From IMG/VR virus record IMGVR_UViG_3300024999_000040, positions 84,717 through 148,716 of that record: DNA of 64,000 nucleotides. One strand, given 5' to 3'. How positions within the stretch are numbered: position 1 is the first letter of the stretch; every line of letters begins with the position of its first letter. Source of the stretch: a virus. The notes beneath the pieces are model-generated. The model had not been told where the DNA came from. It was given only the letters and a program-made list of their open reading frames with translations, and did not search any database. A program made the translations under genes and the position numbers. Positions 1 through 64,000 of the stretch are shown one piece after another.

Positions 1-366
1 TTCATACATGTCATCATAAGTAGAATCTTCTATTATCAAATACATTTTACCCTTATGCCTAAGAAATTCAGATTCTAGTCTATCCCTTTCTACGAAGTTT
101 TCTATTATTTCGTCAAGACATCCCTTACGTTCTATGGAAATTTGATTATTAAAATAAGTATCTCTAATTATACCTAATTCTGGATTTTTAGGAATATAAA
201 AACTATAATCTCCCCAATCAAGTTTCTTGCTAACATAAGAGATTTTCTTTTTATCAAACCATTCTGTAATATGGGAACATTGTTGTTCCCTACTGTCACA
301 TATAATTGTCATAGAAGATAATATTTTCTTCAGTTCAGCTTCAGTATATTTGAAATTTTCAATCAT
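1..366 (-). CDS. ERCC4-type (XPF/Mus81-like) nuclease, C-terminus outside window
   Basis: Only the first 122 codons are inside the window. The translation shows the ERCC4 nuclease signature in order: DSREQ near residue 23, GDYSF near residue 50, and IERKGCLDE near residue 76, matching the family's ERK-x3-D active site, followed by an R-rich stretch. These enzymes cut branched or flapped DNA during repair and recombination. The ATG overlaps the stop of the polymerase gene as ATGA, so the two are probably translationally coupled. The start is well supported by this overlap. Length and any C-terminal helix-hairpin-helix cannot be judged. Confidence 0.8.
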   Translation of the reverse strand, partial: MIENFKYTEAELKKILSSMTIICDSREQQCSHITEWFDKKKISYVSKKLDWGDYSFYIPKNPELGIIRDTYFNNQISIERKGCLDEIIENFVERDRLESEFLRHKGKMYLIIEDSTYDDMYE

Positions 367-3300
367 TTGCTTTCTCCATTCTGAAATTTGTAAGTGATAT
401 TACTATATTTTGGTATCCAATATTCAACAGTTCCATCTACTTCTCTATATATTTTCTTTCCTGTATCTGGATTAATTTCTCCTGTTGGTTCTTTTTGTGG
501 CTTTTCATCAATAACTTTAACAAACAAAAAATCTCCTTGATCAAATGGTTGTTTATTATATTGATTTGTCCACATTTTTGTTTCTATTGTTTCACCATAT
601 TTAATTCTATACAAGATTACTTTAGTTATTGATTTTAGTACTTCCAACTCCGAAATATAATAAATATCATATGAATATTGATTATCACTAAAAGTAATGA
701 TTCCTAGAATTTCCTTCTGATTGTCTATTATCTCTTTTGTGGTTAAAGGAATATTTTCTATATTACTTATAATATCCTGTAACAAATCTTTATTTCTAAG
801 TTTAGTAACTTTTTTTGCAGTTTCATTTCCATAACCCAAAACAAAATCTAGCTTTATTCCATATTCTTCTATTTTGGCTTTAGAAATTTCTTTTGATTCT
901 CCAAAAATATCATTCCATTTTATAATTTGTAAAAGATAATTAACACCACCAAATTGTTTAAAATAATTTAACTTAACAAGTTTTTCAATAACAGTTTTAT
1001 TAATTCCAACTCCTTTTAAAGAATCAAGGAATTCTATAAAATTATTATATTTACTTTGTCCAAGTTCAAATAATGTTTGCGATACCTTTTCACCAAATCC
1101 TTTTATACTAGACATATTCGGATAGATAACTTTATTTTGTTCATCAATATTTACTCTTCTATTATCTATACCAAATTCATAATCCCCAAGTCTATATCCA
1201 TAAAAAGTTAAAGCTTCTTTTACAAGTGCATCAATTTTCTTTTTATTCTCTTTATCTTGATAGTGGTTAATTGCTACTTCATAAAATTTTGTTGTATGAT
1301 GTGCTTTAAACCACGCTTGATATGCACTATCACCTCCCATTGATAAAGCATGTGGAGCATTAAATGCATACCTTGCTGAGTCCTCGATAACATCCCAAAT
1401 ATTATCAAAATTATCAAGATTATTAAATATCTTAATCCAATTTTCTTTTAATGTACTTTTTAATTTATCTAACTTCTCTCCTTTAAGTTTCTTTTTAGAT
1501 ATCGCTTTTAAAACACCATATGCCTCACCCATAGGTAAACCAAGAAAAGATAATAACTTCATTATAGATTCTTGATATAACATAAAGTGATAACTATCAG
1601 TAAGTAAATCATCTATAATTTTTTCTCCGGTTGTATAGTTTTCTCTTGCTAAAAATGTTCCTAATAGCGATTTAAATCCTGGTCGTATACCAGCTATAAA
1701 AGCACTAGATTCAGCTAAAGTTTTTGCTTTATATTGTTTTGCTTTCTTCGTTGTTGATTCTTTTTCAACTTGATTAACACAACAAGTTATTCCTTTTTCA
1801 TATATCTCCCATGTTGCTTCATCGTTTTGAATCATTTCTCTTAATTCATCAAAAGTAGGTACTTCTTTCCCAATACTTTGAAAAAACTTATGAGTTAAAT
1901 GAACACTATCAACTATAAGATAATCATTTTTTACATAGCCAAATTCATCAAGATAATTACCTTCTATACAAGCACATAGAGTACGTTTTCCTGTAGTCTC
2001 TGATACTGCATTGATTAATCCTATCTTGCGTCTTATATCTCCTTCTAGCAACAAATAACCGCATGGATGAGCCTTTAGATTTATTGTAATTCCTTGATAT
2101 TCTAAACTGCCTTTATAAATTTCAAGATATTCTTCTGGAATAAAGTCTTCAATATGTATGAATTCTTTATCTTCTTCATCAGCATATTTTAATTTATCGT
2201 TATACTTATCAATAAACTTAGATATTTCATTTGCAACTTCTGGTTCAACATCATTTGCTCCTGCGAATAATTGCCATGCTGCCTTTTCTTTAAGTTTTTC
2301 AATTGCCATCAAAGGATAACAACTATGATATCCAATTAGTTCTCTTGTTGCTTCTACAAAAGGTTCTTGTACGGCAACATTATAATCTATATCTGGCATT
2401 TGTCCACTTAATACCCTATCTTTTGTTAAAAATCTTTCAGGATATATAGGAATTTCACAATTAAATCTATCTATTGTAGTAAATCCCAATAATTTATTTG
2501 TTATAAATGATGCAGCACTACCTCTTGATGTGGTAGTTAAAATTCCACCTTTTTCATTAACTGCTTTAGATATTATATGATAATTAGTTAATGGATAATC
2601 TACTACTCCACTATCCACATATTCTCCTACTTCATATCTTATACCTGCAACTTTTTCAGGTGTTTTTAACTTTTCATGTTTATAACTATCATTTATAATT
2701 TTCTTAAATATTTTAGTTCTTTCTTCATATGTAGTATTTGGATAAACACAAGGTATTTTGAAACTCTGATCAAAAACTGTTTCTTCACATTCATTAATAA
2801 ATACATTTGTATTCATCATTGATGTTAGAATTTCTTCATTATTTAAAACACCTTGCCTTTTAAACCTTTCGAATATTTCTTTATTATTAGGATAATCAAG
2901 ATACCATCCTTCTTCATCTTCATAGGTGATGCCTTTGTATTTTAATATCTGATCACGTTTAATTGTATTTTCAGGTTTAACATAATGGCTATCTAATCCG
3001 CATATAATTTGTATTCCGTATTTCTTAGATATTTCTAATATTTTTTCATTGAGAAATTTTTGGCTTGGAGTATTATGATTTTGTACTTCTAAAAAGAAAT
3101 TATCTCCAAAATGTTCATGAACTTTTAACCATATATCTTCTGCATCTTCATATTTCCACCCTGTAACACATGCGGAGGTTATTATCATATTATCTTTAGG
3201 AATATTAAATAACAATTCTAAATCAATTCTAGGTTTATAATAATAACCATCTTCGTTCGCAATAGAAAGAGCAAAATTCAAGTCTTCACGCCCTATCTCA

Positions 3301-3653
3301 TTCTTTGCAACTAAAACTATATGACAATTAGTTCTATCTTTTTCTATTCTATTTTTAACCCAATATGCTTCAGCAGAATGTCTATACTTTAATTCATATT
3401 TTTTAGCAATTTTATATGCTTCAAACTGGTTTCCTTGGTTTCCATGTTCCCCACTAAATAAACATCTTCCTTTATATTCAATAGTTTTTTCTGCATAATT
3501 TTCTATTGGTTCTGCACAATCAGGAGTAGAAACATTTGAATGATAAGTATGCTTATGATAGTTCTCACAATATAAATTTTCTAAATAATCATCTACATTA
3601 TAAGGAAATTTAAATGATAAAGAAGGTATTATTTTTTCAATTAGTTCTCTCAT
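363..3653 (-). CDS. dnaE: DNA polymerase III alpha subunit (DnaE type)
   Basis: A 1096-residue C-family replicative polymerase. The N-terminal PHP domain begins with HKHTYHSN near residue 33 and continues through GLDSHY near residue 218. The polymerase core shows TSRGSAASF near residue 377 and the catalytic MPDIDYN (family PDFDID) near residue 416, then the helical palm/fingers region. The C-terminus has helix-hairpin-helix-like and OB-like segments. It is close to the usual DnaE length. Phages of the SPbeta type carry their own such polymerase. It is first in a tight minus-strand block with the helicase-nuclease, DnaB and SSB genes, so it is probably the phage replicase. Confidence 0.93.
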   Translation of the reverse strand: MRELIEKIIPSLSFKFPYNVDDYLENLYCENYHKHTYHSNVSTPDCAEPIENYAEKTIEYKGRCLFSGEHGNQGNQFEAYKIAKKYELKYRHSAEAYWVKNRIEKDRTNCHIVLVAKNEIGREDLNFALSIANEDGYYYKPRIDLELLFNIPKDNMIITSACVTGWKYEDAEDIWLKVHEHFGDNFFLEVQNHNTPSQKFLNEKILEISKKYGIQIICGLDSHYVKPENTIKRDQILKYKGITYEDEEGWYLDYPNNKEIFERFKRQGVLNNEEILTSMMNTNVFINECEETVFDQSFKIPCVYPNTTYEERTKIFKKIINDSYKHEKLKTPEKVAGIRYEVGEYVDSGVVDYPLTNYHIISKAVNEKGGILTTTSRGSAASFITNKLLGFTTIDRFNCEIPIYPERFLTKDRVLSGQMPDIDYNVAVQEPFVEATRELIGYHSCYPLMAIEKLKEKAAWQLFAGANDVEPEVANEISKFIDKYNDKLKYADEEDKEFIHIEDFIPEEYLEIYKGSLEYQGITINLKAHPCGYLLLEGDIRRKIGLINAVSETTGKRTLCACIEGNYLDEFGYVKNDYLIVDSVHLTHKFFQSIGKEVPTFDELREMIQNDEATWEIYEKGITCCVNQVEKESTTKKAKQYKAKTLAESSAFIAGIRPGFKSLLGTFLARENYTTGEKIIDDLLTDSYHFMLYQESIMKLLSFLGLPMGEAYGVLKAISKKKLKGEKLDKLKSTLKENWIKIFNNLDNFDNIWDVIEDSARYAFNAPHALSMGGDSAYQAWFKAHHTTKFYEVAINHYQDKENKKKIDALVKEALTFYGYRLGDYEFGIDNRRVNIDEQNKVIYPNMSSIKGFGEKVSQTLFELGQSKYNNFIEFLDSLKGVGINKTVIEKLVKLNYFKQFGGVNYLLQIIKWNDIFGESKEISKAKIEEYGIKLDFVLGYGNETAKKVTKLRNKDLLQDIISNIENIPLTTKEIIDNQKEILGIITFSDNQYSYDIYYISELEVLKSITKVILYRIKYGETIETKMWTNQYNKQPFDQGDFLFVKVIDEKPQKEPTGEINPDTGKKIYREVDGTVEYWIPKYSNITYKFQNGESK

Positions 3654-3664
3654 ATTATATTCCT

Positions 3665-6457
3665 TTACTTTAATATTTCTTTTAATTCATCTGCGAACAA
3701 ACAATATTTACCTTTATTTCTACTTTTATTTTCATTAGTATTATATGTAATATACAGTTCATCTTTTGCTCTAGTGATATCAACAAATAGAAGTCTTCTT
3801 TCTTCTTCAAGTAAATTCAAATCGTCTTGAATTTCGTCATATTTAAATGAATTAATAGTTGTAATAACTACACTCCATTCCTTGCCTTTGCTACTATGTG
3901 CTGTTGTCAAAGTTACTACATTGTATTTATTTTCATCTTTTTCTATGCTTGTATCATCATTATATAAATTTATTTTATAAATATGTTCTAAGAAAAGATT
4001 AAAATTATCAAAAGTTATTTCTTGTAAATCTTCAATAAAACTTTTTGCTATTTCATCTTTTTCTATAATGGGATCAATTAATTTATAAAAATATTCTATT
4101 CTTGATTCTTCAGATTTTAAACTACTGAATTCCTCTATTATTTTTATTTTAAAATCATTACAAAACATTTCAATATATTCCTTATTCTTTTCTGAAAGCT
4201 CATTAATAAAATACAAATGCTCCATCAAATAATAATCATGTTCATTGTTTTTAAAGAAATTACTTAAATTTATTATGTGCTGAACATTTACATTATCGAT
4301 ATATAACTCACTTGCTTCTATCACATTAGGAATATTTTCTTTTTTAAAGTAACTTTGAATTTCCAGTAATTCTTTTTTGGTTCTTGCTATTATACAAACT
4401 TCATATTTTGGAATGCCTTTAGATATACTCTCTTTTACAAAATTGGTAATACCAATGTATTCATTTTCTAAAGTATCATAAGGTATTAAGATAGGTACTT
4501 TACCATTACTTCTTCTGCCAATAATTTCTTTATCAATTCTTTGTGTATTTAATTTGTTTAACTCATTAGCAACATAACATATTTCATTTGTTGACCTAAA
4601 ATTATCAAGCAGAAAAACGTCATTTACATTTGTAAATTGTTTATCAAAGTTTAAAATGTTCTCAGGCGTAGTATTTCGAAATGAGTAAATTGCCTGTGAA
4701 TCATCTCCGACAACCATTAATGAATTCATATTATTATATTTTTCTAATAAATGTAATAACTTTACTTGTGTAAAATCTGTATCTTGATATTCATCTATTA
4801 TAACATGCTTAAATCCATATTTGTCAATTAAATTAATATCTACTTCAAATAGTTCAATTAAGTATAATATCTGGTCTTGATACTGTATTAACCCCTTAGA
4901 TTTTAGCTTTTCATTAAACTTAGAATACATCTCATAAATAAGATCAGCCTTATTTGATTCTACATTAAAATCCTTTTCTCTTGACAAAATTTTCTCATTA
5001 AATGTTCCAACACTATAATCATAACTTTTTATAATATTGAAATATATCACAAGTTGCTTAAAAGCCCCTTTAGCATTAGGATAATTAAGTAGTGGATTCC
5101 TATAATTTAACCATTCTATTTTACTATACTCTTCTATTTCAAACAGTTCTTTAATAATATCATTTACATCTATAGAGTTTGCCAACTTAGGTTGTACTGA
5201 AAACCCTAGTTTATTCCATTCTTTAGATACTATGCTATCTCCAAAAGAGTTAAAGGTAAAAATATTGAGATTATTAACATTTATGTTTTTGATTCCATAA
5301 TAACTTAACCAATAGTTAATTTTATCTCTTAATTCTTGCGCTCCTTTATTAGTGAAGGTTATTAATAATATATCTCTTGGAGTATACCCCTTCTTGAACA
5401 ATTCTATTGTCCTCATGACCATACTTGATGATTTTCCTGAACCTGCAACAGCATTTATCCTATAATTACCATGTTCTATTTCTACAATCTGTTTTTGATC
5501 TTTTGTTAGTTTAAGTTCTCCGCTAGATTTCTTAGAATCTATAACTATTTTCATATCCAATTTATTATTAGTATCTTCATAATTACATAGAGTTGAATAA
5601 TTACAAAAATCACAATCGGAAGATTTACATTTTTCTGAATTAAAATTCAAATCAGAATTTAAAAGTTCTATAATTTCAGCATCTAGGGATTTATCATAAT
5701 TAAAAGTTATGATATTGTTCCCTTCGGAATTATTAAAATATAGAACATCAGATATTTCCTTAATTTGTTTTTCGTGTTCTTTTTGCAACTTTTTATCAGG
5801 GTAACTAATTAGTTTTAGATTATTTAATACTTCAGTCAGTTCATTTTCATCCGTCAAAAATTGAGAATAAAGGGCTTCTTTATCCTTCTTCCCTTTTAAA
5901 TGATAAAATGAAGATATAATTGGTTTACCTTTACTAGCGTATAATTGCTCCCCTAACTTTTTCAAAAGATATAATTCTATATCATTCTCAGGTAAATTCT
6001 TATCTGTTCTTGCCTTATAACTCAATTCAGTTGCACCCATCTTATATTTTATTATTTCAATACTTTCAGGATTCTCAAAACCCACATCAGCATTTATTTC
6101 TATTTCTTGATCATTTATTGAAACATTCCCATATATAGTTTTAGCTATTATTTCTCTATTCTTCAGCTTCTCAAAAGTTATATATCTTGATAAATGGGAA
6201 AATATTATATTTATTTCTACTGTTTTCTCTTGTTTTGTTAAGAAAAACTTTTCTTCTATTAGGTTTTCTATCAAAGATTTTAACTCTGTATCCTTTAGGT
6301 TAACAAAATCATAATCCTTAATAATAGTTTTATATATTTGGGAAATCATACTGGACTTATTATTAAGAGTCTTAAAATTGCTAAATTGAGATACATAGGC
6401 TTTAAATTTACAATCTTTTATATTTTTGAGTTGATATAATTTTATTTTATTTTTCAT
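3665..6457 (-). CDS. Cas4/AddB-like PD-(D/E)XK nuclease fused to UvrD/PcrA-family helicase
   Basis: A 930-residue fusion. Residues 1-300 resemble a RecB/Cas4-type nuclease: an early Cys (KDCKF, residue 15), an acidic ADVGF followed by an EIIKYK strand near residues 120-140, and a Cys cluster C-x4-C-x2-C-x5-C near residue 275 that could hold a 4Fe-4S centre. Residues 315-930 are a superfamily-1 helicase: Walker A AVAGSGKSS, the DEYQDTD box, VGDDSQAIYSFRN, and late motifs SSKGKEW and DITRAKDELY. The combination suggests a DNA-end-processing helicase-nuclease in phage recombination or replication. Nuclease activity is inferred from motifs only. Confidence 0.87.
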   Translation of the reverse strand: MKNKIKLYQLKNIKDCKFKAYVSQFSNFKTLNNKSSMISQIYKTIIKDYDFVNLKDTELKSLIENLIEEKFFLTKQEKTVEINIIFSHLSRYITFEKLKNREIIAKTIYGNVSINDQEIEINADVGFENPESIEIIKYKMGATELSYKARTDKNLPENDIELYLLKKLGEQLYASKGKPIISSFYHLKGKKDKEALYSQFLTDENELTEVLNNLKLISYPDKKLQKEHEKQIKEISDVLYFNNSEGNNIITFNYDKSLDAEIIELLNSDLNFNSEKCKSSDCDFCNYSTLCNYEDTNNKLDMKIVIDSKKSSGELKLTKDQKQIVEIEHGNYRINAVAGSGKSSSMVMRTIELFKKGYTPRDILLITFTNKGAQELRDKINYWLSYYGIKNINVNNLNIFTFNSFGDSIVSKEWNKLGFSVQPKLANSIDVNDIIKELFEIEEYSKIEWLNYRNPLLNYPNAKGAFKQLVIYFNIIKSYDYSVGTFNEKILSREKDFNVESNKADLIYEMYSKFNEKLKSKGLIQYQDQILYLIELFEVDINLIDKYGFKHVIIDEYQDTDFTQVKLLHLLEKYNNMNSLMVVGDDSQAIYSFRNTTPENILNFDKQFTNVNDVFLLDNFRSTNEICYVANELNKLNTQRIDKEIIGRRSNGKVPILIPYDTLENEYIGITNFVKESISKGIPKYEVCIIARTKKELLEIQSYFKKENIPNVIEASELYIDNVNVQHIINLSNFFKNNEHDYYLMEHLYFINELSEKNKEYIEMFCNDFKIKIIEEFSSLKSEESRIEYFYKLIDPIIEKDEIAKSFIEDLQEITFDNFNLFLEHIYKINLYNDDTSIEKDENKYNVVTLTTAHSSKGKEWSVVITTINSFKYDEIQDDLNLLEEERRLLFVDITRAKDELYITYNTNENKSRNKGKYCLFADELKEILK

Positions 6458-6479
6458 TAATAAATCCTTCTTTATAATT

Positions 6480-7835
6480 TTATTTGAAAATTGATTGTTT
6501 TTTATTGTTTTTATCCTCTTTTGCTATACTGTAAAAATTAAAAGTTCTGCCTTCAAACATCAAAGGGAAATATCCAGTAGCCCCATTTCTTTGTTTTGCA
6601 ATAATTGCTTTCCTTTTTTGAATTTCAGCCATATCATCAGAATCACTTTCTTTATGAAGAAAAATTACGTTATCAGCATCCTGCTCTATATCACCACATT
6701 CTCTTAAATCGCTCAATCTAGGTTCTCTATTTTCTTTTTCTGTTGCACGATTTAATTGTGCTAACGCAACTACAGGAATATTAAATTCTTTTGATAGTGA
6801 TTTTAAATTTCTACTGATATCTCCAAGTTCTCCATTTCTATTGTCAGTTTTTTTCATAGTCAACATTAACTGAATATAATCTACAAATAAAGCATCTAAC
6901 TTGTTTTTTGATTTTAATTGTCTACAATAAGCACGAATTTCTTGTATGTATTTAAATTCTTCAATTTGCAATGGAAGGCTATTAATATATATCAAGGTTT
7001 GTTTGTATAATTTATATTCATCTTCTGTCATTAATTTAGGCTTTCTTAATTTATGACTATTAATTTTTGATTCTGAAGATATTAGTCTTGCCAATAATTG
7101 CTTATCAGACATCTCTAAACTTATAAATGGAATATGTAATCCTTTTTTAACAAGATTTCTAGCAATTTGTAATCCGAAAGCGGTCTTGCCAACAGCAGGT
7201 CTAGCCCCAATAATTGTAAATTCTTGTTCATGCAATCCGTCTAACCAATAATCATAATCGGTTAATCCTGTAAAATATTTTTCTTCATTTCCATTATCTT
7301 GATTTCTTTTTCTTTCAATATCTCCATCAAGTTCTTCTGAAGCTTTTTTCATACTTCTATTTTTCTTTTGATCATTTATGTCTATTCCAGATATAATTTC
7401 TAGGGCATCATTTTTTAAGTCAACAGTATTATCATAGTCTTGCTCATATGCTTTTTCTTGTATTTCTGAAGACTTTTTTATTAATTGTCTTCTTATGGAT
7501 TTTTCTTCTACTATTCTTGAATAATGTTTAGCATTTGCAGTTGTTGGTACATTACTTGAGATATAAGCAAGATAATCATAGCCACCAATTGTATCGAAAA
7601 TATTCTGTAATTTTAATTGTTCTGATACAGTAATTATATCTACTGGTTTATTACCATTATGTAGTTCATAAATAATATCAAATATTTCTTGATGTTCTGG
7701 CTTATAAAAATCCCTTGAATTTAAAATAGATAAAATATCTGGTATAATATCACTATCCAATAAGGCAGAACCTAATACACTTTGTTCTGCCTCAATGTTT
7801 TGTGGAGGCAACCTACCTAAAGCATTAAAATTCAT
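6480..7835 (-). CDS. dnaB: Replicative DNA helicase DnaB
   Basis: 451 residues, the normal DnaB length. The N-terminal domain starts with the typical PPQNIEAEQSVLGS. The RecA-like core shows Walker A GARPAVGKTAF near residue 205, FISLEMSD, the Walker B strand ALFVDYIQLM near residue 315, and DLRECGDIEQDADNVIFL. It acts as the hexameric 5'-3' helicase at the fork. The neighbour just upstream in the transcript (DUF4373 protein) may help load it. A plus-strand frame inside the gene is a shadow. Confidence 0.95.
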   Translation of the reverse strand: MNFNALGRLPPQNIEAEQSVLGSALLDSDIIPDILSILNSRDFYKPEHQEIFDIIYELHNGNKPVDIITVSEQLKLQNIFDTIGGYDYLAYISSNVPTTANAKHYSRIVEEKSIRRQLIKKSSEIQEKAYEQDYDNTVDLKNDALEIISGIDINDQKKNRSMKKASEELDGDIERKRNQDNGNEEKYFTGLTDYDYWLDGLHEQEFTIIGARPAVGKTAFGLQIARNLVKKGLHIPFISLEMSDKQLLARLISSESKINSHKLRKPKLMTEDEYKLYKQTLIYINSLPLQIEEFKYIQEIRAYCRQLKSKNKLDALFVDYIQLMLTMKKTDNRNGELGDISRNLKSLSKEFNIPVVALAQLNRATEKENREPRLSDLRECGDIEQDADNVIFLHKESDSDDMAEIQKRKAIIAKQRNGATGYFPLMFEGRTFNFYSIAKEDKNNKKQSIFK

Positions 7836-7845
7836 AACACCATCC

Positions 7846-8523
7846 TTAATTTACTTCATAATTTGATAAATCTTTATATTGAGGCTTTTTAGGCTGATTA
7901 ATAGAATTTTGTTTATTCTTTTTTTCTTCCATATTAATCCAAGTTAAAATAGTATGGTAATGACTAGCTTTCTTTCTTTTTGCTTCAGTAGGTTTTTCAC
8001 CTATCCAATTATTCAAACTCTCTATTTTATCATCTATGAATTTCTTATCGTATTTTTCTACTAACTTTTCATATTCATTTTCAGTCAAAAAAACATATTC
8101 CAAATATTGTTTTTTATCTTCTTTGGGTTTTTCTATTTTTATATCGTTTTCAACTAAATTTGTATTAATATTTACTTTCTTTTTCATCTTCTGAATATTA
8201 TTTAATAAATTTGGTACATATAAAATTCTTTCATTTTTCCATTTTTCTTTATCAATAGCATCTAATTCACATAGAGTGTTTAAAATTTCAGACATTAATT
8301 TACCATCAATTTTAAATTTATCTAATAGAATTTTACATGCTCCTTTTGTTTTAGCACAAAATTGATAATCATGAGATGGACTACTTCCTAAAACTTCTAA
8401 TAATTTAAACCAAACTGCATACCCATTATTTTGATATAACATTTCCAATGTTTTTATTGTTGTGCTTTCTTTTAATAAATGAGGGAAAAAGTCTATAGAT
8501 TGTTTAGGTTTCCCTGCCATCAT
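7846..8523 (-). CDS. DUF4373 (Lin1244/Lin1753-like) replication-associated protein
   Basis: 225 residues. The N-terminus (SIDFFPHLLKES, then LEMLYQNNGYAVWFKLLEVLG) matches the DUF4373 domain found at the N-terminus of phage replication initiators and helicase-loading proteins in Firmicutes. The C-terminal half is lysine-rich, with HYHTILTWINMEEKK resembling the end of such initiators. Its position between dnaB and ssb fits that role. An AGGTGA motif lies 5 nt before the first of two adjacent ATG codons. The function is inferred from family and position. Confidence 0.72.
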   Translation of the reverse strand: MMAGKPKQSIDFFPHLLKESTTIKTLEMLYQNNGYAVWFKLLEVLGSSPSHDYQFCAKTKGACKILLDKFKIDGKLMSEILNTLCELDAIDKEKWKNERILYVPNLLNNIQKMKKKVNINTNLVENDIKIEKPKEDKKQYLEYVFLTENEYEKLVEKYDKKFIDDKIESLNNWIGEKPTEAKRKKASHYHTILTWINMEEKKNKQNSINQPKKPQYKDLSNYEVN

Positions 8524-8590
8524 ATATCACCTACTTTTAAAAGATTTTAGGAGGAGAATATTTCTCCTCCTATAAGTTTACATATTTGTA

Positions 8591-8995
8591 TTAAAATGGA
8601 AGATCATCGTCTTCCAAAGGATAAAAACCATCTCCCTGTGCTCCAGTAGGTTTTTGTGAAGGTGTTCCTTCACCCTTTTTGCTATCTGCAAAATAAGTAT
8701 CTTCAACAATAACTTCTGTTACATAATGCTTTTTACCTTCGTTATCATCCCAAGTTCTTGTTTCAATTCTTCCTACAATAGCAACCTGTGAACCTTTAGT
8801 AAAATATTTAGCTACAAATTCTGCTGTCTTTGCCCATGACTGACAATTGATAAAATCTGCTTTCTTTTCTTCCCCTTGTTTTGTAAATTTTCTGTTTACC
8901 GCTAATGTGAAAGAACATACGGCAGTATTATTAGCAGTAGTATACTTCAATTCAGGGTCTTTGGTGAGCCTTCCCATAAGAATTACTTTGTTCAT
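8591..8995 (-). CDS. ssb: Single-stranded DNA-binding protein
   Basis: 134 residues. The OB-fold start MNKVILMGRLTKDPEL, the core FINCQSWAKTAEF, and the acidic tail ending DDDLPF (the partner-recruiting tip of bacterial SSB) are all present. It coats single-stranded DNA at the fork and binds partners through the tail. It is somewhat shorter than host SSB because the linker is short, as is common in phages. It lies between the replication-initiator gene and the RecA-like ATPase gene. Confidence 0.96.
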   Translation of the reverse strand: MNKVILMGRLTKDPELKYTTANNTAVCSFTLAVNRKFTKQGEEKKADFINCQSWAKTAEFVAKYFTKGSQVAIVGRIETRTWDDNEGKKHYVTEVIVEDTYFADSKKGEGTPSQKPTGAQGDGFYPLEDDDLPF

Positions 8996-9014
8996 AATTA
9001 ATTTATCCTCCTAT

Positions 9015-9959
9015 TTATTTTGTTATAGTTATATCCTTTAATGCCTTGATAACGGCATTTGCGACCTCTATGTCCTTAATTGTGGTATAATTTGCAACTG
9101 TGTGTTTTGACTTTATTGCCGTTTTAATGTCTGCCTCTGATACTTTCAATGAAGTTAATTCAGCAACTATAGTCTTAATATCTTCTTTTGCTTTTGCTAA
9201 TTCATCAACTACTGATTCATCAATTTTAGATTCATTGAATTTTGGTGTCTCTGATTTAGGTTGTGGTTTAGGGTCTGGAGCATCTCCACTATTAGCCCAA
9301 TCATACAATGCCATACCATCTTTTTCTGTCAGCACATCATATCTATTTTCAAAGAGATGTGTATTGTCTTTCATAGCATCAGCAATATGTGATTGTTGGT
9401 CAATATTGAACGTAACGGTATAGTTGTATTCTGTATTATCTCTCTGTTTATAACCCAATCCAACTTTCTTTGGCACTTGCTTTCCATTCTTCTCTTCCAT
9501 AACATATTCGTCTTTTCCTCTGACGGTAGCAAAAATATGTAGTGGAGATTGAAGAATCTTTTCCATAAAAGGGTCATGTCTAGGAGTAATTTTTACCCAA
9601 TTAGTATAACTATTTCCTGGCATTTTTGAGTGAACTTCCAAACAATAATCCCATTCATGAGTTATACTATCAATGATTAAAATAGTGTAACCCCCATCAG
9701 CAGCAGCATCTATTGCTTCAATATACTTTTCTGGAGTATAAGGTGCTGATAATTGCAAATCATCAAAATCGAATTCATTTGCATAATATCTTATACGTCC
9801 ATTTTCCGTATCAATTGCTGCAATTTTACCACCAGACTTTTTTGCAAATCCAGTTGCAAGTCTTAACATTGAATATGTTTTGCCTGAACCCGATGCTCCT
9901 GCCCCGAGAACCTTTATCCATATCTGTTCTCTCTTCGCTTTTTTAAAGCCAATTGCCAT
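9015..9959 (-). CDS. RecA-like P-loop ATPase (AAA_24 / Sak4-type), phage recombination
   Basis: 314 residues. Walker A GASGSGKTYSM lies near residue 20, followed by AAIDTENGR and the Walker B strand YTILIIDSITHEWD near residue 95. This arrangement is typical of the phage AAA_24/Sak4 family, single-domain RecA-like ATPases found next to SSB genes and involved in single-strand annealing. Residues 225-314 form a linker with prolines and then a helical tail. The adjacent ssb gene fits the known functional partnership. Other frames over the gene are shadows. Confidence 0.8.
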   Translation of the reverse strand: MAIGFKKAKREQIWIKVLGAGASGSGKTYSMLRLATGFAKKSGGKIAAIDTENGRIRYYANEFDFDDLQLSAPYTPEKYIEAIDAAADGGYTILIIDSITHEWDYCLEVHSKMPGNSYTNWVKITPRHDPFMEKILQSPLHIFATVRGKDEYVMEEKNGKQVPKKVGLGYKQRDNTEYNYTVTFNIDQQSHIADAMKDNTHLFENRYDVLTEKDGMALYDWANSGDAPDPKPQPKSETPKFNESKIDESVVDELAKAKEDIKTIVAELTSLKVSEADIKTAIKSKHTVANYTTIKDIEVANAVIKALKDITITK

Positions 9960-9997
9960 AAATTCTCTTACCCTCTTTCTTTATTATATTTATTTTA

Positions 9998-10687
9998 TTA
10001 TTTGTTATATAAAGGTGAAAACTCACCAAAATATATTAACTCTGCATTATGTCTTGCTTTAACTGCATTTTCAAAATCATCAAAGTTTCCTAAATAAATT
10101 TGTTTGCCTTCAACTGTAATTCTGGCTCTCCAACAATTTTCTTTTTCTCTCCAACCAACGCCAGTTATTCCAGAAGTATTATCTTTTCTTTTGTTAATAT
10201 TCATACCATTTTGACTATTTGTAGCAACTCTTAAATTTTTTCTACGATTATCATATTTATGTCTATTTCTATGATCAACTTTACTTGATGTATTCATTAA
10301 TAATTTATGTAATTTAATACCTTTACCATAAATCCTAGTTACTACATATCCGTCTTTATCAAAATACCAACTATGACTTTCAATAACTTCTGAATCAATT
10401 ATGTCATAATAAAACTCTTGATTAGTGTCTGTAAATCCAACTTTATAATTATCTTTAAACTCAAAAATATTAGGTGGAACTGAGTTTCTTTTTCTTTCTT
10501 TATATAGACACCCACAACTTTTGATTCTTTCTGACGTTAAATGGGATGCTCTAACTTCTTTTATTGTTCTTTTCTCACATTGACATTCACAAATCCAATA
10601 AGGTCTACCATTTCTATCTTCTGCTCTTTTTATTACTTTAAGTAAACCAAACATTTGCCCTGTTAAATCTTTTAATACATTAATCAC
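9998..10687 (-). CDS. HNH endonuclease with C-terminal AP2 DNA-binding domain
   Basis: 229 residues. An N-terminal Cys cluster (CECQCEKR ... CGCLYKER) is followed by an HNH-type core around LHKLLMNTSSKVDHRNRHKYDNRRKNLR and a C-terminal AP2/ERF-like module GITGVGWREKENCWRARI to FDDFENAVKARHNAELIYFGEF. This architecture is typical of free-standing phage homing endonucleases. It overlaps the upstream HD gene by an ATGA junction and sits inside the replication block without visibly interrupting a gene. Selfish homing activity is inferred from the family. Confidence 0.88.
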   Translation of the reverse strand: MINVLKDLTGQMFGLLKVIKRAEDRNGRPYWICECQCEKRTIKEVRASHLTSERIKSCGCLYKERKRNSVPPNIFEFKDNYKVGFTDTNQEFYYDIIDSEVIESHSWYFDKDGYVVTRIYGKGIKLHKLLMNTSSKVDHRNRHKYDNRRKNLRVATNSQNGMNINKRKDNTSGITGVGWREKENCWRARITVEGKQIYLGNFDDFENAVKARHNAELIYFGEFSPLYNK

Positions 10688-11271
10688 TTTCTTTCTATTA
10701 CTATATCAAAGTCAAATTCAGATAAATATCTTCTTGATGATAGATAGTCACCAATATGGGTTATACTTTGTAATTTATTTTTTGGTTTTGGAAGCAATTG
10801 ATTCTTCTTATACTTATCCTTATAATCATAAGCCCAAGAACCCATATGACTACTGATACAACCCTTTATTTGTTCAAGTATATCTGAATCAATTAAAATA
10901 TTTAATTCAGCATCATTAGTCAGAAAATCAGCCATTATAGTAGGATGTAATAAGACTGTTCCAGTACCGTTCTCTCCACACTTCATACCATCATGTAACA
11001 ACAAAGAAGCAATTACTATATCCTTTTCTGTATCAGTATACTTCATCATTTCCAGACTAAGCAAATCTACTGCAATTCTTACAGCTACTTTAGTATGTCT
11101 TATCAAACCACCTTCACCTAGACTGAATTTCGGATGATAACGTCCTGATGAACTTGCAGGAATTTCAAAGAAGTAATCTGGAAGTTTATTAAGTGTTGAT
11201 TCTGCAAAATTTCTTATCTTCTCGTCTTTTATGTATCCAAGTTCTGTTTCAAATATTTCTAGTCTATTCAA
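10684..11271 (-). CDS. HD-domain phosphohydrolase
   Basis: 195 residues. HD signature residues are visible: LIRHTKVAVRIA (first His), then IVIASLLLHDGMKCG (HD pair), and a later HMGSW plus ITHIGDYLSSR as candidates for the last metal ligands. HD proteins hydrolyse phosphate esters, often nucleotides or nucleic acids. The substrate cannot be read from the sequence. It lies in the replication module, which makes a nucleotide-related role plausible. Confidence 0.75.
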   Translation of the reverse strand: MNRLEIFETELGYIKDEKIRNFAESTLNKLPDYFFEIPASSSGRYHPKFSLGEGGLIRHTKVAVRIAVDLLSLEMMKYTDTEKDIVIASLLLHDGMKCGENGTGTVLLHPTIMADFLTNDAELNILIDSDILEQIKGCISSHMGSWAYDYKDKYKKNQLLPKPKNKLQSITHIGDYLSSRRYLSEFDFDIVIERK

Positions 11272-11310
11272 GTTTAACCTCCTTTCATAAAACCCAATAA
11301 ATTGTCTCTT

Positions 11311-11604
11311 CTATTGGCTAATTAATTTTCTTGGTTCTGCTAACTTATCCATATTAATATCAGGTACAAATGTCAAAGCTTCCGCAACAGCATATGAACC
11401 ATCTGGATTCTTTTGCTGTGTAGTTACCTGAACTATGCAACCATTGGGTAAATTACATACCTTAGTTGATTTCATCCAACCCTGTTCCTGACTTGAAGCT
11501 TTACACAATAACGCAAATGTATCTCCATCTCCATATACCTTCAAATCAGATATATTTGCTTTTGCTCCCTTTACTTCTGATATGTCTAACATTTTTTCTT
11601 GCAT
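11311..11604 (-). CDS. Conserved-looking phage protein, unknown function
   Basis: 97 residues, soluble, beta-rich by eye (KVYGDGDTFALLCKASS, GCIVQVTTQQKNPDGSYAV). I do not recognise a domain. It has a good ribosome binding site (GAAAGGAG) and is co-oriented with the replication block. An 8-6-8 palindrome lies just inside its 3' gap. Its position after the HD gene and before two other small genes is the only context. Confidence 0.6.
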   Translation of the reverse strand: MQEKMLDISEVKGAKANISDLKVYGDGDTFALLCKASSQEQGWMKSTKVCNLPNGCIVQVTTQQKNPDGSYAVAEALTFVPDINMDKLAEPRKLISQ

Positions 11605-11621
11605 TGTTTTTCATTCTCCTT

Positions 11622-12038
11622 TCATAATAACCAATTAATTTCTTCCGACAATCTTACATCTGATTCTGGATTAATAATCTCATGAAGAATTATTGTTAAG
11701 ATTCCATCTGCTATTTTATAAGTTACCTTATTGTAAATGGTATAATCTACTGGCAAGTTTATATTTATTTTGTTTTCAAAACCAGTAAGTTCATCAACAT
11801 ATTTACCTTCCACAGTAACAAAAAGTGTCTTGGTCTTATTAATGAAATTTTTCTTAACAATAATATGATTTCCGTTCAAACCAATCAATTCATACTGAAG
11901 TATTTTCTTGTTATCTTTTTCAATTGTCTGAATTGGTCTATCTTTACTATTATCAATAGTGATATCATATGGATTAAAATTATAAGTTGCATAACTTATG
12001 CCATGAGTATGACTGCCATCATAAAGTGTATTATCCAC
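11622..12038 (-). CDS. Hypothetical protein
   Basis: 138 residues, rich in beta-type stretches (LFVTVEGKYVDELTGF, VTYKIADGILTIILHEI). No recognisable catalytic motif, signal or membrane segment. Its start touches the stop of the next upstream gene, indicating coupled translation. The pattern of short hydrophobic strands near the C-terminus (DGILTIILHE) recalls small heat-shock (HSP20-like) strands, but this is too weak for a call. Confidence 0.55.
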   Translation of the reverse strand: MDNTLYDGSHTHGISYATYNFNPYDITIDNSKDRPIQTIEKDNKKILQYELIGLNGNHIIVKKNFINKTKTLFVTVEGKYVDELTGFENKININLPVDYTIYNKVTYKIADGILTIILHEIINPESDVRLSEEINWLL

Positions 12039-12421
12039 TACTCTTCATCCTCCATATCCTTTTCGTCTTCGTATAAATCTTCATCCTCGTCAGATTCAAT
12101 TTCATTACCGCTATCAAGAACTTTTAAAGTACCTTCCTTAATACTCAATACAGACCATATTTCTTCATAATCCATTCCAGTAGGTACTATCTGCAATTTA
12201 GTCTTTTCCTTTTTGCCTTTGACCTTCAGTATCAAACCTTCTTTGATCTCAGAGTTCTCAGTAATAAAGGAAATCTTATCACCTTCCTGAACCTTTATTG
12301 TATTACCATCAAACTCAACCTCAAATACATTCCATGCTTCTTTTGGGTCTACCTTTAGTGTCTTTTCTTTTCCATCAATGTTCATATCAATCAACTTGTA
12401 TGAATTCGTAACATTAATCAT
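12038..12421 (-). CDS. Hypothetical acidic-tailed protein
   Basis: 127 residues. The body contains alternating strands (LKVDPKEAWNVFEVEFDGNTIKVQEGDKISFIT) and the last 20 residues are almost all Asp/Glu. It resembles small KOW/SH3-like beta barrels with an acidic tail, but the family is not identified. It directly precedes the previous entry in the transcript with a one-base overlap. Confidence 0.55.
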   Translation of the reverse strand: MINVTNSYKLIDMNIDGKEKTLKVDPKEAWNVFEVEFDGNTIKVQEGDKISFITENSEIKEGLILKVKGKKEKTKLQIVPTGMDYEEIWSVLSIKEGTLKVLDSGNEIESDEDEDLYEDEKDMEDEE

Positions 12422-12452
12422 TATGTATTAATCTCTTTCTGTGGATTCACCA

Positions 12453-12758
12453 CTACTTATTTATTTTTATATTTGATATTGATTTACTAAGTGATTCTGA
12501 AATATTATTTTTCTCGTTCAATATTAAAATCATAGCTTCTTCTTTTGAAAAACCTACTGAAATATACGCATCATACTGATTTCTTTTTGCTATTGCCACA
12601 GTCTCAAAATAATCCGTATTATTAGCAAAGTCTTTATAAACTACAAGCAATTCATTAGCAATTGAATATGCCAATGGTTTATACTTGCTTATAAGTTCAG
12701 AAATCATTTCCTTTGCCAAATCAGGATCTTCCATTAACATTACTAAAATATCATTCAT
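12453..12758 (-). CDS. Hypothetical helical protein
   Basis: 101 residues, mostly helical (NDILVMLMEDPDLAKEMISELISKYKPLAYSIANELL). It ends with a lysine-rich tail. A clear GAAAGGAGAAA ribosome binding site precedes the ATG. I do not recognise the family. Confidence 0.55.
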   Translation of the reverse strand: MNDILVMLMEDPDLAKEMISELISKYKPLAYSIANELLVVYKDFANNTDYFETVAIAKRNQYDAYISVGFSKEEAMILILNEKNNISESLSKSISNIKINK

Positions 12759-12798
12759 ATTTTTTCTCCTTTCCTTTATTATATTTACTCACTTAAAC

Positions 12799-12960
12799 CT
12801 ACGCCCTATATCCGCAATGATTAATAAGATAATCCATTGCCGAACATGCTGTCAGACCTTTCAAACCTACTTCTTTCTTTAATATTATTCTCTTACCTGA
12901 AATTTCTCCACCGCTGGACGTAACTAAAGATACTGCCTGTGATTCTGTGAATTTCTTCAT
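12799..12960 (-). CDS. Small hypothetical protein (53 aa)
   Basis: A short ORF with a good start: GAAGGTAAAAATCAC sits before the ATG. The product begins MKKFTESQAVSLV and ends NHCGYRA. It fills the gap between two listed genes and uses the same strand and codon style. No domain recognised. Confidence 0.5.
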   Translation of the reverse strand: MKKFTESQAVSLVTSSGGEISGKRIILKKEVGLKGLTACSAMDYLINHCGYRA

Positions 12961-13002
12961 GTGATTTTTACCTTCCTTTTCTACGTATTATTTTATTTTT
13001 GT

Positions 13003-13221
13003 TTACTGATTGACTGAAATAACCCTTACACTACCACCAAAATATTTATTACAGATATTGATATAATTTACTGGATAGTGAGCAAACAAGTAATCACCCA
13101 CTGAACTCCATGTTTCACTTACCCTACCTTGTAAAATTTTTACTTTTGCTTCTTCCATGAAAAAACTAGCCTTTTGTGAATCTGAATACTTTTCCTTGTG
13201 CTCCGATTTATGTTCTGCCAT
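13003..13221 (-). CDS. Small hypothetical protein, first gene after a strong promoter
   Basis: 72 residues with a charged N-terminus (AEHKSEHKEKYSDSQKASFF). It is the first gene downstream of the consensus promoter near 13.3 kb, so that promoter probably drives this gene and the leftward block behind it. No domain recognised. Confidence 0.6.
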   Translation of the reverse strand: MAEHKSEHKEKYSDSQKASFFMEEAKVKILQGRVSETWSSVGDYLFAHYPVNYINICNKYFGGSVRVISVNQ

Positions 13222-13292
13222 TATGTATTTTCCTACCTTTCATATTATTATATTTACTTAATTTAAAAATTGAGCGTATTCGCCTTAATTAT

Positions 13293-13322
13293 ATTATAAC
13301 ATGAATCCTTTATATGTGTCAA
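13293..13322 (-). promoter_or_regulatory. Sigma-A-type promoter
   Basis: On the minus strand TTGACA and TATAAT are separated by 18 nt, both perfect consensus hexamers. The site lies in a 115-base gap and points at the gene ending at 13003. This is a strong candidate for an early promoter read by the host polymerase. Its spacer does not carry the TTAACTAAG motif seen in other promoters here. Confidence 0.85.
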
Positions 13323-13336
13323 GCATATTACTATAT

Positions 13337-13555
13337 TTATTTAATTGAAATTCCATTTTTCTCTAGTATTATTTCAAGAAGAAGAATATAATCATTTTTT
13401 TCTGCTATAATATCATCTTTGCCTATATTGAGTTCTTTTTCTACTTCTAATTCTCTTTCCATTCTTATAAATTCGTAATTTAGATTTGTAAGCAAATTAC
13501 AAATATCATCTGAATCAATACGTTCTTTATGTCTTGTTGTATTAACTATTTCCAC
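13337..13555 (-). CDS. Small hypothetical coiled-coil protein
   Basis: 72 residues. The middle (NLNYEFIRMERELEVEKELNIGKDDIIAEKND) has heptad-like spacing and probably forms a coiled coil. It overlaps the upstream gene by 14 bases. No family recognised. Confidence 0.55.
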   Translation of the reverse strand: MEIVNTTRHKERIDSDDICNLLTNLNYEFIRMERELEVEKELNIGKDDIIAEKNDYILLLEIILEKNGISIK

Positions 13556-13742
13556 TGTTGTTACCCTCCATTAACTTTTTATAGAATCCTACCTTGCCTG
13601 TATCTTGATCAACACAACGTATATAGTTATCTATATCGTTTTTATTTTGCATGTATTCTTCTTTAATTATTTCTTGCCATTTTTCAGGATTACCGAATTG
13701 ATCTCTACCAGTTAATATTTTCATATACACCTCCCTCATCAC
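13542..13742 (-). CDS. Small hypothetical protein
   Basis: 66 residues. The sequence (ILTGRDQFGNPEKWQEIIKEEYMQ) is charged and helical. It overlaps both neighbours by a few bases, which suggests coupled translation. The second methionine (MKILTGRD, residue 6) is an alternative start. No family recognised. Confidence 0.5.
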   Translation of the reverse strand: MMREVYMKILTGRDQFGNPEKWQEIIKEEYMQNKNDIDNYIRCVDQDTGKVGFYKKLMEGNNSGNS

Positions 13743-14194
13743 TTTATTATTTTCTTAGACAAACATTTACTACCATATCTATTGCCTATTATATAGCCAT
13801 ATTTTTTAAGCCCATATTCATAAACATTTCTTCTTCGATTATCTGTCCAATGAATAATAATTACATCATCATTTCTACAAAATTCAGAATCTTCAAAATC
13901 AAGTAGTTGTCTTTTAGCCCATAATAAACCTTCTAATCCACACCTTCCTACTTCTTTATCTGACAAGATATCTCTTTGCCCATCAATTAATTGTTTTATA
14001 TGTTTTTTCTTATTGGCTATGGCTACAAATACTGAATATTCATCATTACTTTTACACTCATATCTGAATAGATAAATAGCTATTGTTTGACCATTGGAAA
14101 GTTTTTCAGTTTTAAAATAGCCATGTGATTTATTATCACCATCAAATTTAATTCTTTCAAAATCTTTAATGTTTATCACCTCACTTTTGGACAA
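13739..14194 (-). CDS. Hypothetical protein
   Basis: 151 residues, mixed alpha/beta, with an aromatic and basic C-terminus (TDNRRRNVYEYGLKKYGYIIGNRYGSKCLSKK). No motif recognised. An 8-6-8 palindrome stands immediately upstream of the start, one of more than 20 such elements in the window. Confidence 0.55.
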   Translation of the reverse strand: MSKSEVINIKDFERIKFDGDNKSHGYFKTEKLSNGQTIAIYLFRYECKSNDEYSVFVAIANKKKHIKQLIDGQRDILSDKEVGRCGLEGLLWAKRQLLDFEDSEFCRNDDVIIIHWTDNRRRNVYEYGLKKYGYIIGNRYGSKCLSKKIIK

Positions 14195-14274
14195 TGAAAA
14201 TGAAATTTTATTGGGTATACTATATATTGTGTTTTAATCTTATTTTGTATATTATATATAGCATGGTCTTATTG

Positions 14275-14466
14275 CTAATCATTTAATAATTTGAATAATT
14301 CACCATTACATTTTTCAATTTTACAATTTGTGAGTTCAATAACAATTTCCCACAAAGCACCATGATAATCTGAACTGTCATTAAAATATAAGGCATTTGA
14401 AGCTATTCTCAATATTTCTTTATCTCTGCCAGTTAAGTCATTAATAATTGTTTTCAATTTATTCAT
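14275..14466 (-). CDS. Small hypothetical protein
   Basis: 63 residues, helical (LKTIINDLTGRDKEILRIASNALYF). Its ATG overlaps the stop of the upstream zinc-ribbon-like gene as ATGA. No family recognised. Confidence 0.5.
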   Translation of the reverse strand: MNKLKTIINDLTGRDKEILRIASNALYFNDSSDYHGALWEIVIELTNCKIEKCNGELFKLLND

Positions 14467-14693
14467 GACATACCCATACCTTTCATTGCCAACTCATTAA
14501 TCTTATTTTCAATTGCTTTTTTAATTTCATTACGACAAATCCAACAAGTATCTTCATAATCAAATTTTGCAGTACATTCAAACACTCCTAAATATATATT
14601 TAAATCTAATGGAAATTTATTTTCGTTACATGGTTGATTTTCTCTAAATTCATTTCCACATATATCACATTTCCAAGCATCGATTTTACTCAT
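14463..14693 (-). CDS. Small Cys-cluster (zinc-binding) protein
   Basis: 76 residues with CDIC near the N-terminus and CWIC near residue 52, a pair of C-x2-C knuckles that would bind one zinc. A lysine-rich helix follows. Such proteins are frequent phage accessory proteins, and the partner is unknown. It is translated ahead of the 63-residue gene through an ATGA overlap. Confidence 0.6.
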   Translation of the reverse strand: MSKIDAWKCDICGNEFRENQPCNENKFPLDLNIYLGVFECTAKFDYEDTCWICRNEIKKAIENKINELAMKGMGMS

Positions 14694-14726
14694 GACTTTC
14701 CTTTCCTGTTTTATTATATTTATTAA

Positions 14727-15299
14727 TTAACTTTTACCAGCAAATTCACCATAATATTGTTGTCTATACATTTCTGCATCTTTTCCTGCCTCATGTACAT
14801 CTGTATAATATTTACCAACTCTAAATCTGTGATTCTTGATACAAAGCATTATTATGTATTTTCCAGAGTCTTTATCTTGTAACACATTTCTATAATCTGA
14901 CTTATTATTTCTATTTTTACTTTTTCGATTTTTACTATTTTGATTGTTATATATTACACGAAGATTATCTTTACAATTGTTTAAAGTGTTATTATCTTTG
15001 TGGTCAACATGGATGTCGATTCTACCATGACTAGTATTTAAAATAAAATTATGTAGTCTTTCGAGATGCATTTTTCGTTTTTCATTTTCATCTCTTGTGT
15101 AATAAGTAGCACTTGCATAAATAGGGTCAACATCTGGCTTTCCATCAATATGCCACCTATAATCTAAGTCTATAAGCCTTTGTAAATCTTCTGTGTCAAT
15201 AATTACAGTAAATTTACGTCCATTTCTTTGTACAATATAAATCTCAGTAATATTTCCAATTACTTTGTAATCATTAAATCCAAGTCTCTTTAAGTTTAT
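14727..15299 (-). CDS. HNH homing-type endonuclease with AP2-like tail, probable ATA start
   Basis: The C-terminal 114 residues show an HNH core (LHNFILNTSHGRIDIHVDHKDNNTLNNCKDNLR) and an AP2-like end (YRQQYYGEFAGKS). The same frame stays open upstream for 76 more codons, with coding-like sequence (a TVIIDTEDLQRLIDLDYRWHI-type segment). There is no ATG, GTG or TTG near its 5' end; an ATA codon 6 nt after AGGAGAGG is the best start. That start is inferred; the ATG at 15071 would remove the N-terminal part of the domain. It is a free-standing selfish-type nuclease. Confidence 0.72.
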   Translation of the reverse strand: MNLKRLGFNDYKVIGNITEIYIVQRNGRKFTVIIDTEDLQRLIDLDYRWHIDGKPDVDPIYASATYYTRDENEKRKMHLERLHNFILNTSHGRIDIHVDHKDNNTLNNCKDNLRVIYNNQNSKNRKSKNRNNKSDYRNVLQDKDSGKYIIMLCIKNHRFRVGKYYTDVHEAGKDAEMYRQQYYGEFAGKS

Positions 15300-15329
15300 A
15301 TGTATCCTCTCCTTATTATATAACTTTAA

Positions 15330-15740
15330 TTACTTCAACATTTCCTCAATTGAACCAATTTCTAATTCGACCTGCTTTTCGTTTGAAAGTAAATTTTGCA
15401 GCTTAATTTCTAAAGCCTGTAGTTTATTTTCTTCTTCTCTCTGTATTACCATTGCTAACTTATTATTAATATCAGTAACCCATTCTTCAAGTTTATAACC
15501 TGAAAGAATATACTCATCAAGCAATCCTAAATCAATAGCAGACAAACGATAAGCATTTAACTTAATTAATATTGAAATCAATTCATCCTTTGATAATACC
15601 TGTAAATTCTTTCTTACTCCATCAACCTCAATTGAACAATTGGTAATAGGACTAAATTTCTTCGCTTTCTTTAACTTCTCTTTCTTTTCCTTAATCTGAG
15701 CCTTTAACTCCATAATCTTTTCATCATTTACATTTTTCAT
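15330..15740 (-). CDS. Hypothetical coiled-coil protein
   Basis: 136 residues. Both ends are strongly heptad-patterned (DEKIMELKAQIKEKKEKLKKAKK at the start; ALEIKLQNLLSNEKQVELEI near the end), flanking a central helical domain. The start overlaps the end of the upstream 354-residue gene by 17 bases. No family recognised. Confidence 0.6.
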   Translation of the reverse strand: MKNVNDEKIMELKAQIKEKKEKLKKAKKFSPITNCSIEVDGVRKNLQVLSKDELISILIKLNAYRLSAIDLGLLDEYILSGYKLEEWVTDINNKLAMVIQREEENKLQALEIKLQNLLSNEKQVELEIGSIEEMLK

Positions 15741-16788
15741 CTTTAACTCTTCTCCATTCTTTTATTATTTCTCCGTTTGATTTATAGGTGGCTAAATAAC
15801 AAGGTTTATATTTTTCATAAACTCTTTCAATCGCCATTTCTCTATCTAATGTATCGCCTGACCTATTTCTATCACTATTACTTACATCATACTTAGGGAT
15901 AGTGTTTCTACTACCATACCAATATTCTCTATATTTAGATATAAAGAATTTATCTCCATTTTCATTGTAAAAATGTCCATTATAATAACATTCTTCTGCA
16001 TGTTTTTTAAACTTATCTAAAGTATAATCAATATATTTATCTTTCTTTTGATCTCTTTGTGAAATATACTTTTTTGCATTCAATTTATCCATTAATTCTG
16101 CATAATTCTCTACGCAATTTTTGTCAACAGCATCAATAATTTGACCACTTAAAGACTTATATGAACTAAAGTAATCATCTTCATAATCAGAAGTTTCATG
16201 AAAAAAATATTCATTTACTTCTTTATCTTCACCATTTGATTTTTGAAATTTACCCATATAAATTTTATTGGTATTATTTTTAAATTTATATGTTCCACCA
16301 AGAATCATGTCCTTGCCTTGAAAACTTGTTTTTTGGTGAAGTTTTTCATTAAACTCAGAAAGCTCCTTATAATCTGGTGATTCTGTTGGAATTAAAATTA
16401 AATCTTTCCCGTCCCAACCATAGACGAAATCCCCTTCTAATCCTTTACCCTTAGTAGATGTAGCGTTTTCTAAAATAAACAGAAGATTAGGGATGGTAAT
16501 TTCAAATTCAAAATCTCTAGGGTCATATACTCTACAATATGTCTGCCTATGATTCCATCCTGTATTATACCCACCAACCTTCTTATTAAGAACAAAACCT
16601 GATGTTGGAACATTCTCAAGTATTTGATTAGGTATCTTTTCATCTCTCCAGCCCTGCCAGGACGTTTCTTTTCTTAAAATACCTTTCTGATCAAAATATA
16701 TGATGTAAGCCAATTTCTTTGTATATGTATCATTTCTATTTTGAAAACCTACATTAATTTTTTCTGGTATAAAAATATTTGTTTTCAC
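15724..16788 (-). CDS. Large conserved-looking phage protein, unknown function
   Basis: 354 residues, one of the largest unassigned genes here. It has distinctive aromatic and glycine segments (KKVGGYNTGWNHRQTYCRVYDPRDFEFEI near residue 90; GLEGDFVYGWDGKDLILIP near 130) that look like an ordered globular fold. The C-terminal part is basic and tyrosine-rich. I recall similar proteins in large Firmicute phages but cannot name a function. No membrane segment or signal. Confidence 0.65.
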   Translation of the reverse strand: MKTNIFIPEKINVGFQNRNDTYTKKLAYIIYFDQKGILRKETSWQGWRDEKIPNQILENVPTSGFVLNKKVGGYNTGWNHRQTYCRVYDPRDFEFEITIPNLLFILENATSTKGKGLEGDFVYGWDGKDLILIPTESPDYKELSEFNEKLHQKTSFQGKDMILGGTYKFKNNTNKIYMGKFQKSNGEDKEVNEYFFHETSDYEDDYFSSYKSLSGQIIDAVDKNCVENYAELMDKLNAKKYISQRDQKKDKYIDYTLDKFKKHAEECYYNGHFYNENGDKFFISKYREYWYGSRNTIPKYDVSNSDRNRSGDTLDREMAIERVYEKYKPCYLATYKSNGEIIKEWRRVKDEKCK

Positions 16789-16805
16789 TACTTATACTCC
16801 TTTCA

Positions 16806-17072
16806 TTAAACATATATATCCAACAACAATCTTTCAAAATACTCTTTAACTCCACCATTAGTTGTTACAGAACTTTTAATAACATCCATCAATTCTTCAC
16901 CAGTGAATTTTCTATCTTTATATTGATTTAGTGTCTTATAAAGAAAATACATTCCCTGTGCTACACCTAATGAATAATATTGATGTTCCGTAGATTTTTC
17001 AAAAATTTCATGATGTATTTTTTCTGATTCATACTTTTCATAACCCATTCTTATTAAAGTTTTTCTATCCAT
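16806..17072 (-). CDS. Hypothetical protein
   Basis: 88 residues, mostly helical and soluble (EKYESEKIHHEIFEKSTEHQYYSLGVAQ). A GAAAGGAG ribosome binding site and an 8-6-8 palindrome lie just upstream. No family recognised. Confidence 0.55.
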   Translation of the reverse strand: MDRKTLIRMGYEKYESEKIHHEIFEKSTEHQYYSLGVAQGMYFLYKTLNQYKDRKFTGEELMDVIKSSVTTNGGVKEYFERLLLDIYV

Positions 17073-17107
17073 AACTCTCCTTTCATTAATCCAATAAAAC
17101 TGTCACT

Positions 17108-17416
17108 TCATTGTAAAAATAAATACTTAAGTTTACTTTCTATTATTTTTATTAAGTTATTATCTTTGGGAATAGTACAATTATAAACTTCAGCACTACT
17201 ATTTTCAAACCAGTTAATTCCTATAAATCTTCTACTGTCTATACACTTATATACTAATTTTTTATTATGAGTCCACATCTTAATAGATCCATCTTCATTT
17301 TTATGAAAGCATATTTTCCAATTACAAAAGAAAGCAGCAACTTCATAATATGAAAAACTAATAAATTCTTGGTATGTAGTGAAAACTTCTTTTGGAACAT
17401 TAATTAAAATATCCAT
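17108..17416 (-). CDS. Hypothetical protein
   Basis: 102 residues, rich in aromatic residues (FISFSYYEVAAFFCNWKICFH). Mixed alpha/beta and soluble. No recognised domain; context gives no clue. Confidence 0.5.
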   Translation of the reverse strand: MDILINVPKEVFTTYQEFISFSYYEVAAFFCNWKICFHKNEDGSIKMWTHNKKLVYKCIDSRRFIGINWFENSSAEVYNCTIPKDNNLIKIIESKLKYLFLQ

Positions 17417-17453
17417 TATTGTTTTATTCCTTTCAGACGATAAAATTGTAATA

Positions 17454-17639
17454 TCATGGGGTTGATTTACTATTATTTTTCATAAAGAATTCTTTTGGTG
17501 TCATTTTTGTAGCAGTAAAATTAATTATGTTTGGATTTTTTAATAATCTTATTGCTTCTTCTAATGTAACATCTTTACCTTCCATAGTAGTAATCAAGGT
17601 AGATGATTCAGCAATTTGAAATTTGATCTTTTTGAACAT
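17454..17639 (-). CDS. Small hypothetical protein
   Basis: 61 residues. The sequence (FQIAESSTLITTMEGKDVTLEEAIRLLKN) suggests a small beta-alpha fold. It has a GAAAGGAATACAT ribosome binding site. No family recognised. Confidence 0.5.
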   Translation of the reverse strand: MFKKIKFQIAESSTLITTMEGKDVTLEEAIRLLKNPNIINFTATKMTPKEFFMKNNSKSTP

Positions 17640-17654
17640 TTATGTATTCCTTTC

Positions 17655-17840
17655 TTATTTAACTTCTTCTATATATTCTCCGTCAACTTCTTCTTTACAT
17701 GAAGGGCAATAAAAGTAACCATCATCTTTATAGCTCATTTTCACCAAGTCTTCTCTATCATCGTAGTTAAAACTAGTTTGGCAATCCCATTCTTCAGCAG
17801 TATGTATTTCTTTGCATTCTGGACATTTAAAATTACTCAT
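17655..17840 (-). CDS. Small zinc-ribbon protein
   Basis: Two C-x2-C knuckles, CPEC near the start and CPSC near residue 45, form a typical zinc ribbon of 61 residues. The frame is open nine codons further upstream, but GAAAGGAATATAATA directly precedes the ATG used here, so this start is preferred. Its role is unknown; small ribbons like this often bind nucleic acid or proteins. Confidence 0.65.
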   Translation of the reverse strand: MSNFKCPECKEIHTAEEWDCQTSFNYDDREDLVKMSYKDDGYFYCPSCKEEVDGEYIEEVK

Positions 17841-17853
17841 TATTATATTCCTT

Positions 17854-18207
17854 TCACTTAGATACAATTTTTACCTTATATCCTAACATATGTTCAATTT
17901 CTTCAATACTTAATTCTTGTGGTGTATCATCTATATCTTCTACATACTCTTGAACTAATTTAAACCACTTTGAATTTTCTCTTACACTAGCATGAAAAAT
18001 AATTGCATCTCCTGTCAATCCACAGTTACCTTTTCCTGAATAACAACCACCATTTTTAGTCCAACATAATTTTAAACATCCTTCAGCTAAACTACCATGT
18101 ATATCATCTTCTTTATCCCAATAAAATATTGCTCCTGCATCTATTCCAGGAATATCTTGTAACAATTCATAAAAATTATAACTTCCGTCTAATGCTTTTA
18201 CTCCCAT
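17854..18207 (-). CDS. Hypothetical Cys/Gly-containing protein
   Basis: 117 residues from the preferred start, which follows GGGAAAGGAAAACAAT; a GTG 13 codons earlier overlaps the stop of the upstream gene and is an alternative. A central CLKLCWTKNGGCYSGKGNCG segment has four cysteines and could bind metal or form a turn-rich loop. No family recognised. It follows the Ntn-hydrolase-like gene in the transcript. Confidence 0.55.
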   Translation of the reverse strand: MGVKALDGSYNFYELLQDIPGIDAGAIFYWDKEDDIHGSLAEGCLKLCWTKNGGCYSGKGNCGLTGDAIIFHASVRENSKWFKLVQEYVEDIDDTPQELSIEEIEHMLGYKVKIVSK

Positions 18208-18242
18208 ATTGTTTTCCTTTCCCAATGCAATCATAGTTTTAA

Positions 18243-18833
18243 TCACTCTTTGAAAGTTATCACATTATCATCTTTAGTATTAATAATATAAAATGGTGGT
18301 GATACTCCCCTATTAAACTTACTTGATGATTGAAGTGCTTTATGTATTCTTTCTACTGGAGCTAATACAGTACCCTCTGTAGAAAATAATGAACCTAATG
18401 CAACCGATACTCCACAACCTATTGCTTGATAATCTAAATCAACCGATAAGACAGCATAATTTGATTCAATCAAATACAATTTATTTTTATAAGCAAACAT
18501 GAAATAACTTTCAATCTCATTTACACCTTTGTCTAATATATTTGTATGTCCATTTGAAAATAATTGAGTTATATTAGGAATAAATTTTGTTACAAGATAC
18601 TTATGATCTATATTGGGTTCATCTCTTTTATCAATTAAATTTTCTGCATATGTAAGTAAATTTAGATCTCTTACGCTGCCACTAAAACCCATAATTGCGT
18701 TGGATGTATCTATAGACTTAAATACTTTTCTTTGGAATAAAGTTTGCTCTAAATAACTTGTAGAAGCACAACTATCTCCACCCATATATACACAATCATT
18801 TTCTTTATCTAATAAACCTATTACACAAGTCAT
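18243..18833 (-). CDS. HslV/20S-proteasome-like Ntn hydrolase
   Basis: 196 residues. The start MTCVIGLLDKENDCVYMGGDSCAS matches the beginning of HslV and proteasome beta subunits: removal of Met would expose Thr2 as nucleophile, with Asp near residue 19 (MGGDS) and Lys in FQRKVFKS near residue 37 as the partner residues. The later AIGCGVSVALGSLF resembles the conserved GSG/A-rich helix start. Size agrees with HslV. It would form a threonine-type peptidase in the cytoplasm, but no HslU-like ATPase is seen here. The upstream small gene overlaps its start as ATGA. Confidence 0.7.
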   Translation of the reverse strand: MTCVIGLLDKENDCVYMGGDSCASTSYLEQTLFQRKVFKSIDTSNAIMGFSGSVRDLNLLTYAENLIDKRDEPNIDHKYLVTKFIPNITQLFSNGHTNILDKGVNEIESYFMFAYKNKLYLIESNYAVLSVDLDYQAIGCGVSVALGSLFSTEGTVLAPVERIHKALQSSSKFNRGVSPPFYIINTKDDNVITFKE

Positions 18834-18994
18834 ATTATATTACCTTTCTTATTTAATTTTCTCAATACTTTAAAAATTCTAATTGCCTTATTCTCATCCT
18901 TCTCTTCCATAGCCCAATCCATTAATTCTTCAATTAAATCAGGAATAAATTTTGTAAAAGTAAAAGTACACATATTGTCCATTCCAGTAGGCAT
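18830..18994 (-). CDS. Small hypothetical protein coupled to the Ntn hydrolase gene
   Basis: 54 residues, helical with a basic end (PDLIEELMDWAMEEKDENKAIR). It is preceded by GAAAGGAGAGATT and its stop TGA overlaps the ATG of the Ntn-hydrolase gene, so the two are co-translated. This tight coupling is the best hint that they work together. No domain recognised. Confidence 0.6.
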   Translation of the reverse strand: MPTGMDNMCTFTFTKFIPDLIEELMDWAMEEKDENKAIRIFKVLRKLNKKGNII

Positions 18995-19038
18995 AATCTC
19001 TCCTTTCAACCAATTAAAATCTTTGCTTTTATTATAAG

Positions 19039-19398
19039 TTACTCTTTATCTTTTTCAGTAATGGTATAAATATTACTGTCCTGACTTATAATTCTATATT
19101 TTTCATTAAACTCATTCATTTTAACTGTATTGCTTATGATTACTTGATATTGTGTATATGAAGTTCTACTAAAATAACTATAAAAACCTCCAAACGAAAG
19201 AAGTCCAAACAATATAGTAAAAAAGAATAACATTGCTCTAATATTATTATTATTATTATTATAATCTCCTCTAAAATCTTCAAAAACTAACCATAAAAGA
19301 AATAAAGTTGCAAGTCCTATTAATATACCTAAAATTAAATTTTCAATTCCTGATGTCCACTTAACTGTCTCATTTAAAACTTGAATACCTTTCATCAT
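19039..19398 (-). CDS. Small membrane protein
   Basis: 119 residues with two clear membrane segments: NLILGILIGLATLFLLWLVF near residue 20 and an AMLFFFTILFGLLSFGGFY segment near residue 55. A soluble C-terminal tail of about 45 residues follows. A run of Asn codons lies between the helices. Function unknown. Confidence 0.6.
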   Translation of the reverse strand: MMKGIQVLNETVKWTSGIENLILGILIGLATLFLLWLVFEDFRGDYNNNNNNIRAMLFFFTILFGLLSFGGFYSYFSRTSYTQYQVIISNTVKMNEFNEKYRIISQDSNIYTITEKDKE

Positions 19399-19444
19399 AA
19401 TATTATATATCCTTTCTTAAAATCCTTTGAAAGACTTATTTTAA

Positions 19445-19708
19445 TTACTCATCATTCAAATATAATTCCGCTTCAGTTTTAGTTGAATAAAGTTTTTGTG
19501 CTGGAAGACATCTAGGATAACTCAAATTGTAACTTTCATGATATTCATTTATAAAAATATCATTTACAATACTTCTATGTATCTTCTTTACTTGTTTATT
19601 TGGTAATCTACTATTACAGCAAGAACAAGTCTCGCCGTATTCTGTTTCTTCTTCAATAAACCAAACGGTATCACCGATATTAAATTTTGTTTTATAACCT
19701 TCACTCAT
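19445..19708 (-). CDS. Small Cys-motif protein
   Basis: 87 residues. The N-terminal half has FNIGDTVWFIEEE, a beta-barrel-like start, then CSCCNSRLPNKQV with three clustered cysteines. This pattern recurs in phage proteins of unknown function to my recollection. Probably a small zinc-bound SH3-like fold; this is inference. Confidence 0.55.
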   Translation of the reverse strand: MSEGYKTKFNIGDTVWFIEEETEYGETCSCCNSRLPNKQVKKIHRSIVNDIFINEYHESYNLSYPRCLPAQKLYSTKTEAELYLNDE

Positions 19709-19710
19709 TT

Positions 19711-20133
19711 TTATATTTCCTCCATTAACTTAATCAACTCTGGATGCCACTTATCAATAAATCTAGTAAATTTTGATTGTTTTATATACTCACCATAGCT
19801 TTTAGATTTAGAAACAATATTAGACCCGTAGAATCCATATGCTATTCCTGTTCGTATGTAACTATCATTTTTATTAGAACTTATCATAATCCAAATTAGT
19901 TTATCCATTTTGTAAGCTGGTTCAATTCCAATATAAAATGATATACCATCTTTTGATTCATTGATTTGAAAATCACATCCATCAAACTCTGAAAAATATA
20001 ATGGTATTACATCTTCACAGATTTTCTTTAATAGTTCATTAATTTTCTCGTTTTCACTCCATTGATTATTAAGCAAACATTTATCAGGATTACCCAAACC
20101 TATACTAGTAGCCATACCCAATCTATGTCTCAT
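19711..20133 (-). CDS. Hypothetical protein
   Basis: 140 residues, soluble, mixed alpha/beta (CDFQINESKDGISFYIGIEPAYKMDKLIWIMISS). It is separated by two bases from the next gene. No family recognised. Confidence 0.55.
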   Translation of the reverse strand: MRHRLGMATSIGLGNPDKCLLNNQWSENEKINELLKKICEDVIPLYFSEFDGCDFQINESKDGISFYIGIEPAYKMDKLIWIMISSNKNDSYIRTGIAYGFYGSNIVSKSKSYGEYIKQSKFTRFIDKWHPELIKLMEEI

Positions 20134-20175
20134 AGTTTAATCTCACCTCACTTTAAAATAACTGTTTCATTGGAT

Positions 20176-20397
20176 TTATTCTTCATCTTCCAATAAGTCT
20201 AAATTATAATCAAATTTATAAGGTTCTCCTGCTACTACCTTAATCGTTAACTTTCTATTTTCTAGAGATAGAATAATTATTCCATCGTTGAATACCGCAG
20301 AAATTTCATCACCTTCTTCAAGTTTTTGGTCTTCTCCGTATTCTTTTTCAAATTCATCCATTATCATTCCAATTGCTTTATTAACAGTTTCCATCAT
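20176..20397 (-). CDS. Small acidic hypothetical protein
   Basis: 73 residues, strongly acidic, with a beta-rich core (EISAVFNDGIIILSLENRKLTIKVV). Its ATG overlaps the stop of the upstream gene. Two adjacent ATG codons make the exact start uncertain by one residue. Confidence 0.5.
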   Translation of the reverse strand: MMETVNKAIGMIMDEFEKEYGEDQKLEEGDEISAVFNDGIIILSLENRKLTIKVVAGEPYKFDYNLDLLEDEE

Positions 20398-20612
20398 TTA
20401 ATTTCCTCCTTATATGCCTTTGGTTCAATTCCAAAACCATGCCCTATTCCAATACCTTTCTTACCAACAAAGAACAAAATGCCTTGTTTTGCATCCCATA
20501 TCCCAAATTTCCTATTATCATCTACTTTAGAGCAATATATAAGTGCTATTCTCCAAATCCAAAGTATATGAAAATCTCCATGTGTTTTTGTGAATATTAA
20601 TGGTCTTTTCAT
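20394..20612 (-). CDS. Small hypothetical protein, Gly-rich loop
   Basis: 72 residues with aromatic N-terminus (HGDFHILWIWRIALIY) and a glycine-rich stretch (GKKGIGIGHGFGIEP). No recognised family. It ends in an ATGA overlap with the next gene. Confidence 0.5.
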   Translation of the reverse strand: MKRPLIFTKTHGDFHILWIWRIALIYCSKVDDNRKFGIWDAKQGILFFVGKKGIGIGHGFGIEPKAYKEEIK

Positions 20613-20616
20613 ATTT

Positions 20617-20802
20617 TTACCTCAAGTTAATCTTAATAATATCTAACAAAACAAATCCCACAAATATACATCCTGTTCCTAAAAAGAATGGTATTACTTT
20701 ATACAACAATGCTGAAACAAAATTCTTAGTGTTTTGAACAAAACTACCAATTATGTAATAAACTCCTGCTATTATCGAAATCCACGCACATAAAATTGTC
20801 AT
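20617..20802 (-). CDS. Small two-helix membrane protein
   Basis: 61 residues almost entirely in two hydrophobic helices: ILCAWISIIAGVYYIIGSF and a VIPFFLGTGCIFVGFVLL segment. A GAAAGGAGATATAAA ribosome binding site precedes it. It could be a holin-like or superinfection-type peptide, but there is no specific evidence. Confidence 0.55.
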   Translation of the reverse strand: MTILCAWISIIAGVYYIIGSFVQNTKNFVSALLYKVIPFFLGTGCIFVGFVLLDIIKINLR

Positions 20803-20859
20803 ATTTTATATCTCCTTTCTCTTATTTTACCCAATGAAATGAACGATTCATCGTCTTTC

Positions 20860-21033
20860 CTATTTAACCCTTTTTATTTCTCTTTTAACTCTTTCAACTT
20901 TCGGCAATTCCATAAACAATTCATTCGCCATCTCACCATAAACACTTAATATATCAGCTTGTTCTTTTGTTGATCTTCCTTGTAAATCTGCAAGAATAAG
21001 TTTTCTGATTCTGTTTTCATGAATTGATTTCAT
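20860..21033 (-). CDS. Small basic hypothetical protein (57 aa)
   Basis: The product is helical and basic (ENRIRKLILADLQGRSTKEQADILSVYGEM, ending REIKRVK), suggesting a small helix-turn-helix or nucleic-acid binder, though no family is recognised. An AAAGGGG site lies before the ATG. It fills an otherwise empty 240-base gap. Confidence 0.5.
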   Translation of the reverse strand: MKSIHENRIRKLILADLQGRSTKEQADILSVYGEMANELFMELPKVERVKREIKRVK

Positions 21034-21046
21034 TTATGTATCCCCT

Positions 21047-21295
21047 TTATTTAAGTGATATTTTGTCTGCTACAAAATCAACAAAAGCAAACAGATTGAA
21101 TAATAAGACAGCTAGAATAGTAACTGGTAGAGAAATCAAAGCAAAAATCATCTGCTTCTTGGAAAGTCTTTTATTCAATATAAACCAATCATATGTAATC
21201 CAATCGTATTTCCACATCCACATCATTGCTGAAATCATAATCCAAATAACCAAAATCAAAGTTATAATACTCATACTATATCTCCTTTCCTTCAT
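21047..21295 (-). CDS. Small membrane protein
   Basis: 82 residues with two membrane segments: SIITLILVIWIMISAMMWMW and an IFALISLPVTILAVLLFNLF segment. Its start overlaps the stop of the DUF4230 gene by one base, so it probably belongs to the same membrane-associated unit. Confidence 0.55.
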   Translation of the reverse strand: MKERRYSMSIITLILVIWIMISAMMWMWKYDWITYDWFILNKRLSKKQMIFALISLPVTILAVLLFNLFAFVDFVADKISLK

Positions 21296-21990
21296 TACTC
21301 CTCAACAAAAATTACATCTTGATACCCCAACTTACCAACCAATTCTCTTAAATTGTCTTTCAAGTTAACCAACGCTTCATTAAAAACTTCTTTATTGTTG
21401 GTTAACTTTTCTGTCACTATCTCTTGAGCAATGTCTATTATACCTTTTATGTCTTCAGGTACAAACTGCTTTGAAAGCCAAGACTTTTCTCCGTCAATCT
21501 TACTATTCTCAGTATCTAATTCTACATATTTAAGTTTAACTTCTGATTTAGGTATTGTAAGAATAACAGTTTCTTCAGAGAATCTTACAGATATTTTGTT
21601 CAAGTCCATGACTATGCCGAAATTATATGCAAGGCTTATATCTAGAGATTTATTTGCAAACCAATTTCCCTCTTTTATATAATCTGTGTATGTAACAATC
21701 CCTTCGCTGATAATTAATTGGTTTACTTTTTGTAGCTCATTTGTAATTATCTCTGGATTTTGTAACTGTTGTAATCGTATCTTTCTGAGTTTATCTTCTT
21801 GTGCTTTCAGTTTGTATGTGTTTACCGTATTTTCTAGGTCTTTGATTTGATTTTGTAGATCATTAGTATCTTGTGTAACCTGTTGCACTGGTGTAGGTTC
21901 TATTTGCTTGGATTGTTTATAATCTAAATAAGCGATTACAATAACTCCTATTGCAACTAGAACAAGTATGAATTTGAAAAACTTTACCAT
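21295..21990 (-). CDS. DUF4230 membrane-anchored protein
   Basis: 231 residues. One N-terminal membrane helix (FFKFILVLVAIGVIVIAYL), a coiled coil near residues 40-75, and then an extracytoplasmic-type domain with IVMDLNKISVRFSEETVILTIPKSE, matching DUF4230. That family is found in Firmicutes and their phages and its function is unknown. It is the first gene after a TTAACTAAG-bearing promoter. Confidence 0.72.
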   Translation of the reverse strand: MVKFFKFILVLVAIGVIVIAYLDYKQSKQIEPTPVQQVTQDTNDLQNQIKDLENTVNTYKLKAQEDKLRKIRLQQLQNPEIITNELQKVNQLIISEGIVTYTDYIKEGNWFANKSLDISLAYNFGIVMDLNKISVRFSEETVILTIPKSEVKLKYVELDTENSKIDGEKSWLSKQFVPEDIKGIIDIAQEIVTEKLTNNKEVFNEALVNLKDNLRELVGKLGYQDVIFVEE

Positions 21991-22010
21991 AACTCACTTC
22001 CTTGTATATT

Positions 22011-22039
22011 ATTATACCAACTTAGTTAACGTTTGTCAA
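22011..22039 (-). promoter_or_regulatory. Promoter with TTAACTAAG spacer motif
   Basis: TTGACA-17-TATAAT on the minus strand, both hexamers perfect. The spacer carries TTAACTAAG ending 4 nt before the -10 box. It overlaps the last codon of the upstream gene and drives the DUF4230 gene. The same motif at the same place occurs in the promoters at 27750, 34370 and 43434. Confidence 0.88.
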
Positions 22040-22455
22040 GACAGATATTTGAAATTATTTAATCTCTCAGTCAATTCTTCTGACCAAATAGAAAGTAATT
22101 CATAATCCTTACTATTTATTTCTATATATTCATATAAAGCTCTACTCAAATCTTTTATTCTTTGATATTCAAATATATCTTTAGGCATAACACCTAAAGG
22201 TGGTTTTGTATATTTATAATCATTAGAAAGAAATTCAAGATTTTCAAAATCAAACAATAAACCACCATTACTTTTATCAATTGTTTGTATTATTTCATCA
22301 TCAAAATCAATAACAAATCTACGTCCAATCTTATAATCATAATTTATTGTGCCTGTTTTATTAATATAATCCTCAAGATTCTTATAATCATTTTCAAACC
22401 CATTCATATTTAGTATTCTTATTTTCTTACCTATGCATTCTAATTCGTTATTCAT
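22036..22455 (-). CDS. Conserved-looking phage protein, unknown function
   Basis: 139 residues. The C-terminal half has KPPLGVMPKDIFEYQRIKDLSRALYEYI, a segment I recall from many phage hypothetical proteins (PPLG-MP followed by a helix). The N-terminal half looks like a small beta barrel (GKKIRILNMNGFE). No function assigned. Confidence 0.6.
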   Translation of the reverse strand: MNNELECIGKKIRILNMNGFENDYKNLEDYINKTGTINYDYKIGRRFVIDFDDEIIQTIDKSNGGLLFDFENLEFLSNDYKYTKPPLGVMPKDIFEYQRIKDLSRALYEYIEINSKDYELLSIWSEELTERLNNFKYLS

Positions 22456-22484
22456 AATGATCTCCTCTCATTTTACAATAAAAC

Positions 22485-23024
22485 TTATGATTTATCTTGT
22501 TTTCTTTTAATTCTCAGTTCTTTCAATTTCTCTTTCTTTACTTTTAGTAATTCATCAATCTTTTCTTGTAACTTTTCATTTTCTATTTCTAATGGATTCT
22601 TTTTCTTCTCAACAATACGTTCCTCATATCCGAACATTTCATTTGTAAAATTAATAGCAGAAGCATAAGACCTAGTTAAACTTAAAAATTTAATGTTATT
22701 TCTTATTTGTCTATGTAATCTAGTTATTTGTTTAGTTTCTGAATATGTAACCATTCTAGTTTCTCTTGCTTTTTTGGTTCTTTCTTCTTTTACTTTACGT
22801 TTTTCTTCTTCTCTTTTCCATCTTCTGTCTTCGGACTCTTCACAACGTCTTTGACCATCAACCATTCTATCATATATGTCATCCATATCATCATCTGGAT
22901 TCCAAGACATACCAACGCAAGGTGGTTCAATTGGTATACCTCCCGGAGATGAAGTCATACCACCAGTGCACATTTCACCTAATAATGGACATTGACTACA
23001 ATCTTCAAGTTCTTTATATAGCAT
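22485..23024 (-). CDS. Cys-rich N-terminus plus coiled-coil protein
   Basis: 179 residues. The first 40 residues hold CSQCPLLGEMC and PPCVGMSW, a possible metal site. Residues 60-90 are almost all charged, and the C-terminus is a coiled coil (LEIENEKLQEKIDELLKVKKEKLKELRIK). Could be a scaffold or adaptor; no family recognised. Confidence 0.58.
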   Translation of the reverse strand: MLYKELEDCSQCPLLGEMCTGGMTSSPGGIPIEPPCVGMSWNPDDDMDDIYDRMVDGQRRCEESEDRRWKREEEKRKVKEERTKKARETRMVTYSETKQITRLHRQIRNNIKFLSLTRSYASAINFTNEMFGYEERIVEKKKNPLEIENEKLQEKIDELLKVKKEKLKELRIKRKQDKS

Positions 23025-23036
23025 TTTTATACCTCT

Positions 23037-23498
23037 TTATTTTTTACACTTTTCATAGTTCCAGTGTTCACAAGGAACGTCATAAGATTTTTCATCCATC
23101 AAATCAAGTATTTTTTGTGCTAGATTTTTAGGAGTTATCCAATATGACATTTCAGGAGGCAATTCACCTCTATTGTTTTTCACATTGTCAGTAATAACAA
23201 AGTCTTTTTCATAAGTATCGTAACTATCATAACTAGGTGTTTTATCTGTCTTTAATATTCCTTCTAATGCATCTCTTAAATAATCGACATGTAACCAACC
23301 TGCAACAAGTTTACGTGACTTCACTTGCCTATTTAAATCCCATAACTGTGTGCTTTTATGATTTATTTCTGAATATATTGGTTTAATACTTTTCATAAGA
23401 TTTTCAAATGTCTTATTCAGTTCATTTAATTGTACTATAAATTCATCAATCTGAGAATATAATTCTTCTGGACTAATTTGATTGTTTTGATCTTCCAT
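23037..23498 (-). CDS. Hypothetical helical protein
   Basis: 153 residues from the ATG that follows GAAAGGAGTAAAA; a TTG five codons earlier lies inside the ribosome binding site and is rejected. The N-terminal 60 residues are helical (SQIDEFIVQLNELNKTFENLMKSIKP), and the C-terminus has CEHWNYEKCKK. No family recognised. Confidence 0.58.
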   Translation of the reverse strand: MEDQNNQISPEELYSQIDEFIVQLNELNKTFENLMKSIKPIYSEINHKSTQLWDLNRQVKSRKLVAGWLHVDYLRDALEGILKTDKTPSYDSYDTYEKDFVITDNVKNNRGELPPEMSYWITPKNLAQKILDLMDEKSYDVPCEHWNYEKCKK

Positions 23499-23539
23499 TT
23501 TTACTCCTTTCAAGTGAATAAAATCTGGTGTTCATAGAC

Positions 23540-24004
23540 TTATCTTAACACTAATAAATAAAACATATATCCAAAGTAACTTAAATATATAGTACTTGTG
23601 ATAAATCCTTTGACTGTAAATCTTTTCATATCATCAAGAGCAACTTCATATCTCACTCTTCCTTCATCAGTTTTCAAATCACACTTTGGCTTATTGTTTC
23701 TGTTAAATACAAATGTACTAAACAATAAGTAAAATATTGTAAATATAGTAGGATATTTGTAAATATCTACACCAAAGGCATTTACTAGGTATATACCCTC
23801 TGCAATAATTAAAAGCAAAACTAATAACATTTTCCAACTAATTTTTAGTATTTCTTTTCCAATTGTTTCTTTCTCTTTTTCCTCAATTGTTTGTGCCTGT
23901 TTTAATGTTAGTTCTCCATGCTTCTTCATTATATCAAAGAATAAATTTCCTCTAACCAATGAAGCCGCATAATATGTAATAAATACTACTGTCCAAAATA
24001 TCAT
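23540..24004 (-). CDS. Multi-pass membrane protein
   Basis: 154 residues with about four membrane segments: FWTVVFITYYAASLV at the start, MLLVLLLIIAEGIYLVNAF, TIFTIFYLLFSTFVF, and STIYLSYFGYMFYLLVL at the end. A charged loop (KQAQTIEEKEKETIGKE) lies between the first two. Function unknown. Confidence 0.6.
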   Translation of the reverse strand: MIFWTVVFITYYAASLVRGNLFFDIMKKHGELTLKQAQTIEEKEKETIGKEILKISWKMLLVLLLIIAEGIYLVNAFGVDIYKYPTIFTIFYLLFSTFVFNRNNKPKCDLKTDEGRVRYEVALDDMKRFTVKGFITSTIYLSYFGYMFYLLVLR

Positions 24005-24015
24005 AATTTTCTCCT

Positions 24016-24441
24016 TTACTCCTGCATCTCAAATTCAACGTTACATTCACCACAAATAATATTCTTATCTGCTTTAGCCTTTATCTTTTCTTCACATTGA
24101 GGACAAATGTATGTGAATTGTGTTTTCTCTTTAGGTGTACTTTCTTTTAACGGAGCATTCCTAAAATAAGAGAAACATTCCATATTTAACTTTATACTTT
24201 CATCAATGAAAGCCTTAAATTCTTCTGAACACGTTGTATGACCAAATCCATACTTCTTACTCTTGTCAACTATTAATCCTACAGCTTCAGCAGCCTTTTT
24301 AAACTTTTTATTATGTACTTGACCATTACAATCCTTAATCTCTGCTATTTTGTTAGCGTAGTGTACCATTTCATGTTGTAGCGTACATACTATCTCATAT
24401 CCATCTCTGCTGAGATATTCAGCACACATATGTAATTTCAT
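24016..24441 (-). CDS. SprT-like zinc metalloprotease, short N-terminus
   Basis: 141 residues. The active-site helix LQHEMVHYAN (HExxH) is at residues 22-31, followed by NGQVHNKKFKKAAEAVGLIV and YGFGHTT, as in SprT-like/Spartan proteins; the C-terminus is a zinc ribbon (CPQCEEK ... CGEC). The family normally has about 80 further residues before HExxH, and these are missing: an in-frame stop lies nine codons upstream of the ATG. There is no strong ribosome binding site, so the gene may be truncated. SprT-like proteins cut proteins crosslinked to DNA. Confidence 0.75.
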   Translation of the reverse strand: MKLHMCAEYLSRDGYEIVCTLQHEMVHYANKIAEIKDCNGQVHNKKFKKAAEAVGLIVDKSKKYGFGHTTCSEEFKAFIDESIKLNMECFSYFRNAPLKESTPKEKTQFTYICPQCEEKIKAKADKNIICGECNVEFEMQE

Positions 24442-24484
24442 ACCACATATCTTCTGAAGAATCTAGTAAATATAATTTCATATA

Positions 24485-24691
24485 TTAATCCTCATCCTCT
24501 ACTATATCTATTTTATTTACTGTTTCAGGAGTCAACCCTATACCCATTAGAAAATTCTTAAATTCATCAACTAAGAATTCTAAAGAAGTTTTATCCATAA
24601 ATACTGCATCGGTAAAAGTTTTTGTAATTCTACTTTCTTGACCAAATTCATCAGTATAGGCAAAATCTGTTTTTATAATATTTTCTTCCAT
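24485..24691 (-). CDS. Small acidic hypothetical protein
   Basis: 68 residues, acidic, with TDFAYTDEFGQESRITKTFTDAV at the start and VDEFKNFLMGIGLTPETVNKI. A GAAAGGAGAAATAAT site precedes the ATG. No family recognised. Confidence 0.52.
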   Translation of the reverse strand: MEENIIKTDFAYTDEFGQESRITKTFTDAVFMDKTSLEFLVDEFKNFLMGIGLTPETVNKIDIVEDED

Positions 24692-24712
24692 TATTATTTC
24701 TCCTTTCAGGCA

Positions 24713-24931
24713 TCAACTATCATATTGATATTCTGGAGTACAAATAAATCTGTAACTATATTCTTGTTCTTTTATTTCAAAAATTATTCTAGTTGCATCT
24801 CTATATTTGTCTCTTAGTATATCAAAGACTAATTTACAAACTTCTTTATCATCCATATTTTCAATTTCTATTCTTATTTCATCTTTCATATCATGTTTAT
24901 AAATATTATTTGAACAATCAATTTGTACCAT
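24713..24931 (-). CDS. Small hypothetical protein
   Basis: 72 residues, mixed alpha/beta and charged (KDEIRIEIENMDDKEVCKLVFDIL). It follows the radical-SAM gene by two bases and is probably co-translated with it. No family recognised. Confidence 0.52.
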   Translation of the reverse strand: MVQIDCSNNIYKHDMKDEIRIEIENMDDKEVCKLVFDILRDKYRDATRIIFEIKEQEYSYRFICTPEYQYDS

Positions 24932-24933
24932 AA

Positions 24934-25893
24934 TTATTCTCCTTTAACAATTTTAAACATTTCATCAATTGTTCCTAATAACTCATATCTATTTAAAGAA
25001 GTGGAATTCTTAGCAAAATCTTCTTTTACCAAATCTATATACATTGTAAATTGACCATCATCTCCCATATAAAATTCATTCCATTCTTCGGTTGTGAATA
25101 GCCTTCTTATATTCAATTGTTCTAATGCTAGATTATCAAAACTAACCACCTCGAAAGAAGCAATGATTTTATGCATATTATCATAAATAGATTTCTGATT
25201 TTTTACTATATTATCTTCATTATTTCCTTTGTACTCATGACCTCTTCTTAAATCTTTATATCCTAATATTAAAAGTTTATATCCTTTATTCGATAATTTC
25301 ATAATACTATCAAAAGAATGAATTCCATTAATAACATGAATTACTGTATTCTTCTTATATTCATTTACTTCTCCATCATCATATATATCTAAAGTAAATA
25401 TTCTTTCTAATTCTTCGGCATCTCCATTATAAGATATACCAACTCCATATACTTCTTTATGCTTCATCCAATGAAAAATATCATAAACATTTTGAGATTT
25501 AAAATAATTTTCTTTACCATTAAAGTTCATAAATTCACCAGTTAGATGATTTTGATTAACAGTTATATTTGCTATAATCCCCTTACTCTTACACCATTTT
25601 AAGAACATATATAAATCTTTATTCTCAAAAATATTCCCTCCACCTATAGCAAGTTCCGTTCCTGCTCTTAGTGAGTATAAAAATTCATGATTAAAATTTG
25701 CATTTTTACCATCTGGAGTAGAATTTTCATGACAAAAAGCACAGCCCATATCACACTTATCAGAAATTTTAATATCAATATTTTCAGGAAAAGAAGATAT
25801 GAATTTATCCTCGTTGTTTTCCCTTATTTTTGTTCCATCATCATAAAGTTTTACAGAATAATTTCCATTTATGTATTCATGAAGTAAATTCAT
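24934..25893 (-). CDS. Radical SAM enzyme, substrate unknown
   Basis: 319 residues. The 4Fe-4S motif CDMGCAFCHENSTPDGK (C-x3-C-x2-C) is at residues 48-64, preceded by the first barrel strand NIDIKISDKC; the later ELAIGGGN matches the SAM-binding GGE-type strand. The C-terminus has no extra Cys-rich SPASM cluster. It stands beside two paralogous genes with an N-terminal FETNSSS motif, so a protein- or peptide-modifying role is possible, but that is inference from neighbourhood only. Confidence 0.82.
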   Translation of the reverse strand: MNLLHEYINGNYSVKLYDDGTKIRENNEDKFISSFPENIDIKISDKCDMGCAFCHENSTPDGKNANFNHEFLYSLRAGTELAIGGGNIFENKDLYMFLKWCKSKGIIANITVNQNHLTGEFMNFNGKENYFKSQNVYDIFHWMKHKEVYGVGISYNGDAEELERIFTLDIYDDGEVNEYKKNTVIHVINGIHSFDSIMKLSNKGYKLLILGYKDLRRGHEYKGNNEDNIVKNQKSIYDNMHKIIASFEVVSFDNLALEQLNIRRLFTTEEWNEFYMGDDGQFTMYIDLVKEDFAKNSTSLNRYELLGTIDEMFKIVKGE

Positions 25894-25916
25894 ATCTCTT
25901 ATCTCCTTTTTCTTAA

Positions 25917-26210
25917 TTAACCATCATATCCAAAATAACCAAATGCTACTACTTCGTCACCGCTTTTAGTAGTAAAAGATTGTGAAAATTCTTCATAATC
26001 TCTTCCGTAATTTTCAAAAGTACATAAATCACTCCACTTATGTTCCTTTTTATACTTATCTAATTCATCAATTGGTACGAAAATATTTTCGTCTTTATCA
26101 AGTAATACTTCACCTTTCTTCCATTTTAAGTAATCTTCCTTTGCAACAATAGAAAGACTATGAGTAGAACTACTATTTGTTTCAAAAATACTTCTTCTAA
26201 TTTGAATCAT
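25917..26210 (-). CDS. FETNSSS-motif protein A
   Basis: 97 residues. The N-terminus IRRSIFETNSSSTHSLSIV is nearly the same as in the next gene, while the remainder differs. The shared segment is rich in Ser, Thr and Asn. I recall similar N-termini in phage hypothetical proteins. The C-terminus is glycine/aromatic (VAFGYFGYDG). It is immediately upstream of the radical-SAM gene in the transcript. Confidence 0.62.
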   Translation of the reverse strand: MIQIRRSIFETNSSSTHSLSIVAKEDYLKWKKGEVLLDKDENIFVPIDELDKYKKEHKWSDLCTFENYGRDYEEFSQSFTTKSGDEVVAFGYFGYDG

Positions 26211-26225
26211 ATGTAACCTCCTTTC

Positions 26226-26687
26226 TTAGTGATTATCGTTGTCAATGATTATAAAATATTTATCATTGAAAACGATATCTCTCATATTATTTTTAAATTC
26301 TTCTTTGTTTTCAGACCAGACATCATCAAGAATATCTGTAGATTGATGATCTATGTAACCATCTTTATACCACTCATCATTTTTATCATATGGCTCATAA
26401 ACCAATTCACTACCAGTATAATCTTTAAACATTTCAGAAAGCCATTGAAAAAATCTACTCTCTGCTATTTCCTCACTAGAATCTTTGTATTGAATCATTG
26501 TAGCAATATAATTTAGTTTTTCTAGTGGAGAAGAAAGATTGTCTCCTGACCATCCATATTCGTCTGAACTAACTGTTACAGATTTACCAAATTTATATAT
26601 ACCCATTCTATCTTTACCTACCATTGCCAAACTGTGCATTGAACTTGAATTTGTTTCAAATACGCTTCTTCTTATTACTGTCTTCAT
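26226..26687 (-). CDS. FETNSSS-motif protein B
   Basis: 153 residues from the ATG after AAAGGTAAATTGAAA; an in-frame TTG two codons earlier is rejected. The N-terminus VIRRSVFETNSSSMHSLAMV is shared with the neighbouring gene; the rest is a separate acidic domain (MFKDYTGSELVYEPYDKNDEW). This looks like a common leader or recognition segment on two different bodies. The pair precedes the radical-SAM gene. Confidence 0.62.
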   Translation of the reverse strand: MKTVIRRSVFETNSSSMHSLAMVGKDRMGIYKFGKSVTVSSDEYGWSGDNLSSPLEKLNYIATMIQYKDSSEEIAESRFFQWLSEMFKDYTGSELVYEPYDKNDEWYKDGYIDHQSTDILDDVWSENKEEFKNNMRDIVFNDKYFIIIDNDNH

Positions 26688-26746
26688 TTTCAATTTACCT
26701 TTCTTTTATTATTATATTTTTTATATTGCCCTTTAAAATTATCAAT

Positions 26747-27379
26747 TTAAATACTTAATTTACTAAAATAATCTAAATTACTAATAAATTTAATGATCTT
26801 ATCATTTTCAAAAACTACAAATTCTGTAACAAGCTTTTCTTGCTTTGATAAATCTGCATCTTCATATTCTTCTGTATTTTTATTATAGCTTCCAAACCAA
26901 TTTTCTACTCCATCATCACAACTGGTATTCTTCCAAATAAAGTATGGATATTCATTTTCATCTAATTTCAATATTTCATCAGCAATTTCATTAAATATTT
27001 CAATAATATGTTGCTGCTTTAATGGATATTCTCCGTCAGTATGTTTATTAAATTCTACATTTTGTGCTGCAAATCTACGAATACTCGCTGCTATTATTTG
27101 CTTGTCATTGGTAAAGAAAACTTGCTGATTACTTAATTCCCAACAAACTCTATCAGGTGTATTTTGACAATTGTTAACTTTATTATTTAATGGATTGAAA
27201 AGACTACCATCTGATATTAAACTCTTTTTATATCCAAATGGAGTTTCTATTAATCCTCTTATATATTTGTCTGATAATATACCCCATATTATAGGACTAA
27301 ACAACCACGAATTTCCAAATTCTAAAATTTCGCTACCATTAAAATTTTTATCCATAACCCATAAACTACTTGTACTCAT
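26747..27379 (-). CDS. Hypothetical protein
   Basis: 210 residues, soluble. No motif recognised. Features include a PFGYKKSLISDGSLFNPLNN stretch and an aromatic segment YPYFIWKNTSCDDGVENWFG. It is preceded by GAAGGAGAAGGAATAT-type ribosome binding sequence. Context: between the FETNSSS genes and a Cys-rich gene. Confidence 0.58.
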   Translation of the reverse strand: MSTSSLWVMDKNFNGSEILEFGNSWLFSPIIWGILSDKYIRGLIETPFGYKKSLISDGSLFNPLNNKVNNCQNTPDRVCWELSNQQVFFTNDKQIIAASIRRFAAQNVEFNKHTDGEYPLKQQHIIEIFNEIADEILKLDENEYPYFIWKNTSCDDGVENWFGSYNKNTEEYEDADLSKQEKLVTEFVVFENDKIIKFISNLDYFSKLSI

Positions 27380-27417
27380 ATTCCTTCTCCTTTAATTTAC
27401 CACATGAAATTTGTGTT

Positions 27418-27723
27418 TTATTGTTTTTCATTCCATTTTTCAAATTGTTGTAGCATATCCAAGCTATGATAACAATCCATTGGTACTTTTAAAGGTTCAC
27501 TCTGATCATACCATTTATCTACTTGTAAACTTTTGTGTGAATTTCTCATACAAAAACAACAAGGTCTTTCACCACTAGGTATTCCAGGAAAGTCTGTGCC
27601 TTCTACCAATTTACCATCTGTATATGTACAATAAGCTGCTGAATGAGAACAACCATAGCATATTAATGGTTGATTGTTTTCATCTTTGACACAATCATTT
27701 AATCTTTTTAAAATATCACTCAT
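27418..27723 (-). CDS. Small Cys-rich protein
   Basis: 101 residues with six cysteines, including CYGCSHSAAYC near residue 22 and CCFCMRN near residue 55, a likely zinc or iron-sulfur site. It is the first gene behind a promoter with the TTAACTAAG spacer motif. Family not recognised. Confidence 0.6.
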   Translation of the reverse strand: MSDILKRLNDCVKDENNQPLICYGCSHSAAYCTYTDGKLVEGTDFPGIPSGERPCCFCMRNSHKSLQVDKWYDQSEPLKVPMDCYHSLDMLQQFEKWNEKQ

Positions 27724-27749
27724 ATATTACCTCAACTTTTCTATCTATT

Positions 27750-27778
27750 ATTATATCACCTTAGTTAACCAAAGTCAA
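27750..27778 (-). promoter_or_regulatory. Promoter with TTAACTAAG spacer motif
   Basis: TTGACT-17-TATAAT on the minus strand, with TTAACTAAG in the spacer ending 4 nt before the -10 box. It overlaps the stop codon of the upstream gene and points at the Cys-rich gene. Confidence 0.85.
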
Positions 27779-27990
27779 TTGTTTCCATAAATATTCTTAG
27801 TTCCATCAATTACATTCTTAATTTCTTTTAACTGTGTAGCTAATATGTATGTCGTATTTGTAGAATCATCTATACCAAAGATTACAATACCCTCAGAATC
27901 CTCGTATACACTCATTCTTAGCTGTTTATTGTGTAGATCGCTCCAGTGAATTGTTTGAATATCTTTTTTTGAAAAAAATAAATTACTCAT
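27775..27990 (-). CDS. Small hypothetical protein
   Basis: 71 residues from the ATG that follows AAGAAAGGTATAATT. A longer frame reaches 30 codons further upstream but runs through a promoter-like AT-rich gap, so it is rejected. The product (FFSKKDIQTIHWSDLHNKQL) is mixed alpha/beta with no recognised domain. The preceding ~190-base gap holds an unusual GC-rich patch (GGGGTGGGTGGTAGG) of unknown meaning. Confidence 0.52.
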   Translation of the reverse strand: MSNLFFSKKDIQTIHWSDLHNKQLRMSVYEDSEGIVIFGIDDSTNTTYILATQLKEIKNVIDGTKNIYGNN

Positions 27991-28177
27991 AATTATACCT
28001 TTCTTATAGTTATTATGTATAAAAGTTATTTTTAGAAATATACTATATGTGCATATAACTACACAATACATTAATGGCATCTATTATAGTATGATTTGGG
28101 GTGGGTGGTAGGACTTTAATTAGGTGTCATTAATTATGTAAAAATTTAAAACACATTGAAATGCATCATTCGTGGTC

Positions 28178-28441
28178 TTACTTCTTTTCATCAAAATAAA
28201 CACTATACCACCAACGATTTAATCTCTTGATATTTAATTTAAAATTCTTTTGAATGTAAATATTCTCTTTTAATAATTCAAGAATATTTTCTCTTACTTT
28301 CACTTTTAATCCAACAACTAAAGGATGTGCAAAAACCCTATCCTTATTTTCTTTACCTTGAATTATTGTTAACTGATAAAACGTATTGTCTGGTTGATTA
28401 GGATTTGCTAAATCATAGCTAAGAATATGTTCTTTATCCAT
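28178..28441 (-). CDS. Hypothetical protein
   Basis: 87 residues from an ATG that overlaps the last codons of the upstream gene; an ATG seven codons earlier lies deeper inside that gene and lacks a ribosome binding site. Sequence is mixed alpha/beta (LTIIQGKENKDRVFAHPLVVGLKVKV) with a WWYSVYFD end. No family recognised. Confidence 0.52.
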   Translation of the reverse strand: MDKEHILSYDLANPNQPDNTFYQLTIIQGKENKDRVFAHPLVVGLKVKVRENILELLKENIYIQKNFKLNIKRLNRWWYSVYFDEKK

Positions 28442-28688
28442 TATAATTACCTGAAAATTCATTAATATCTACAGGAAAACTTCCTATATCTTCAGTCATA
28501 AAAATGTCTGCACCACATAAATATTCTTCCTTCATTTCATCCAAGTCAAAATCATAAGTCTTAGCCAACTTAGTAAAATGTTTTATTCTACTATAACCCT
28601 GATTTAAGGTATGACCTTCTTCAACTAATTTACCGTTTATGTATAGACCTTCCCAATCGTCTGAAATTAATAATATTGCCTTGTTCAT
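28434..28688 (-). CDS. Hypothetical protein
   Basis: 84 residues. The segment LLISDDWEGLYINGKLVEEGHTLN is a typical small phage protein fold start, and I recall it from other phage genes without function. Its ATG overlaps the TGA of a short upstream frame (ATGA), which argues that this upstream frame is translated. Confidence 0.55.
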   Translation of the reverse strand: MNKAILLISDDWEGLYINGKLVEEGHTLNQGYSRIKHFTKLAKTYDFDLDEMKEEYLCGADIFMTEDIGSFPVDINEFSGNYNG

Positions 28689-28855
28689 GGTTGACCCTTC
28701 CTTATGTTAAAAAATTCATTCAACTCTCTACTTAGTAATAATTGGATATTCATTGGAATACTAAAAGATTCGCTTCTCATACAATTATCAGGTAAAGATA
28801 CATAAGCATATTCTCTTCCTAATTTTAATTCTAATGTTGGGTCTAGTTTACACAA
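28685..28855 (-). CDS. Short ORF overlapping the end of the PARP-like gene (TTG start or -1 frame extension)
   Basis: This frame is open from 28876 to its TGA, which overlaps the ATG of the next gene. It encodes a protein-like sequence (KLGREYAYVSLPDNCMRSES, then NIQLLLSRELNEFF) with no ATG near its start. Two readings fit: a separate 56-residue protein starting at TTG, coupled to the PARP-like gene it overlaps, or the true C-terminus of the PARP-like protein in the -1 frame, joined around a run of five A and four T. No good ribosome binding site precedes the TTG. Confidence 0.45.
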   Translation of the reverse strand: MCKLDPTLELKLGREYAYVSLPDNCMRSESFSIPMNIQLLLSRELNEFFNIRKGQP

Positions 28856-29955
28856 TTCGGACAAAATTTTTGCAAATTATCATAATTTAAATCATAATAC
28901 TTACTATTAAAATCATATACATCATAAGGAATACCATAGGCAACATCAAACATTCCCAAAAAACCTGAATTTGAATTTCCTTTTGACCAATAAGACCCTG
29001 CAAGAGAAGTATATCCTAAAAATTTTTCGGCTTTTGGGGCATAATAGATACCATATCCAAAAAGTTTACCTGTAACTACTGCATTTGGTCTTAATACTAA
29101 ACCTGTATTAATTATTGACCAAAAATTCTCTGACTTCGACCCATGGAATAATAATTTACAATTCTTTATACTATTATTGTTTACAAAATCATCAAACTTC
29201 TTTTGTGTTTTTAAATTAATAACTTTCCATGCTTGATAAAATTTATTGTTGCACGAACCTAACTGAGTTTTTATTATATCTCTTTCTTTATCAGATATTT
29301 CTTCAAACTTTAATCCCATAGTATCTAAAATTGTTTGAGTTGGAACATATGTATCTTCCACAACTTCATCGGTTAAGGACTGTTGAACTACTTGACCTTT
29401 CATAACATCAAGTAGGTCTTGTTCACTTTGAATTATTTTTCCAAAATCATTTTTATCACAGGCAAGATAATCTTTTACCTTACCCATCTTTCTAGGAATG
29501 ATTCTAAATAATTCTAATAGAGTTTTATTAAACAATTCAAGATTTTCAGTTTTTATTAAATTATTTAATGTCATTTGTGCTTCTGTGACCATATTAATTG
29601 TACAGGCATTTGAAGATATTGTATAATTATCTGCTATTACTTGTTTAGCCATTGCTTGTAATCTTTGAACTATTTGAGCAATAGAAGGATTAGAAATATC
29701 TACGTATTCTTTTTTCTTTTGCTTTGTAATTGTTTCTGCAACTAATCTGGTTTGATCATGATATCCTTTTTTCAACTTTTCATTAAGTTTTTTATCCCAT
29801 TGTGATATTGGATACTGTGCTGTTTGATATCCAGTTGCACCAACTCTACCATATTGAACGGTAAACGAATTTTCATCTGGATTTGGTATAAGACGATAAT
29901 ATTTGTTATTGTTTGCATCTGCTTCTACCATAACTAAATATAATGAGTTTTCCAT
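28843..29955 (-). CDS. WGR-domain poly/mono-ADP-ribosyltransferase-like protein (PARP family)
   Basis: 370 residues. Residues 1-75 form a WGR-type domain with FTVQYGRVGATG in place of the WGR signature. Residues 90-250 are helical, like the PARP regulatory domain. The catalytic domain has LLFHGSKSENFWSII (His271 of the H-Y-E triad) and GKLFGYGIYYAPKAEK (Tyr304/305). The expected C-terminal NEY/Glu segment is not seen before the stop, so activity is uncertain. PARPs use NAD to modify protein or nucleic acid. The gene sits two bases from the NAD-dependent ligase gene, suggesting a joint role in DNA-break handling. Confidence 0.8.
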   Translation of the reverse strand: MENSLYLVMVEADANNNKYYRLIPNPDENSFTVQYGRVGATGYQTAQYPISQWDKKLNEKLKKGYHDQTRLVAETITKQKKKEYVDISNPSIAQIVQRLQAMAKQVIADNYTISSNACTINMVTEAQMTLNNLIKTENLELFNKTLLELFRIIPRKMGKVKDYLACDKNDFGKIIQSEQDLLDVMKGQVVQQSLTDEVVEDTYVPTQTILDTMGLKFEEISDKERDIIKTQLGSCNNKFYQAWKVINLKTQKKFDDFVNNNSIKNCKLLFHGSKSENFWSIINTGLVLRPNAVVTGKLFGYGIYYAPKAEKFLGYTSLAGSYWSKGNSNSGFLGMFDVAYGIPYDVYDFNSKYYDLNYDNLQKFCPNCVN

Positions 29956-29956
29956 A

Positions 29957-31930
29957 TTAAGCCATCCTTCCTATCATATCATTAAAAGATGCTTCAGTAA
30001 TGATTGGTATATTTAAATCCTTTGCAGCCTTATTCTTTCCTGAAGTAGATGTAATGTCATTATTGATTAAAAAATTTGTCTTACTGGAAACACTTCCGTT
30101 CAGTTTGCCATTAAGTGAAAGTATTAAATCTTCAAGTTCTTTACGATTCTTAAATGTTTTCACATCTCCTGTTACAACAAATGCAATTCCTGTAAGGTCT
30201 TTAAAACCTGTGGACTTCTTTTCTTCTGGTTTATTTATAGTAACATATTCCAACAACTCTTTAACCTGATTCATATTGTCCTGATTCTGAAAATATTCAT
30301 AAACAGCATAAGCGGTAATCAAACCAAAATCAGCAATACCAGTGAAATTATGATGAGATTTAGTTGCTTCTAAGAAAGCGTTTATATCGTTTTTAAAGTG
30401 CTTCGCTAGTCTCTTACTTCCTCCGACTCCAATTTTCGGAATACCAAGAGCATAAATAAAGTTTTCAAACTTAACTGTCTTAGAATTCTCAATTGCTTCT
30501 ATGAGTTTGGAATAACTTCTCAAACCAAATCCTTCTGTATGGATAATATCCATCTTATATCTTTCAATCCTATAAATATCAGCAAATGTTTCTATCCAAC
30601 CGTTATTGATGAAAGTCTCAATTCCTGCATCTGATAGTCCATCAATGTTCATTGCTTCCTTACTGACAAAATGAACAAACTTATTTACCAACTTGGAAGA
30701 ACAATCCTCATTCTCACAAAATAAAAATCTTGCCTCTTTAGGTCTTTTTATAACCAAATCACTACCGCATGAAGGACAATGCATATCTATCTTATATGTT
30801 CCTGAACGAGTTAAATTATCTTCAATCTGAGGGATCACGGCATTGGCTCGATACACTGTTACAATATCCCCTACACCTAACTGTAAAGATTCAAATATAT
30901 CATAGTTATGCAAACTTGCTCTTGATACTTTTACTCCATCAATGTCCACTTCTTGAAATAATCCTGTAATTGAAGTCATACCTGTACGAGTAGTATTTAA
31001 TTCAACTCCTATGAATGATGTTTCGCTAGAATCATCCTGCCATTTCAAAGCAAACATATTTTTAGTATGATGCCCTGTAGAGCCTTGTGATTTTCCATAA
31101 GCAATATCATTAAATTCAACAATAAGTCCATCAGTAAGATATGGTAAAGCAGGTAATTTTTCTTTAAAACTTTCTATACCTCCAATGATACTAATAATAT
31201 CTACTAATATAGCTTCTACTACTTCAAATCCTCTATCTTTTAGAAATTGTAATTGCTCCCTTTTAGTTAAAAGTAAATCAAAATCACATTTAACTATTCC
31301 AAAAGCAATAAATATTAAGTTTCTATCTTTTGTAATATTAGCATCCAACTGTCTGACACTTCCCGAAGCCAAATTCCTAGGACTGGAATATGTTTCTTCA
31401 CCTTTAACAATAAGTTCAGTATTTATTCTCTCAAACTCTTTAAATGCTACCAAACCTTCTCCACGAATTTCAAGATAACCATCATAGTCAATCCAAAGTG
31501 GGACATTCGTGAACTTCATAACAGTGTGTGTCACATCTTCGCCTTCTTCGCCTCCACCTCTGGTTATAACTTGCTGCAATTTACCTTTATTGTAACGAAG
31601 AACAAGAGTAAGACCGTCCAACTTCCAAGACAATACACATTCTTGATTATTCATGAATTTGATAACATCATTAATATCTTTTGATTTCTCGGCAGACAAC
31701 ATAGGCTCAGTATGAGTAACTTTTTTCAAATAATCTACTACTTCTCCCTGAACTTTCTGCGTTGGTGAATTTGATAGAATATAACCTGTTTCTGCTTCAA
31801 GTTCACAAAGATTATTATAGTAAGAGTCATACTCTTTGTCGGATATTTCAGGTTTATCTTTTGTATAATATTTTTTTGAATGATAATTACACAGTCTCAC
31901 GAGTTCTTTAATTTTTTCAATTTTACTCAT
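29957..31930 (-). CDS. ligA: NAD-dependent DNA ligase LigA
   Basis: 657 residues, the full bacterial length. The adenylation lysine lies in SWKLDGLTLVLRYNKG near residue 107, with EIRGEGLV and the ARNLASGSVRQLD-type motif (SPRNLASGSVRQLD) after it. Then come the OB fold, a four-Cys zinc finger (CPSCGSDL ... CENEDCSSKL) near residue 400, the helix-hairpin-helix region, and a C-terminal BRCT domain (GIAFVVTGDVKTFKNRKEL). It seals nicks using NAD. Most phages use ATP ligases; NAD dependence fits with the NAD-salvage operon further left. Confidence 0.96.
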   Translation of the reverse strand: MSKIEKIKELVRLCNYHSKKYYTKDKPEISDKEYDSYYNNLCELEAETGYILSNSPTQKVQGEVVDYLKKVTHTEPMLSAEKSKDINDVIKFMNNQECVLSWKLDGLTLVLRYNKGKLQQVITRGGGEEGEDVTHTVMKFTNVPLWIDYDGYLEIRGEGLVAFKEFERINTELIVKGEETYSSPRNLASGSVRQLDANITKDRNLIFIAFGIVKCDFDLLLTKREQLQFLKDRGFEVVEAILVDIISIIGGIESFKEKLPALPYLTDGLIVEFNDIAYGKSQGSTGHHTKNMFALKWQDDSSETSFIGVELNTTRTGMTSITGLFQEVDIDGVKVSRASLHNYDIFESLQLGVGDIVTVYRANAVIPQIEDNLTRSGTYKIDMHCPSCGSDLVIKRPKEARFLFCENEDCSSKLVNKFVHFVSKEAMNIDGLSDAGIETFINNGWIETFADIYRIERYKMDIIHTEGFGLRSYSKLIEAIENSKTVKFENFIYALGIPKIGVGGSKRLAKHFKNDINAFLEATKSHHNFTGIADFGLITAYAVYEYFQNQDNMNQVKELLEYVTINKPEEKKSTGFKDLTGIAFVVTGDVKTFKNRKELEDLILSLNGKLNGSVSSKTNFLINNDITSTSGKNKAAKDLNIPIITEASFNDMIGRMA

Positions 31931-31984
31931 TATTTTCTCCTTTTATATTTATCTTTTTATTATTTCTTCTTTCATCTGAACTCT

Positions 31985-32413
31985 CTAATACTTATCTTGA
32001 ACTCCGTATTTTTCTTCTATTTGTTCAGTTCTCAAAAAGCAATTATCTTTTCCTAATTCAATATCAAATTTTGAATAACATTCCTGAGTACAATTTTGTA
32101 ATAATAACTGACATCTTAACCACCTATTCACGTTCATTCTATCGGAACAATAATCCAAATAATTTAAAAATGAATTATACATTTTCAAATAATTTTCAAA
32201 CTTATCTAAGTCTTTTGTTTCACACCAAATATCAGTAAGTCTATTTGGTAAATCATTATAACTTAAAAAATATTTTTCTGACATTAGTTTCCATAAACAT
32301 TCTACTTCTTTTAAAATGTAATAATCATTTAGATCATCATTAAGTTTAAAATTTTCAAGACTATTAATAAATTCTTCCCATTGCTCGTATGTAATTTCTA
32401 TCTTCTTTTTCAT
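31985..32413 (-). CDS. Hypothetical helical protein
   Basis: 142 residues, mainly helical, with several Trp and Cys residues (ECLWKLMSEKYF, RWLRCQLLLQNCTQECYSKF). No signal or membrane segment. Family not recognised. Confidence 0.55.
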   Translation of the reverse strand: MKKKIEITYEQWEEFINSLENFKLNDDLNDYYILKEVECLWKLMSEKYFLSYNDLPNRLTDIWCETKDLDKFENYLKMYNSFLNYLDYCSDRMNVNRWLRCQLLLQNCTQECYSKFDIELGKDNCFLRTEQIEEKYGVQDKY

Positions 32414-32448
32414 TGTAAAAAAAAATCCTCCAATCTACATAAAATGTT

Positions 32449-32616
32449 TTATTTACTCTTTATAAAAGTAATTTTATTATTCATACTTTCAATTTCATAA
32501 CCTAATTCAGCACATGCTATCTCCTGAACTATTGTTTGATCGAAATAAAAAGTATCATATCCAATACTATTTAGGTACTGTAACATTTCATCAAGTGTCA
32601 TTCTATTCTTTAACAT
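32449..32616 (-). CDS. Small hypothetical protein (55 aa)
   Basis: Preceded by AAGGAGAAATTTTT. The product starts MLKNRMTLDEMLQYLNSIG and contains a helical QTIVQEIACAELGYEIE stretch. It fills a 400-base gap together with the next small ORF. No family recognised. Confidence 0.5.
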   Translation of the reverse strand: MLKNRMTLDEMLQYLNSIGYDTFYFDQTIVQEIACAELGYEIESMNNKITFIKSK

Positions 32617-32642
32617 AAAAATTTCTCCTTCAAATGCCCATT

Positions 32643-32789
32643 TTATTTATATAATCCAAGTTTTTTGCATTCTTCTCTCATAAAAGCATGTTGTCTTTTA
32701 CTTAATCCATAATAACCAAATACTAAAAAGTCATCGTAAGTTCTATTAATTTCCTTATTAATAAAATAATTCTTAATCATTTTTATCAT
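32643..32789 (-). CDS. Small basic hypothetical protein (48 aa)
   Basis: A GAGAGGG motif lies before the ATG. The product is basic and helical (NRTYDDFLVFGYYGLSKRQHAFMREECKKLG), a pattern that could bind nucleic acid. It is directly behind the sigma-factor gene in the transcript. Confidence 0.5.
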   Translation of the reverse strand: MIKMIKNYFINKEINRTYDDFLVFGYYGLSKRQHAFMREECKKLGLYK

Positions 32790-32804
32790 TTTTTTATTCC
32801 CTCT

Positions 32805-32826
32805 CAATGAAACATCTATTTCGTTG
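32805..32826 (-). repeat. 8-6-8 intergenic palindrome (representative copy)
   Basis: On the plus strand CAATGAAA, a 6-nt loop and TTTCGTTG. It lies just 5' of a start codon region between the sigma gene and the next ORF. It is one of more than 20 elements with the same half-sites and the same 6-nt centre. The list of positions is given under the corresponding finding. Confidence 0.7.
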
Positions 32827-32831
32827 TCTTT

Positions 32832-33437
32832 TTATCCAGCACTTTTAAACACTTTTTCATGTACATAATCTGCTTCAGTTATTACTTTTTTAATAATTTC
32901 ATATATATTACTCTTGCTACAACCTTTAATTTCTGCCATTTCTAAAGGTGTTTTCTTTTGTAAAATATATTCAAATATTTCTCTGTTTCTACCTTTAAGT
33001 ATTTCACGCAATTTTATAATTACTTTTTGATTATAAGTAGTATCAATAATATTTGTATAGCAACCTTTATCTTTAAGAACATCTATTATCCTATCACCGT
33101 TTATTTGATTTCTTGATACAGGAGTATAAATAGAAATTACGTTCTTATCATACATTTTTATTTTATTTCTCGTAACCTTCATTTTCTTTAGTATCATTGA
33201 CCTAATACAAATATAAGCCAATGTAGAAAATTTACAGTTCTTAGATTCATCATATCGTTTCATTGCATCATACAAACCCAACATGCCTTCTTGAACAAAA
33301 TCTTCCTCATCATATGTATTGATAATACTTGGATATGTTTTTCTTAAAACTTTCTTAACCAAGTTTTTGTTTTCTTCAAGAAAATCATTTATTTTGTTTT
33401 TGTCTTGTAGTATTTCTTTAATGTTTATACTTTCCAT
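32832..33437 (-). CDS. RNA polymerase sigma factor (sigma-70 family)
   Basis: 201 residues. Region 2 is clear: TYDEEDFVQEGMLGLYDAMKRYDESKNCKFSTLAYICIRSMIL at residues 43-85. The C-terminal part (LKGRNREIFEYILQKKTPLEMAEIKGCSKSNIYEIIKKV) is a region-4 helix-turn-helix. The linker is short, as in sporulation/ECF-like phage sigma factors. It could switch host polymerase to phage middle or late promoters. It lies directly downstream of the large non-coding RNA region and may share its transcript. Confidence 0.87.
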   Translation of the reverse strand: MESINIKEILQDKNKINDFLEENKNLVKKVLRKTYPSIINTYDEEDFVQEGMLGLYDAMKRYDESKNCKFSTLAYICIRSMILKKMKVTRNKIKMYDKNVISIYTPVSRNQINGDRIIDVLKDKGCYTNIIDTTYNQKVIIKLREILKGRNREIFEYILQKKTPLEMAEIKGCSKSNIYEIIKKVITEADYVHEKVFKSAG

Positions 33438-33469
33438 TATTATCTCTCTTTCATAATCTTTTAATGTCC

Positions 33470-33661
33470 TAAATTATTTACTCTAAGTTTTTTAGTTTCG
33501 CTTTGCACGACTCAGGAAACAATCTATTATAGGAATTCCAATCGTGTCAAGAAATTCCATTGAAGGCGTAGTCCTAATACAATCCTATCTCGATTTCAGA
33601 TTATACCATTTAACTACTTTCTCATCTACCCAATAGCTGTACGCTTAGAGTAAATAATTTA
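33470..33661 (-). repeat. 18-bp perfect inverted repeat closing a 156-nt segment
   Basis: TAAATTATTTACTCTAAG occurs at 33470-33487 and its exact complement at 33644-33661. The segment between holds further local complementarity. It may be the terminal stem of a structured RNA domain or the ends of a small mobile element. It is immediately before the sigma-factor gene. Confidence 0.75.
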
Positions 33662-33682
33662 AGATACTATATTTAGTTTTAT

Positions 33683-33716
33683 TGAAGGTTATTCAAGCGA
33701 TACCTACAAACGCTTT
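33683..33716 (-). ncRNA. H-type pseudoknot motif, copy 1
   Basis: On the minus strand AAGCG-TTTGT-AGGT-AT-CGCTT-GAATA-ACCT can form stem 1 (AAGCG/CGCTT) and stem 2 (AGGT/ACCT) as an H-type pseudoknot. A hairpin (GAAAGT/ACTTTC) stands just 5' of it. A second copy 24 kb away keeps the loop sequence but changes one stem-1 base pair on both sides (C-G to T-A), which supports an RNA fold. Confidence 0.6.
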
Positions 33717-33771
33717 AGAAAGTTTAGCAGACTTTCTATCCCTGTTGCATGAATAAAATGGTATCCATTGC

Positions 33772-33846
33772 TGGCAGCCATTAATGGATTCGAACCACCG
33801 CATACAGGAGTCAAATTCCTGAGCCTTACCGCTTGGCTAAATGGCT
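33772..33846 (-). tRNA. tRNA-Gln (anticodon TTG)
   Basis: 75 nt including an encoded CCA. Acceptor AGCCATT/AATGGCT, anticodon stem CAGGA/TCCTG with loop ATTTGAC giving anticodon TTG, T-arm GGTGG-TTCGAAT-CCATT, discriminator G. All conserved positions are in place. It is embedded in the structured RNA region and reads the CAA codon, preferred in AT-rich genes. Confidence 0.93.
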
Positions 33847-34136
33847 ATGTAATACGGTTAATCCACCCACCGTAAGGGAGTTGTCATCAACTCACATGGA
33901 ACAGTCTTATCATTCTACTGCCAAGTCGAGGTTTCTGTATCTGTATGCATCCAGTATACCAATTTTATCAAAACCACCCCACCCATAAGTGTTTTGACTA
34001 GATTATTTCTATTTAACACCAATGATTAAACAACCAAATATCATTGTGTTGTAGGTTCTTATACAGGTGATCTACATTACCTAACTCTGTATGCAAAGAG
34101 TTACCAGAAAGTTTTACCTTTATTACTTCCAAGTTT

Positions 34137-34213
34137 TGGTAGCTGTGATGGAATTCGAATCCATTCTTTCAGGTTTTTAAGACCTGTTCCTCTTCCTGTT
34201 GGGATACACAGCC
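34137..34213 (-). tRNA. tRNA with anticodon TAA (Leu), unusually short variable arm
   Basis: 77 nt including CCA. Acceptor GGCTGTG/CACAGCT, anticodon stem CAGGT/ACCTG with loop CTTAAAA giving TAA, T-arm ATGGA-TTCGAAT-TCCAT, discriminator A. Leucine tRNAs normally have a long variable arm; this one has about five bases (AAAGA). The anticodon still reads UUA. Charging by the host leucyl-tRNA synthetase is therefore uncertain. Confidence 0.88.
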
Positions 34214-34369
34214 ATATAAATAGAGCAAACCAGATAATTTTGTCACGCTTCTTAGGGATGAAGCTCATACATGTAAACCTTGTACTTTGGTTTTACGGTT
34301 CTCATTCTCGAGTCAACCGCATTATGTTGTGATTACCTCTGTTTTGCTTGCCCTTCGCTCTATGTTATT

Positions 34370-34398
34370 ATTATATCTATTTAGTTAAATCTTGTCAA
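34370..34398 (-). promoter_or_regulatory. Consensus promoter of the structured RNA/tRNA region
   Basis: TTGACA-17-TATAAT on the minus strand, both hexamers perfect. The spacer includes TTAACTAAA ending 4 nt before the -10 box. Transcription would start near 34363 and run through both tRNAs toward the sigma-factor gene; I see no clear terminator in between. Confidence 0.9.
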
Positions 34399-34425
34399 GC
34401 ATATATCAAAAAATATTTTAAAAGA

Positions 34426-34797
34426 TTACGCATTACTTTGATAACAATCCTGACACACAATAAATGGTCTTCCTATACTAGAATTTTCATTATAATCATA
34501 TTCAAGTTCCTGTGATATAACACAATTTGTTGAACCACAATTTAGACATTTAATCTCAAACCCTTTGTCTTGTTCGTCATATTCTGGTTCTGACTCAGGA
34601 CACATTAGATCGCACATCTGTTTTAACTCAGGATGCAGTTTAGAGCAATATTCTGGATAACATCTCTGTGAACCACATAGGTTACATGCTTCTGGTATTA
34701 TAATTTCTTCTGTTGTTTCTTCTGGAGTTTTGGATTCTACTCGACTCCACTCATAATCATCACCTGTATGATTTGTAAAATTCGGTTTATCAGTCAT
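34426..34797 (-). CDS. Zinc-finger protein, two Cys clusters
   Basis: 123 residues. Cluster 1 is CNLCGSQRCYPEYC near residue 38; cluster 2 is CLNCGSTNC ... CQDCYQSN at the C-terminus. The second resembles the ribbon of Lar-type restriction-alleviation proteins, but the match is too general to claim. Acidic N-terminus. Function unknown. Confidence 0.6.
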   Translation of the reverse strand: MTDKPNFTNHTGDDYEWSRVESKTPEETTEEIIIPEACNLCGSQRCYPEYCSKLHPELKQMCDLMCPESEPEYDEQDKGFEIKCLNCGSTNCVISQELEYDYNENSSIGRPFIVCQDCYQSNA

Positions 34798-34909
34798 TTT
34801 TTATATCTCCAATCTTTTTTCAAAACTATTATAGCAAAGATTATATTTGCTATTTTTCTTTGTAACACAATTTATGTTACAATCAAAATTTACCGATGAA
34901 ATAGCTTTT

Positions 34910-35146
34910 TTATTTGGTACATTCTAACCATTTTTCTATTTCATCTTTTGCGTTTCTAACTTTTTGTGTATTCATAAGTTTTACTAATATATCATCAGAA
35001 ATATTAAGGTTATAATCTTCGCTAAATTTAGTTGCTAAAGCATAATGTATACTATCATCAAGATAAATATCTCCTTCTTTTGCATCGGATTCAACAGCAC
35101 ATAAAGCTATAGTAATCCCATCAATAATTCTTATTCTAATTGCCAT
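34910..35146 (-). CDS. Hypothetical protein
   Basis: 78 residues, mixed alpha/beta (IRIRIIDGITIALCAVESDAKEGDIYLDDSIHYALATKF). A conserved-looking IHYALA segment suggests a small phage family I have seen without function. Start follows AAAAAGGAGATTTTAATATAA. Confidence 0.55.
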   Translation of the reverse strand: MAIRIRIIDGITIALCAVESDAKEGDIYLDDSIHYALATKFSEDYNLNISDDILVKLMNTQKVRNAKDEIEKWLECTK

Positions 35147-35194
35147 TTATATTAAAATCTCCTTTTTCCTAAAGAAACACTTCATTCAATGTGT

Positions 35195-35662
35195 TCAATC
35201 TTCTATTTCTGAATCTTCATCATCTTCTCTGTAAAAATAATTACTTGCCCAATTACTAACATGTCTTGTCTCAGTTCTTTCGATTTGATAATCTAATCTT
35301 TCGCTACGATAACCACTGTCCCTAATTAACTTTCTTAAAGTAATGCCATATTGTAATTCAGTTTCTATATTGTATAAAATATTTAAAGATAAAGATAATA
35401 TCTCTTTAGTTACTTCTTCAGAAAAATTAAATTCATTTTCACAAATTCTTACACAAATATATTTTGAATCTTTTGTTCCTACATATCCCCATATGCTTTT
35501 TTGTTCTGTTTGATTATTAAATTTAATAGTTATCCATGCTGAATAATATGAAGTAAAATTATATTCGAATTCAGATTCTCTATTTGCTGAAAGTTCTATG
35601 TATTCTACTTCTGGAAAGTATTCGAACATTTTTACTACTTTATAATAATTTTTATTTAACAT
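35195..35662 (-). CDS. Hypothetical protein
   Basis: 155 residues, mixed, aromatic (FEYNFTSYYSAWITIKF), ending in an acidic tail. No recognised domain. An 8-6-8 palindrome lies immediately 5' (35683-35704). Confidence 0.55.
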   Translation of the reverse strand: MLNKNYYKVVKMFEYFPEVEYIELSANRESEFEYNFTSYYSAWITIKFNNQTEQKSIWGYVGTKDSKYICVRICENEFNFSEEVTKEILSLSLNILYNIETELQYGITLRKLIRDSGYRSERLDYQIERTETRHVSNWASNYFYREDDEDSEIED

Positions 35663-35708
35663 TTATTATTCCTTTCAAAACAAAATGAATTCTCCCATTC
35701 ATCGTCTT

Positions 35709-36146
35709 TTAATAATCCAACAAAGTACTATCATTCAAAATATCAAATGCTTTATTATATTTCTTCACTCTTTCTCTATCTTTTTCAGTAACATTTTTAA
35801 GTCTACTTAAATCACTATTATGCTGTAAATCTAATTTTTTAACATATGTAGCAGTAGAATTTTGTTTAACTCTTTTAATATAATCAAAATAATCTTCACC
35901 TTTTCTATGAGTTAAACAATCCAAAGCATTTAATATTTCATCGGAAAATTCACACATGTATTTTAAATAATTCATATCATAATCACTATCTTCAATAACA
36001 TCATGTAATACAGCTACAATTCTTGTTTCATTATTATAGCATTGCATCATCAAATGCAACGGATGTAGTATATATGGCTTTCCTGCTTTGTCTAATTGTC
36101 CTTCATGTGCATTTACAGCTACCTTAATTGCTCTGTCTAAAGTCAT
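35709..36146 (-). CDS. MESH1/SpoT-like HD hydrolase
   Basis: 145 residues consisting of one HD domain of the RelA/SpoT type: AHEGQLDKAGKPYILHPLHL near residue 13, AVLHDVIEDS near residue 45, CLTHRKGEDYFDYIKRV near residue 77, and VKKLDLQHNSDLSRL near residue 103, with KYNKAFDIL at the end. No synthetase or ACT domains, so it is the stand-alone MESH1 form, which removes the 3' diphosphate of (p)ppGpp. In a phage this could keep alarmone low or blunt alarmone-based defence; that is inference. Confidence 0.85.
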   Translation of the reverse strand: MTLDRAIKVAVNAHEGQLDKAGKPYILHPLHLMMQCYNNETRIVAVLHDVIEDSDYDMNYLKYMCEFSDEILNALDCLTHRKGEDYFDYIKRVKQNSTATYVKKLDLQHNSDLSRLKNVTEKDRERVKKYNKAFDILNDSTLLDY

Positions 36147-36191
36147 AACTACTCCCTTCCTTTGAACTTTCCCTTTTAATTACAATTACTC

Positions 36192-36220
36192 TTGTTTTTT
36201 ATTTTTAAAAGTATTATAAT
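36192..36220 (+). promoter_or_regulatory. Possible plus-strand promoter
   Basis: TTGTTT-17-TATAAT on the plus strand, in a 206-base gap. It is unusual because all protein genes run the other way. A hairpin-rich segment begins 7 nt after the -10 box. Confidence 0.5.
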
Positions 36221-36226
36221 AATATT

Positions 36227-36330
36227 AGCAATCATAAGATTGGAGACCCTTATGATTTGCTATATTAAGTTTTTTGTAATTACAATGTTTGCAGATAGGA
36301 GGTGTGATCAAGTACATCTCCTTATTTGCG
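36227..36330 (+). ncRNA. Candidate plus-strand structured RNA
   Basis: Hairpin 1 pairs AGCAATCATAAG with CTTATGATTTGCT; hairpin 2 pairs GCAGATAGGAGGTGT with ACATCTCCTTATTTGC. Hairpin 2 contains two G-T pairs that are G-U wobbles only in plus-strand RNA and would be A-C mismatches in minus-strand RNA, which favours plus-strand transcription. No ORF. No clean terminator, so the 3' end is open. Confidence 0.45.
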
Positions 36331-36352
36331 TTTAATAGGTAAAAACACTGAT

Positions 36353-36757
36353 TTATTTTAATCTATTTAATTCTTTTTTAATTAAATCCATTATAATAGG
36401 ATGGGCAATTATGTTTCTATCCATCATATAAATATCTTTTTTCGGTACTTCTTTATATCCATATCTCTTAGCCCATTTCTTATTTATGCGTTTGCTCTTA
36501 TGCTTCCTTCTTTGAATCTTGTCAACCATAGCTAAACTTTCAATAAATTTATAACCCATCATTTGATACATCATATATTGATTAAACTGAAAATTACTGC
36601 ATGTTAGTGTTGCTTCTTTGGAATGATTAAAACTTACATACTTCATTTTTTCTTCTGAAGAAGAAGATATATCAGCTTTAAAATCGGTTGTACCTATGGC
36701 TACTTCTTTACCATCTTGAGTATATAATTTAAAATTACAAGCGTTATTTATGTACAT
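36353..36757 (-). CDS. Hypothetical basic protein
   Basis: 134 residues. N-terminal half beta-rich with many Cys/Met; C-terminal half basic (QRRKHKSKRINKKWAKRYGYKEVPKK), a likely nucleic-acid-binding stretch. Similar RINKKWAKRYGYK segments occur in phage proteins to my recollection. Function unknown. Confidence 0.57.
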   Translation of the reverse strand: MYINNACNFKLYTQDGKEVAIGTTDFKADISSSSEEKMKYVSFNHSKEATLTCSNFQFNQYMMYQMMGYKFIESLAMVDKIQRRKHKSKRINKKWAKRYGYKEVPKKDIYMMDRNIIAHPIIMDLIKKELNRLK

Positions 36758-36794
36758 ATTTACTCCATTCTACCCAATAGAATCATTATTCTAT

Positions 36795-37112
36795 TTACCA
36801 CTCATATTTAATTTCTTGAAACTCTTCTGGAACACAAGAAGTACAGTTTATTCTATATTTTATCCAATTAATTAATTCAGCTTGTTTATAATAAATATCC
36901 CACCTACAATCATCAACGACTATTAACTGATCAATATAATGCCCTCTTGCATGATTATATGTAGGAAATGTTTTATATATCGTATCATCTTTCATTATTA
37001 TATAATCTTTATATATAGATTTTATTTCAGTGTCATTATCATTTTCAGCTAAAATCCTTATAGCTTTACACGATAATTCAAAATTATAACCAACTACTGC
37101 TATACTTAACAT
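36795..37112 (-). CDS. Hypothetical protein
   Basis: 105 residues. Starts LSIAVVGYNFELSCKAIRILAEN and contains FPTYNHARGHYIDQLIVVDDCRW, which looks like an alpha/beta nucleotide-type fold, but no P-loop is present. No family recognised. Confidence 0.55.
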   Translation of the reverse strand: MLSIAVVGYNFELSCKAIRILAENDNDTEIKSIYKDYIIMKDDTIYKTFPTYNHARGHYIDQLIVVDDCRWDIYYKQAELINWIKYRINCTSCVPEEFQEIKYEW

Positions 37113-37152
37113 TTATTATACTCCCTTCATTAAAAACGATGAAAAATTACTT

Positions 37153-37335
37153 TTATAAGGTTTTACCTTTATCTTCATACTTTGGTCTATCTAATAGAGA
37201 CTTACTATCTTCACAATTCCAAATATCACATTCACTTTCAAATGGGCAATAAGGTTTATTTTCATCATCTAACCTAAAATATTTACAATCTGTACAATAT
37301 ACATGCATATTTTCATCCATATTATACTTCCTCAC
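37153..37335 (-). CDS. Small Cys-cluster protein
   Basis: 60 residues with CTDCKYFRLDDENKPYC and CDIWNC, a typical small zinc-binding protein of phages. The start lies just after the stop of the next small ORF. Confidence 0.57.
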   Translation of the reverse strand: MRKYNMDENMHVYCTDCKYFRLDDENKPYCPFESECDIWNCEDSKSLLDRPKYEDKGKTL

Positions 37336-37459
37336 AATCTAATCCCAAATATTTCATTAACTCAACGATAAATTTCCATCCATAACCACTAAATGTATGT
37401 ACTATAGGATTATCTATTTTTTTATTAATTGTTTTGACTTCTATTATATGGAATTTCAC
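37322..37459 (-). CDS. Small ORF with GTG start (45 aa)
   Basis: The frame encodes HTFSGYGWKFIVELMKYLGLDCEE near its C-terminus, a protein-like segment in a gap otherwise without a gene. Start GTG is inferred from frame limits; no strong ribosome binding site. It overlaps the previous small ORF by about 35 bases, so coupling is likely. Confidence 0.42.
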   Translation of the reverse strand: MKFHIIEVKTINKKIDNPIVHTFSGYGWKFIVELMKYLGLDCEEV

Positions 37460-37544
37460 CTAATACAAAATCTTTAATATCTAATTTTTCATAATTTGAT
37501 ATTGCATATTTTCTTATTCTTAAAAATACGTCTTGTTGACTCAT
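37425..37544 (-). CDS. Small ORF (39 aa)
   Basis: ATG preceded by GAAAGGGAATAT. Product begins MSQQDVFLRIRKYAISNYE. Short but well placed between two genes and with a good start signal. No family recognised. Confidence 0.45.
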   Translation of the reverse strand: MSQQDVFLRIRKYAISNYEKLDIKDFVLGEIPYNRSQNN

Positions 37545-37584
37545 ATATTCCCTTTCTACACGATGAAATTAAAGTTTTATTTAC

Positions 37585-37860
37585 TTAATCTTGAAAATGT
37601 TCAGACTCTATATTATTCAATTTATCTATAATTCTATTTGCATTTTCTGAATATATTGATATAACCGATTTAACATATTCAATATCGTCTTTACTATCAA
37701 AATTCATATATCCAGATAACATATACTCACATTCAGGACAGACAATATGATATATTCCTCTTCCGTATCCATCTCTACAATTTGCCCAAATAATTTTATT
37801 TAATTTGCCATTGAAGTTTTCTTCTAATTTATTACAATTAGGACAGTAAAAAATACTCAT
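37585..37860 (-). CDS. Zinc-ribbon protein
   Basis: 91 residues with CPNCNK at the start and CPECEY near residue 43, forming a zinc ribbon, followed by a helical tail. Preceded by an 8-6-8 palindrome copy on its 3' side. Function unknown. Confidence 0.6.
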   Translation of the reverse strand: MSIFYCPNCNKLEENFNGKLNKIIWANCRDGYGRGIYHIVCPECEYMLSGYMNFDSKDDIEYVKSVISIYSENANRIIDKLNNIESEHFQD

Positions 37861-37870
37861 ACCAAACCCC

Positions 37871-38149
37871 TCATCCCAATCCTAAAGATACCACTGACAA
37901 TATAGCTGAATGAGCTTCATAATCATCTTCTTTTGATATATTATTTCTAGAAATATAATCATCGGAACTTACACAAAGTCCATTACACCAATCAATAAAT
38001 ATCTTTTTTTGAACATCATTCTTTAAAGAGTCTAAATGTTCTTTTTCAACTCTATTTATATATTCTCTTACTGAGTTATCAAAGGCTTTAAAAGTATCAG
38101 ATTCCATAAATTCATCAATATCTGTTTTTACTACATTAAGTAAGTTCAT
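37871..38149 (-). CDS. Hypothetical helical protein
   Basis: 92 residues, helical and acidic (TDIDEFMESDTFKAFDNSVREYINRVEKEH). ATG overlaps the stop of the DUF5662-like gene as ATGA, indicating coupling. No family recognised. Confidence 0.55.
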   Translation of the reverse strand: MNLLNVVKTDIDEFMESDTFKAFDNSVREYINRVEKEHLDSLKNDVQKKIFIDWCNGLCVSSDDYISRNNISKEDDYEAHSAILSVVSLGLG

Positions 38150-38598
38150 AAACTTCTCCTAATTGTATTTCTAAATATTTCTGCCAGTTCATCAGAATAA
38201 CCAAATCTATCTTTATTTATTTCTATACTTTTCATTATATCTCCGTTGTCATGTCTCATTGTTGCTGCCATCCAATCACATATCATTTCTATTAAATCAA
38301 CTAAAGATATATCCTTAATACCATTTTCCCAATGTTCAGGATGATGTTTATTTTGTGAATAGTGATGGTCTAAGGCAGGTTTCATTTCTTTAAGAAATCC
38401 TTTGTATTCTTCTGAACCATATGTGCATCCAGAAAGTTTTGGAGTAAATTCAGTAAAAATATCTATTTCATAATCACCTAATTTTGAATTATCATGACTT
38501 ATTGCTCTTTGTTGCAATTCAAAAATAATTTCATTTATAAAAACATTAACACTATATTTATGTTTATATGTTTCTACCATTGTTTCATATTTTGTCAT
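38146..38598 (-). CDS. DUF5662-like protein
   Basis: 150 residues. Conserved-looking motifs include SHDNSKLGDYE near residue 35, ALDHHYSQNKHHPEHWENG near residue 80, and IEMICDWMAATMRH near residue 112. The many His/Asp residues in helices suggest an HD-like metal site. The family DUF5662 is common in phages and has no established function. Assignment is from memory of the motifs. Confidence 0.65.
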   Translation of the reverse strand: MTKYETMVETYKHKYSVNVFINEIIFELQQRAISHDNSKLGDYEIDIFTEFTPKLSGCTYGSEEYKGFLKEMKPALDHHYSQNKHHPEHWENGIKDISLVDLIEMICDWMAATMRHDNGDIMKSIEINKDRFGYSDELAEIFRNTIRRSL

Positions 38599-38643
38599 TT
38601 TTGTTTTCCTTTCTTTAACCCATTGAAAGAATAGATTTATTGT

Positions 38644-38880
38644 CTATTCTTTATCTTCCCATTCTGATATTACTGGTTGAACCACCAATTTTGCTCTTTC
38701 AGAATAAGTTTTTGTACCACCCCAAAAGAATTCTCCTGCCTCGTTATAAGCTTCAAGTTGTCCTTCATCTGTACGATATTCTGATTTAAAACAGATGGAA
38801 TCATTAAATACAAATAATCCTGCTGGACATTCTTCTAATGTGCAAGCCCAACCTTCAGGCTTTAACACTAATTTTTTCAT
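38644..38880 (-). CDS. Conserved phage protein, unknown function
   Basis: 78 residues with GWACTLEECPAGLFVFND and FKSEYRTDEGQLEAYNEAGEFFWGG, a pattern I recall from many phage genomes (a small beta-rich protein). No function known to me. The start follows GGAAGGAATATATT. Confidence 0.62.
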   Translation of the reverse strand: MKKLVLKPEGWACTLEECPAGLFVFNDSICFKSEYRTDEGQLEAYNEAGEFFWGGTKTYSERAKLVVQPVISEWEDKE

Positions 38881-38923
38881 AATATATTCCTTCCTTTCCG
38901 ATTAAAAAGATTGCTTCGTGGTC

Positions 38924-39196
38924 TTATTGCCACAGTACCCACCAAAATTCCTTAATTGCTTTCCACCAATCATTATATTTAAAATCACAATACCTTCTAA
39001 TATGCTCTATCTTCGTTTCTGGCTCTTGCATATATCCATAAGCATAATGATTAATATAATGTCCACAATTGGCACACACAAGATCATATTCTAAAACAGT
39101 TGAACCATACCCATCTAATCTATCTGTATTGGTTTCTGTTGTTTTGGTGGATTTACATTTAGGACATTTTTCAAGGTTATTCCACTTGTTGAATAT
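38924..39196 (-). pseudogene. Zinc-ribbon ORF without a normal start, in frame behind an amber codon
   Basis: The frame encodes NLEKCPKCKSTKTTETN, then VCANCGHYINHYAYG and an aromatic tail, a clear zinc-ribbon protein of about 90 residues. It has no ATG, GTG or TTG at its 5' end and lies in the same frame as the next small gene, separated only by that gene's TAG and four codons. It may be the distal part of a split gene, a read-through product, or start at ATA/ATT. Confidence 0.45.
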
Positions 39197-39205
39197 GTAT
39201 AAAAA

Positions 39206-39349
39206 CTAATTTCTTATCTTTCCAAATAGCCTAACTTTCATTTCAAATGTAAAAACTGTATCCATACAATCTGGACATTTATCTGGACATTCAGTCCAAT
39301 TATTACAATCATCTAAATTACATGGAGATTTATTATATTTTTGTTCCAT
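39206..39349 (-). CDS. Small Cys-rich ORF (47 aa)
   Basis: ATG preceded by GGAAGGAGAAAT. The product has five Cys residues (CNLDDCNNWTEC, CPDCMD), likely zinc-binding. It ends with TAG and the frame stays open for another ~90 codons beyond (previous entry). Confidence 0.5.
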   Translation of the reverse strand: MEQKYNKSPCNLDDCNNWTECPDKCPDCMDTVFTFEMKVRLFGKIRN

Positions 39350-39394
39350 ATTTCTCCTTCCCAAAAGTGATTAAAAGGCTTCATTTAAAGTATT

Positions 39395-39586
39395 TTAATA
39401 CTCTGTAAATTCATGCCCACAATCATTACATTTACACTCATATTTTATTTTATATGATACTGTTTCCCAATAACTATAATCAAGGCTGCTGTCCATTTTC
39501 TTTTCTTTGACCTCATTATATCTTACTTCTTTTACAACAATATCTGAACTATTACATTTGTCACATGTAAACTGAATTTCCTTCAT
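39395..39586 (-). CDS. Small zinc-ribbon protein
   Basis: 63 residues: FTCDKCNSSD near the start and CKCNDCGHEF near the end give a complete zinc ribbon with a beta hairpin between. The ATG chosen overlaps the TGA of the upstream gene as ATGA; the longer upstream extension would lie within that gene. Confidence 0.62.
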   Translation of the reverse strand: MKEIQFTCDKCNSSDIVVKEVRYNEVKEKKMDSSLDYSYWETVSYKIKYECKCNDCGHEFTEY

Positions 39587-39927
39587 GCTTTCATCTCCCT
39601 CACACCTATAGCACATTCCATACACTGAGTATAGTAATCATCCCAATTACCTGAAGGTAAATCCTTATCTAATAATCCATTTCTTCTCAATAAGTTTCTA
39701 ATAGCCATTCCATCATAATGATGATATCCAATAAACCATTGTGCTTTAGTTTCTGAAGGAGTATTATTATATAGATTTACTAAAAACTTTTTCTCTCCTT
39801 CTTTAAAATCATTGTTTAGAATTTCTACTGCTTTTTGTAATATGTCTTTAGGCAATTCATTAGAACACTTTTCATGATGAGCGTTAAATTCCTCATCTGT
39901 TGGAATTTCGATTATATTACTATTCAT
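39583..39927 (-). CDS. Conserved phage protein, unknown function
   Basis: 114 residues. The C-terminal half WFIGYHHYDGMAIRNLLRRNG and SGNWDDYYTQCMECAIG is a strongly patterned motif I recall from many phage hypothetical proteins. The His-rich YHHYDG may be functional. No assigned activity. Confidence 0.62.
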   Translation of the reverse strand: MNSNIIEIPTDEEFNAHHEKCSNELPKDILQKAVEILNNDFKEGEKKFLVNLYNNTPSETKAQWFIGYHHYDGMAIRNLLRRNGLLDKDLPSGNWDDYYTQCMECAIGVREMKA

Positions 39928-39967
39928 ATATTTTTCCTTTCTTGAAACAACAACAGTTGCTTTTCAT

Positions 39968-40150
39968 TTACTCTTCTAAATATTTATCAAACCAATCAAA
40001 ACAATCTTGCAATAATTGTTTTCTACACCAATAAGTATTTGAACCTTTTGGGTCACGTTTACAATTTCCACAATTTCCTTCTTTGCAAAATTTTAAAGTA
40101 TGATAAAGTTCTACACTTTTATCATCTACAATATTTATTATTTCACACAT
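39968..40150 (-). CDS. Small Cys-rich protein
   Basis: 60 residues from the ATG that follows GAGAAAGGAAATT; an in-frame GTG five codons earlier lies inside the ribosome binding site. Contains CKEGNCGNCKRDPKG and a C-terminal WFDKYLEE helix. Probably zinc-binding. Confidence 0.57.
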   Translation of the reverse strand: MCEIINIVDDKSVELYHTLKFCKEGNCGNCKRDPKGSNTYWCRKQLLQDCFDWFDKYLEE

Positions 40151-40183
40151 AATTTCCTTTCTCACAATGAAATTTATATTTTA

Positions 40184-40243
40184 TTGGCTATACCATATAT
40201 AGATTTATAACATAAAAATATATACAATATATGGTATAGCCAA
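40184..40243 (-). repeat. 17-bp perfect inverted repeat, 26-nt loop
   Basis: TTGGCTATACCATATAT and its exact complement flank an AT-rich loop, directly after the nadV stop. It could be an mRNA-end hairpin acting as a weak terminator or RNA stabiliser for the NAD-salvage transcript. No strong U-tract follows on the minus strand. It touches an 8-6-8 palindrome copy at 40165-40186. Confidence 0.7.
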
Positions 40244-40264
40244 TTGGACAATTACTATATTTAT

Positions 40265-41749
40265 TTAATTACTCATTAGTTTATTTCTTATCTCTGCCAA
40301 AGTTTCATCTCTTATCAATTTACCATCAACAAAAATGTCTTCGAGGATATCTACATCTTTTAACTTCTCTCTTTCAGCTCTGCCTAATCCATCAATATAC
40401 TTAATATTCCCATTTTCATTTACTACGCATACAAGTCCTGTTTGTGATTTCTTGAAGTTTGCTTTATCTGTAACAGGGTCTTTAAATAAGTTCTTTTCTT
40501 TTCCACCAAATACTCCAAAGGTTGACTTCAAAGCAAATCCAAAAGTATCTCTTGTATTATATTGGTAAGTGAAGGAACCAATGCCATAAACCATATTGGT
40601 TGAAGCAAATCCTTTATCCATTAATCTCTTACAAATTTCATCACATCTTTCAAGTGTAATTGCATCTCCATAAATACAACCAATATGTGAATCCAATTGT
40701 TTATAACCTTTATCAGTAATAGTTCCACCAAAAATATCCCAAAGAATCTCTATAACGCCTTTCTGTTCATTTTCATCGGCAGACTCAGAATCACCACAGA
40801 TTATTTTTACAGGATCACCACTATCAGGGCGAATAACAATTCTACCATCTCTTGCCAAAATTTCAGGCTTCAATGTTTTAATAACATTATTCAAAACTCC
40901 CCATAAATCCCATGTATCAGATACTATAGAGGCGAATCCAGAAGGATAAACTTCTGTGATAATTCTTCTATAAGATTCAAGTTCATTCTGTCCGTATGCA
41001 CACATTACCGAGTGTTCCGTAGCTGGTATAGAAGTTCCTACTAATTCCTTTTCTATATTGGCATTGTAAAACTCTTCTAAATACAATATTGCAGGAATAG
41101 TATCTGTTCCAGAAAATGAAAGTAAATGTCCTGCTCCACTTGCTTTAGCAGCATCTAAAGCACTCATACCCCTCATAGAGAAATCATGACCCTGAAATTG
41201 AACTCCACCTAAATCTCCACCTGTTTTTTCAGCATACATATTAAGTAACTGTCTGTATTCATATGCAATAGTAGCACTTGTTGTAGGCTGCCATAAGATA
41301 CATGACATAAGTGTTTCAATATAATTTGTCAACCAAAAAAATTCAGGAATGGTATTTTCAATTGTAAACATAGGAACTCTAATTGGTACTCTTGTTCCTT
41401 CTTTAACAGCTCTGATTTTAAAAGGTAAATATCCAAGTTTATGTAATGCTTCAATATGAGATGCATCTGGATTATCCTTACCAAGAGTATACTTGATCAC
41501 TCTTTTATATTCATCTATAACTTCTTCAGTTGTTCTTGAAAAGAAATTCTCATTGAAATATTTAATAAGATACTCCTTGATAAATGCCTGAAATCCAAAA
41601 GCAACAACCTTGTCAACACCTTTAATTCTTGTCATACGAGGTGTCCATGTGCTAAAAATCATTTCTGTATTTTCTGGATACTGTTCTCTATGTGATACCT
41701 TGTAAAAGTCACATAACAATGTTGCAGGATAAATGTAATTTTTGTTCAT
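40265..41749 (-). CDS. nadV: Nicotinamide phosphoribosyltransferase (NadV/Nampt)
   Basis: 494 residues, the full Nampt length. Characteristic segments: KVSHREQYPENTEMIFSTWTPR at the start, QFQGHDFSMRGM near residue 184, SFSGTDTIPA near 210, the catalytic His in TSIPATEHSVM near 243, IVSDTWDLW, and RPDSGDPVKI near 307. It joins nicotinamide to PRPP to give NMN. It is last in an operon with a PRPP synthetase, so donor and enzyme are supplied together. Phage Nampt is known to take part in NAD restoration against NAD-depleting defences. Confidence 0.95.
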   Translation of the reverse strand: MNKNYIYPATLLCDFYKVSHREQYPENTEMIFSTWTPRMTRIKGVDKVVAFGFQAFIKEYLIKYFNENFFSRTTEEVIDEYKRVIKYTLGKDNPDASHIEALHKLGYLPFKIRAVKEGTRVPIRVPMFTIENTIPEFFWLTNYIETLMSCILWQPTTSATIAYEYRQLLNMYAEKTGGDLGGVQFQGHDFSMRGMSALDAAKASGAGHLLSFSGTDTIPAILYLEEFYNANIEKELVGTSIPATEHSVMCAYGQNELESYRRIITEVYPSGFASIVSDTWDLWGVLNNVIKTLKPEILARDGRIVIRPDSGDPVKIICGDSESADENEQKGVIEILWDIFGGTITDKGYKQLDSHIGCIYGDAITLERCDEICKRLMDKGFASTNMVYGIGSFTYQYNTRDTFGFALKSTFGVFGGKEKNLFKDPVTDKANFKKSQTGLVCVVNENGNIKYIDGLGRAEREKLKDVDILEDIFVDGKLIRDETLAEIRNKLMSN

Positions 41750-41750
41750 A

Positions 41751-42170
41751 TTATATATTCTCCTTTTTAATATTTATATTATTTAAATAATTTGACACTT
41801 CTTCTAATGATTTAAAATATAACCCACCGTTTCTTTTTACTAAACATCCTACTGCATCTAAATGTTTTAAATCTTGATGAGACATAGCCCATTCGCCATT
41901 AGGTAATTTTTCGTTTATAATACAAACTATAGTTTTATCAGGTCTTTTGTTACTATCATCTACAACTTCAGCTATTGAATATGTACTAAAAACTCTAGTT
42001 AATGTGTATAAAACAAAATCGCAAATTTTTCTTTGTTTAATCTCTTCTACTTGACATTCTGGAGTCCAATTAGATACCACTGGATTAAAATAATCTATAT
42101 TTAGCTTTGGTATTAATTTATCTCTCCACTTACTATTAGCACATGTGCCACCTAAAAATACTCTACTCAT
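41751..42170 (-). CDS. Nucleoside 2-deoxyribosyltransferase-like protein
   Basis: 139 residues. The start SRVFLGGTCANSKWRDKLIP and the segment CDFVLYTLTRVFSTYSIAEVVDDSNKRPDKTIVC match the second nucleoside-deoxyribosyltransferase family (Nuc_deoxyri_tr2), with the catalytic Glu in SIAEVVDDS. Members act on N-glycosidic bonds of nucleosides or nucleotides. Between nadV and HAD genes it may act on nicotinamide or purine nucleotides; substrate unknown. Start overlaps the HAD gene end. Confidence 0.72.
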   Translation of the reverse strand: MSRVFLGGTCANSKWRDKLIPKLNIDYFNPVVSNWTPECQVEEIKQRKICDFVLYTLTRVFSTYSIAEVVDDSNKRPDKTIVCIINEKLPNGEWAMSHQDLKHLDAVGCLVKRNGGLYFKSLEEVSNYLNNINIKKENI

Positions 42171-42579
42171 TATTTATATTCTCTCTTTCTATTTGTTCTA
42201 CAGCATTTAATAAACATTCATATGAAGATTGAAGTCCTGATCTATCATCAAGCATTATATTGTAATAAATTTTTCTACCTGTAAACTTTATAAAGTCAAA
42301 ATTATTATTTATTCTATCAAACGGAATATTATTACTATATAAATAATCTTTGATTTTTCCATATTCATCTTCTCCACAACATGTGAATACTACAAAATAC
42401 GCTCCAGCCTTATCGTATCTTTGTAGTAGTGAGATTACATCAGTATAAGTTCTGCCTTTCTTCCAGAAATCAAATACAGTATCATCGAAATCATAAGCAA
42501 TAATAATCTTACCGTATTTCTTCCATTCCTCTATAAGTCTATTAATTACATTTTCATTATTTAAATAATAATCCATCAT
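42163..42579 (-). CDS. HAD-superfamily phosphatase
   Basis: 138 residues. HAD motif I is IIAYDFDDTVFDFW near residue 24 (DxDxT), motif II FVVFTCCGED near residue 60, and motif IV IYYNIMLDDRSG near residue 105. The short form without a large cap suggests a nucleotidase or small phosphatase. It overlaps the PRPP-synthetase gene end by an ATGATG junction. Within this operon a nucleotide substrate is likely. Confidence 0.8.
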   Translation of the reverse strand: MMDYYLNNENVINRLIEEWKKYGKIIIAYDFDDTVFDFWKKGRTYTDVISLLQRYDKAGAYFVVFTCCGEDEYGKIKDYLYSNNIPFDRINNNFDFIKFTGRKIYYNIMLDDRSGLQSSYECLLNAVEQIERENINNE

Positions 42580-43406
42580 CCAATAACTCCTGTTCCTTGA
42601 ATAGGATATATCTTTATTCTATCATTCAATTCTTCAGTAATAATACTATTTGTAGTATATACTTTGTTAATTAAATCGGTTTTAAATATATCACCTTTGT
42701 AAATTGAATCTTCAGCATGACCAATTACAAGATATACTTCTCCAGCTCCAAGTTCTATTAACTTTCTAGCTCCTAACATGAATGTACCACCATAAGAAGA
42801 TAAATCATCTATCATTATTACTTTAAAACCTTTTGACTTAACTTCTCCAAGGACTTCAAGGCTTGTAATTTTGCCTGTTTGAAAATCTCTATGTTTAAAT
42901 CCTACTAGAGAATTTTTAACTTTAATCATTTTACTATACCTTTTCTCACTACCAGCATCAGGGAAGTAAATATAATCCTCATCCTCATTAAAATTCATTC
43001 TAACCTTAACATCAGATAGAATATTAACAGATGGAAAACTGATCTCACAATTATTGAGTAATGCAGGTGTAACATCAGAATGAGGTTCAATTACCGTTAC
43101 TTTTTCAAAATTAAGTTTATTGATAAAGTCTGCTACATATTTTAATGTGAAAGCTGAACCACCTTCAGACCTATCCATTCTACTATATGGCATATAATAT
43201 ATTACCAATTCAGATTGCTTTTTAAGTATGTCCAAATAGCGTTTAACAAACATAAGTTTAATTAAATTACTATCATTCTCATATTTAAGAGAAACGACAT
43301 TCATTCCTCCTGTTTCTGCATTATCTCTTATCTGTTTTTCATTCATCTTTGTTTCTCCATTTGGGAAAGTTTCAAATCCTAATGGAATTGAGTTTAAAAA
43401 TATCAT
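42576..43406 (-). CDS. prs: Ribose-phosphate pyrophosphokinase (PRPP synthetase)
   Basis: 276 residues. Prs motifs: ETFPNGETKM near the start, IYYMPYSRMDRSEGGSAFTLKYVADFIN near residue 70, EPHSDVTPALL near 106, FPDAGSEKRY near 150, and the PRPP-binding loop MIDDLSSYGGTFMLGA near 200 (family DDxxxTGxT). It is shorter than the bacterial enzyme (~315) and has Ser-Ser-Tyr-Gly-Gly-Thr in the loop. It makes PRPP for nadV. It is first in the operon, behind a TTAACTAAG promoter. Confidence 0.9.
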   Translation of the reverse strand: MIFLNSIPLGFETFPNGETKMNEKQIRDNAETGGMNVVSLKYENDSNLIKLMFVKRYLDILKKQSELVIYYMPYSRMDRSEGGSAFTLKYVADFINKLNFEKVTVIEPHSDVTPALLNNCEISFPSVNILSDVKVRMNFNEDEDYIYFPDAGSEKRYSKMIKVKNSLVGFKHRDFQTGKITSLEVLGEVKSKGFKVIMIDDLSSYGGTFMLGARKLIELGAGEVYLVIGHAEDSIYKGDIFKTDLINKVYTTNSIITEELNDRIKIYPIQGTGVIG

Positions 43407-43433
43407 ATGTAACCTCCATAAATTTATACTATT

Positions 43434-43462
43434 ATTATACTTACTTAGTTAAGATTTGTCAA
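43434..43462 (-). promoter_or_regulatory. Promoter of NAD-salvage operon, with TTAACTAAG spacer motif
   Basis: TTGACA-17-TATAAT on the minus strand, perfect hexamers, TTAACTAAG ending 4 nt before the -10. It overlaps the last codons of the radical-SAM gene, so the NAD genes have their own start. Same spacer motif as at 22011, 27750 and 34370. Confidence 0.88.
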
Positions 43463-45377
43463 GTACATTTTTATATTCCTTTAACCATTTTTGAACATAG
43501 AATAATTGACCACATCCACCACCAATATCATCCTGTCCTGCTGGATTAAATATTCTGCAATCATATCCTTTATCAATAAAATACTGTTGAAATCCTTGAA
43601 TAGTATCTAGATTTCTAAATCCTGCCTCTTTCATGGTTTCATCAGCACTACATACAACACTGAAAGTAAAGCAATAAACCAAAGGACTAAAATTCATATA
43701 TAGTTTTAAGAAATCATCATGTCTATTATTTGTACCATCTACACAATAATTTAAATAAGGTTTCCTTCCAGTTTCTTTCCACCATAATAGTCCTGCATCT
43801 CTTAACTTATATAAACTCATTTTATTTTTAAATGGTATTAATTCATTTCTTTCTGCATCACACGATTTATGTATTGAAAATTGAAGCCCAACTTTAGAAA
43901 TCTCTTTTGATAAATTTATAATTCTTCTGAATACGTCATCATCATCTACTCCAATAGTTGATAATAATAAATCAGCATAAGGATATAAAATATGTAGACT
44001 TCTAATTGCTCTTTCCACTTCTTTAAAATTAAGCATAGGTTCACCCATACTCATAAACATAATTTGAAATTTACTGCAATTTTCAACGTTAATATTCATG
44101 TCACTTTTTATATGAAGAATTTGACTCAGAATTTCTTCGTTGGATAAATTTCTAATAAATTTCTTACCTGTACCACAATTATGAACTAATATATTTTCTG
44201 CAATATATGTATTTTTAGTAGTTGTTAAATTATACACTGTTCCAACAAAATTTCTCTCTTCAATTTTTACAATTTCGTCAAAATCCACTAAAGATTTTAC
44301 CTTTATATTTTGTATAAAATCTTTTTTAGGATGAATTGGAGTACAGATTTGTAAAAATTTAATTCTTGGCATAGTACTATCTAATACATATGTATTTCCT
44401 TCTTTATTATATTTTTTTATTTTAAAAGTGTAACCCAATTCTTTAATATATTTACCAAATTCATTTAAATATATTAAATTATTATTACATACTCTAACTG
44501 ATTTATTATTTTTAAATGAATATCCTTCTGCATCCCAAAAACCCGCCAAATAACCTTTTTTATAATTATTATTATCTGCATATTTATGAATAATACTATT
44601 AAAAACTTTAATTCCATTATCTCCAAATTCAAATCTATAATTTAACATATGTTTTTCAATTTTTGATTTCTGTTCCCATATGTCACTACATTGTATATGA
44701 AATTCAGAACATAAATTTTTAACAAAATTAATAACTTCTTTATTTGATTGAGATATAGACCACCTAAAGCAATTTTTATTTTTTCTTTGACTATAAACAC
44801 CATCTCCGTGGACAAATCCTACTAACCATCCTGCTTTCCAAAACAAGTCATTTTTATTATCAACTTGAACATTATTACAAGTTAAAACATTATCGCCTAT
44901 GTGAATATTTTCTATATTAACAAACTTGTTTCTATATAATTTTTTATTATTTATAGCTATTGGATGACCTACAGTAGCTTCAATTGACTTTCCACTTTTT
45001 GTAGTTAATTTTATTAATTTCCCATTATATTCTCTTGATGATACATTTAGTATTTTTGAAGAAGTTGAATTTAATGAAGAATAATCTGAAAATCCATTAG
45101 ACGCATTAGTTAATATATTTCCAATTATATTATCGCCTATTTTAACATCTACAATTTTCTTATAGGAAAAATCATCCATCAATATTTTAGTTTCTTCTGG
45201 TAAACAAAATGTGCAGCCTACTGGACATCCAGATTGTACAGAACAACATATAACCGTACGTTTTTCAAATGAATCATATTTATACAATACTGTTTCAGCT
45301 ATCGCATTATTAAATTCAAATATGTATTTCCACACATTACCTTCACTACTATCTAATCTTTTTACATTCTTAAACAT
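43449..45377 (-). CDS. RlmN/Cfr-like radical SAM methyltransferase interrupted by an intein
   Basis: 642 residues including a 343-residue intein. The joined extein (about 299 residues) has CSVQSGCPVGCTF-CGTG, matching the RlmN cluster motif C-x3-C-x2-C; Cys44 lies seven residues before the first cluster Cys, at the place of RlmN Cys118. GGGCGQLF near the C-terminus matches the methyl-carrying Cys355 (ACGQL). SMGEPMLN is the SAM-binding GEP strand. RlmN/Cfr proteins methylate A2503 of 23S rRNA and some tRNAs. The N-terminal RNA-binding domain (about 60 residues) of host RlmN is absent, so the target may differ. Confidence 0.87.
   Translation of the reverse strand: MFKNVKRLDSSEGNVWKYIFEFNNAIAETVLYKYDSFEKRTVICCSVQSGCPVGCTFCLPEETKILMDDFSYKKIVDVKIGDNIIGNILTNASNGFSDYSSLNSTSSKILNVSSREYNGKLIKLTTKSGKSIEATVGHPIAINNKKLYRNKFVNIENIHIGDNVLTCNNVQVDNKNDLFWKAGWLVGFVHGDGVYSQRKNKNCFRWSISQSNKEVINFVKNLCSEFHIQCSDIWEQKSKIEKHMLNYRFEFGDNGIKVFNSIIHKYADNNNYKKGYLAGFWDAEGYSFKNNKSVRVCNNNLIYLNEFGKYIKELGYTFKIKKYNKEGNTYVLDSTMPRIKFLQICTPIHPKKDFIQNIKVKSLVDFDEIVKIEERNFVGTVYNLTTTKNTYIAENILVHNCGTGKKFIRNLSNEEILSQILHIKSDMNINVENCSKFQIMFMSMGEPMLNFKEVERAIRSLHILYPYADLLLSTIGVDDDDVFRRIINLSKEISKVGLQFSIHKSCDAERNELIPFKNKMSLYKLRDAGLLWWKETGRKPYLNYCVDGTNNRHDDFLKLYMNFSPLVYCFTFSVVCSADETMKEAGFRNLDTIQGFQQYFIDKGYDCRIFNPAGQDDIGGGCGQLFYVQKWLKEYKNVLDKS
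44178..45206 (-). mobile_element. Intein with LAGLIDADG homing endonuclease
   Basis: Splicing blocks: Cys1 with CLPEETKILM (block A), TVGHPIAI (block B), and VYNLTTTKNTYIAENILVHN followed by Cys+1 (blocks F/G, His-Asn end). Two LAGLIDADG motifs sit between: GWLVGFVHGDG near residue 183 and YLAGFWDAEG near residue 276. Cys+1 is the third cysteine of the host enzyme's iron-sulfur motif, so the enzyme cannot assemble its cluster correctly until splicing occurs. Confidence 0.92.
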
Positions 45378-45421
45378 TTCTTCTCCTTTCTATTACCTTA
45401 CAAAATATGGAATTCGTTGAC

Positions 45422-45607
45422 TTATTCTTCATCATCATCTTCCTCATAAACACTTTCGGCAACATCCATAACTTCAATATATGTTTTGCCTTTCATCCAA
45501 TCCTTAATCTGATTTTCTATATCTTTATACGAATCTCCAGTAAATTTAATTGCATTATATGCACTTAATTTATTTACAGAACAATAAATAACCCAACATG
45601 TTTTCAT
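45422..45607 (-). CDS. Small hypothetical protein
   Basis: 61 residues, N-terminal beta/aromatic (TCWVIYCSVNKLSAYNAIKF) with a strongly acidic C-terminus. No family recognised. Confidence 0.52.
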   Translation of the reverse strand: MKTCWVIYCSVNKLSAYNAIKFTGDSYKDIENQIKDWMKGKTYIEVMDVAESVYEEDDDEE

Positions 45608-45646
45608 ATTATATTTCCTTTCTTATATGTCTATGAAACCAACATT

Positions 45647-46021
45647 TTATGCACTTTTTATTTCACTATTATTTGACTTTACACTAATTGAAAATATACT
45701 TAGCGATACTGTTAATATTACATAAGTCCAAAATCCATTAATATCAAATCCCTGCAAATATTTATCAAGTAAATATAACTTAATAGGAGTCAGAACTATT
45801 GCAACCAAGAATAAAACTGCTGTTGTTAAGCACCCTATTCCTAATGGAACTAAAAGCATTGATGCTGTCATTAGTAAACCAAATAGATACCCTATACCAA
45901 CCATAAGTAAAGTAGCAATAATTAGTGTTTTTGTATCTACTATGAATATATATTCATTGAAATATTCATTACCCATCCAAAATACTAAACCTGTTAAAAC
46001 TAAATTTAAAATGTTTCTCAT
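45647..46021 (-). CDS. Multi-pass membrane protein
   Basis: 124 residues with about four membrane segments: ILNLVLTGLVFWMGNEYF, TLIIATLLMVGIGYLFGLLM, a leucine/valine-rich stretch near residue 60, and FWTYVILTVSLSIFSISV. No charged pore motif. Function unknown. Confidence 0.6.
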   Translation of the reverse strand: MRNILNLVLTGLVFWMGNEYFNEYIFIVDTKTLIIATLLMVGIGYLFGLLMTASMLLVPLGIGCLTTAVLFLVAIVLTPIKLYLLDKYLQGFDINGFWTYVILTVSLSIFSISVKSNNSEIKSA

Positions 46022-46039
46022 ATTATTATATATCCTTTC

Positions 46040-46276
46040 TTATATTGCCTTACTATAATTACCTATTGTTTTCATTATCCATTCACCATTAGGATTCAAC
46101 ACTTCAGAATCTAAAATAGCTTGCATTTGAAATGGAAATGATCTTTTCCATAACTTTGATAACTCATATATACTATTAAAAAATATTGCTTGTTGAGAGC
46201 CATCCATTTCACAAAATTCATTTGCTAATTCTTCTGGTGTAATTTCAAATTGCTCAGTAAATTCTCTTGTAATCAT
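46040..46276 (-). CDS. Hypothetical protein
   Basis: 78 residues. FEITPEELANEFCEMDGSQQAIFFNSIYELSKLW resembles phage proteins of unknown function seen beside small genes. Soluble and helical. Confidence 0.55.
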   Translation of the reverse strand: MITREFTEQFEITPEELANEFCEMDGSQQAIFFNSIYELSKLWKRSFPFQMQAILDSEVLNPNGEWIMKTIGNYSKAI

Positions 46277-46279
46277 ATA

Positions 46280-46405
46280 TTATATTTTCTCCTTTACTTT
46301 TAATTTCTCTTCCTCAATTTTAAAATTCTCATCACACAACACACAGTAAAACATATCTGTCTCCCAATTGTATCCGATATATGGACTTGGAAAATGTTCG
46401 CACAT
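46280..46405 (-). CDS. Small Cys-containing ORF (41 aa)
   Basis: ATG preceded by GGCGGTGAGAAATT. Product begins MCEHFPSPYIGYNWE and contains CVLCDENF, a C-x2-C knuckle. First gene after the promoter at 46471 and an 8-6-8 palindrome. Confidence 0.5.
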   Translation of the reverse strand: MCEHFPSPYIGYNWETDMFYCVLCDENFKIEEEKLKVKEKI

Positions 46406-46419
46406 AATTTCTCACCGCC

Positions 46420-46441
46420 TAATAAAATACACGTTTTATTG
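46420..46441 (-). repeat. 8-6-8 intergenic palindrome (representative copy)
   Basis: Plus strand TAATAAAA-tacacg-TTTTATTG, followed by GTCTTTT, 15 nt before a start codon on the minus strand. It shows the typical half-sites, the fixed 6-nt centre and the GTCTTTT flank that many copies share. Confidence 0.7.
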
Positions 46442-46470
46442 TCTTTTGTTTTTAAAATTCTCTTTCTATT

Positions 46471-46499
46471 ATTATATATCTTTTGTTCTCAACTGTCAA
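46471..46499 (-). promoter_or_regulatory. Sigma-A-type promoter
   Basis: TTGACA-17-TATAAT on the minus strand, both perfect. It overlaps the end of the 3D-domain gene region and points at the small membrane-protein cluster. It lacks a good TTAACTAAG motif. Confidence 0.85.
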
Positions 46500-46530
46500 G
46501 AATTTTTGGATTATTCCTTATTATATTTAC

Positions 46531-47139
46531 TTATTTCAAAATTTGTACAAAAGCTTTTATAACACCTAAATCCATTGCTTGTTTAGTACAATCTTCTCCA
46601 AGAAATAGATCAATTCGGTTTCCCTTAATTAATCTTCCTGTATCTTTGGCCTGATACACCCCTGAAAATTGCTCATATTTTTCACCAAAAAATCTAATCT
46701 TAACCTTGCTATGTAAAGGTATAACTTTCGGATCAATGGCTATCACTCTTGCTGTTTCCCAATTTAACCCTTTTAAATTAAAGCCCGAAAATGTAATTCC
46801 GTATTCAGGATGTGTTTTCTTTTTTCCGCATGACTGAACCGAAAGGTCGTAAAATGTAACCTTGAATTCTTCCCATTCTTCACTTTCTCCCCTTGAAGCT
46901 AAAACAAATTCTCTCAATTCTTCTCGTTCTTTATAAAGTTTTTGGATTTCAATTTCCTTCTCTTTTATAATATTTTCTTTGTTACTATTTTCATTTAGTA
47001 TGAATTTAATTTGATTTTCTTTTTCAATCTTCATTTGTCTGTTTTTAATTTCATTTTTCTGATTCTCTGCTATTATATTTGCAAATATAACAGCTAATAT
47101 AGTTAAGAACAATATAATTACTCCATATTTAAATTTCAT
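46531..47139 (-). CDS. 3D-domain protein with N-terminal membrane anchor
   Basis: 202 residues. A signal-anchor helix (YGVIILFLTILAVIFANII) and a coiled coil (residues 30-80) are followed by a 3D domain: ARVIAIDPKVIPLHSKVKI, YQAKDTGRLIKGNRIDLFL, with the three conserved Asp residues. 3D domains are linked to cell-wall and lytic enzymes. SPbeta encodes a 3D protein (YorM). It lies directly beyond the right-end hairpin of the IscB element, only 17 bases from its start codon. Confidence 0.8.
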   Translation of the reverse strand: MKFKYGVIILFLTILAVIFANIIAENQKNEIKNRQMKIEKENQIKFILNENSNKENIIKEKEIEIQKLYKEREELREFVLASRGESEEWEEFKVTFYDLSVQSCGKKKTHPEYGITFSGFNLKGLNWETARVIAIDPKVIPLHSKVKIRFFGEKYEQFSGVYQAKDTGRLIKGNRIDLFLGEDCTKQAMDLGVIKAFVQILK

Positions 47140-47199
47140 AAAACCTTGGCAGGAAACCCCTACGCCTTTAGGCTAGGGGAGGAATGCCTTACGCATACT

Positions 47200-48432
47200 C
47201 TAACCTACCTTTCTCCTCTCAGTTAATAAACTTTTTCTTCTCTCAATTAATTTGAAAGATTTACAATTAACACTACCTTTGTTTACTTTAGTACCATCTA
47301 AAGTTCTAATATCAAAGAAACCAGTGTTTCTTCTTCCAAAGATATAATATAGCTTCCCTTGGTATTGAATCTTATCAAATAATCTAAACCCTTTTACCTC
47401 AAATTGCGCTTGATTTAACTTCTTAATTCCACATTTTAATATATTCGCTTTATGGATCTGTCTGTTGTGGCATCTTACTTTCTTATAAAAGTAATAATAG
47501 TTTAATCTTTTAACTAATGGATTGCCACTTATACATAAAGCATCAATCCTATGTTCTTTTGGTAATTTATTCTCAATTCTTGTATTCTTAGTTATATAGC
47601 CATAAGTTAATGTTACATTAGGATATATTTCTTTTAACTTATTATAAAATGCCCAACGCATTATTCCCATAAAAGCCGCATCTTTGAATGATTTACCACG
47701 CTTTAAATTTAATTTCAATTTGCCATTATGATAATCTTCATGACATTCTTCACATAAGGTAATCAGATTACTTGGTGCATCTCCACCAGTTTTTCTTGAT
47801 TCAATGTGATGTACATTTAATATTTTATTCTTACATCCTTTTTTGCCTTGACATTTATGCCCATCTCTAAATAGTACATACTCACGTACATTCCAGAAAT
47901 CTAATTGATTGCCTTGTTGATATTCTTTTCCTTGTATTTCTGGATTATTTATTTTCTGTATATCAAAACTTGCTACTTCAACTATTATTTTAGATATAGG
48001 TAATATCTTATAAATCTTATCAACAATACTTAAATGTGTTTGTATTTTGTTTTCAATACTAGGTGCCAGCCATCCTTTGTTTTTACTACCAACACGATTT
48101 AAAAATCTAGGTTCCCTATATCTTAATCTATTTCTTCTAGTACGTCTATTTTGTCTGCGTGTAGAAAGCAAATCCACAATATCATTTCTTAATTCAACTT
48201 CTGATGAATATAGTTCTTGTTTTTCAGTAGTAGCAGATAAGCCTATTACTTTGCTTCCTGCGTCAATACCTAATGTAATATCTTGAACTTGATTCTCACA
48301 TTCAAAAATTAGTTGAATAGTGAATGGTTCTTTTTTAACAACTCTTGCCAGACTGTCTCTGAGCAATTTTCTTGCTTTTGCTTCTTTGCAAGGCATTATA
48401 GGTTTACCTTGAATGTTTAATACATATACCAT
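47200..48432 (-). CDS. iscB: IscB RNA-guided nuclease
   Basis: 410 residues. N-terminal PLMP-type domain (KPIMPCKEAKARKLLRDSLA), RuvC-I with GIDAGSKVIG near residue 55, the arginine-rich bridge helix (RRQNRRTRRNRLRYREPRF), RuvC-II KIIVEVASFD near 147, an HNH domain VLFRDGHKCQ ... LNVHHIESRKTGGDAPSN near 185-225, and RuvC-III HRIDALCIS near 285, then a C-terminal domain (EVKGFRLFDKIQYQGKLYYIFGRR). All catalytic residues seem intact. IscB cuts DNA matched by its omega-RNA guide and is the ancestor of Cas9. The start follows ACGGAGG at a longer than usual distance. Confidence 0.93.
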   Translation of the reverse strand: MVYVLNIQGKPIMPCKEAKARKLLRDSLARVVKKEPFTIQLIFECENQVQDITLGIDAGSKVIGLSATTEKQELYSSEVELRNDIVDLLSTRRQNRRTRRNRLRYREPRFLNRVGSKNKGWLAPSIENKIQTHLSIVDKIYKILPISKIIVEVASFDIQKINNPEIQGKEYQQGNQLDFWNVREYVLFRDGHKCQGKKGCKNKILNVHHIESRKTGGDAPSNLITLCEECHEDYHNGKLKLNLKRGKSFKDAAFMGIMRWAFYNKLKEIYPNVTLTYGYITKNTRIENKLPKEHRIDALCISGNPLVKRLNYYYFYKKVRCHNRQIHKANILKCGIKKLNQAQFEVKGFRLFDKIQYQGKLYYIFGRRNTGFFDIRTLDGTKVNKGSVNCKSFKLIERRKSLLTERRKVG

Positions 48433-48659
48433 TTTGTTTATAAAACCTCCGTATATTAGAGTTAATATCCTTAGACAATGTTGTAAAGGCTTGTTGTATA
48501 TAGCACACCGTTCCTACCTCTTAGAACTTTTAATACTATACGATAGAGCCAAGAACTAGGATAAATATTCTTGGGTATCATGACCTAAACAACATAGTTA
48601 ATTAAAACTTAGTCTAGTCAATCAGGCTTTTACAAGCCCCGACCCTTTAGGGTCGCGGG
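48433..48659 (-). ncRNA. Omega-RNA of the IscB element
   Basis: The 227 bases immediately 5' of iscB have no ORF and fold by eye into successive hairpins: CGACCC/GGGTCG, GGCTT/AAGCC, CCAAGAA/TTCTTGG, GTTC/GAAC within GTATAG/CTATAT. The location and length fit the known omega-RNA, whose 5' guide comes from the sequence flanking the element. The guide would then lie at 48660-48680, within the end of the neighbouring gene. Confidence 0.75.
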
Positions 48660-48905
48660 TTATTGACCGTCTTTTTCCTTTGCATAATTATTTTTTAGCC
48701 AATCCTTGATATACCTTACTGTTTCTTCAAATTCAGTGAAGTACATTTTATGATCTATGGATGAATATATGTTTACTCCACTTCTTATAATATTAAAATG
48801 ATATATTTTAGTTACTGTTAACATACGTACATAAATCTTCAAATCATAATATTTAGCAACCCAAAGAGGATAAATTTTGTTTCGTTTTGCTCGTATAAAC
48901 TGCAT
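48660..48905 (-). CDS. Hypothetical protein ending at the IscB element
   Basis: 81 residues, basic and aromatic (RAKRNKIYPLWVAKYYDLKIYVRML). Its stop codon abuts the left hairpin of the IscB element, so its original C-terminus may have been changed by the insertion. No family recognised. Confidence 0.55.
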   Translation of the reverse strand: MQFIRAKRNKIYPLWVAKYYDLKIYVRMLTVTKIYHFNIIRSGVNIYSSIDHKMYFTEFEETVRYIKDWLKNNYAKEKDGQ

Positions 48906-48936
48906 TATTATACCTTTGTTTAATTATTTATTATAA

Positions 48937-48965
48937 ATTATAATATAATTATGCAGTTTACACAA
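48937..48965 (-). promoter_or_regulatory. Promoter upstream of the IscB cluster
   Basis: TTGTGT-17-TATAAT on the minus strand, with a perfect -10. It would transcribe the 81-residue gene and then the omega-RNA and iscB. Confidence 0.65.
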
Positions 48966-48983
48966 TCGCAAAATTCGACAAAG

Positions 48984-49229
48984 TTATGTCAACTCTTTTA
49001 TTAAAAATGTCCTCTTAAAATCCTTCGATATTTTATGTAAATTGTCTTCCAAATTTTTGACAATGCCTTTTGCTTCTTCCCTTGATTTACAAAAAATCAA
49101 TGGAGCTATCACATCAGCATAACTAGTATAATTCCATTTACCATCATCTGAGTTGTACCACAAAGTATATTTGTCTACATACTGCCCTTCATTGTCTTGG
49201 ATTGTGAAAAATTGATTACATCTAATCAT
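48984..49229 (-). CDS. Hypothetical protein downstream of an SOS-box promoter
   Basis: 81 residues (FFTIQDNEGQYVDKYTLWYNSDDGKWNYTSYADV, then IFCKSREEAKGIVKNLE). The product looks like a small alpha/beta protein. It is the first gene behind the promoter with a LexA-type site near 49.38 kb, so it may be induced by DNA damage. Function unknown. Confidence 0.57.
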   Translation of the reverse strand: MIRCNQFFTIQDNEGQYVDKYTLWYNSDDGKWNYTSYADVIAPLIFCKSREEAKGIVKNLEDNLHKISKDFKRTFLIKELT

Positions 49230-49333
49230 GATTTTTACCTCTTCTTTCTCTATTTTTTTTTGTAATATTTACATATTGCATTTTTATTACATATATGTTA
49301 CACTTTCCTGTGTGAAAAGTATTACATCATTTC

Positions 49334-49364
49334 AATTGCTGTTCATAGCAGCAATTCTTTTTTT
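49334..49364 (+). terminator. Plus-strand intrinsic terminator, possible small RNA
   Basis: Perfect 8-bp stem AATTGCTG/CAGCAATT followed by C and seven Ts. It is oriented for plus-strand transcription. About 60 bases upstream a TTTACA with an AT-rich -10-like region could start a short RNA that includes the hairpin ACAC/GTGT. No plus-strand gene ends here, so a small regulatory RNA is the simplest explanation. Confidence 0.6.
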
Positions 49365-49367
49365 ACC

Positions 49368-49396
49368 ATCATACGCGAACACTTGTTCTTTGTCAA
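49368..49396 (-). promoter_or_regulatory. SOS-box promoter (LexA/DinR-type operator in the spacer)
   Basis: TTGACA-17-TATGAT on the minus strand. The spacer contains GAAC-ACTT-GTTC (plus-strand reading, 49377-49388), matching the Gram-positive LexA site GAAC-N4-GTTC. Binding there would block the polymerase. It points at the 81-residue gene and sits 200 bases from the integrase-like regulator gene. Confidence 0.78.
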
Positions 49397-49490
49397 GGTA
49401 CAATTAAAAATTATTCTAAATACATTTTCCCATTAATTAAGGTATTTGTCCAATTTTTGTTTCGACAGGAATTTCCATTATTTCTAAATT

Positions 49491-49553
49491 ACGCATTATG
49501 CGTATTATCTCTATATTATCTCTATATTATCTCTATATTATCTCTATATTATC
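49491..49553 (-). repeat. Palindrome plus four 11-bp tandem repeats (iteron-like)
   Basis: The palindrome ACGCATTATGCGT is immediately followed by four exact copies of ATTATCTCTAT and a six-base partial fifth copy. The array occupies the 366-base gene-free region between the SOS-box promoter and the integrase-like gene. There is no ORF in it. It could be an operator array or an origin-type binding site. Confidence 0.75.
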
Positions 49554-49595
49554 ATATTACTATATTTCCTTAATTATGTAAATAGGTATTACTAC

Positions 49596-50549
49596 CTATT
49601 TATGGGATTTAAACACTAAATAATTTTCCTTTAGAAGCCCCCATGTCTCAGGATTCATACCTGAAATTTTCAAAACCTCATGATAGTCTAATCGTCCTAG
49701 TTCACCTTTTTCAGATTCAATCTTTTCTAGTTTTTCAAACATTCCTGAATAAAAAATATTTGTCGAATTAATGTAGTATTTTTCTGTCCATTTTTTTATT
49801 TTATCAAATTTTACATAGATTCCATGATCACTTATAGCATCCCCTACAGTATTATGCATTTTTATAGGTCTTATTACATATGGAGAATCCATTAATTTTC
49901 TTGTTGGGGCTTTAGCTTCAGATTCACCATTATTGTTATAATATATATCTTCTTCTATTGCTTCTTTAAGTATATCCATTGTCCGTTGATCTATATTTGC
50001 AATAATTCTTGGATTATTACTATAACGCACTTCAATGAAATTACTAATAAATTTAACATCTTGTTTTTCAAGATAACGCACTTCCTTCATTTCTTCACCG
50101 TTAAGTCCTTCATAAAATGAAACCAACAATGCTCTATCGACTGGATTAGCGAGTTTATCACACAATTCATATAATTCATCTCTATTCTTTATATGTTGAT
50201 TACTAGCTGCATCCTTGTTAATATATAATTGTAAATCCTTTCTAAATATATTCATAAAAGCTGTATTAGGACTACAATAACCTTTTTTTGTTACCCATTT
50301 AACATATTGTTTAGCATAATGAAAATTTCTTCCTAGAGCATTAACAGTGGGACAGTTCATATATCGTAACATATCTTTTACTTGGTCTTCATTAAAATCA
50401 TATAAATCTTTTTTAAAACTTTCTTCTACTTCTGCTATCTTATCAAAAGTATTTACTATTGTTTTTTGAGTGTCTACATCATAATAAAATTTGTCAATAA
50501 ACATTTTTTTGGTTTCTTTTGAAGTTTCTTTATTATATGAATTATACAT
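49596..50549 (-). CDS. Inactive tyrosine-recombinase-like DNA-binding protein (MrpR/YopR-like candidate)
   Basis: 317 residues. Segments such as LLVSFYEGLNGEEMKEVRYLEKQDV mimic the catalytic-domain start of integrases (TGLRISE-L-x4-DI) but the Arg is replaced, and no HxxR box or clear nucleophile Tyr is seen. The C-terminus (GRLDYHEVLKISGMNPETWGLLKENY) is a helical DNA-binding-like end. SPbeta's master repressor MrpR (YopR) has precisely this fold without recombinase activity and follows yopQ. The assignment rests on fold, missing residues and order. Confidence 0.6.
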   Translation of the reverse strand: MYNSYNKETSKETKKMFIDKFYYDVDTQKTIVNTFDKIAEVEESFKKDLYDFNEDQVKDMLRYMNCPTVNALGRNFHYAKQYVKWVTKKGYCSPNTAFMNIFRKDLQLYINKDAASNQHIKNRDELYELCDKLANPVDRALLVSFYEGLNGEEMKEVRYLEKQDVKFISNFIEVRYSNNPRIIANIDQRTMDILKEAIEEDIYYNNNGESEAKAPTRKLMDSPYVIRPIKMHNTVGDAISDHGIYVKFDKIKKWTEKYYINSTNIFYSGMFEKLEKIESEKGELGRLDYHEVLKISGMNPETWGLLKENYLVFKSHK

Positions 50550-51885
50550 TTATAACACCTACCTTCTTAAAATGCTCACTGATTTTTTTAATTAAAGAAT
50601 TATTGATCTTATCACTAGATATACCAACAGATTTCCAATCATAATCATTAGAAAAATCAATAGAATTCAAAATATTTTCCAATAATTCTTTCCAGTTTTC
50701 TTCTTTAATTAATATTGAAACAAGTGCTACATAACCAATAAATATATTATTTTCAAAAATTACACTGTTTTCTTTTGTATATTTCTTTTTAAGAGTAATT
50801 AAAATTTTATTAAAGCATCTAATTAAAAAATCTTGTGCTTCTTCTATTTCCTCCGCATTTTCAAATTTTCCAAAATTATATCTAATAGCCTTTTTTAAAG
50901 TTTCAATAGTAGTGAATTTTCCTTGTACTTTTAAATCAGAATCATCTTCAGCAATTTTGTAATACATCTCATTTTTAGTTGAATTACCATATTCATTTAT
51001 TTCTTTAATCATTAATACATTTTCATCTCTGTTGTCATATCCTTCTCTATGACTTTTTTGCATAGGGGTAGCTTTTTCTTCTCTATTTAGATAAGATTGC
51101 GCTCTCAATTCACTAAAATTAAATATTTTAATATGAAAATATCCAGGATTACTTGGATTTTCACTTATACACCTTTCTGCCGCTAACCATCTATGCATTC
51201 CATCAATTATATCAAGATAAGTATTTTCATTGTCTATCCATATAGTTAAAGTTCTGTTTTTCTCATTGTATTCAAATTTTTGTTCACGATTAAGTTTTCG
51301 TATATTTAAAGATAACATATTGGCTTCAAAATTAGTTTCCATCATTTCAGCTATATCTATGATCTTATTTTGATTTATAGTCGGCATTTTTTGATATTCT
51401 CCACCAAACGAAACTAAAGTAGGTTCTCTTTGAGTTCTTTCATTATAATATAATAATCCTTGACCTCTTAATGCTTTCATTTCAGGATAAGCAAATCTTG
51501 GACATAAATATTCAAAATCAGAAGTTTTAGATACATCATAAAAAATAACTACATCGTTTTTATAATGCTCGTCTTCTTCCTTTTTATATTCATTGTATGC
51601 TGTAATTTCAAGAGGATTAAACCAATCATTAGGATTAATCCTTTCATAAGTGGTAGTTTCATATAAAGCCTTTACAAATAAATACAAAACTTCATCTGAA
51701 ACACTAGAAATTAAAACTTTATCTACACCATACATTCCTGTGATTGTTCCAAGATTTATATTATGTTTCTTTAGTGAGTCTAAAATATACTCTCTATTTT
51801 TCCACTTGTTCTCTTTTGATTCTTTAATCGCTTTATACAGCGTAATTTCAAGTTCTTGTCTGTCTTTTTTCATTTTTATAATCAT
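50542..51885 (-). CDS. DGQHR/ParB-like protein (YopQ-like position)
   Basis: 447 residues. The core TYLDIIDGMHRWLAAERC near residue 228 is the DGxHR motif of DGQHR/ParB-like proteins, followed by RAQSYLNREEKATPMQKSHRE near 260, a family-typical helix. The N-terminal 100 residues are a separate helical domain. Such proteins bind nucleic ac­id or act as nucleotide hydrolases; here the context with the integrase-like gene (8-base overlap) suggests a regulatory pair. An in-frame ATG at codon 5 is an alternative start. Confidence 0.65.
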   Translation of the reverse strand: MIIKMKKDRQELEITLYKAIKESKENKWKNREYILDSLKKHNINLGTITGMYGVDKVLISSVSDEVLYLFVKALYETTTYERINPNDWFNPLEITAYNEYKKEEDEHYKNDVVIFYDVSKTSDFEYLCPRFAYPEMKALRGQGLLYYNERTQREPTLVSFGGEYQKMPTINQNKIIDIAEMMETNFEANMLSLNIRKLNREQKFEYNEKNRTLTIWIDNENTYLDIIDGMHRWLAAERCISENPSNPGYFHIKIFNFSELRAQSYLNREEKATPMQKSHREGYDNRDENVLMIKEINEYGNSTKNEMYYKIAEDDSDLKVQGKFTTIETLKKAIRYNFGKFENAEEIEEAQDFLIRCFNKILITLKKKYTKENSVIFENNIFIGYVALVSILIKEENWKELLENILNSIDFSNDYDWKSVGISSDKINNSLIKKISEHFKKVGVINV

Positions 51886-51912
51886 TCCCTTCTGACATAG
51901 TTTTACGTATGT

Positions 51913-51941
51913 ATTATAACATGATTATTCTCAGAAGACAA
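51913..51941 (-). promoter_or_regulatory. Promoter of the DGQHR/integrase-like pair
   Basis: TTGTCT-17-TATAAT on the minus strand, about 30 bases before the start codon. It gives the candidate repressor pair its own transcription unit. Confidence 0.75.
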
Positions 51942-51984
51942 GATTTTTATAACAAAATTATTATTTCCCTTTAATTAATAATAA

Positions 51985-52656
51985 TTACACAGCATATTGT
52001 AATCTTAATACTTTTTGTGGAGAAGTTATAATTTTATCATTATTATATTCCTTTAGCATTTGTAAATAATTTTTACCATAATCATTGCAATAATCAATTA
52101 CATCTCTTAATAACAACTCTCGTGCAAACATCAATCCTTCATTTGATATTTTTTTAGCACAGGTATTAACGCTTACATAAGCAGCAATCATTTTTCTTAA
52201 TATTACAGGATTAAAACACAAATCAATCATACCTAATTCTTTCTTTAGTGCTGATTCAACTTGTTTCATTGTAGCATCACTTATCTGACCTACTTTAATC
52301 AATTCTCCACCAATGAGTAACCTTCTCTTAGATATACACCTTGTTTGTTCAATTATAGATACCGATTGCTTGTATAGTCCTGTATCAGTCTCAAGAAATA
52401 CATGAGTAGGAAGATATGAACCTTTATCAGTTTGTGTCGTAAGAGGACATCCAACAATAGTAGAACTTTTTTCATTTCCCTTGTTATTTTGGGTAATTAA
52501 AAAAGGCCTTATACCTCCCTGTTCTTGATCAAGAACAGTACCCAAATCAACCATGTAAATTTCTCCACGTTTAACTTTAAGGTTAATTAAATCTTGAACA
52601 TTATTAGTCCTTGTATTTATATTTGTAATATAGTTCCTTGTTAATACTTTTGTCAT
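51985..52656 (-). CDS. MazF/PemK-like protein with C-terminal extension
   Basis: 223 residues. Residues 28-150 match MazF: KRGEIYMVDLGTVLDQEQGGIRPFLITQNN, STIVGCPLTTQTDKGSYLPTHVFLE, and SIIEQTRCISKRRL. The family cuts mRNA; the conserved GxxRP and T residues are present. About 70 extra C-terminal residues are helical and unusual. No MazE-like antitoxin gene adjoins it. It has its own promoter, so it may be a regulator or defence element. Confidence 0.82.
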   Translation of the reverse strand: MTKVLTRNYITNINTRTNNVQDLINLKVKRGEIYMVDLGTVLDQEQGGIRPFLITQNNKGNEKSSTIVGCPLTTQTDKGSYLPTHVFLETDTGLYKQSVSIIEQTRCISKRRLLIGGELIKVGQISDATMKQVESALKKELGMIDLCFNPVILRKMIAAYVSVNTCAKKISNEGLMFARELLLRDVIDYCNDYGKNYLQMLKEYNNDKIITSPQKVLRLQYAV

Positions 52657-52695
52657 TTGAAAAAATTACGCTCCTTTATTTTTTGATATGTACAC

Positions 52696-52724
52696 ATTAT
52701 ACTACAAATATATTTATTTGTCAA
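52696..52724 (-). promoter_or_regulatory. Promoter of the MazF-like gene
   Basis: TTGACA-17-TATAAT on the minus strand, perfect hexamers, 40 bases before the MazF-like start. Its presence argues against translation of the overlapping 88-codon frame. Confidence 0.85.
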
Positions 52725-52830
52725 CAGTATTAGTATATTTATTTTGTTAAAAATAATATACCAATAAAACTCATCTTTTATTGTCCTCCTTTTTCTTTTA
52801 TCTTCTGCAACCTTTCCTGATATTGCGCGG

Positions 52831-53118
52831 TTAATCAAATTCCTCTTCATCGTAGTATTCATCATCTTCTGCTGTGTTTGCTTGATATATGTCGCGATGT
52901 ACTGCGGTGACGTTTTCAACTGGAACTTTTAATTGCGAAGCTAATATTTTTGCGTTTGATTTTGAATGCTCTAAAAACCTTTCTGCTGTAAAAGCTTCGG
53001 CGTTAACTGCCATGTCGTATTTCATTTCCGCATACCCTTTGTGTCCAATCCCGCCATATATCTCTGCGTCTTTAATTTCATAAAAGAAATGAACTGTAAA
53101 ACATCTTAAATCTTCCAT
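52831..53118 (-). CDS. Hypothetical protein of higher GC than its surroundings
   Basis: 95 residues from the ATG that follows GTGAGGATT. Mixed alpha/beta N-terminus (TVHFFYEIKDAEIYGGIGHKGYAEMKYDMAVNAE) and an acidic tail. CpG-containing codons (gcg, cgt, ccg) are far more frequent than in neighbours, so recent transfer is likely. A GCGG/CCGC hairpin lies just upstream. No family recognised. Confidence 0.6.
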   Translation of the reverse strand: MEDLRCFTVHFFYEIKDAEIYGGIGHKGYAEMKYDMAVNAEAFTAERFLEHSKSNAKILASQLKVPVENVTAVHRDIYQANTAEDDEYYDEEEFD

Positions 53119-53163
53119 AATCCTCACATTTCTGCGGTATTACACCCGCGCATTCTTTTTATA

Positions 53164-54084
53164 TTATACATTAGTTTTCTTTTTATATGGTATTTTTCCC
53201 GCCATTGCTTTTTGACGCTTTTCAGAAGCATGAAGATATATCTCTGTAGTAGATAATTTGGAATGACCAAGAGCTTCTTGTATAGATCGTAGGTCTGTAT
53301 CTTGTTCAAGTTGTAAAGTTGCATAAGTATGTCTTAATATATGCGGAGTGAAATTCTTTAATCCTAGCATATCTTTGTACTTATTTACCAAGTACCTAAT
53401 ACTGTCGTAAGATAACGGATAAGGCTCTTTTTCAGTATAATGATAAATTACAAACACATTTTTATAACTGGTTTGTGGTCTTATTAATAGCCAATTATTA
53501 ATAGCTTCAATAGTATCATCATCAATAAATATAACTCTATCTTTATTACCTTTAGCTTCTCTTAAATGTACTCTATCATTTCGTATATCATCTAATTCTA
53601 AATCGCAGATTTCACTAACACGCATTCCAGTGTTTAAAAATAGTTTTATGATAGCAATATCTTTTTCATTTCCTTCTTTTTCTACTGCTTCAATTAATTC
53701 ATTTGCAGTTTCAAGATGTAAATAATTTCTAGTTTTTTTAGGTAACTTTGGTTTTTTGATTTGTAAAGCTAAGTTATTATTAATTAGTTTTCTATCATTT
53801 AAGTAATTAAGTAATGACCTCAAACACGAAACTTTCCTGCTTTCTGTGCCAGCATCGTTATTTAAAGTTAATCTCCATTCTATAGTGTCCTCTAATGTTA
53901 AATTTTGAAATATATCAATAGTAATTATATCAGTTTTTTTATACTGTTTTAACCAATTACAGAATGCACATAAAGTACCTCTATAAGATATAATTGTTTT
54001 GTCGCTGGCTTTATTAACAATCATAGATTTTAGAAAATTCTCTATGAAAGTTGATAATGTTAAATCTTTTTTCTGTTTTACCAT
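53164..54084 (-). CDS. Tyrosine recombinase (Xer/integrase type; YopP-like position)
   Basis: 306 residues. N-terminal SAM-like core-binding domain (residues 1-100), then the catalytic domain with all residues: Arg in TGMRVSEICDLELDDI near 157, Lys in AKGNKDRVIF, HILRHTYAT near 245 (HxxR), LGHSKLSTTEIYLHAS with the final His and nucleophile Tyr near 278. It could integrate, excise or resolve the phage genome. Active, in contrast to the integrase-like protein nearby. SPbeta yopP is an integrase-like gene in the same neighbourhood. A frame over its 5' half is a shadow. Confidence 0.92.
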   Translation of the reverse strand: MVKQKKDLTLSTFIENFLKSMIVNKASDKTIISYRGTLCAFCNWLKQYKKTDIITIDIFQNLTLEDTIEWRLTLNNDAGTESRKVSCLRSLLNYLNDRKLINNNLALQIKKPKLPKKTRNYLHLETANELIEAVEKEGNEKDIAIIKLFLNTGMRVSEICDLELDDIRNDRVHLREAKGNKDRVIFIDDDTIEAINNWLLIRPQTSYKNVFVIYHYTEKEPYPLSYDSIRYLVNKYKDMLGLKNFTPHILRHTYATLQLEQDTDLRSIQEALGHSKLSTTEIYLHASEKRQKAMAGKIPYKKKTNV

Positions 54085-54115
54085 TTAAAATCACTCTCCC
54101 TATAAAACCAGAATT

Positions 54116-54259
54116 TTATTGCCTACATTTTATCATTCTTGGCTTATCAACTGAATATATTTTACCACATTCACATTTAACTTTCTCTGCATCAGTAGTA
54201 TAAATAAAATAAGCCTCTAGTTCTTCCATACAATTTTCGCATCTAAATTTTAATATCAT
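54116..54259 (-). CDS. Small Cys-rich protein (47 aa)
   Basis: Product has CENCMEEL near the start and CECGKIY near residue 30, a zinc ribbon. It is the first gene after the promoter at 54280, and an 8-6-8 palindrome (54100-54121) overlaps its stop. The ATG is preceded by AAGGTTGGTATATG-like spacing, a moderate signal. Confidence 0.52.
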   Translation of the reverse strand: MILKFRCENCMEELEAYFIYTTDAEKVKCECGKIYSVDKPRMIKCRQ

Positions 54260-54279
54260 ATACCAACCTTCTTTATATT

Positions 54280-54308
54280 ATTATATCAATTTACTTTAAT
54301 TGTGTCAA
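54280..54308 (-). promoter_or_regulatory. Sigma-A-type promoter
   Basis: TTGACA-17-TATAAT on the minus strand, perfect hexamers, overlapping the last codons of the upstream gene. It drives the small Cys-rich gene and then the tyrosine recombinase. Confidence 0.85.
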
Positions 54309-54585
54309 TAACATTTTTGTTTTTAAAAGATTCTTCTGTGTGAAAACTTTTGCATGTTGTTGCATCATATAAAGCCAATCCATCAGGTTTACAATATTCA
54401 GTATTATATAAATAGCATTTCCCTTTACATACTTTATCAAGTAATTCTTCTTTACTAATCATTATTTCCATTGGTTTATTCATAATTTGCTCTTTATAAC
54501 ATTCTAGTGCTTTGTTAAAACCTTCTTTATATCCATCAAAATATCCTTGCTGATAAAATTCATGATGTTTTATTGCCTCTCCCAT
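54286..54585 (-). CDS. Hypothetical Cys-containing protein
   Basis: 99 residues. HHEFYQQGYFDGYKEGFNKALECYKEQI is an amphipathic helix; the later CKGKCYLYNTEYC and CKSF may bind zinc. No family recognised. Confidence 0.55.
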   Translation of the reverse strand: MGEAIKHHEFYQQGYFDGYKEGFNKALECYKEQIMNKPMEIMISKEELLDKVCKGKCYLYNTEYCKPDGLALYDATTCKSFHTEESFKNKNVIDTIKVN

Positions 54586-54616
54586 AATAAATTCTCCTTA
54601 ATATAAAATCTACATT

Positions 54617-54871
54617 TTATTTTAATTCAAAAACATAATCTTCAATTCCATTTAAGAACTCTGTTGATATATTATCCAATGAATTGACTTCCCAAATATA
54701 ATATACACACTTAGCATCTACGCTTCCAAAAATTAATCTTGCATCAACATTAAACTGTATTTTTGCAAATATTGATATATTCTTATCTTGTATTTTTTCT
54801 ATATTTATTGCAATAAACAAATATCTATTATTATTAATTTTAATCCACTCGCTATTCCCTTTAATTCTCAT
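54617..54871 (-). CDS. Hypothetical protein
   Basis: 84 residues, beta-rich (NNRYLFIAINIEKIQDKNISIFAKIQFNVDARLI). A TTGTTT-type ribosome region with AGGAGGTTGTTTAA precedes the ATG. No family recognised. Confidence 0.52.
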   Translation of the reverse strand: MRIKGNSEWIKINNNRYLFIAINIEKIQDKNISIFAKIQFNVDARLIFGSVDAKCVYYIWEVNSLDNISTEFLNGIEDYVFELK

Positions 54872-54902
54872 TTAAACAACCTCCTAAAAGTATTCAAAAT
54901 GT

Positions 54903-55058
54903 CTATTTTGTTGCCCTACATTTCTCACTTAACTCTTGTTCTTGTTTCCACCATAGTTCTATGTGATTGGCATATTTAGCAAGTTTATAATTTATATTTT
55001 TATTAATCAATATTTCTTTTAAAATTTTGTTTCTAACCACATTATAATATATTATCAT
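54903..55058 (-). CDS. Small basic ORF (51 aa)
   Basis: Helical and basic (IYYNVVRNKILKEILINKNINYKLAKYANHIELWWKQ). Its ATG lies just after the stop of the upstream gene with no strong ribosome binding site, so translation would be coupled. Confidence 0.42.
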   Translation of the reverse strand: MIIYYNVVRNKILKEILINKNINYKLAKYANHIELWWKQEQELSEKCRATK

Positions 55059-55059
55059 A

Positions 55060-55260
55060 TTAATCAATCGATTCTGGTAGCATAGTATCCATATCTATTG
55101 GAGGTAAATTTATAGAGCCACAATAATCCTCGTAATTCAATGGACAACTCTTACAATCCAAACCCTTATCTGATTTAATTCTTTCACAAATTTCTTCTCT
55201 TGCTTGCGCTATATTTATTAATCTTTGTCTTAGATATTTTTTATCTCTTTTAGTTAACAT
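55060..55260 (-). CDS. Small Cys-cluster protein
   Basis: 66 residues; helical N-terminus (KRDKKYLRQRLINIAQAREE) and CKSCPLNYEDYC, a typical phage zinc-like loop. No family recognised. Confidence 0.57.
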   Translation of the reverse strand: MLTKRDKKYLRQRLINIAQAREEICERIKSDKGLDCKSCPLNYEDYCGSINLPPIDMDTMLPESID

Positions 55261-55277
55261 CTTAGCACCTCGTATTC

Positions 55278-55526
55278 TTAAATCGCACTAACAAAATTAT
55301 CTCTCAACTTGCAATCATTTGGTACATAAGATTCTATTACTTTTAACACGTCTTCCATCATTTTTATAGATTGATCACGTTCTATACCATATAAACTTCT
55401 GAGTTTACCAATAGATATCTGTCCTAATAGACATAAACCCATAACCTCAAAATGATTAAGGTTACTAATATTAAGAGGTAATTCATGTAGATATTCAATT
55501 TCTTTACTGTGATTATAATAATCCAT
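55278..55526 (-). CDS. Hypothetical protein
   Basis: 82 residues, helical (LNHFEVMGLCLLGQISIGKLRSLYGIERDQSIKMMEDVLKVI). The central part could be a helix-turn-helix but lacks a decisive pattern. Confidence 0.52.
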   Translation of the reverse strand: MDYYNHSKEIEYLHELPLNISNLNHFEVMGLCLLGQISIGKLRSLYGIERDQSIKMMEDVLKVIESYVPNDCKLRDNFVSAI

Positions 55527-55528
55527 GA

Positions 55529-55708
55529 TTATTTTTCTTCCTCTCCAATTTCTTTATAAGCAGGGCAATCCACTACCCAAGGAGTCATTTGATATCCATC
55601 ATGCTTGATGTAAATAGCACAGACACACATTTTACCTGTAAGATTACATTTAATAGGATGTAACTCTTTATCTTTGAGAATATTTGCATTAGCGCATTTT
55701 AGATTCAT
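55529..55708 (-). CDS. Small Cys-rich ORF (59 aa)
   Basis: ATG preceded by AAAGGAGAAATAT. Product has CANANILKDKELHPIKCNLTGKMCVCAIY and VVDCPAYKE; five cysteines suggest a metal site. Overlaps the end of the repeat-protein gene by 20 bases. Confidence 0.52.
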   Translation of the reverse strand: MNLKCANANILKDKELHPIKCNLTGKMCVCAIYIKHDGYQMTPWVVDCPAYKEIGEEEK

Positions 55709-56483
55709 ATATTTCTCCTTTAATAAATAAATTATTAGTTTTGTTGTTTTTATATATTAAATGAACTCTTTGTCTAGTTATTCCTAATATTTTACCAATA
55801 TCTTCAAATGTTCTACCCTCACTTTTTAATTTAATTATATCCTCAATTCTTTTAGCATTAATTCTTTCATTTGCTTCTTTTTCATATTTAAGTCCTGCCT
55901 CTTCTAAGGCTTTTTTCCAAGTTCCAAAAATTTTTTTATATATTGCCCAAGAAGGATTTTTAACTTCGTTACTTCGAGGGGTTCTACCTAATTTTTCATA
56001 TGTTTCTTTTAAAATATTAATCAATTTATCTTTATCATAAATTGATACATTATAAAAAGAAGTTAATTTTGCTTCTTTTAAAGCATTTTTCCAACTACCA
56101 AATATCCTATAATAAACATATTCAGTTGGGTTTCTCATATGTTTACTACTAGGGGTACGTCCTAATTCAATTGCTTTATTATGAATTTGCTCGATTAATT
56201 CATTTTTTGTATAATCAGATTTAATCATTTGTTTTATTGATTTTTGAGTTTCAAATTTATTATTTTTGATATTGGGCATTTTTTTTGTTTCTAATCCACA
56301 TTCAAATAAAGCATCTTTTAATGAACGAAAATAAGATAAAATTTGACTATATTCATAAGAAGAAAAATCTTTTCCTATTAAAACTCTATTTATATTTATA
56401 GATTTATCTTGAATCAATTGAATACATTCATTTTTACTCAAATTTCTTTTTCTCTGTCTTGTTTTAATAAAAATTTTATCCAT
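55689..56483 (-). CDS. DNA-binding protein with HNH-associated repeats and C-terminal helix-turn-helix
   Basis: 264 residues. Two clear copies of the homing-endonuclease-associated repeat: LGRTPSSKHMRNPTEYVYYRIFGSWKNALKEAKL near residue 105 and LGRTPRSNEVKNPSWAIYKKIFGTWKKALEEAGL near 165, and a degenerate first copy. The C-terminus EGRTFEDIGKILGITRQRVHLIYK is a helix-turn-helix. It has no nuclease core, so it is a free-standing sequence-specific DNA binder, perhaps derived from a homing endonuclease. Confidence 0.75.
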   Translation of the reverse strand: MDKIFIKTRQRKRNLSKNECIQLIQDKSININRVLIGKDFSSYEYSQILSYFRSLKDALFECGLETKKMPNIKNNKFETQKSIKQMIKSDYTKNELIEQIHNKAIELGRTPSSKHMRNPTEYVYYRIFGSWKNALKEAKLTSFYNVSIYDKDKLINILKETYEKLGRTPRSNEVKNPSWAIYKKIFGTWKKALEEAGLKYEKEANERINAKRIEDIIKLKSEGRTFEDIGKILGITRQRVHLIYKNNKTNNLFIKGEIYESKMR

Positions 56484-56497
56484 ATTATCTCCTTGAT

Positions 56498-57047
56498 TTA
56501 TTTTTGCTTTCTATTATATACTATACTTTTCCATTTTATTTCTGGATAAACGTCTGTAAGTGCTTCTATAAATGAACTATGATAAATAATATCAATCATA
56601 GCACCTAAACCATTTTCTCTAAAAATAGATTCTCTAATCTTTTTTCTAAAATTAAAAATATTACATTCTAATTTATCTTCAACCATCCATTTAATTGCTT
56701 CTCTGCTCTTTTCTTTAGTCCAAAAACCATGTGATACTTTTCTTAATTCCCAAGGTTTATATTTATTAGGATAAGCATTATCTAATGCTGAAAATATTCT
56801 CCAATTAAAAACATGATGCAGCATACCAAATAACTTATGTTCAATAAAAATTTCTTTTCTCAATTTTTTCTTTTATGTCATTTTCATTCCAATTCAAAAT
56901 TTGCTCAAATAAAAATCTTGTAATATCACCTGCCTCTTTTAAACTTTCAGGTTTATTCCAAAAATATCTTGGAAATGCGTATAATTTTCTTTCCAAAACC
57001 AATTTATAAATTTCAATAGCAGTTTTATTATTTAAATCAATTTTCAA
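56498..57047 (-). pseudogene. DUF4046-like gene split by a frameshift in an A-run
   Basis: Two overlapping frames belong together. The upstream part (AFPRYFWNKPESLKEAGDITRFLFEQILNWNENDIKEK) and the downstream part (RKEIFIEHKLFGMLHHVFN, SALDNAYPNKYKPWELRKV, REAIKWMVEDKL) are consecutive pieces of the DUF4046 repeat. Joining requires removing one A from the six-A run near 56865. The downstream part alone would start at TTG. It may be a real mutation, a sequencing error or programmed slippage. DUF4046 function is unknown; it is often associated with homing-type genes. Confidence 0.6.
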
Positions 57048-57053
57048 AAATGT

Positions 57054-57590
57054 TCACAACCCTTTATTTTCTTTAAACCTAATGCTTGCATGATACCTAT
57101 TGTTCAACACATAAATATCATGATTCTCAATGTCATTAAATACTTGTTGTATTGCCATCGGTTTATTTTCATAAACTTTATGCAAGTGAAAATCTGGTTT
57201 ATCTATTTTAAACATATCATAGTAATCTTTAACATTAATAGTACTTATACTCATATTTAAATGAAATAAATGTTCTTTATTATCTGATAATACCAATATC
57301 CAATGACCAAACCTAGATACAATACTTGCTACTTGATTCTCAATATTATATGAATATCTGAATATCTTACATTTTTGCTTTATTTTATTGTTTCGTTGCA
57401 ACTTTTGATTACGAGTAAGATATTGAAGAACGATATTCAAAATATCGGCAATCAAACAAAAGTATTGACATTCTCTAGCTTTAGTTAATCCTATAAGCAA
57501 ACCATTTTCAAAAGAATTATAACACCAAGGATAAAATATGCCACCAATATTAACATTTTTATAAAAATAACAATTACAACATTTTTTCAT
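57054..57590 (-). CDS. Hypothetical protein with N-terminal Cys cluster
   Basis: 178 residues. CCNCYFYKNVNIGGIFYPWC and a later CQYFC in the first 50 residues could bind metal. The remainder is mixed alpha/beta (VASIVSRFGHWILVLSDN, KVYENKPMAIQQVFNDIENHDIYVL). Family not recognised. Confidence 0.55.
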   Translation of the reverse strand: MKKCCNCYFYKNVNIGGIFYPWCYNSFENGLLIGLTKARECQYFCLIADILNIVLQYLTRNQKLQRNNKIKQKCKIFRYSYNIENQVASIVSRFGHWILVLSDNKEHLFHLNMSISTINVKDYYDMFKIDKPDFHLHKVYENKPMAIQQVFNDIENHDIYVLNNRYHASIRFKENKGL

Positions 57591-57635
57591 TTAAAATTAT
57601 TTCCTCAATCACCTTTATAATATTTATCCAACGTC

Positions 57636-57716
57636 TTATCTTTCATTCTCACACCTATTACATCCTGCACAAGAAAAGCATAAAGTTTGAGGTAAAAATT
57701 GTGGATATTGTTTCAT
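57636..57716 (-). CDS. Tiny Cys-rich peptide (26 aa) behind a structured leader
   Basis: ATG preceded by GTGGAGGAATTTA, a strong ribosome binding site. The product ends CFSCAGCNRCENER: four cysteines in a C-x2-C-x2-C-x2-C row. The 5' leader has a strong hairpin and an H-type pseudoknot (next entry). The short length makes it uncertain whether the peptide or the RNA is the functional part. Confidence 0.5.
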   Translation of the reverse strand: MKQYPQFLPQTLCFSCAGCNRCENER

Positions 57717-57744
57717 TAAATTCCTCCACATAATTTAAGTATTT

Positions 57745-57822
57745 TGAAGGTTATTCAAGTGATACCTACAAACACTTTATTACATTTATATTGGCAAGTT
57801 GTAAGATGTCCCATCCTTACAA
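57745..57822 (-). promoter_or_regulatory. Structured leader with hairpin and pseudoknot copy 2 (riboswitch-like)
   Basis: On the minus strand a hairpin (TTGTAAGGATG/CATCTTACAA with one bulge) is followed by the pseudoknot AAGTG-TTTGT-AGGT-AT-CACTT-GAATA-ACCT. The pseudoknot loops are the same as in the copy at 33683, and stem 1 differs by a compensated base pair. It ends about 30 nt before the start codon of the 26-residue ORF. A ligand-binding role is speculative. Confidence 0.55.
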
Positions 57823-57846
57823 AATTAAACTAATGAAAACTACCTT

Positions 57847-58098
57847 TTATTCAAACTTCAAATTTCTTAAATTATCAAGTTGTTTTTCAATGCTTTTTAT
57901 TTTATTTTGCTTTATTTTCTCTGCTTTTTTAATTGCATTTTCTCTAGTAAGATGCCAATCCTTACCTTTACCATGATAATAAGTAGGAAATCTAGTTCCC
58001 TGTATTTCTATCATATCTTCTGATACTGTATCACATATATTTGCATCTTTTTCAATGATACCCTGTGTCAATGCATATTTAGTTATCCATACTTTCAT
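57847..58098 (-). CDS. Conserved-looking phage protein, unknown function
   Basis: 83 residues. MKVWITKYALTQGIIEKDANICD and GKGKDWHLTRENAIKKAEKIKQNKIKSIEKQ are segments I recall from phage genomes: a beta-rich start and a basic coiled-coil end. Function unknown. Confidence 0.62.
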   Translation of the reverse strand: MKVWITKYALTQGIIEKDANICDTVSEDMIEIQGTRFPTYYHGKGKDWHLTRENAIKKAEKIKQNKIKSIEKQLDNLRNLKFE

Positions 58099-58116
58099 AA
58101 CTTACCTCCAAAATAT

Positions 58117-58437
58117 TTATTCATACTCTATCAACAAATCTATTTTATCCCCTATATCACTCGAATGAGCATGAAATTTAAATCTATCTCCAAATACATT
58201 CCAATCATGCATCTTATCTTCAACAAAAACTGTAATCCAATGACGAAGAACTAAATTATCTAAACTTTTTTCACATGGTTCTCCTGTTTGTGGATTAAAC
58301 TTAGCATACATTTCTTCTTCATTAAGAATTGTATAAACTCTCTTGATGGTTTTACTTTCTAATCCTAGTTCTTTTAGTGTTTTATATTCGCTGTTGATAA
58401 TATTTCTTACAATCATTCTCATACTAATTTTCTCCAA
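58117..58437 (-). CDS. Hypothetical protein
   Basis: 106 residues, helical N-terminus and a C-terminus with HWITVFVEDKMHDWNVFGDRFKFHAHS. His/Asp-rich, no recognised motif. An 8-6-8 palindrome (58441-58462) lies just upstream. Confidence 0.53.
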   Translation of the reverse strand: MEKISMRMIVRNIINSEYKTLKELGLESKTIKRVYTILNEEEMYAKFNPQTGEPCEKSLDNLVLRHWITVFVEDKMHDWNVFGDRFKFHAHSSDIGDKIDLLIEYE

Positions 58438-58464
58438 TCCCCATAAAAGCCATTTTTCATCGAC

Positions 58465-58839
58465 TTATTCCTGATTTAATATTTCTTCAATCTTTCTTAT
58501 TTTATCATAATTTTTACAATTTCTTACCATTTCAGAAATTTTATAATGATTATCATTCATCCAGCACAATTGATTTACTTGTTCTTCTGAAGTATAAAGA
58601 ATACCATCATGACCATAACCATAGGTATAAGTCAATGTCTTTTTATTAACCTTGTAATTACTTTTACTGTCTGTATTAGAATATTCACTTCCTACTATCC
58701 AACTTTGTTTGGTTTCTCCTAAAATAATCTGATCTTTAAAATAATATTTAAACCAACATCTATCTAGTTTATTTCCTTTATCATCATGATATTGTCTTCT
58801 ATTACTATCAAATATCCAAACTTTATCACCTATTTGCAT
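58465..58839 (-). CDS. Hypothetical protein
   Basis: 124 residues. GDKVWIFDSNRRQYHDDKGNKLDR at the start looks like an SH3-type barrel; the C-terminus is helical. Phage proteins starting with GDKVWxFD are common and unassigned. Preceded by TTAGGAGGTTAAA. Confidence 0.56.
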   Translation of the reverse strand: MQIGDKVWIFDSNRRQYHDDKGNKLDRCWFKYYFKDQIILGETKQSWIVGSEYSNTDSKSNYKVNKKTLTYTYGYGHDGILYTSEEQVNQLCWMNDNHYKISEMVRNCKNYDKIRKIEEILNQE

Positions 58840-58889
58840 TTTAACCTCCTAATTATTTCCAAATGAAATCGAGATTTTATAGTCTTTTA

Positions 58890-59468
58890 TTAGAATCCAG
58901 ATTGCGTTGTAAAGAAATTAATATTACCTTTCCCTATCACCTGAACTTCTTCGTCTTCTGTCTTTTCATCATCTTCATCTTCATACTCAATATCCACTAC
59001 CTCAATCTCAATGTCACCATCAAAATTCTTTATTAATGTAGTAGTATGAGGTTTCTTAATATGGTAATTAAATTTTGGATTATAAGCCAACACTTCATCG
59101 AGAAGGAACACACTTACAAGTCCTGCATCAGCACAAAATTGTCCTATTTCTTCATCTGTATCTTTATTAATAGTTGTGCATGACCAATCACCATAAATGG
59201 TATCTCTAGTTAAGTATGTTTTAATACCTAATACTTCCATATTTTCACCATAACTACATGCTTCCCAATCATCAGTATTATTTCTTTCCCATTGTTTTTG
59301 ACATTCTTCTAAATCTACATATGCTCTGTTTTCTTCGTCTATAAAGTCTTTAAACTGTTTACTACCTTTACCCTTTAATATAGGATAGTCTTCCATACTT
59401 GGTTTTCCAGTTTTCTTTTTAATAATATAGCATGGGTCTGTAATTATAATATCACCTTTAAATTTCAT
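58890..59468 (-). CDS. Conserved phage protein with ITDPCY motif
   Basis: 192 residues. GDIIITDPCYIIKKKTGKPS at the start is a motif I recall in many phage and bacterial proteins of unknown function; DTIYGDWSCTTINK and FCADAGLVSVFLLDEVLAYN are further conserved-looking segments. The C-terminus is very acidic. No activity assigned. Confidence 0.65.
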   Translation of the reverse strand: MKFKGDIIITDPCYIIKKKTGKPSMEDYPILKGKGSKQFKDFIDEENRAYVDLEECQKQWERNNTDDWEACSYGENMEVLGIKTYLTRDTIYGDWSCTTINKDTDEEIGQFCADAGLVSVFLLDEVLAYNPKFNYHIKKPHTTTLIKNFDGDIEIEVVDIEYEDEDDEKTEDEEVQVIGKGNINFFTTQSGF

Positions 59469-59490
59469 AATTTTAATCTCCCTTTATTTG

Positions 59491-59784
59491 TTATAATTGA
59501 CACCACTTTGGTGTGTTTCTAGTTAAATAATTTTTCCTAATCATTTTATATAAAACTCGCCTGTCTTCCCAATCCCAAGTGTTTACAGTACAGACATAAT
59601 AATCTTCACTATCAATTTTTAGTTTATATGAACAATCACCGCAACAAAATGGCTTTGATATTCTTTCTTGATATTTATGGTTTTCCTTATTAAGTCTTGT
59701 AAATACATCTTTACACAAGCCTATGCAGATTTCTTTTCTATCCTCTAATTTAGCCTTGTGAATACAGGTATCACATTTCCACAT
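59491..59784 (-). CDS. Cys-rich hypothetical protein
   Basis: 97 residues with eight cysteines (CDTCIHKAK, CIGLCKDVF, CCGDCSYK, CTVN, CQL). Likely zinc-binding. No family recognised. Confidence 0.57.
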   Translation of the reverse strand: MWKCDTCIHKAKLEDRKEICIGLCKDVFTRLNKENHKYQERISKPFCCGDCSYKLKIDSEDYYVCTVNTWDWEDRRVLYKMIRKNYLTRNTPKWCQL

Positions 59785-59826
59785 TATAAGCTCACTTTCC
59801 TAAAACACTTTAAACTGAATATTTCA

Positions 59827-60000
59827 TTATCCATTCATAATTTCAACATCTTTTATTTTAAATGATTCTATCACTTGAATATCATTATTTCTAATAAAAT
59901 CATCTAACTCATCTTCTGTATCAAACCACGCAATAGTAGTCTCAATACACCCACATTTCTTTTTTGTATGTTGATAAGTCAACAAATAATTTTTATCCAT
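59827..60000 (-). CDS. Small hypothetical protein (57 aa)
   Basis: ATG preceded by GGAGGATTCAT. KNYLLTYQHTKKKCGCIETTIAWFDTEDELDDFI suggests a small ferredoxin-like alpha/beta fold. It is directly downstream of the AbrB-like gene. Confidence 0.53.
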   Translation of the reverse strand: MDKNYLLTYQHTKKKCGCIETTIAWFDTEDELDDFIRNNDIQVIESFKIKDVEIMNG

Positions 60001-60024
60001 ATGAATCCTCCATTTTATTGTCTT

Positions 60025-60219
60025 TTATATATCCAATCTTTCATCCAAATCTTTTCTTCTCTTTAAATAAAAACCATTTTCAACCACAAATACTTCAAAT
60101 GCGGGAGCATTATTACTTTCCTTTGTAGACATCCCAAATTCTCTTCTAAGGGTCTTAGGTATTACCACCCTACCCAAATCATCCATTCTACGTATATAAC
60201 CTTCTGAGTTTGTATCCAT
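60025..60219 (-). CDS. AbrB/SpoVT-type transcription regulator
   Basis: 64 residues. GYIRRMDDLGRVVIPKTLRREFGM is the swapped-hairpin AbrB DNA-binding domain; FEVFVVENGFYLKRR completes it. These dimers bind AT-rich promoters in Firmicutes. Here it may be a phage transition-state regulator or an antitoxin remnant (MazE has the same fold), but the MazF-like gene is 7 kb away. Confidence 0.87.
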   Translation of the reverse strand: MDTNSEGYIRRMDDLGRVVIPKTLRREFGMSTKESNNAPAFEVFVVENGFYLKRRKDLDERLDI

Positions 60220-60261
60220 TTTATTTTAATCCTCCATATCATTATTTTTATTTTACCATAT

Positions 60262-60432
60262 TTAGGCACCCATCACAATATCAAACTCATTGTATTTACG
60301 TCCATTATCTTTTACATAATAATCAGCTTCATCACTTGTAGGAAATTGCATAGCCTCACCTTGATTTTTAGTTAATTCAATATTTCTATCTATATATCTG
60401 ACATATCTTCCACAATGTTTAAGATAAAACAT
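60262..60432 (-). CDS. Small hypothetical protein (56 aa)
   Basis: ATG preceded by AAAGGAGTGTAAGGTT. Product (FYLKHCGRYVRYIDRNIELTKNQGEAMQF, TSDEADYYV) is charged and soluble. No family recognised. Confidence 0.53.
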   Translation of the reverse strand: MFYLKHCGRYVRYIDRNIELTKNQGEAMQFPTSDEADYYVKDNGRKYNEFDIVMGA

Positions 60433-60436
60433 AACC

Positions 60437-60589
60437 TTACACTCCTTTCGATTCTTTATAAGAATCTACTATTCGATTAGATATATCTTTACTTATCGCT
60501 TGCCTGTATTCCTGTGGTGAATTGTAGTAAGTAATTCTAGGTGGTAATAATTTGCCTTCTTTCCACAATTTCTGTCTATATGTACTCAT
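60437..60589 (-). CDS. Small basic hypothetical protein (50 aa)
   Basis: ATG preceded by AAAGGACAGAAAA. STYRQKLWKEGKLLPPRITYYNSPQEYRQAISKD is basic and resembles short phage proteins of unknown role. Its stop lies five bases from the next start. Confidence 0.52.
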   Translation of the reverse strand: MSTYRQKLWKEGKLLPPRITYYNSPQEYRQAISKDISNRIVDSYKESKGV

Positions 60590-60624
60590 TTTTCTGTCCT
60601 TTCTTATGTAAAGGTTAGGGGAGA

Positions 60625-61785
60625 TTAATACTCCCCTGTTACTGCCGACATAATATTTGAAGGAATATATTCTTTTACATTTAAACTATCTCCCATGGAA
60701 AATTCAGAATCAAAATTGTTATTCCTTACTGTGTGCTTCGGTGATACATGAGAGGCTTCTGTTATAGGCTTTTCAACAAACTTTACATGACTATTATACA
60801 AATCCTGTAATCCTTTAATCCTATTATTTACATTTTCCTTCTTAACCCCGCCAGCACCTGTAAAACGCTTGTATGCATCTCCTGATTTTGTATTCTTTGA
60901 ATACCAATTAAGGAATTCTTGAACCTTTTCAGTATCTTTATTATTATTCAATAAATTTGCCATTGCTGATATACTTATTTTATTAACAAATTTGTTATGT
61001 TCATGTTTGAATGCTTCAGCAATATCCACAAAAACACCTTCAAGTTTATCAAGAATATCATCAGATATTATAGAATTTTCATTCCAGAATTTCTCTACAT
61101 CCTTTGCTGCAAAGCTGTTATAGTTCAATCCTGTTAATAATATTATTGACTGTTGAATGGTCAAATCTCTTCTTGAACTTTTAATATCACCATCAGAAAA
61201 ATGTGCCACAGTTTTGAATAAAGGATTCTCCTTTGTTTGTTTTGCTACAAATGATTGAACATTTTTAGGAGCAGCTACCAATGCAAGATGTTCTCTACTT
61301 ACTGCTTTACCGTTATTAAGTCTATAGAATATTTCTTCAATAATTGATTCTTCATCATCGTCTTCTTCAAGTTCAATTGATCTAATAACTAGGGTATAAC
61401 CTTTAATTTCTTCCTGAACCTCTTCAGGTAATTCAGAAAATTTCTTTCCTGAAATATCATACTTTTCACCAGTTGATTCTAATACAATTGGCTCAAGCTC
61501 TGTTAATGCCCACTCATTATTAAGGAATGATGATATAATTGTTAATCGCTGTTTTCCATCGATTATATCATATACATTTACCTTTTTACCATCTACTTCT
61601 GTAGGTATTTGAATTGCATATATATCAGGTACAAACATTCTTAGAATTGAATCAATAAGCAGAGACATATCTTCAATTCTCCACTGCCCAGCAGGTCTTT
61701 GAACTGGAGAATCAAAAGTAATATTACCCTTACCTATCATACTGCAAACCTGTTTTACATTCCAACTTAACGGCTTTCTAATCAT
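60625..61785 (-). CDS. DUF262 (GmrS/ParB-fold) protein
   Basis: 386 residues. The core motif VYDIIDGKQRLTIISSFLN near residue 72 is the DGQQRLT signature of DUF262, with FDSPVQRPAGQWRIEDMSLLIDSIL before it and FYRLNNGKAVSREHLAL after. DUF262 proteins include the GmrS NTPase of type IV restriction and other nucleotide-dependent nucleases. No DUF1524 (HNH) partner is fused, so it may be regulatory. Single gene between two promoters. Confidence 0.8.
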   Translation of the reverse strand: MIRKPLSWNVKQVCSMIGKGNITFDSPVQRPAGQWRIEDMSLLIDSILRMFVPDIYAIQIPTEVDGKKVNVYDIIDGKQRLTIISSFLNNEWALTELEPIVLESTGEKYDISGKKFSELPEEVQEEIKGYTLVIRSIELEEDDDEESIIEEIFYRLNNGKAVSREHLALVAAPKNVQSFVAKQTKENPLFKTVAHFSDGDIKSSRRDLTIQQSIILLTGLNYNSFAAKDVEKFWNENSIISDDILDKLEGVFVDIAEAFKHEHNKFVNKISISAMANLLNNNKDTEKVQEFLNWYSKNTKSGDAYKRFTGAGGVKKENVNNRIKGLQDLYNSHVKFVEKPITEASHVSPKHTVRNNNFDSEFSMGDSLNVKEYIPSNIMSAVTGEY

Positions 61786-61829
61786 TTTAATACACTCCTT
61801 AATTTTATTTTGTTTGTTATCTGTTTGTT

Positions 61830-61858
61830 ATTATATGTACTTTGTTAAAAGTCTACGA
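61830..61858 (-). promoter_or_regulatory. Promoter with weak -35, TTAACAAAG at the motif position
   Basis: TATAAT is preceded, 4 nt away, by TTAACAAAG, one mismatch from the TTAACTAAG motif of the other promoters. The -35 region (TCGTAG at 17 nt) is poor. It drives the DUF262 gene. Confidence 0.6.
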
Positions 61859-61876
61859 AAGTGTTGATTTATTTGG

Positions 61877-62080
61877 TTAATCAAAATCTGGAACTGTTAT
61901 CTGTTTTGTTTTTTTTGTAAATTCTGTAAAACTACATTTTTTACAACTTCTTTCCCATCCATTTTCTTCATTTTTTATAAGCATTCTAATATCAGACGAA
62001 CCAATATAACAAAATGGATTAGGAATTTCTGTTACAATTTTTGCTTTAATTGGTTCTGAAAAATCATGTATACAATTCAT
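61877..62080 (-). CDS. Small Cys-knuckle protein
   Basis: 67 residues with CKKC near the C-terminus and CIHDF at the start. PNPFCYIGSSDIRMLI adds another Cys. Probably metal-binding; no family recognised. Confidence 0.55.
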   Translation of the reverse strand: MNCIHDFSEPIKAKIVTEIPNPFCYIGSSDIRMLIKNEENGWERSCKKCSFTEFTKKTKQITVPDFD

Positions 62081-62126
62081 ATTAATTATCCTCCTTCACC
62101 ACATTTAATATCATTTCCATGTACTT

Positions 62127-62155
62127 ATATTACTATATTTATTTAGTTAAGTCAA
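62127..62155 (-). promoter_or_regulatory. Promoter-like site with TTAACTAAA motif
   Basis: TTGACT-17-TAATAT on the minus strand; TTAACTAAA overlaps the end of the -35. An alternative -10 (TATAGT) sits 4 nt behind the motif, as in the other promoters, but then lacks a -35. It points at the small Cys gene. Confidence 0.5.
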
Positions 62156-62174
62156 TGGGTTTATGAAAATAATT

Positions 62175-62849
62175 TTAAATAACCACTTTCTCAAAATCTA
62201 AACTCTCCGTATCAATTACCCAGCCTCTTAATAAATGCTTTTCAGGACTACAAGCACAGTTAAATACACCTGTATTACCTATACTCTTAACTCCAAAATC
62301 TTCATGTATATGACCACACAGCCATAGTTTAGGTTGCTTCACTTCTATGAAATCTCTAACCGATTTACTACCTACTTTTACACCTCTATTTGTCATATCC
62401 AGACAATCATATGGAGGATCATGAGCTACTATAATAGTATATGAATCAACAGGAAAATTATCATGAAGTTTACTTAACTCATACCATATTTTATTTTCGT
62501 TTGCTTCTCTATTTGTATTAAATGGAGTAATGTGAACGAATTCAAAGGATAAAATCTCATAATTACACCAATAATAATCTGGATAGTTACTAATACGTTT
62601 TTCCTTATTCGACTCAAACCAATCATCGTTTCCCAGTATATGTAAAACATTTGGAAATTGCTCAGTAAAATAATTATATTGGTCTTTCTGATATTGTCCA
62701 AATTCAATTAATGACCTAGCATTTTTATCTTTGCCTCCAATATCACCGCAATGGATTACTAAATCAAAGGTATTTTCAATTGTGAAGTCTTTAAGTTTTC
62801 TCAGGATTACTCCATCGTTGTGAGTATCACTGGTTACAAATATTTTCAT
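62175..62849 (-). CDS. Calcineurin-like metallophosphoesterase
   Basis: 224 residues from the ATG after AAAGGAAGAGATATAAT; a 12-codon upstream extension is rejected. Metal-site motifs in order: FVTSDTHND (D, H), VIHCGDIGG (GD), LGNDDWF (GND), IVAHDPPYD (H), and LCGHIHED (GHxH). The set is complete for the family. Substrates range from cyclic nucleotides to DNA. Role in the phage is open. Confidence 0.9.
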   Translation of the reverse strand: MKIFVTSDTHNDGVILRKLKDFTIENTFDLVIHCGDIGGKDKNARSLIEFGQYQKDQYNYFTEQFPNVLHILGNDDWFESNKEKRISNYPDYYWCNYEILSFEFVHITPFNTNREANENKIWYELSKLHDNFPVDSYTIIVAHDPPYDCLDMTNRGVKVGSKSVRDFIEVKQPKLWLCGHIHEDFGVKSIGNTGVFNCACSPEKHLLRGWVIDTESLDFEKVVI

Positions 62850-62895
62850 ATTATATCTCTTCCTTTCTAAAAGTGTTTGAATCATTGTTTATTGC

Positions 62896-63495
62896 CTATT
62901 CGAACTTTTTATCGTCAATTTCTCTCAATTCAAAAGACACTTGATATTTTTTCGACTTTAAAATTATTCCACCTATACTCATGATTCTCTCTTGTAATTC
63001 TTCACCTGACATTTCACTAACTAATCGCATCATAAACTTGGAATCGATAATTTCAGGAACAACTTTCTTTTCTTTAACTTTAATTTCTTTTTCCATTAGT
63101 TTTTCCTCGTTTCGATTTTCTTTAGTTTTTTTAATTTCTGCATCCCTAAGTTTTTTAGCTCTATAGTACATATCATGAATACTTTGAACTTTGACCTGAA
63201 AATGTTCGGCTACAGATTTTCTAGTACTAAATTTTTTAATCAATGCTTCAATTGCAATTACTCTGTCCTTATTAGAAAGTTTTAATAATTCTTGATAAGT
63301 AATATCGTCATATAAATTAGACATAAAAATACCTCCATTCAATCTATCTTTTTGTTTTTTAGACAAATAATCGGCAGGAAATAGTATTTTATTAGAATAT
63401 ACTCTATTCTTTCGATATTTAATATTTCTGCCGATATTTTTCTTTTCTCTAACTTCATCATAAAACATTTTCTCAATATTGTCTATATTGTCCAT
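62896..63495 (-). CDS. Helix-turn-helix protein, basic
   Basis: 199 residues. The middle LSNKDRVIAIEALIKKFSTRKSVAEHFQVKVQSIHDMYYRAK (residues 73-115) is a helix-turn-helix like those of sigma region 4 or resolvases; the N-terminus is basic and the C-terminus is a lysine-rich linker plus a beta-type end. Probably a transcription regulator. Preceded by a promoter-like site. Confidence 0.62.
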   Translation of the reverse strand: MDNIDNIEKMFYDEVREKKNIGRNIKYRKNRVYSNKILFPADYLSKKQKDRLNGGIFMSNLYDDITYQELLKLSNKDRVIAIEALIKKFSTRKSVAEHFQVKVQSIHDMYYRAKKLRDAEIKKTKENRNEEKLMEKEIKVKEKKVVPEIIDSKFMMRLVSEMSGEELQERIMSIGGIILKSKKYQVSFELREIDDKKFE

Positions 63496-63530
63496 TATGT
63501 TTTCCTTTTTGAAGTATGCCTATATTTTAT

Positions 63531-63559
63531 ATGATACACTATTTTATAGATATTGTGAA
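63531..63559 (-). promoter_or_regulatory. Promoter-like site
   Basis: TTCACA-17-TATCAT on the minus strand, about 35 bases before the helix-turn-helix gene. Both boxes deviate by one base from consensus. Confidence 0.6.
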
Positions 63560-63577
63560 TGCCTGTATATCAACAAA

Positions 63578-63847
63578 TTATTTGCTTTCTCCATTAAATA
63601 TCTTCTGATTTCTTTTATTAATTTCATCTACCTTGTTTTCAATTTTTTGTTTATTGCCTGATACAAAATCAATTTCAACACCATTATCATTTTTAAAATT
63701 AACTCTTATATCAATTTCTCCTTTACGTTTATAAACTGAATACCCAAATATATTTCCTTCAGCAAGATATACTCTTTTAGCAAGTCCATCTAAAGCTACA
63801 TAATAAACATGTTCTCCAAATTCAAATGGCAATTCAATATTCATCAT
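63578..63847 (-). CDS. Hypothetical protein
   Basis: 89 residues from the ATG that follows GGAGGATAAAAAC; the ATG five codons earlier lies within the ribosome binding site. ELPFEFGEHVYYVALDGLAKRVYLAEGNIFGYSVYK is beta-rich, like a small barrel; FVSGNKQKIENKVDEIN ends as a helix. No family recognised. Confidence 0.57.
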   Translation of the reverse strand: MMNIELPFEFGEHVYYVALDGLAKRVYLAEGNIFGYSVYKRKGEIDIRVNFKNDNGVEIDFVSGNKQKIENKVDEINKRNQKIFNGESK

Positions 63848-63898
63848 GTTTTTATCCTCCATTCTTATATACTATAAAATCCGTCTTTCATTTTCCTT

Positions 63899-64000
63899 TT
63901 AAATAAGTAATCCTTTTATTGCTGTGCCGATTAATACTAAACTCAAAACACTTAAAAATCCAAATTCTTTATACCCATATAAATGATGTACATATATTTT
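63899..64000 (-). CDS. C-terminal fragment of a membrane protein (start outside window)
   Basis: The last 33 codons of a gene are in the window. They encode a YKEFGF stretch and one hydrophobic helix (LSVLSLVLIGTAIKGLLI) up to a TAA stop. The start lies beyond the window. Confidence 0.55.
   Translation of the reverse strand, partial: KIYVHHLYGYKEFGFLSVLSLVLIGTAIKGLLI

What the first reader, a model, noticed from the sequence alone, without database searches (positions are those of the whole stretch)
43449..45377. Homing intein placed exactly at the iron-sulfur cysteine of an RlmN-like radical SAM enzyme
The intein starts at the position of the third cluster cysteine and its Cys+1 becomes that ligand after splicing. 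The enzyme therefore cannot build its 4Fe-4S cluster before splicing. Inteins at metal-binding or catalytic motifs can act as redox- or metal-sensitive switches, since the splicing nucleophile is the same cysteine.
Basis: partly seen in the sequence, partly recalled or inferred. Interest (0 to 1): 0.7.

Follow-up and report, generated by a model that had tools for sequence, protein, structure and literature searches.

The report
Intein inside a phage radical-SAM enzyme
A phage gene for an iron-sulfur (radical SAM) enzyme is interrupted, exactly at one of the cysteines that will hold its metal cluster, by a self-splicing mobile protein element; the reading is sound, but the same placement is already known in other radical-SAM enzymes and is more likely a selfish element at a conserved site than a proven switch.

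Summary
The 642-codon ORF at 43449-45377 (-) is a 299-residue RlmN-like radical SAM enzyme interrupted by a 343-residue class 1 intein (44178-45206) with a LAGLIDADG homing endonuclease. In-silico splicing restores CX3CX2C exactly; all 137 relatives in which both halves align are uninterrupted there, so the junction is not in doubt. Cys+1 (Cys401) becomes the third cluster cysteine.

The precursor still reads CX3CX2C, because the intein's own Cys1 stands in for the third cysteine, so 'no cluster before splicing' is likely but not forced. Cys1 and Cys+1 are different residues. Redox control is untested. It has a precedent (P. abyssi MoaA intein, Cys-3/Cys1 disulfide) and Cys-3 is present here, but CX3CX2C supplies Cys-3 to any intein at this site.

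Inteins at the third radical SAM cysteine already exist: NCBIfam NF038136, and a second phage found here (L057) with a mini-intein. This one is the only intein carrier seen in its extein family.

Side finding: the extein gene heads an operon-like run with NAD-salvage genes, and its family lies next to such genes more often than chance.

Verdict: real, new member of a known kind.

The parts
43449..45377 (-). Whole gene: precursor of an RlmN-like radical SAM enzyme with an intein (642 aa)
   Evidence: TIGR00048, Intein_splicing, LAGLIDADG_3
45207..45377 (-). N-extein, residues 1-57, ends ...CC-SVQSG-CPVGCTF; holds C44 (counterpart of E. coli RlmN C118 by position) and cluster cysteines C51 and C55
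44178..45206 (-). Intein, 343 aa, Cys58 (C1) to Asn400, class 1 by sequence
45204..45227 (-). CPVGCTFC: CX3CX2C as read in the precursor, the last Cys being intein Cys1; Cys55 is Cys-3
44964..44978 (-). Intein block B, ATVGH (TxxH)
44598..44840 (-). First LAGLIDADG repeat of the homing endonuclease (LVGFVHGDG at 44799-44825)
44391..44564 (-). Second LAGLIDADG repeat (LAGFWDAEG at 44523-44549)
44178..44237 (-). Intein blocks F and G, VYNLTTTKNTYIAENILVHN: penultimate His, terminal Asn; the usual block F Asp (VYDL) is Asn
43452..44177 (-). C-extein, begins with Cys401 (Cys+1 = third cluster cysteine after splicing), CGTGKKF; carries GGGCGQL (43503-43523), counterpart by position of RlmN C355
42576..43406 (-). 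Ribose-phosphate pyrophosphokinase-like gene, next in the operon-like run
40265..41749 (-). Nicotinamide phosphoribosyltransferase (NAMPT), last of the run

Best explanation
A mobile, LAGLIDADG-bearing class 1 intein has settled at one of the most constrained codons of a phage RlmN-like radical SAM gene. Cys1 attacks the Phe57-Cys58 bond, Cys401 (+1) takes over the N-extein by transesterification, Asn400 cyclises, and the joined enzyme recovers C51-C55-C58, into which the 4Fe-4S cluster is then loaded. The site is best explained by homing: the DNA target is conserved, the +1 Cys needed for splicing is guaranteed, and imprecise loss would destroy the enzyme. Shown: the sequence anatomy, the exact empty site in relatives, and the predicted RlmN/Cfr-type fold of the extein. 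Inferred: that splicing and homing are active. A Cys-3/Cys1 disulfide that pauses splicing under oxidation is possible as a by-product; an evolved regulatory role is not shown.
For: Intein and endonuclease domain hits; intact N- and C-terminal nucleophiles, TxxH, HN|C, and two LAGLIDADG motifs with acidic residues. Empty site in 137 of 137 loci and exact restoration of CPVGCTFCGTGKKF. Extein model matches RlmN and Cfr structures and the family profile matches RlmN/Cfr PDB chains. The 42 nt around the junction are 69% identical to relatives against 54% for the gene, within the top 7% of windows. The pattern scan of IMG/VR found no relative of the intein, and elsewhere only about 21-25% identity over long stretches: sporadic, as for a mobile element. 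Phage inteins generally sit in functional motifs (PMC5050341).
Against: No splicing or cleavage data. The block F Asp, which helps activate Cys1 (PMC10663303), is Asn here, so splicing might be slow. No intein-bearing relative at the same site in this extein family, so mobility is inferred from the domain, not from observed transfer. Codon usage and base composition do not mark the intein as recently foreign (intein GC 23%, extein 28.5%).
Confidence: 0.85

Rival explanations
1. The intein is a redox switch: under oxidation Cys55 (-3) and Cys58 (1) form a disulfide that blocks the first splicing step, holding back an oxygen-labile enzyme until conditions are reducing.
For: Same Cys-3/Cys1 spacing as the P. 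abyssi MoaA intein, where this was shown; the extein is an oxygen-sensitive type of enzyme (general knowledge of radical SAM enzymes).
Against: Cys-3 comes with the CX3CX2C motif and is present in family members without an intein. Only one family member carries the intein, so no conservation argues for a benefit. If the host is an obligate anaerobe, as some of the nearest cellular relatives suggest, the switch would mostly be 'on'.
Confidence: 0.2
2. The precursor binds iron or a cluster through C51, C55 and intein Cys1, so metal loading blocks splicing: an iron- or cluster-sensing intein.
For: The precursor keeps the complete CX3CX2C spacing.
Against: No direct evidence; the third ligand would sit in the intein active site, geometry unknown (most of the intein part of the model is below pLDDT 50).
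Confidence: 0.04
3. The intein is decaying: the Asn in block F leaves it slow or unable to splice, and the phage tolerates loss of the enzyme.
For: VYNL instead of VYDL; only one carrier known.
Against: All direct nucleophiles and both LAGLIDADG motifs are intact, there are no stops or frameshifts, and the conserved extein residues are kept.
Confidence: 0.1

Closest known systems
Pyrococcus abyssi MoaA intein (redox trap; Callahan et al. 2011, read through reviews PMC3922620 and PMC10663303)
   Same: Intein in a radical SAM enzyme with a Cys at -3 able to pair with Cys1
   Different: Archaeal host enzyme, tested in the laboratory; here a phage RlmN-like enzyme with no tests. Whether the MoaA site is the radical SAM motif or another CX2C of MoaA was not checked here.
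NCBIfam NF038136, intein-containing Rv2578c family radical SAM protein (actinobacteria)
   Same: Insertion at the third CX3CX2C cysteine: in intein-free Mycolicibacterium homologues one Cys codon aligns with both profile position 76 and 335, and window Cys58 falls on position 76
   Different: Different radical SAM family; cellular
Mini-intein in a phage PA0069/Rv2578c-like radical SAM protein, L057 (IMGVR_UViG_3300031746_000004)
   Same: CPVGCVFC|L...ENILVHN|C: same cysteine, related C-terminal intein block
   Different: No endonuclease domain found, block F Asp kept, another enzyme family
M. smegmatis DnaBi1 intein (PMC6195587)
   Same: +1 nucleophile is a metal-coordinating residue of the mature active site; oxidation of a catalytic Cys pauses splicing
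   Different: Class 3 intein, P-loop Ser, helicase
RlmN / Cfr 23S rRNA A2503 methyltransferases
   Same: Fold, CX3CX2C, both extra catalytic cysteines by position
   Different: N-terminal ~70 residues missing; scores far below the RlmN and Cfr cut-offs

Membership tests
Class 1 intein | Cys/Ser at position 1, TxxH block B, C-terminal HN followed by Cys/Ser/Thr | tested here: met
   Cys58, ATVGH, VHN|C; Intein_splicing above cut-off
Class 1 intein | Self-splicing activity | not testable with these tools
   needs expression
Class 1 intein | Block F Asp (usual, not strictly defining) | tested here: not met
   VYNL against VYDL in L057 and in the M. jannaschii KlbA intein. To my knowledge not universal among active inteins, so not used to exclude.
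LAGLIDADG homing endonuclease | Two LAGLIDADG motifs with acidic residues | tested here: met
   two LAGLIDADG_3 matches..VHGDG and ..WDAEG
RlmN (equivalog TIGR00048) | Score above the curated cut-off (290 bits) | tested here: not met
   114 bits after splicing
RlmN (equivalog TIGR00048) | N-terminal accessory domain | tested here: not met
   match begins at profile position 72
RlmN/Cfr-like radical SAM superfamily | CX3CX2C plus the two extra cysteines, RlmN-type barrel | tested here: met
   C44, C51, C55, C58, C279 invariant; best structural matches RlmN and Cfr
Redox-trapped intein (MoaA type) | Cys at -3 to Cys1 | tested here: met
   Cys55 and Cys58
Redox-trapped intein (MoaA type) | Disulfide that reversibly blocks splicing | not testable with these tools
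   bench test

The most novel reading that the evidence does not exclude
The intein really gates the enzyme by redox or iron state during infection, holding an oxygen-labile radical SAM enzyme of a phage NAD-salvage operon in an inactive precursor and releasing it when the cell is reduced and cluster assembly works.
Probability: 0.1. Interest if true: 0.65.

Novelty: new member of a known kind. Interest (0 to 1): 0.33.

Why it matters
It adds a phage RlmN-like enzyme to the small set of radical SAM proteins with an intein at the cluster motif. Window, L057 and NF038136 are inteins in more than one radical SAM enzyme family, which suggests that the third cysteine of CX3CX2C is a repeatedly used intein site, and that every such insertion automatically carries the Cys-3 needed for a redox trap. 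That makes the general question, switch or by-product, directly testable by comparing these inteins.

Tried and rejected
Scan for relatives of the intein in IMG/VR: none. DNA patterns for other inteins at the same cysteine: L057 real; L056, L058, L059, L157 (CPVGCxFCL or CL-G-T type patterns) and L060, L061 (HNCGTG pattern) are chance reading frames. Virus Rctr197k 'radical SAM' intein: the protein reads as a helicase-like protein, not a radical SAM enzyme, set aside. NF038136 in 201 genomes of one actinobacterial family: none over the cut-off; the listed matches are split at the intein site, as in intein-free copies. L017 at first looked like an interrupted homologue; only its C-terminal part matches, and no intein signature was seen in the sequence before it. 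Structure prediction of the precursor gave a good extein but no usable intein. Primary MoaA paper not held.

Full report
What was checked. The ORF 43449-45377 (-) is open for 642 codons. Pfam finds Intein_splicing (5e-12) and LAGLIDADG_3 (2e-12), and NCBIfam finds both RlmN (in two pieces) and intein_Nterm. The intein runs from Cys58 to Asn400, window 44178-45206; the next residue is Cys401. Removing it gives a 299-residue protein with ...VQSGCPVGCTF-CGTGKKFIRNL..., exactly the consensus of the family. The RlmN match becomes continuous and rises from 95.5 to 114.2 bits, and Radical_SAM passes its Pfam cut-off.

Empty sites. Relatives were collected from named phages, IMG/VR and bacterial genomes. 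In all 137 loci where both halves were found the reading runs straight through the site; one (L029) has a 24-nt microduplication of the motif just upstream. A few of these loci are overlapping records of one contig. A multiple alignment opens its gap between '-GC-x-F' and 'CGTG'.

The extein. It is an RlmN/Cfr-like radical SAM enzyme without the N-terminal accessory domain. The cluster cysteines C51, C55, C58 and the counterparts by position of RlmN C118 and C355 (C44, C279) are invariant in a 26-sequence alignment. A predicted model with a mostly well-resolved extein matches the Sphaerobacter radical SAM methyltransferase 6fz6, E. coli RlmN and Cfr best. It fails the RlmN and Cfr equivalog cut-offs, so its substrate is unknown.

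The intein. Cys1, TxxH, HN|C and two LAGLIDADG motifs are present. The block F Asp that helps activate Cys1 is replaced by Asn (VYNL), while L057 and the KlbA intein keep Asp. It is the only intein found in the 148,716-base virus record. No close relative of it was found.

Position and its meaning. The insertion is at the third CX3CX2C cysteine. Two facts temper this. First, seven cysteines are invariant in the family and three are cluster ligands; an intein that needs Cys+1 at a conserved site would land on a ligand in about three of seven cases. Second, inteins, phage inteins included, generally sit in functional motifs (PMC5050341), and a +1 residue that is a metal-coordinating residue of the mature protein is known from the DnaB P-loop (PMC6195587). 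The same radical SAM cysteine is the site in NCBIfam NF038136: in intein-free Mycolicibacterium homologues (GYRGCSHACRYC-FARP) one Cys codon aligns with both position 76 and position 335 of the intein-containing profile, and window Cys58 falls on position 76. A second phage (L057) has a mini-intein at the same cysteine of another radical SAM family. No NF038136 member with the intein was read here; that point rests on the profile.

Mechanism claims. The precursor keeps CX3CX2C through Cys1, so the statement that no cluster can form before splicing is likely but not forced. The ligand of the mature enzyme is Cys+1, the second nucleophile, not Cys1. Redox control by Cys-3/Cys1 has been shown for the P. 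abyssi MoaA intein and the spacing is the same here, but Cys-3 is part of the enzyme's own motif. No tool here can test it.

Context. The gene is followed on the same strand by a PRPP synthetase-like gene, a phrog_1238 protein, a nucleoside deoxyribosyltransferase-like gene and NAMPT, with overlaps or short gaps. Across 137 family loci, 20 have NAMPT, PRPP synthetase, NadD-NAD kinase or NadE in the fetched flanks (about 6 kb a side), and 27 have these or an NrtR-like NUDIX, NADAR or a putative macro-like protein (the macro-like one had no Pfam match). On 23 contigs of 100 kb or more with both genes, NAMPT lies within 2.2 kb of the radical SAM gene in 8, against 0.84 expected from uniform placement (related phages are not independent, the 2.2 kb limit was chosen after seeing the distances, and one eligible contig, L135, was not included; at 5 kb P is 1e-4). 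A survey of viral NAD systems does not contain the words 'radical' or 'RlmN' (PMC9503650).

Verdict. A correct and well-placed observation; a new member of a known kind; regulation unproven.

Noticed in passing
window 40265-45377 (-) and loci L003, L025, L027, L033, L036, L108, L116, L131, L154: The phage RlmN-like radical SAM family is a neighbour of NAD-salvage and ADP-ribose genes (NAMPT, PRPP synthetase, NadD-NAD kinase, NadE, NrtR, NADAR) more often than chance; a role in NAD or RNA metabolism during infection is a lead.
   Followed up: partly
window 47200-48432 (-) and 48461-48667 (-): IscB RNA-guided endonuclease with its HEARO (omega) RNA, about 1.8 kb upstream of the intein gene.
   Followed up: no
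window 24934-25893 (-): A second gene with an uninterrupted CX3CX2C (CDMGCAFC), matching a phage Fe-S oxidoreductase family.
   Followed up: no
L057:1107-2885 (-): Phage PA0069/Rv2578c-like radical SAM protein with a mini-intein at the third cluster cysteine.
   Followed up: partly
L029:4478-5362: Radical SAM relative with a 24-nt tandem microduplication giving GCPVGCPVGCPVGCAFC at the cluster motif.
   Followed up: no
window 42163-42579 (-): Matched by PHROGs to a family annotated phosphoheptose isomerase (phrog_1238); its IIIAYDFDDTVFDFW motif reads more like a HAD-type phosphatase.
   Followed up: no

What the first reader, a model, noticed from the sequence alone, without database searches (positions are those of the whole stretch)
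47157..48680. Phage-borne IscB with omega-RNA and IS200/IS605-like ends, no transposase
A full-length IscB with apparently intact RuvC and HNH motifs, a 227-nt structured segment 5' of it, and matching imperfect terminal hairpins (TTTA loop, bulged C). No tnpA is present. The guide should come from the flanking gene end (48660-48680), so the nuclease would cut phages lacking the insert, acting like a homing endonuclease or as exclusion of related phages.
Basis: partly seen in the sequence, partly recalled or inferred. Interest (0 to 1): 0.75.

Follow-up and report, generated by a model that had tools for sequence, protein, structure and literature searches.

The report
Phage-borne IscB transposon without its transposase
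A large bacterial virus carries three compact transposon-like elements, each encoding IscB, an RNA-guided DNA cutter related to Cas9; this one sits exactly between a viral gene's ribosome-binding site and its start codon, and most likely keeps itself in place by cutting viral DNA copies that lack it, which makes it a clear new example of a known kind of selfish element.

Summary
Window 47140-48667 (minus strand, 1528 bp) is a complete tnpA-less IscB/omega-RNA element with IS200/IS605-type ends. IscB (47200-48432) passes NCBIfam's guided_IscB cut-off (371 vs 175 bits) with conserved catalytic residues. The 5' RNA is Rfam HEARO (145.8 bits, gathering 83). The 148.7-kb virus record holds two further IscBs and no Y1 transposase or TnpB. 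Nine phage members share ends: GTCA at the RNA end and ATGA directly after the other end. Joining the flanks restores a Shine-Dalgarno plus start codon and a gene overlap. No relative of this exact site was found. A 70%-identical member (L012) has uninterrupted relatives showing a scarless insertion at the predicted position. IscB is under purifying selection (dN/dS about 0.11). Best explanation: an element mobilised in trans by a transposase from elsewhere, with IscB cutting empty sites to force its own recopying or inheritance. Cleavage itself is inferred. Phage-borne tnpA-less HEARO/IscB is already described, so this is a new member of a known kind.

The parts
47140..48667 (-). whole IscB/omega-RNA element (1528 bp); starts GTCAATAACCC, ends GCCAAGGTTTT
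   Evidence: end alignment of nine phage members: GTCA at one end, ATGA directly after the other; scarless empty site in relatives of member L012
47200..48432 (-). iscB ORF, 410 aa, RuvC-HNH-RuvC nuclease; D57, E152, H209, H294 and D297 invariant in the 15-member alignment
   Evidence: PF14239 216.5 bits + PF01844 HNH; NCBIfam NF040563 371 bits, cut-off 175; PDB IscB E 7e-49; invariant columns
48461..48667 (-). omega-RNA scaffold (HEARO, RF02033, model 1-211 complete)
   Evidence: cmscan 145.8 bits, E 1.7e-30; fold z -3.4
48668..48683 (-). predicted 16-nt guide GCAAAGGAAAAAGACG, from the flanking phage DNA; contains the Shine-Dalgarno AAAGGA (48681-48676) of the next gene
   Evidence: adjacent 5' to the conserved GTCA end; guide length of 16 nt is family knowledge
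47135..47139 (-). target-adjacent motif ATGAA (TTCAT on the transposase strand); ATG 47139-47137 is the start codon of the 3D-domain gene
   Evidence: ATGA follows the element in 9/9 phage members and in 30/30 fetched right ends of an IscB-rich Clostridiales MAG
47157..47179 (-). terminal hairpin at the IscB 3' end, TTTA loop, bulged base
   Evidence: sequence; DNA fold; conserved foot RGGAAA/GGAGA in members
48637..48659 (-). terminal hairpin at the omega-RNA end, inside the HEARO fold; conserved CAAG foot and TTGAC end on the transposase strand
   Evidence: z -3.8
46531..47139 (-). downstream phage gene, 3D-domain protein (202 aa); insertion directly before its start codon
   Evidence: PF06725 47.6 bits; joined flanks
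48660..48905 (-). upstream phage ORF (81 aa); its last codons and stop come from the element; in the joined empty site it would end KEKDDEI* and overlap the next start

Best explanation
It is a non-autonomous IS200/IS605-type mobile element carrying IscB and its omega-RNA. A Y1 TnpA transposase supplied from elsewhere (host or another element) peels it out as single strand and pastes it next to TTCAT (ATGAA on the IscB strand). Reading phage transcription from the upstream gene, the first 16 bases of the omega-RNA are flanking phage DNA, so IscB is programmed with its own insertion site. IscB-omega-RNA then cuts any copy that still has guide + ATGA, meaning daughter genomes after excision or co-infecting phages without the insert. 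Repair against a copy with the insert restores or spreads it. The element itself is not cut, because insertion separates the guide from the motif. Shown: nuclease, RNA, ends, insertion position, absence of tnpA, purifying selection, natural scarless empty site for a family member. Inferred: transposition in trans, transcription from the upstream gene, cleavage, and repair-driven copying.
For: IscB family and conserved catalytic residues. HEARO RNA directly 5'. Conserved ends in nine phage elements of 1500-1535 bp with unrelated flanks. TCAT|...TTGAC| ends with hairpin feet that could pair with them, as in IS200/IS605. Joined flanks give AAAGGA-8 nt-ATG and restore an upstream ORF that overlaps the start. 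Natural uninterrupted relatives for L012 with collinear flanks, up to 92.7% left and 98.4% right. 30/30 right ends in a Clostridiales MAG are followed by ATGA. dN 0.11, dS 1.0 between two copies. An autonomous-looking relative (IscB 45% identical) with an adjacent TnpA-like ORF, read by eye, in Clostridioides phage pCD1602_4. IscB presence/absence polymorphism in Staphylococcus phages with 99.8% identical flanks.
Against: No empty site for this exact locus was found. The L012 empty relatives carry ACGA/CCGA, and most a mismatch at the guide's last base, so they are not cleavable alleles under the model. No RNA or cleavage data. No TnpA source identified for this phage; the record may be a fragment. 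The two near copies in the record differ by 19% in DNA, so no recent movement within this genome is visible. The nearest relative in viral contigs (L009) has a nonsense codon in iscB, so loss is tolerated.
Confidence: 0.8

Rival explanations
1. Phage-domesticated homing nuclease: immobile as a transposon, spreading only by cutting insert-free co-infecting phages and being copied by recombination.
For: No TnpA in the record; purifying selection; distant Staphylococcus phage IscBs are polymorphic for presence, and in Silviavirus the right junction re-supplies a synonymously recoded gene start that would not match the left flank, as expected for homing.
Against: The window element keeps full, conserved IS200/IS605-type ends at both sides, which pure homing would not need; near relatives sit at many unrelated sites.
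Confidence: 0.3
2. Exclusion/competition function: the phage benefits because IscB destroys rival phages carrying the same site.
For: Follows logically if the nuclease acts on insert-free relatives; no tool result supports it directly.
Against: No meaningful PADLOC hit; no conserved placement or partner genes; 3 copies with different guides in one genome look like invasion rather than a tuned defence.
Confidence: 0.12
3. Decaying passenger: intact by chance, no longer expressed or active.
For: L009 iscB has a stop at residue 121; the Clostridiales MAG holds 178 matches, mostly broken copies.
Against: Full-length ORF, invariant catalytic residues, complete HEARO, dN/dS about 0.11.
Confidence: 0.12
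4. Guide repurposed to regulate or silence the neighbouring ribosome-binding site/start codon, like TldR transcription factors.
For: The guide is the Shine-Dalgarno region and the motif is the start codon.
Against: Catalytic residues intact, unlike TldR; the target is split by the element itself; only 5 of 9 members lie at start codons.
Confidence: 0.03

Closest known systems
IscB/HEARO OMEGA systems (OgeuIscB, MG35-1 HEARO; NCBIfam NF040563, Rfam RF02033)
   Same: PLMP/RuvC/HNH nuclease, HEARO omega-RNA directly 5' of the ORF, flank-derived guide, motif 3' of the target; virus-associated and mostly tnpA-less members already reported (PMC9755519). OgeuIscB motif NWRRNA (PMC11900391) is compatible with ATGAAA
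   Different: 410 aa instead of 496; inferred motif ATGA; three copies in one phage; guide and motif are a phage gene's ribosome-binding site and start codon
IS200/IS605 transposons with TnpA + TnpB (IS608, ISDra2)
   Same: scarless insertion next to a 4-5-nt motif that also serves as nuclease motif, subterminal hairpins, no target duplication (model summarised in PMC12477157)
   Different: IscB instead of TnpB, so RNA and guide are at the other end; no tnpA in the record
IscB + TnpA element of Clostridioides phage pCD1602_4 (CP069348.1)
   Same: HEARO, IscB (45% identity over 373 residues), GTCA end, phage host
   Different: carries an adjacent TnpA-like ORF; its right flank is TTTAT/ATAAA-type, not TTCAT/ATGAA (by eye)
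TnpB gene drive in plasmids (PMC11870625)
   Same: IS-encoded guided nuclease cuts insert-free copies of a multicopy replicon
   Different: demonstrated for TnpB on plasmids, not for IscB on phages

Membership tests
IscB (OMEGA nuclease) | RRXRR/PLMP N-terminus, RuvC and HNH domains, family profile above cut-off | tested here: met
   PF14239, PF01844; NF040563 371 vs 175 bits; PDB IscB hits by sequence and fold (model pLDDT 73)
IscB (OMEGA nuclease) | RuvC and HNH catalytic residues | tested here: met
   D57, E152, H209, H294 and D297 invariant in 15 members and aligned with OgeuIscB
IscB (OMEGA nuclease) | HEARO/omega-RNA directly upstream | tested here: met
   RF02033 full length, 145.8 bits
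IscB (OMEGA nuclease) | guide + target-adjacent motif at the empty site | tested here: inconclusive
   own empty site not found; the junction is right for member L012, but its empty relatives carry ACGA/CCGA
IscB (OMEGA nuclease) | RNA-guided DNA cleavage | not testable with these tools
   needs biochemistry
IS200/IS605 superfamily element | subterminal hairpins, short target motif at one end, scarless insertion | tested here: met
   TCAT| 9/9, TGAC| 9/9, hairpins, no duplication
IS200/IS605 superfamily element | encodes Y1 TnpA (autonomous members) | tested here: not met
   PF01797 absent from the 148.7-kb record, controls positive; so non-autonomous at most
Homing endonuclease (functional sense) | cuts insert-free allele and is copied into it | not tested
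   inferred from architecture

The most novel reading that the evidence does not exclude
Phage IscBs form several lineages of RNA-guided homing elements that settle at ribosome-binding sites and start codons. The motif (ATGA) reads the start codon, the guide copies the Shine-Dalgarno, insertion puts the RNA in the sense direction of a phage operon, and in Silviavirus the insert brings a recoded copy of the target that protects its carrier.
Probability: 0.3. Interest if true: 0.6.

Novelty: new member of a known kind. Interest (0 to 1): 0.35.

Why it matters
It gives a fully delimited phage IscB element with an exact predicted guide and motif, so the idea that transposon nucleases act as gene drives or homing nucleases in phages becomes directly testable. 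The end alignment also yields a likely motif (ATGA) for this compact IscB group (410 aa). The Staphylococcus phages with and without IscB at 99.8% flank identity, noticed on the way, are cultured material in which the same question can be put to co-infection.

Tried and rejected
Searches for relatives of the interrupted junction: 3D-protein in viral contigs (none), exact guide+ATGA pattern (18 hits, all unrelated contexts, many of them ribosome-binding/start regions, by flank tblastn), ORF 48660-48905 (none), copy 2's downstream gene (none), 3D-protein in nine related phage records (only distant), DNA flanks in phages. L016's flanking gene gave only itself. Self-targets of the three guides in the record: none below 3 mismatches, and none with ATGA below 4 mismatches. 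Rejected: 'all insertions are at start codons': only 5/9 phage members and 10/30 right ends in the MAG are, though both exceed the roughly 7% background. L013 was not used as evidence: same right flank as L012 but another left flank, same sample, possible assembly chimera. A PADLOC defence reading was dropped (only generic HNH matches). The GTGA/ATGA insertion rule that I recall from the original HEARO description could not be checked: the paper was not found in the library.

Full report
The window is the last 64 kb of a 148,716-bp virus record. Large phage genes surround the site: DNA polymerase, DnaB, NAD-dependent ligase and integrase, a MrpR-like core-binding protein and a 3D-domain protein.

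The nuclease. ORF 47200-48432 (minus) is a 410-aa IscB. It matches PF14239 (216.5 bits) and HNH, passes the NCBIfam equivalog 'RNA-guided endonuclease IscB' with 371 bits against a cut-off of 175, and finds solved IscB structures by sequence (E 7e-49) and by fold (model mean pLDDT only 73). Catalytic positions D57 (RuvC-I), E152 (RuvC-II), H209 (HNH) and H294/D297 (RuvC-III) are invariant in 15 members and align with OgeuIscB. Comparison with the second copy in the same record gives dN 0.108 and dS 1.0, so the protein has been kept under purifying selection.

The RNA. The 207 bases 48461-48667, just 5' of the ORF, are a full-length HEARO/omega-RNA (145.8 bits; gathering score 83), and the strand folds better than all 200 shuffles.

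Ends and boundaries. Nine phage elements with 67-100% identical IscB, but mostly unrelated flanks, share exact ends. The RNA end is always GTCA. The other end is a hairpin, GCC and 6-10 bases, after which the flank always begins ATGA. On the transposase strand this reads TCAT|...TTGAC| (CTGAC in L017), with conserved bases at the hairpin feet (GGAAA or similar, CAAG) able to pair with TTC and TTG, the pattern of IS200/IS605 ends (the pairing is my reading). Independent of these phages, 30 of 30 fetched right ends of an IscB-rich Clostridiales MAG, found by an internal pattern that does not include the flank, are followed by ATGA within 5-8 bases. The window element is therefore 47140-48667.

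The insertion site. Joining the flanks gives ATGCAAAGGAAAAAGACG|ATGAAATTTAAATATGG: a Shine-Dalgarno (AAAGGA), 8 bases, and the ATG of the 3D-domain gene; the upstream 81-aa ORF would end KDDEI* overlapping that start. This restored gene arrangement is good evidence for the boundaries. Copy 2 likewise joins GAGGTAGCAATA|ATGAAAATA. In all, 5 of 9 phage members and 10 of 30 right ends in the MAG lie at a start codon, against about 7% of ATGA sites at random; the motif is ATGA, and start codons are an over-represented class of it.

Natural empty sites. None was found for the window locus or for copy 2. For member L012 (70% identical IscB), five phage contigs keep the two neighbouring genes uninterrupted. 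The junction is collinear and scarless: L012 ...CAACAAATACTT[element]ATGAAGGGAACG against L151 ...CAACAAATACTAACGAAGGGAACG. The uninterrupted versions read ACGA or CCGA, not ATGA, and four of five differ at the guide's last base (the fifth, L154, is more diverged). Either the insertion happened in a lineage that had acquired ATGA, or alleles without the motif are the survivors; the data do not separate these.

Mobility. No Y1 transposase or TnpB is in the record (controls positive), so this element could only move with a transposase supplied in trans. A relative in Clostridioides phage pCD1602_4 has HEARO, IscB and an adjacent TnpA-like ORF (read by eye; HEARO), so autonomous phage versions probably exist.

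Mechanism. The best-supported reading is the family's general one: TnpA-type insertion next to TTCAT/ATGAA, a guide taken from the insertion site, and cleavage of copies lacking the element so that repair restores or spreads it (the peel-paste-and-copy model for TnpB is summarised in PMC12477157; gene drive by TnpB in plasmids in PMC11870625). Nuclease, RNA, ends, position and selection are shown here by sequence; transcription, cleavage and copying are inferred.

Prior knowledge. PMC9755519 reports that HEARO/IscB nucleases are RNA-guided, that over 16% of the genomic fragments encoding them are viral or prophage, and that only a few are linked to TnpA. A phage-borne IscB without tnpA is thus not new in kind. 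The OgeuIscB motif NWRRNA (PMC11900391) is compatible with ATGAAA.

A distant but informative parallel. Staphylococcus phages carry more diverged IscBs. JDF86 and phiSA_BS1 differ by the insert with 99.75-99.8% identical flanks, the insert lying in the Shine-Dalgarno. In Silviavirus, 7 records cover most of the IscB-bearing query and most of the other 49 matching records cover only its flanks; the right junction there carries a synonymously recoded copy of the start of the resolvase gene. These support homing-like spread of IscB between phages, but they are another lineage with other ends, and their guides were not established.

Noticed in passing
L158 (Staphylococcus phage VL10) vs L230/L231/L233; L160 (JDF86) vs L234; L159 (Golestan101-M) vs L236: IscB present/absent between near-identical Staphylococcus phages, inserted at Shine-Dalgarno or gene start; in Silviavirus the right junction has a recoded gene start (ACAAATTCGAARAAAAAA for ACAAATAGTAAAAAAAAA). 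HEARO only at 32-33 bits.
   Followed up: partly
G010 (genome of L131, Clostridiales MAG Nc350_bin65): 178 IscB matches, mostly broken, and 67 exact right ends in one 7.7-Mb MAG: an extreme IscB burst.
   Followed up: partly
window 43449-45377 (-): Phage protein (radical-SAM-like by eye) with an in-frame intein carrying a LAGLIDADG homing endonuclease (PF14890, PF14528).
   Followed up: no
L009 4001-5221: Closest viral-contig relative of the window IscB (81%) has one in-frame stop at residue 121 and lies near MrpR-like and 447-aa homologues in the same order as in the window.
   Followed up: partly
L003 1200-2900 (G000 about 24,320-26,020): Third IscB copy (48%) has GTCA at its RNA end but no ATGA at a comparable place after the 3' hairpin; its motif may differ.
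   Followed up: no
L012 and L013: Same right-flank gene, near-identical elements, different left flanks in contigs of one sample: recombination between copies or assembly chimera.
   Followed up: no
L003 3166-3294: Skipping-rope RNA (RF02924) just downstream of the third IscB copy.
   Followed up: no
L002 1-410: An ORF end resembling an IS66-type transposase C-terminus lies upstream of the second IscB copy (by eye only).
   Followed up: no
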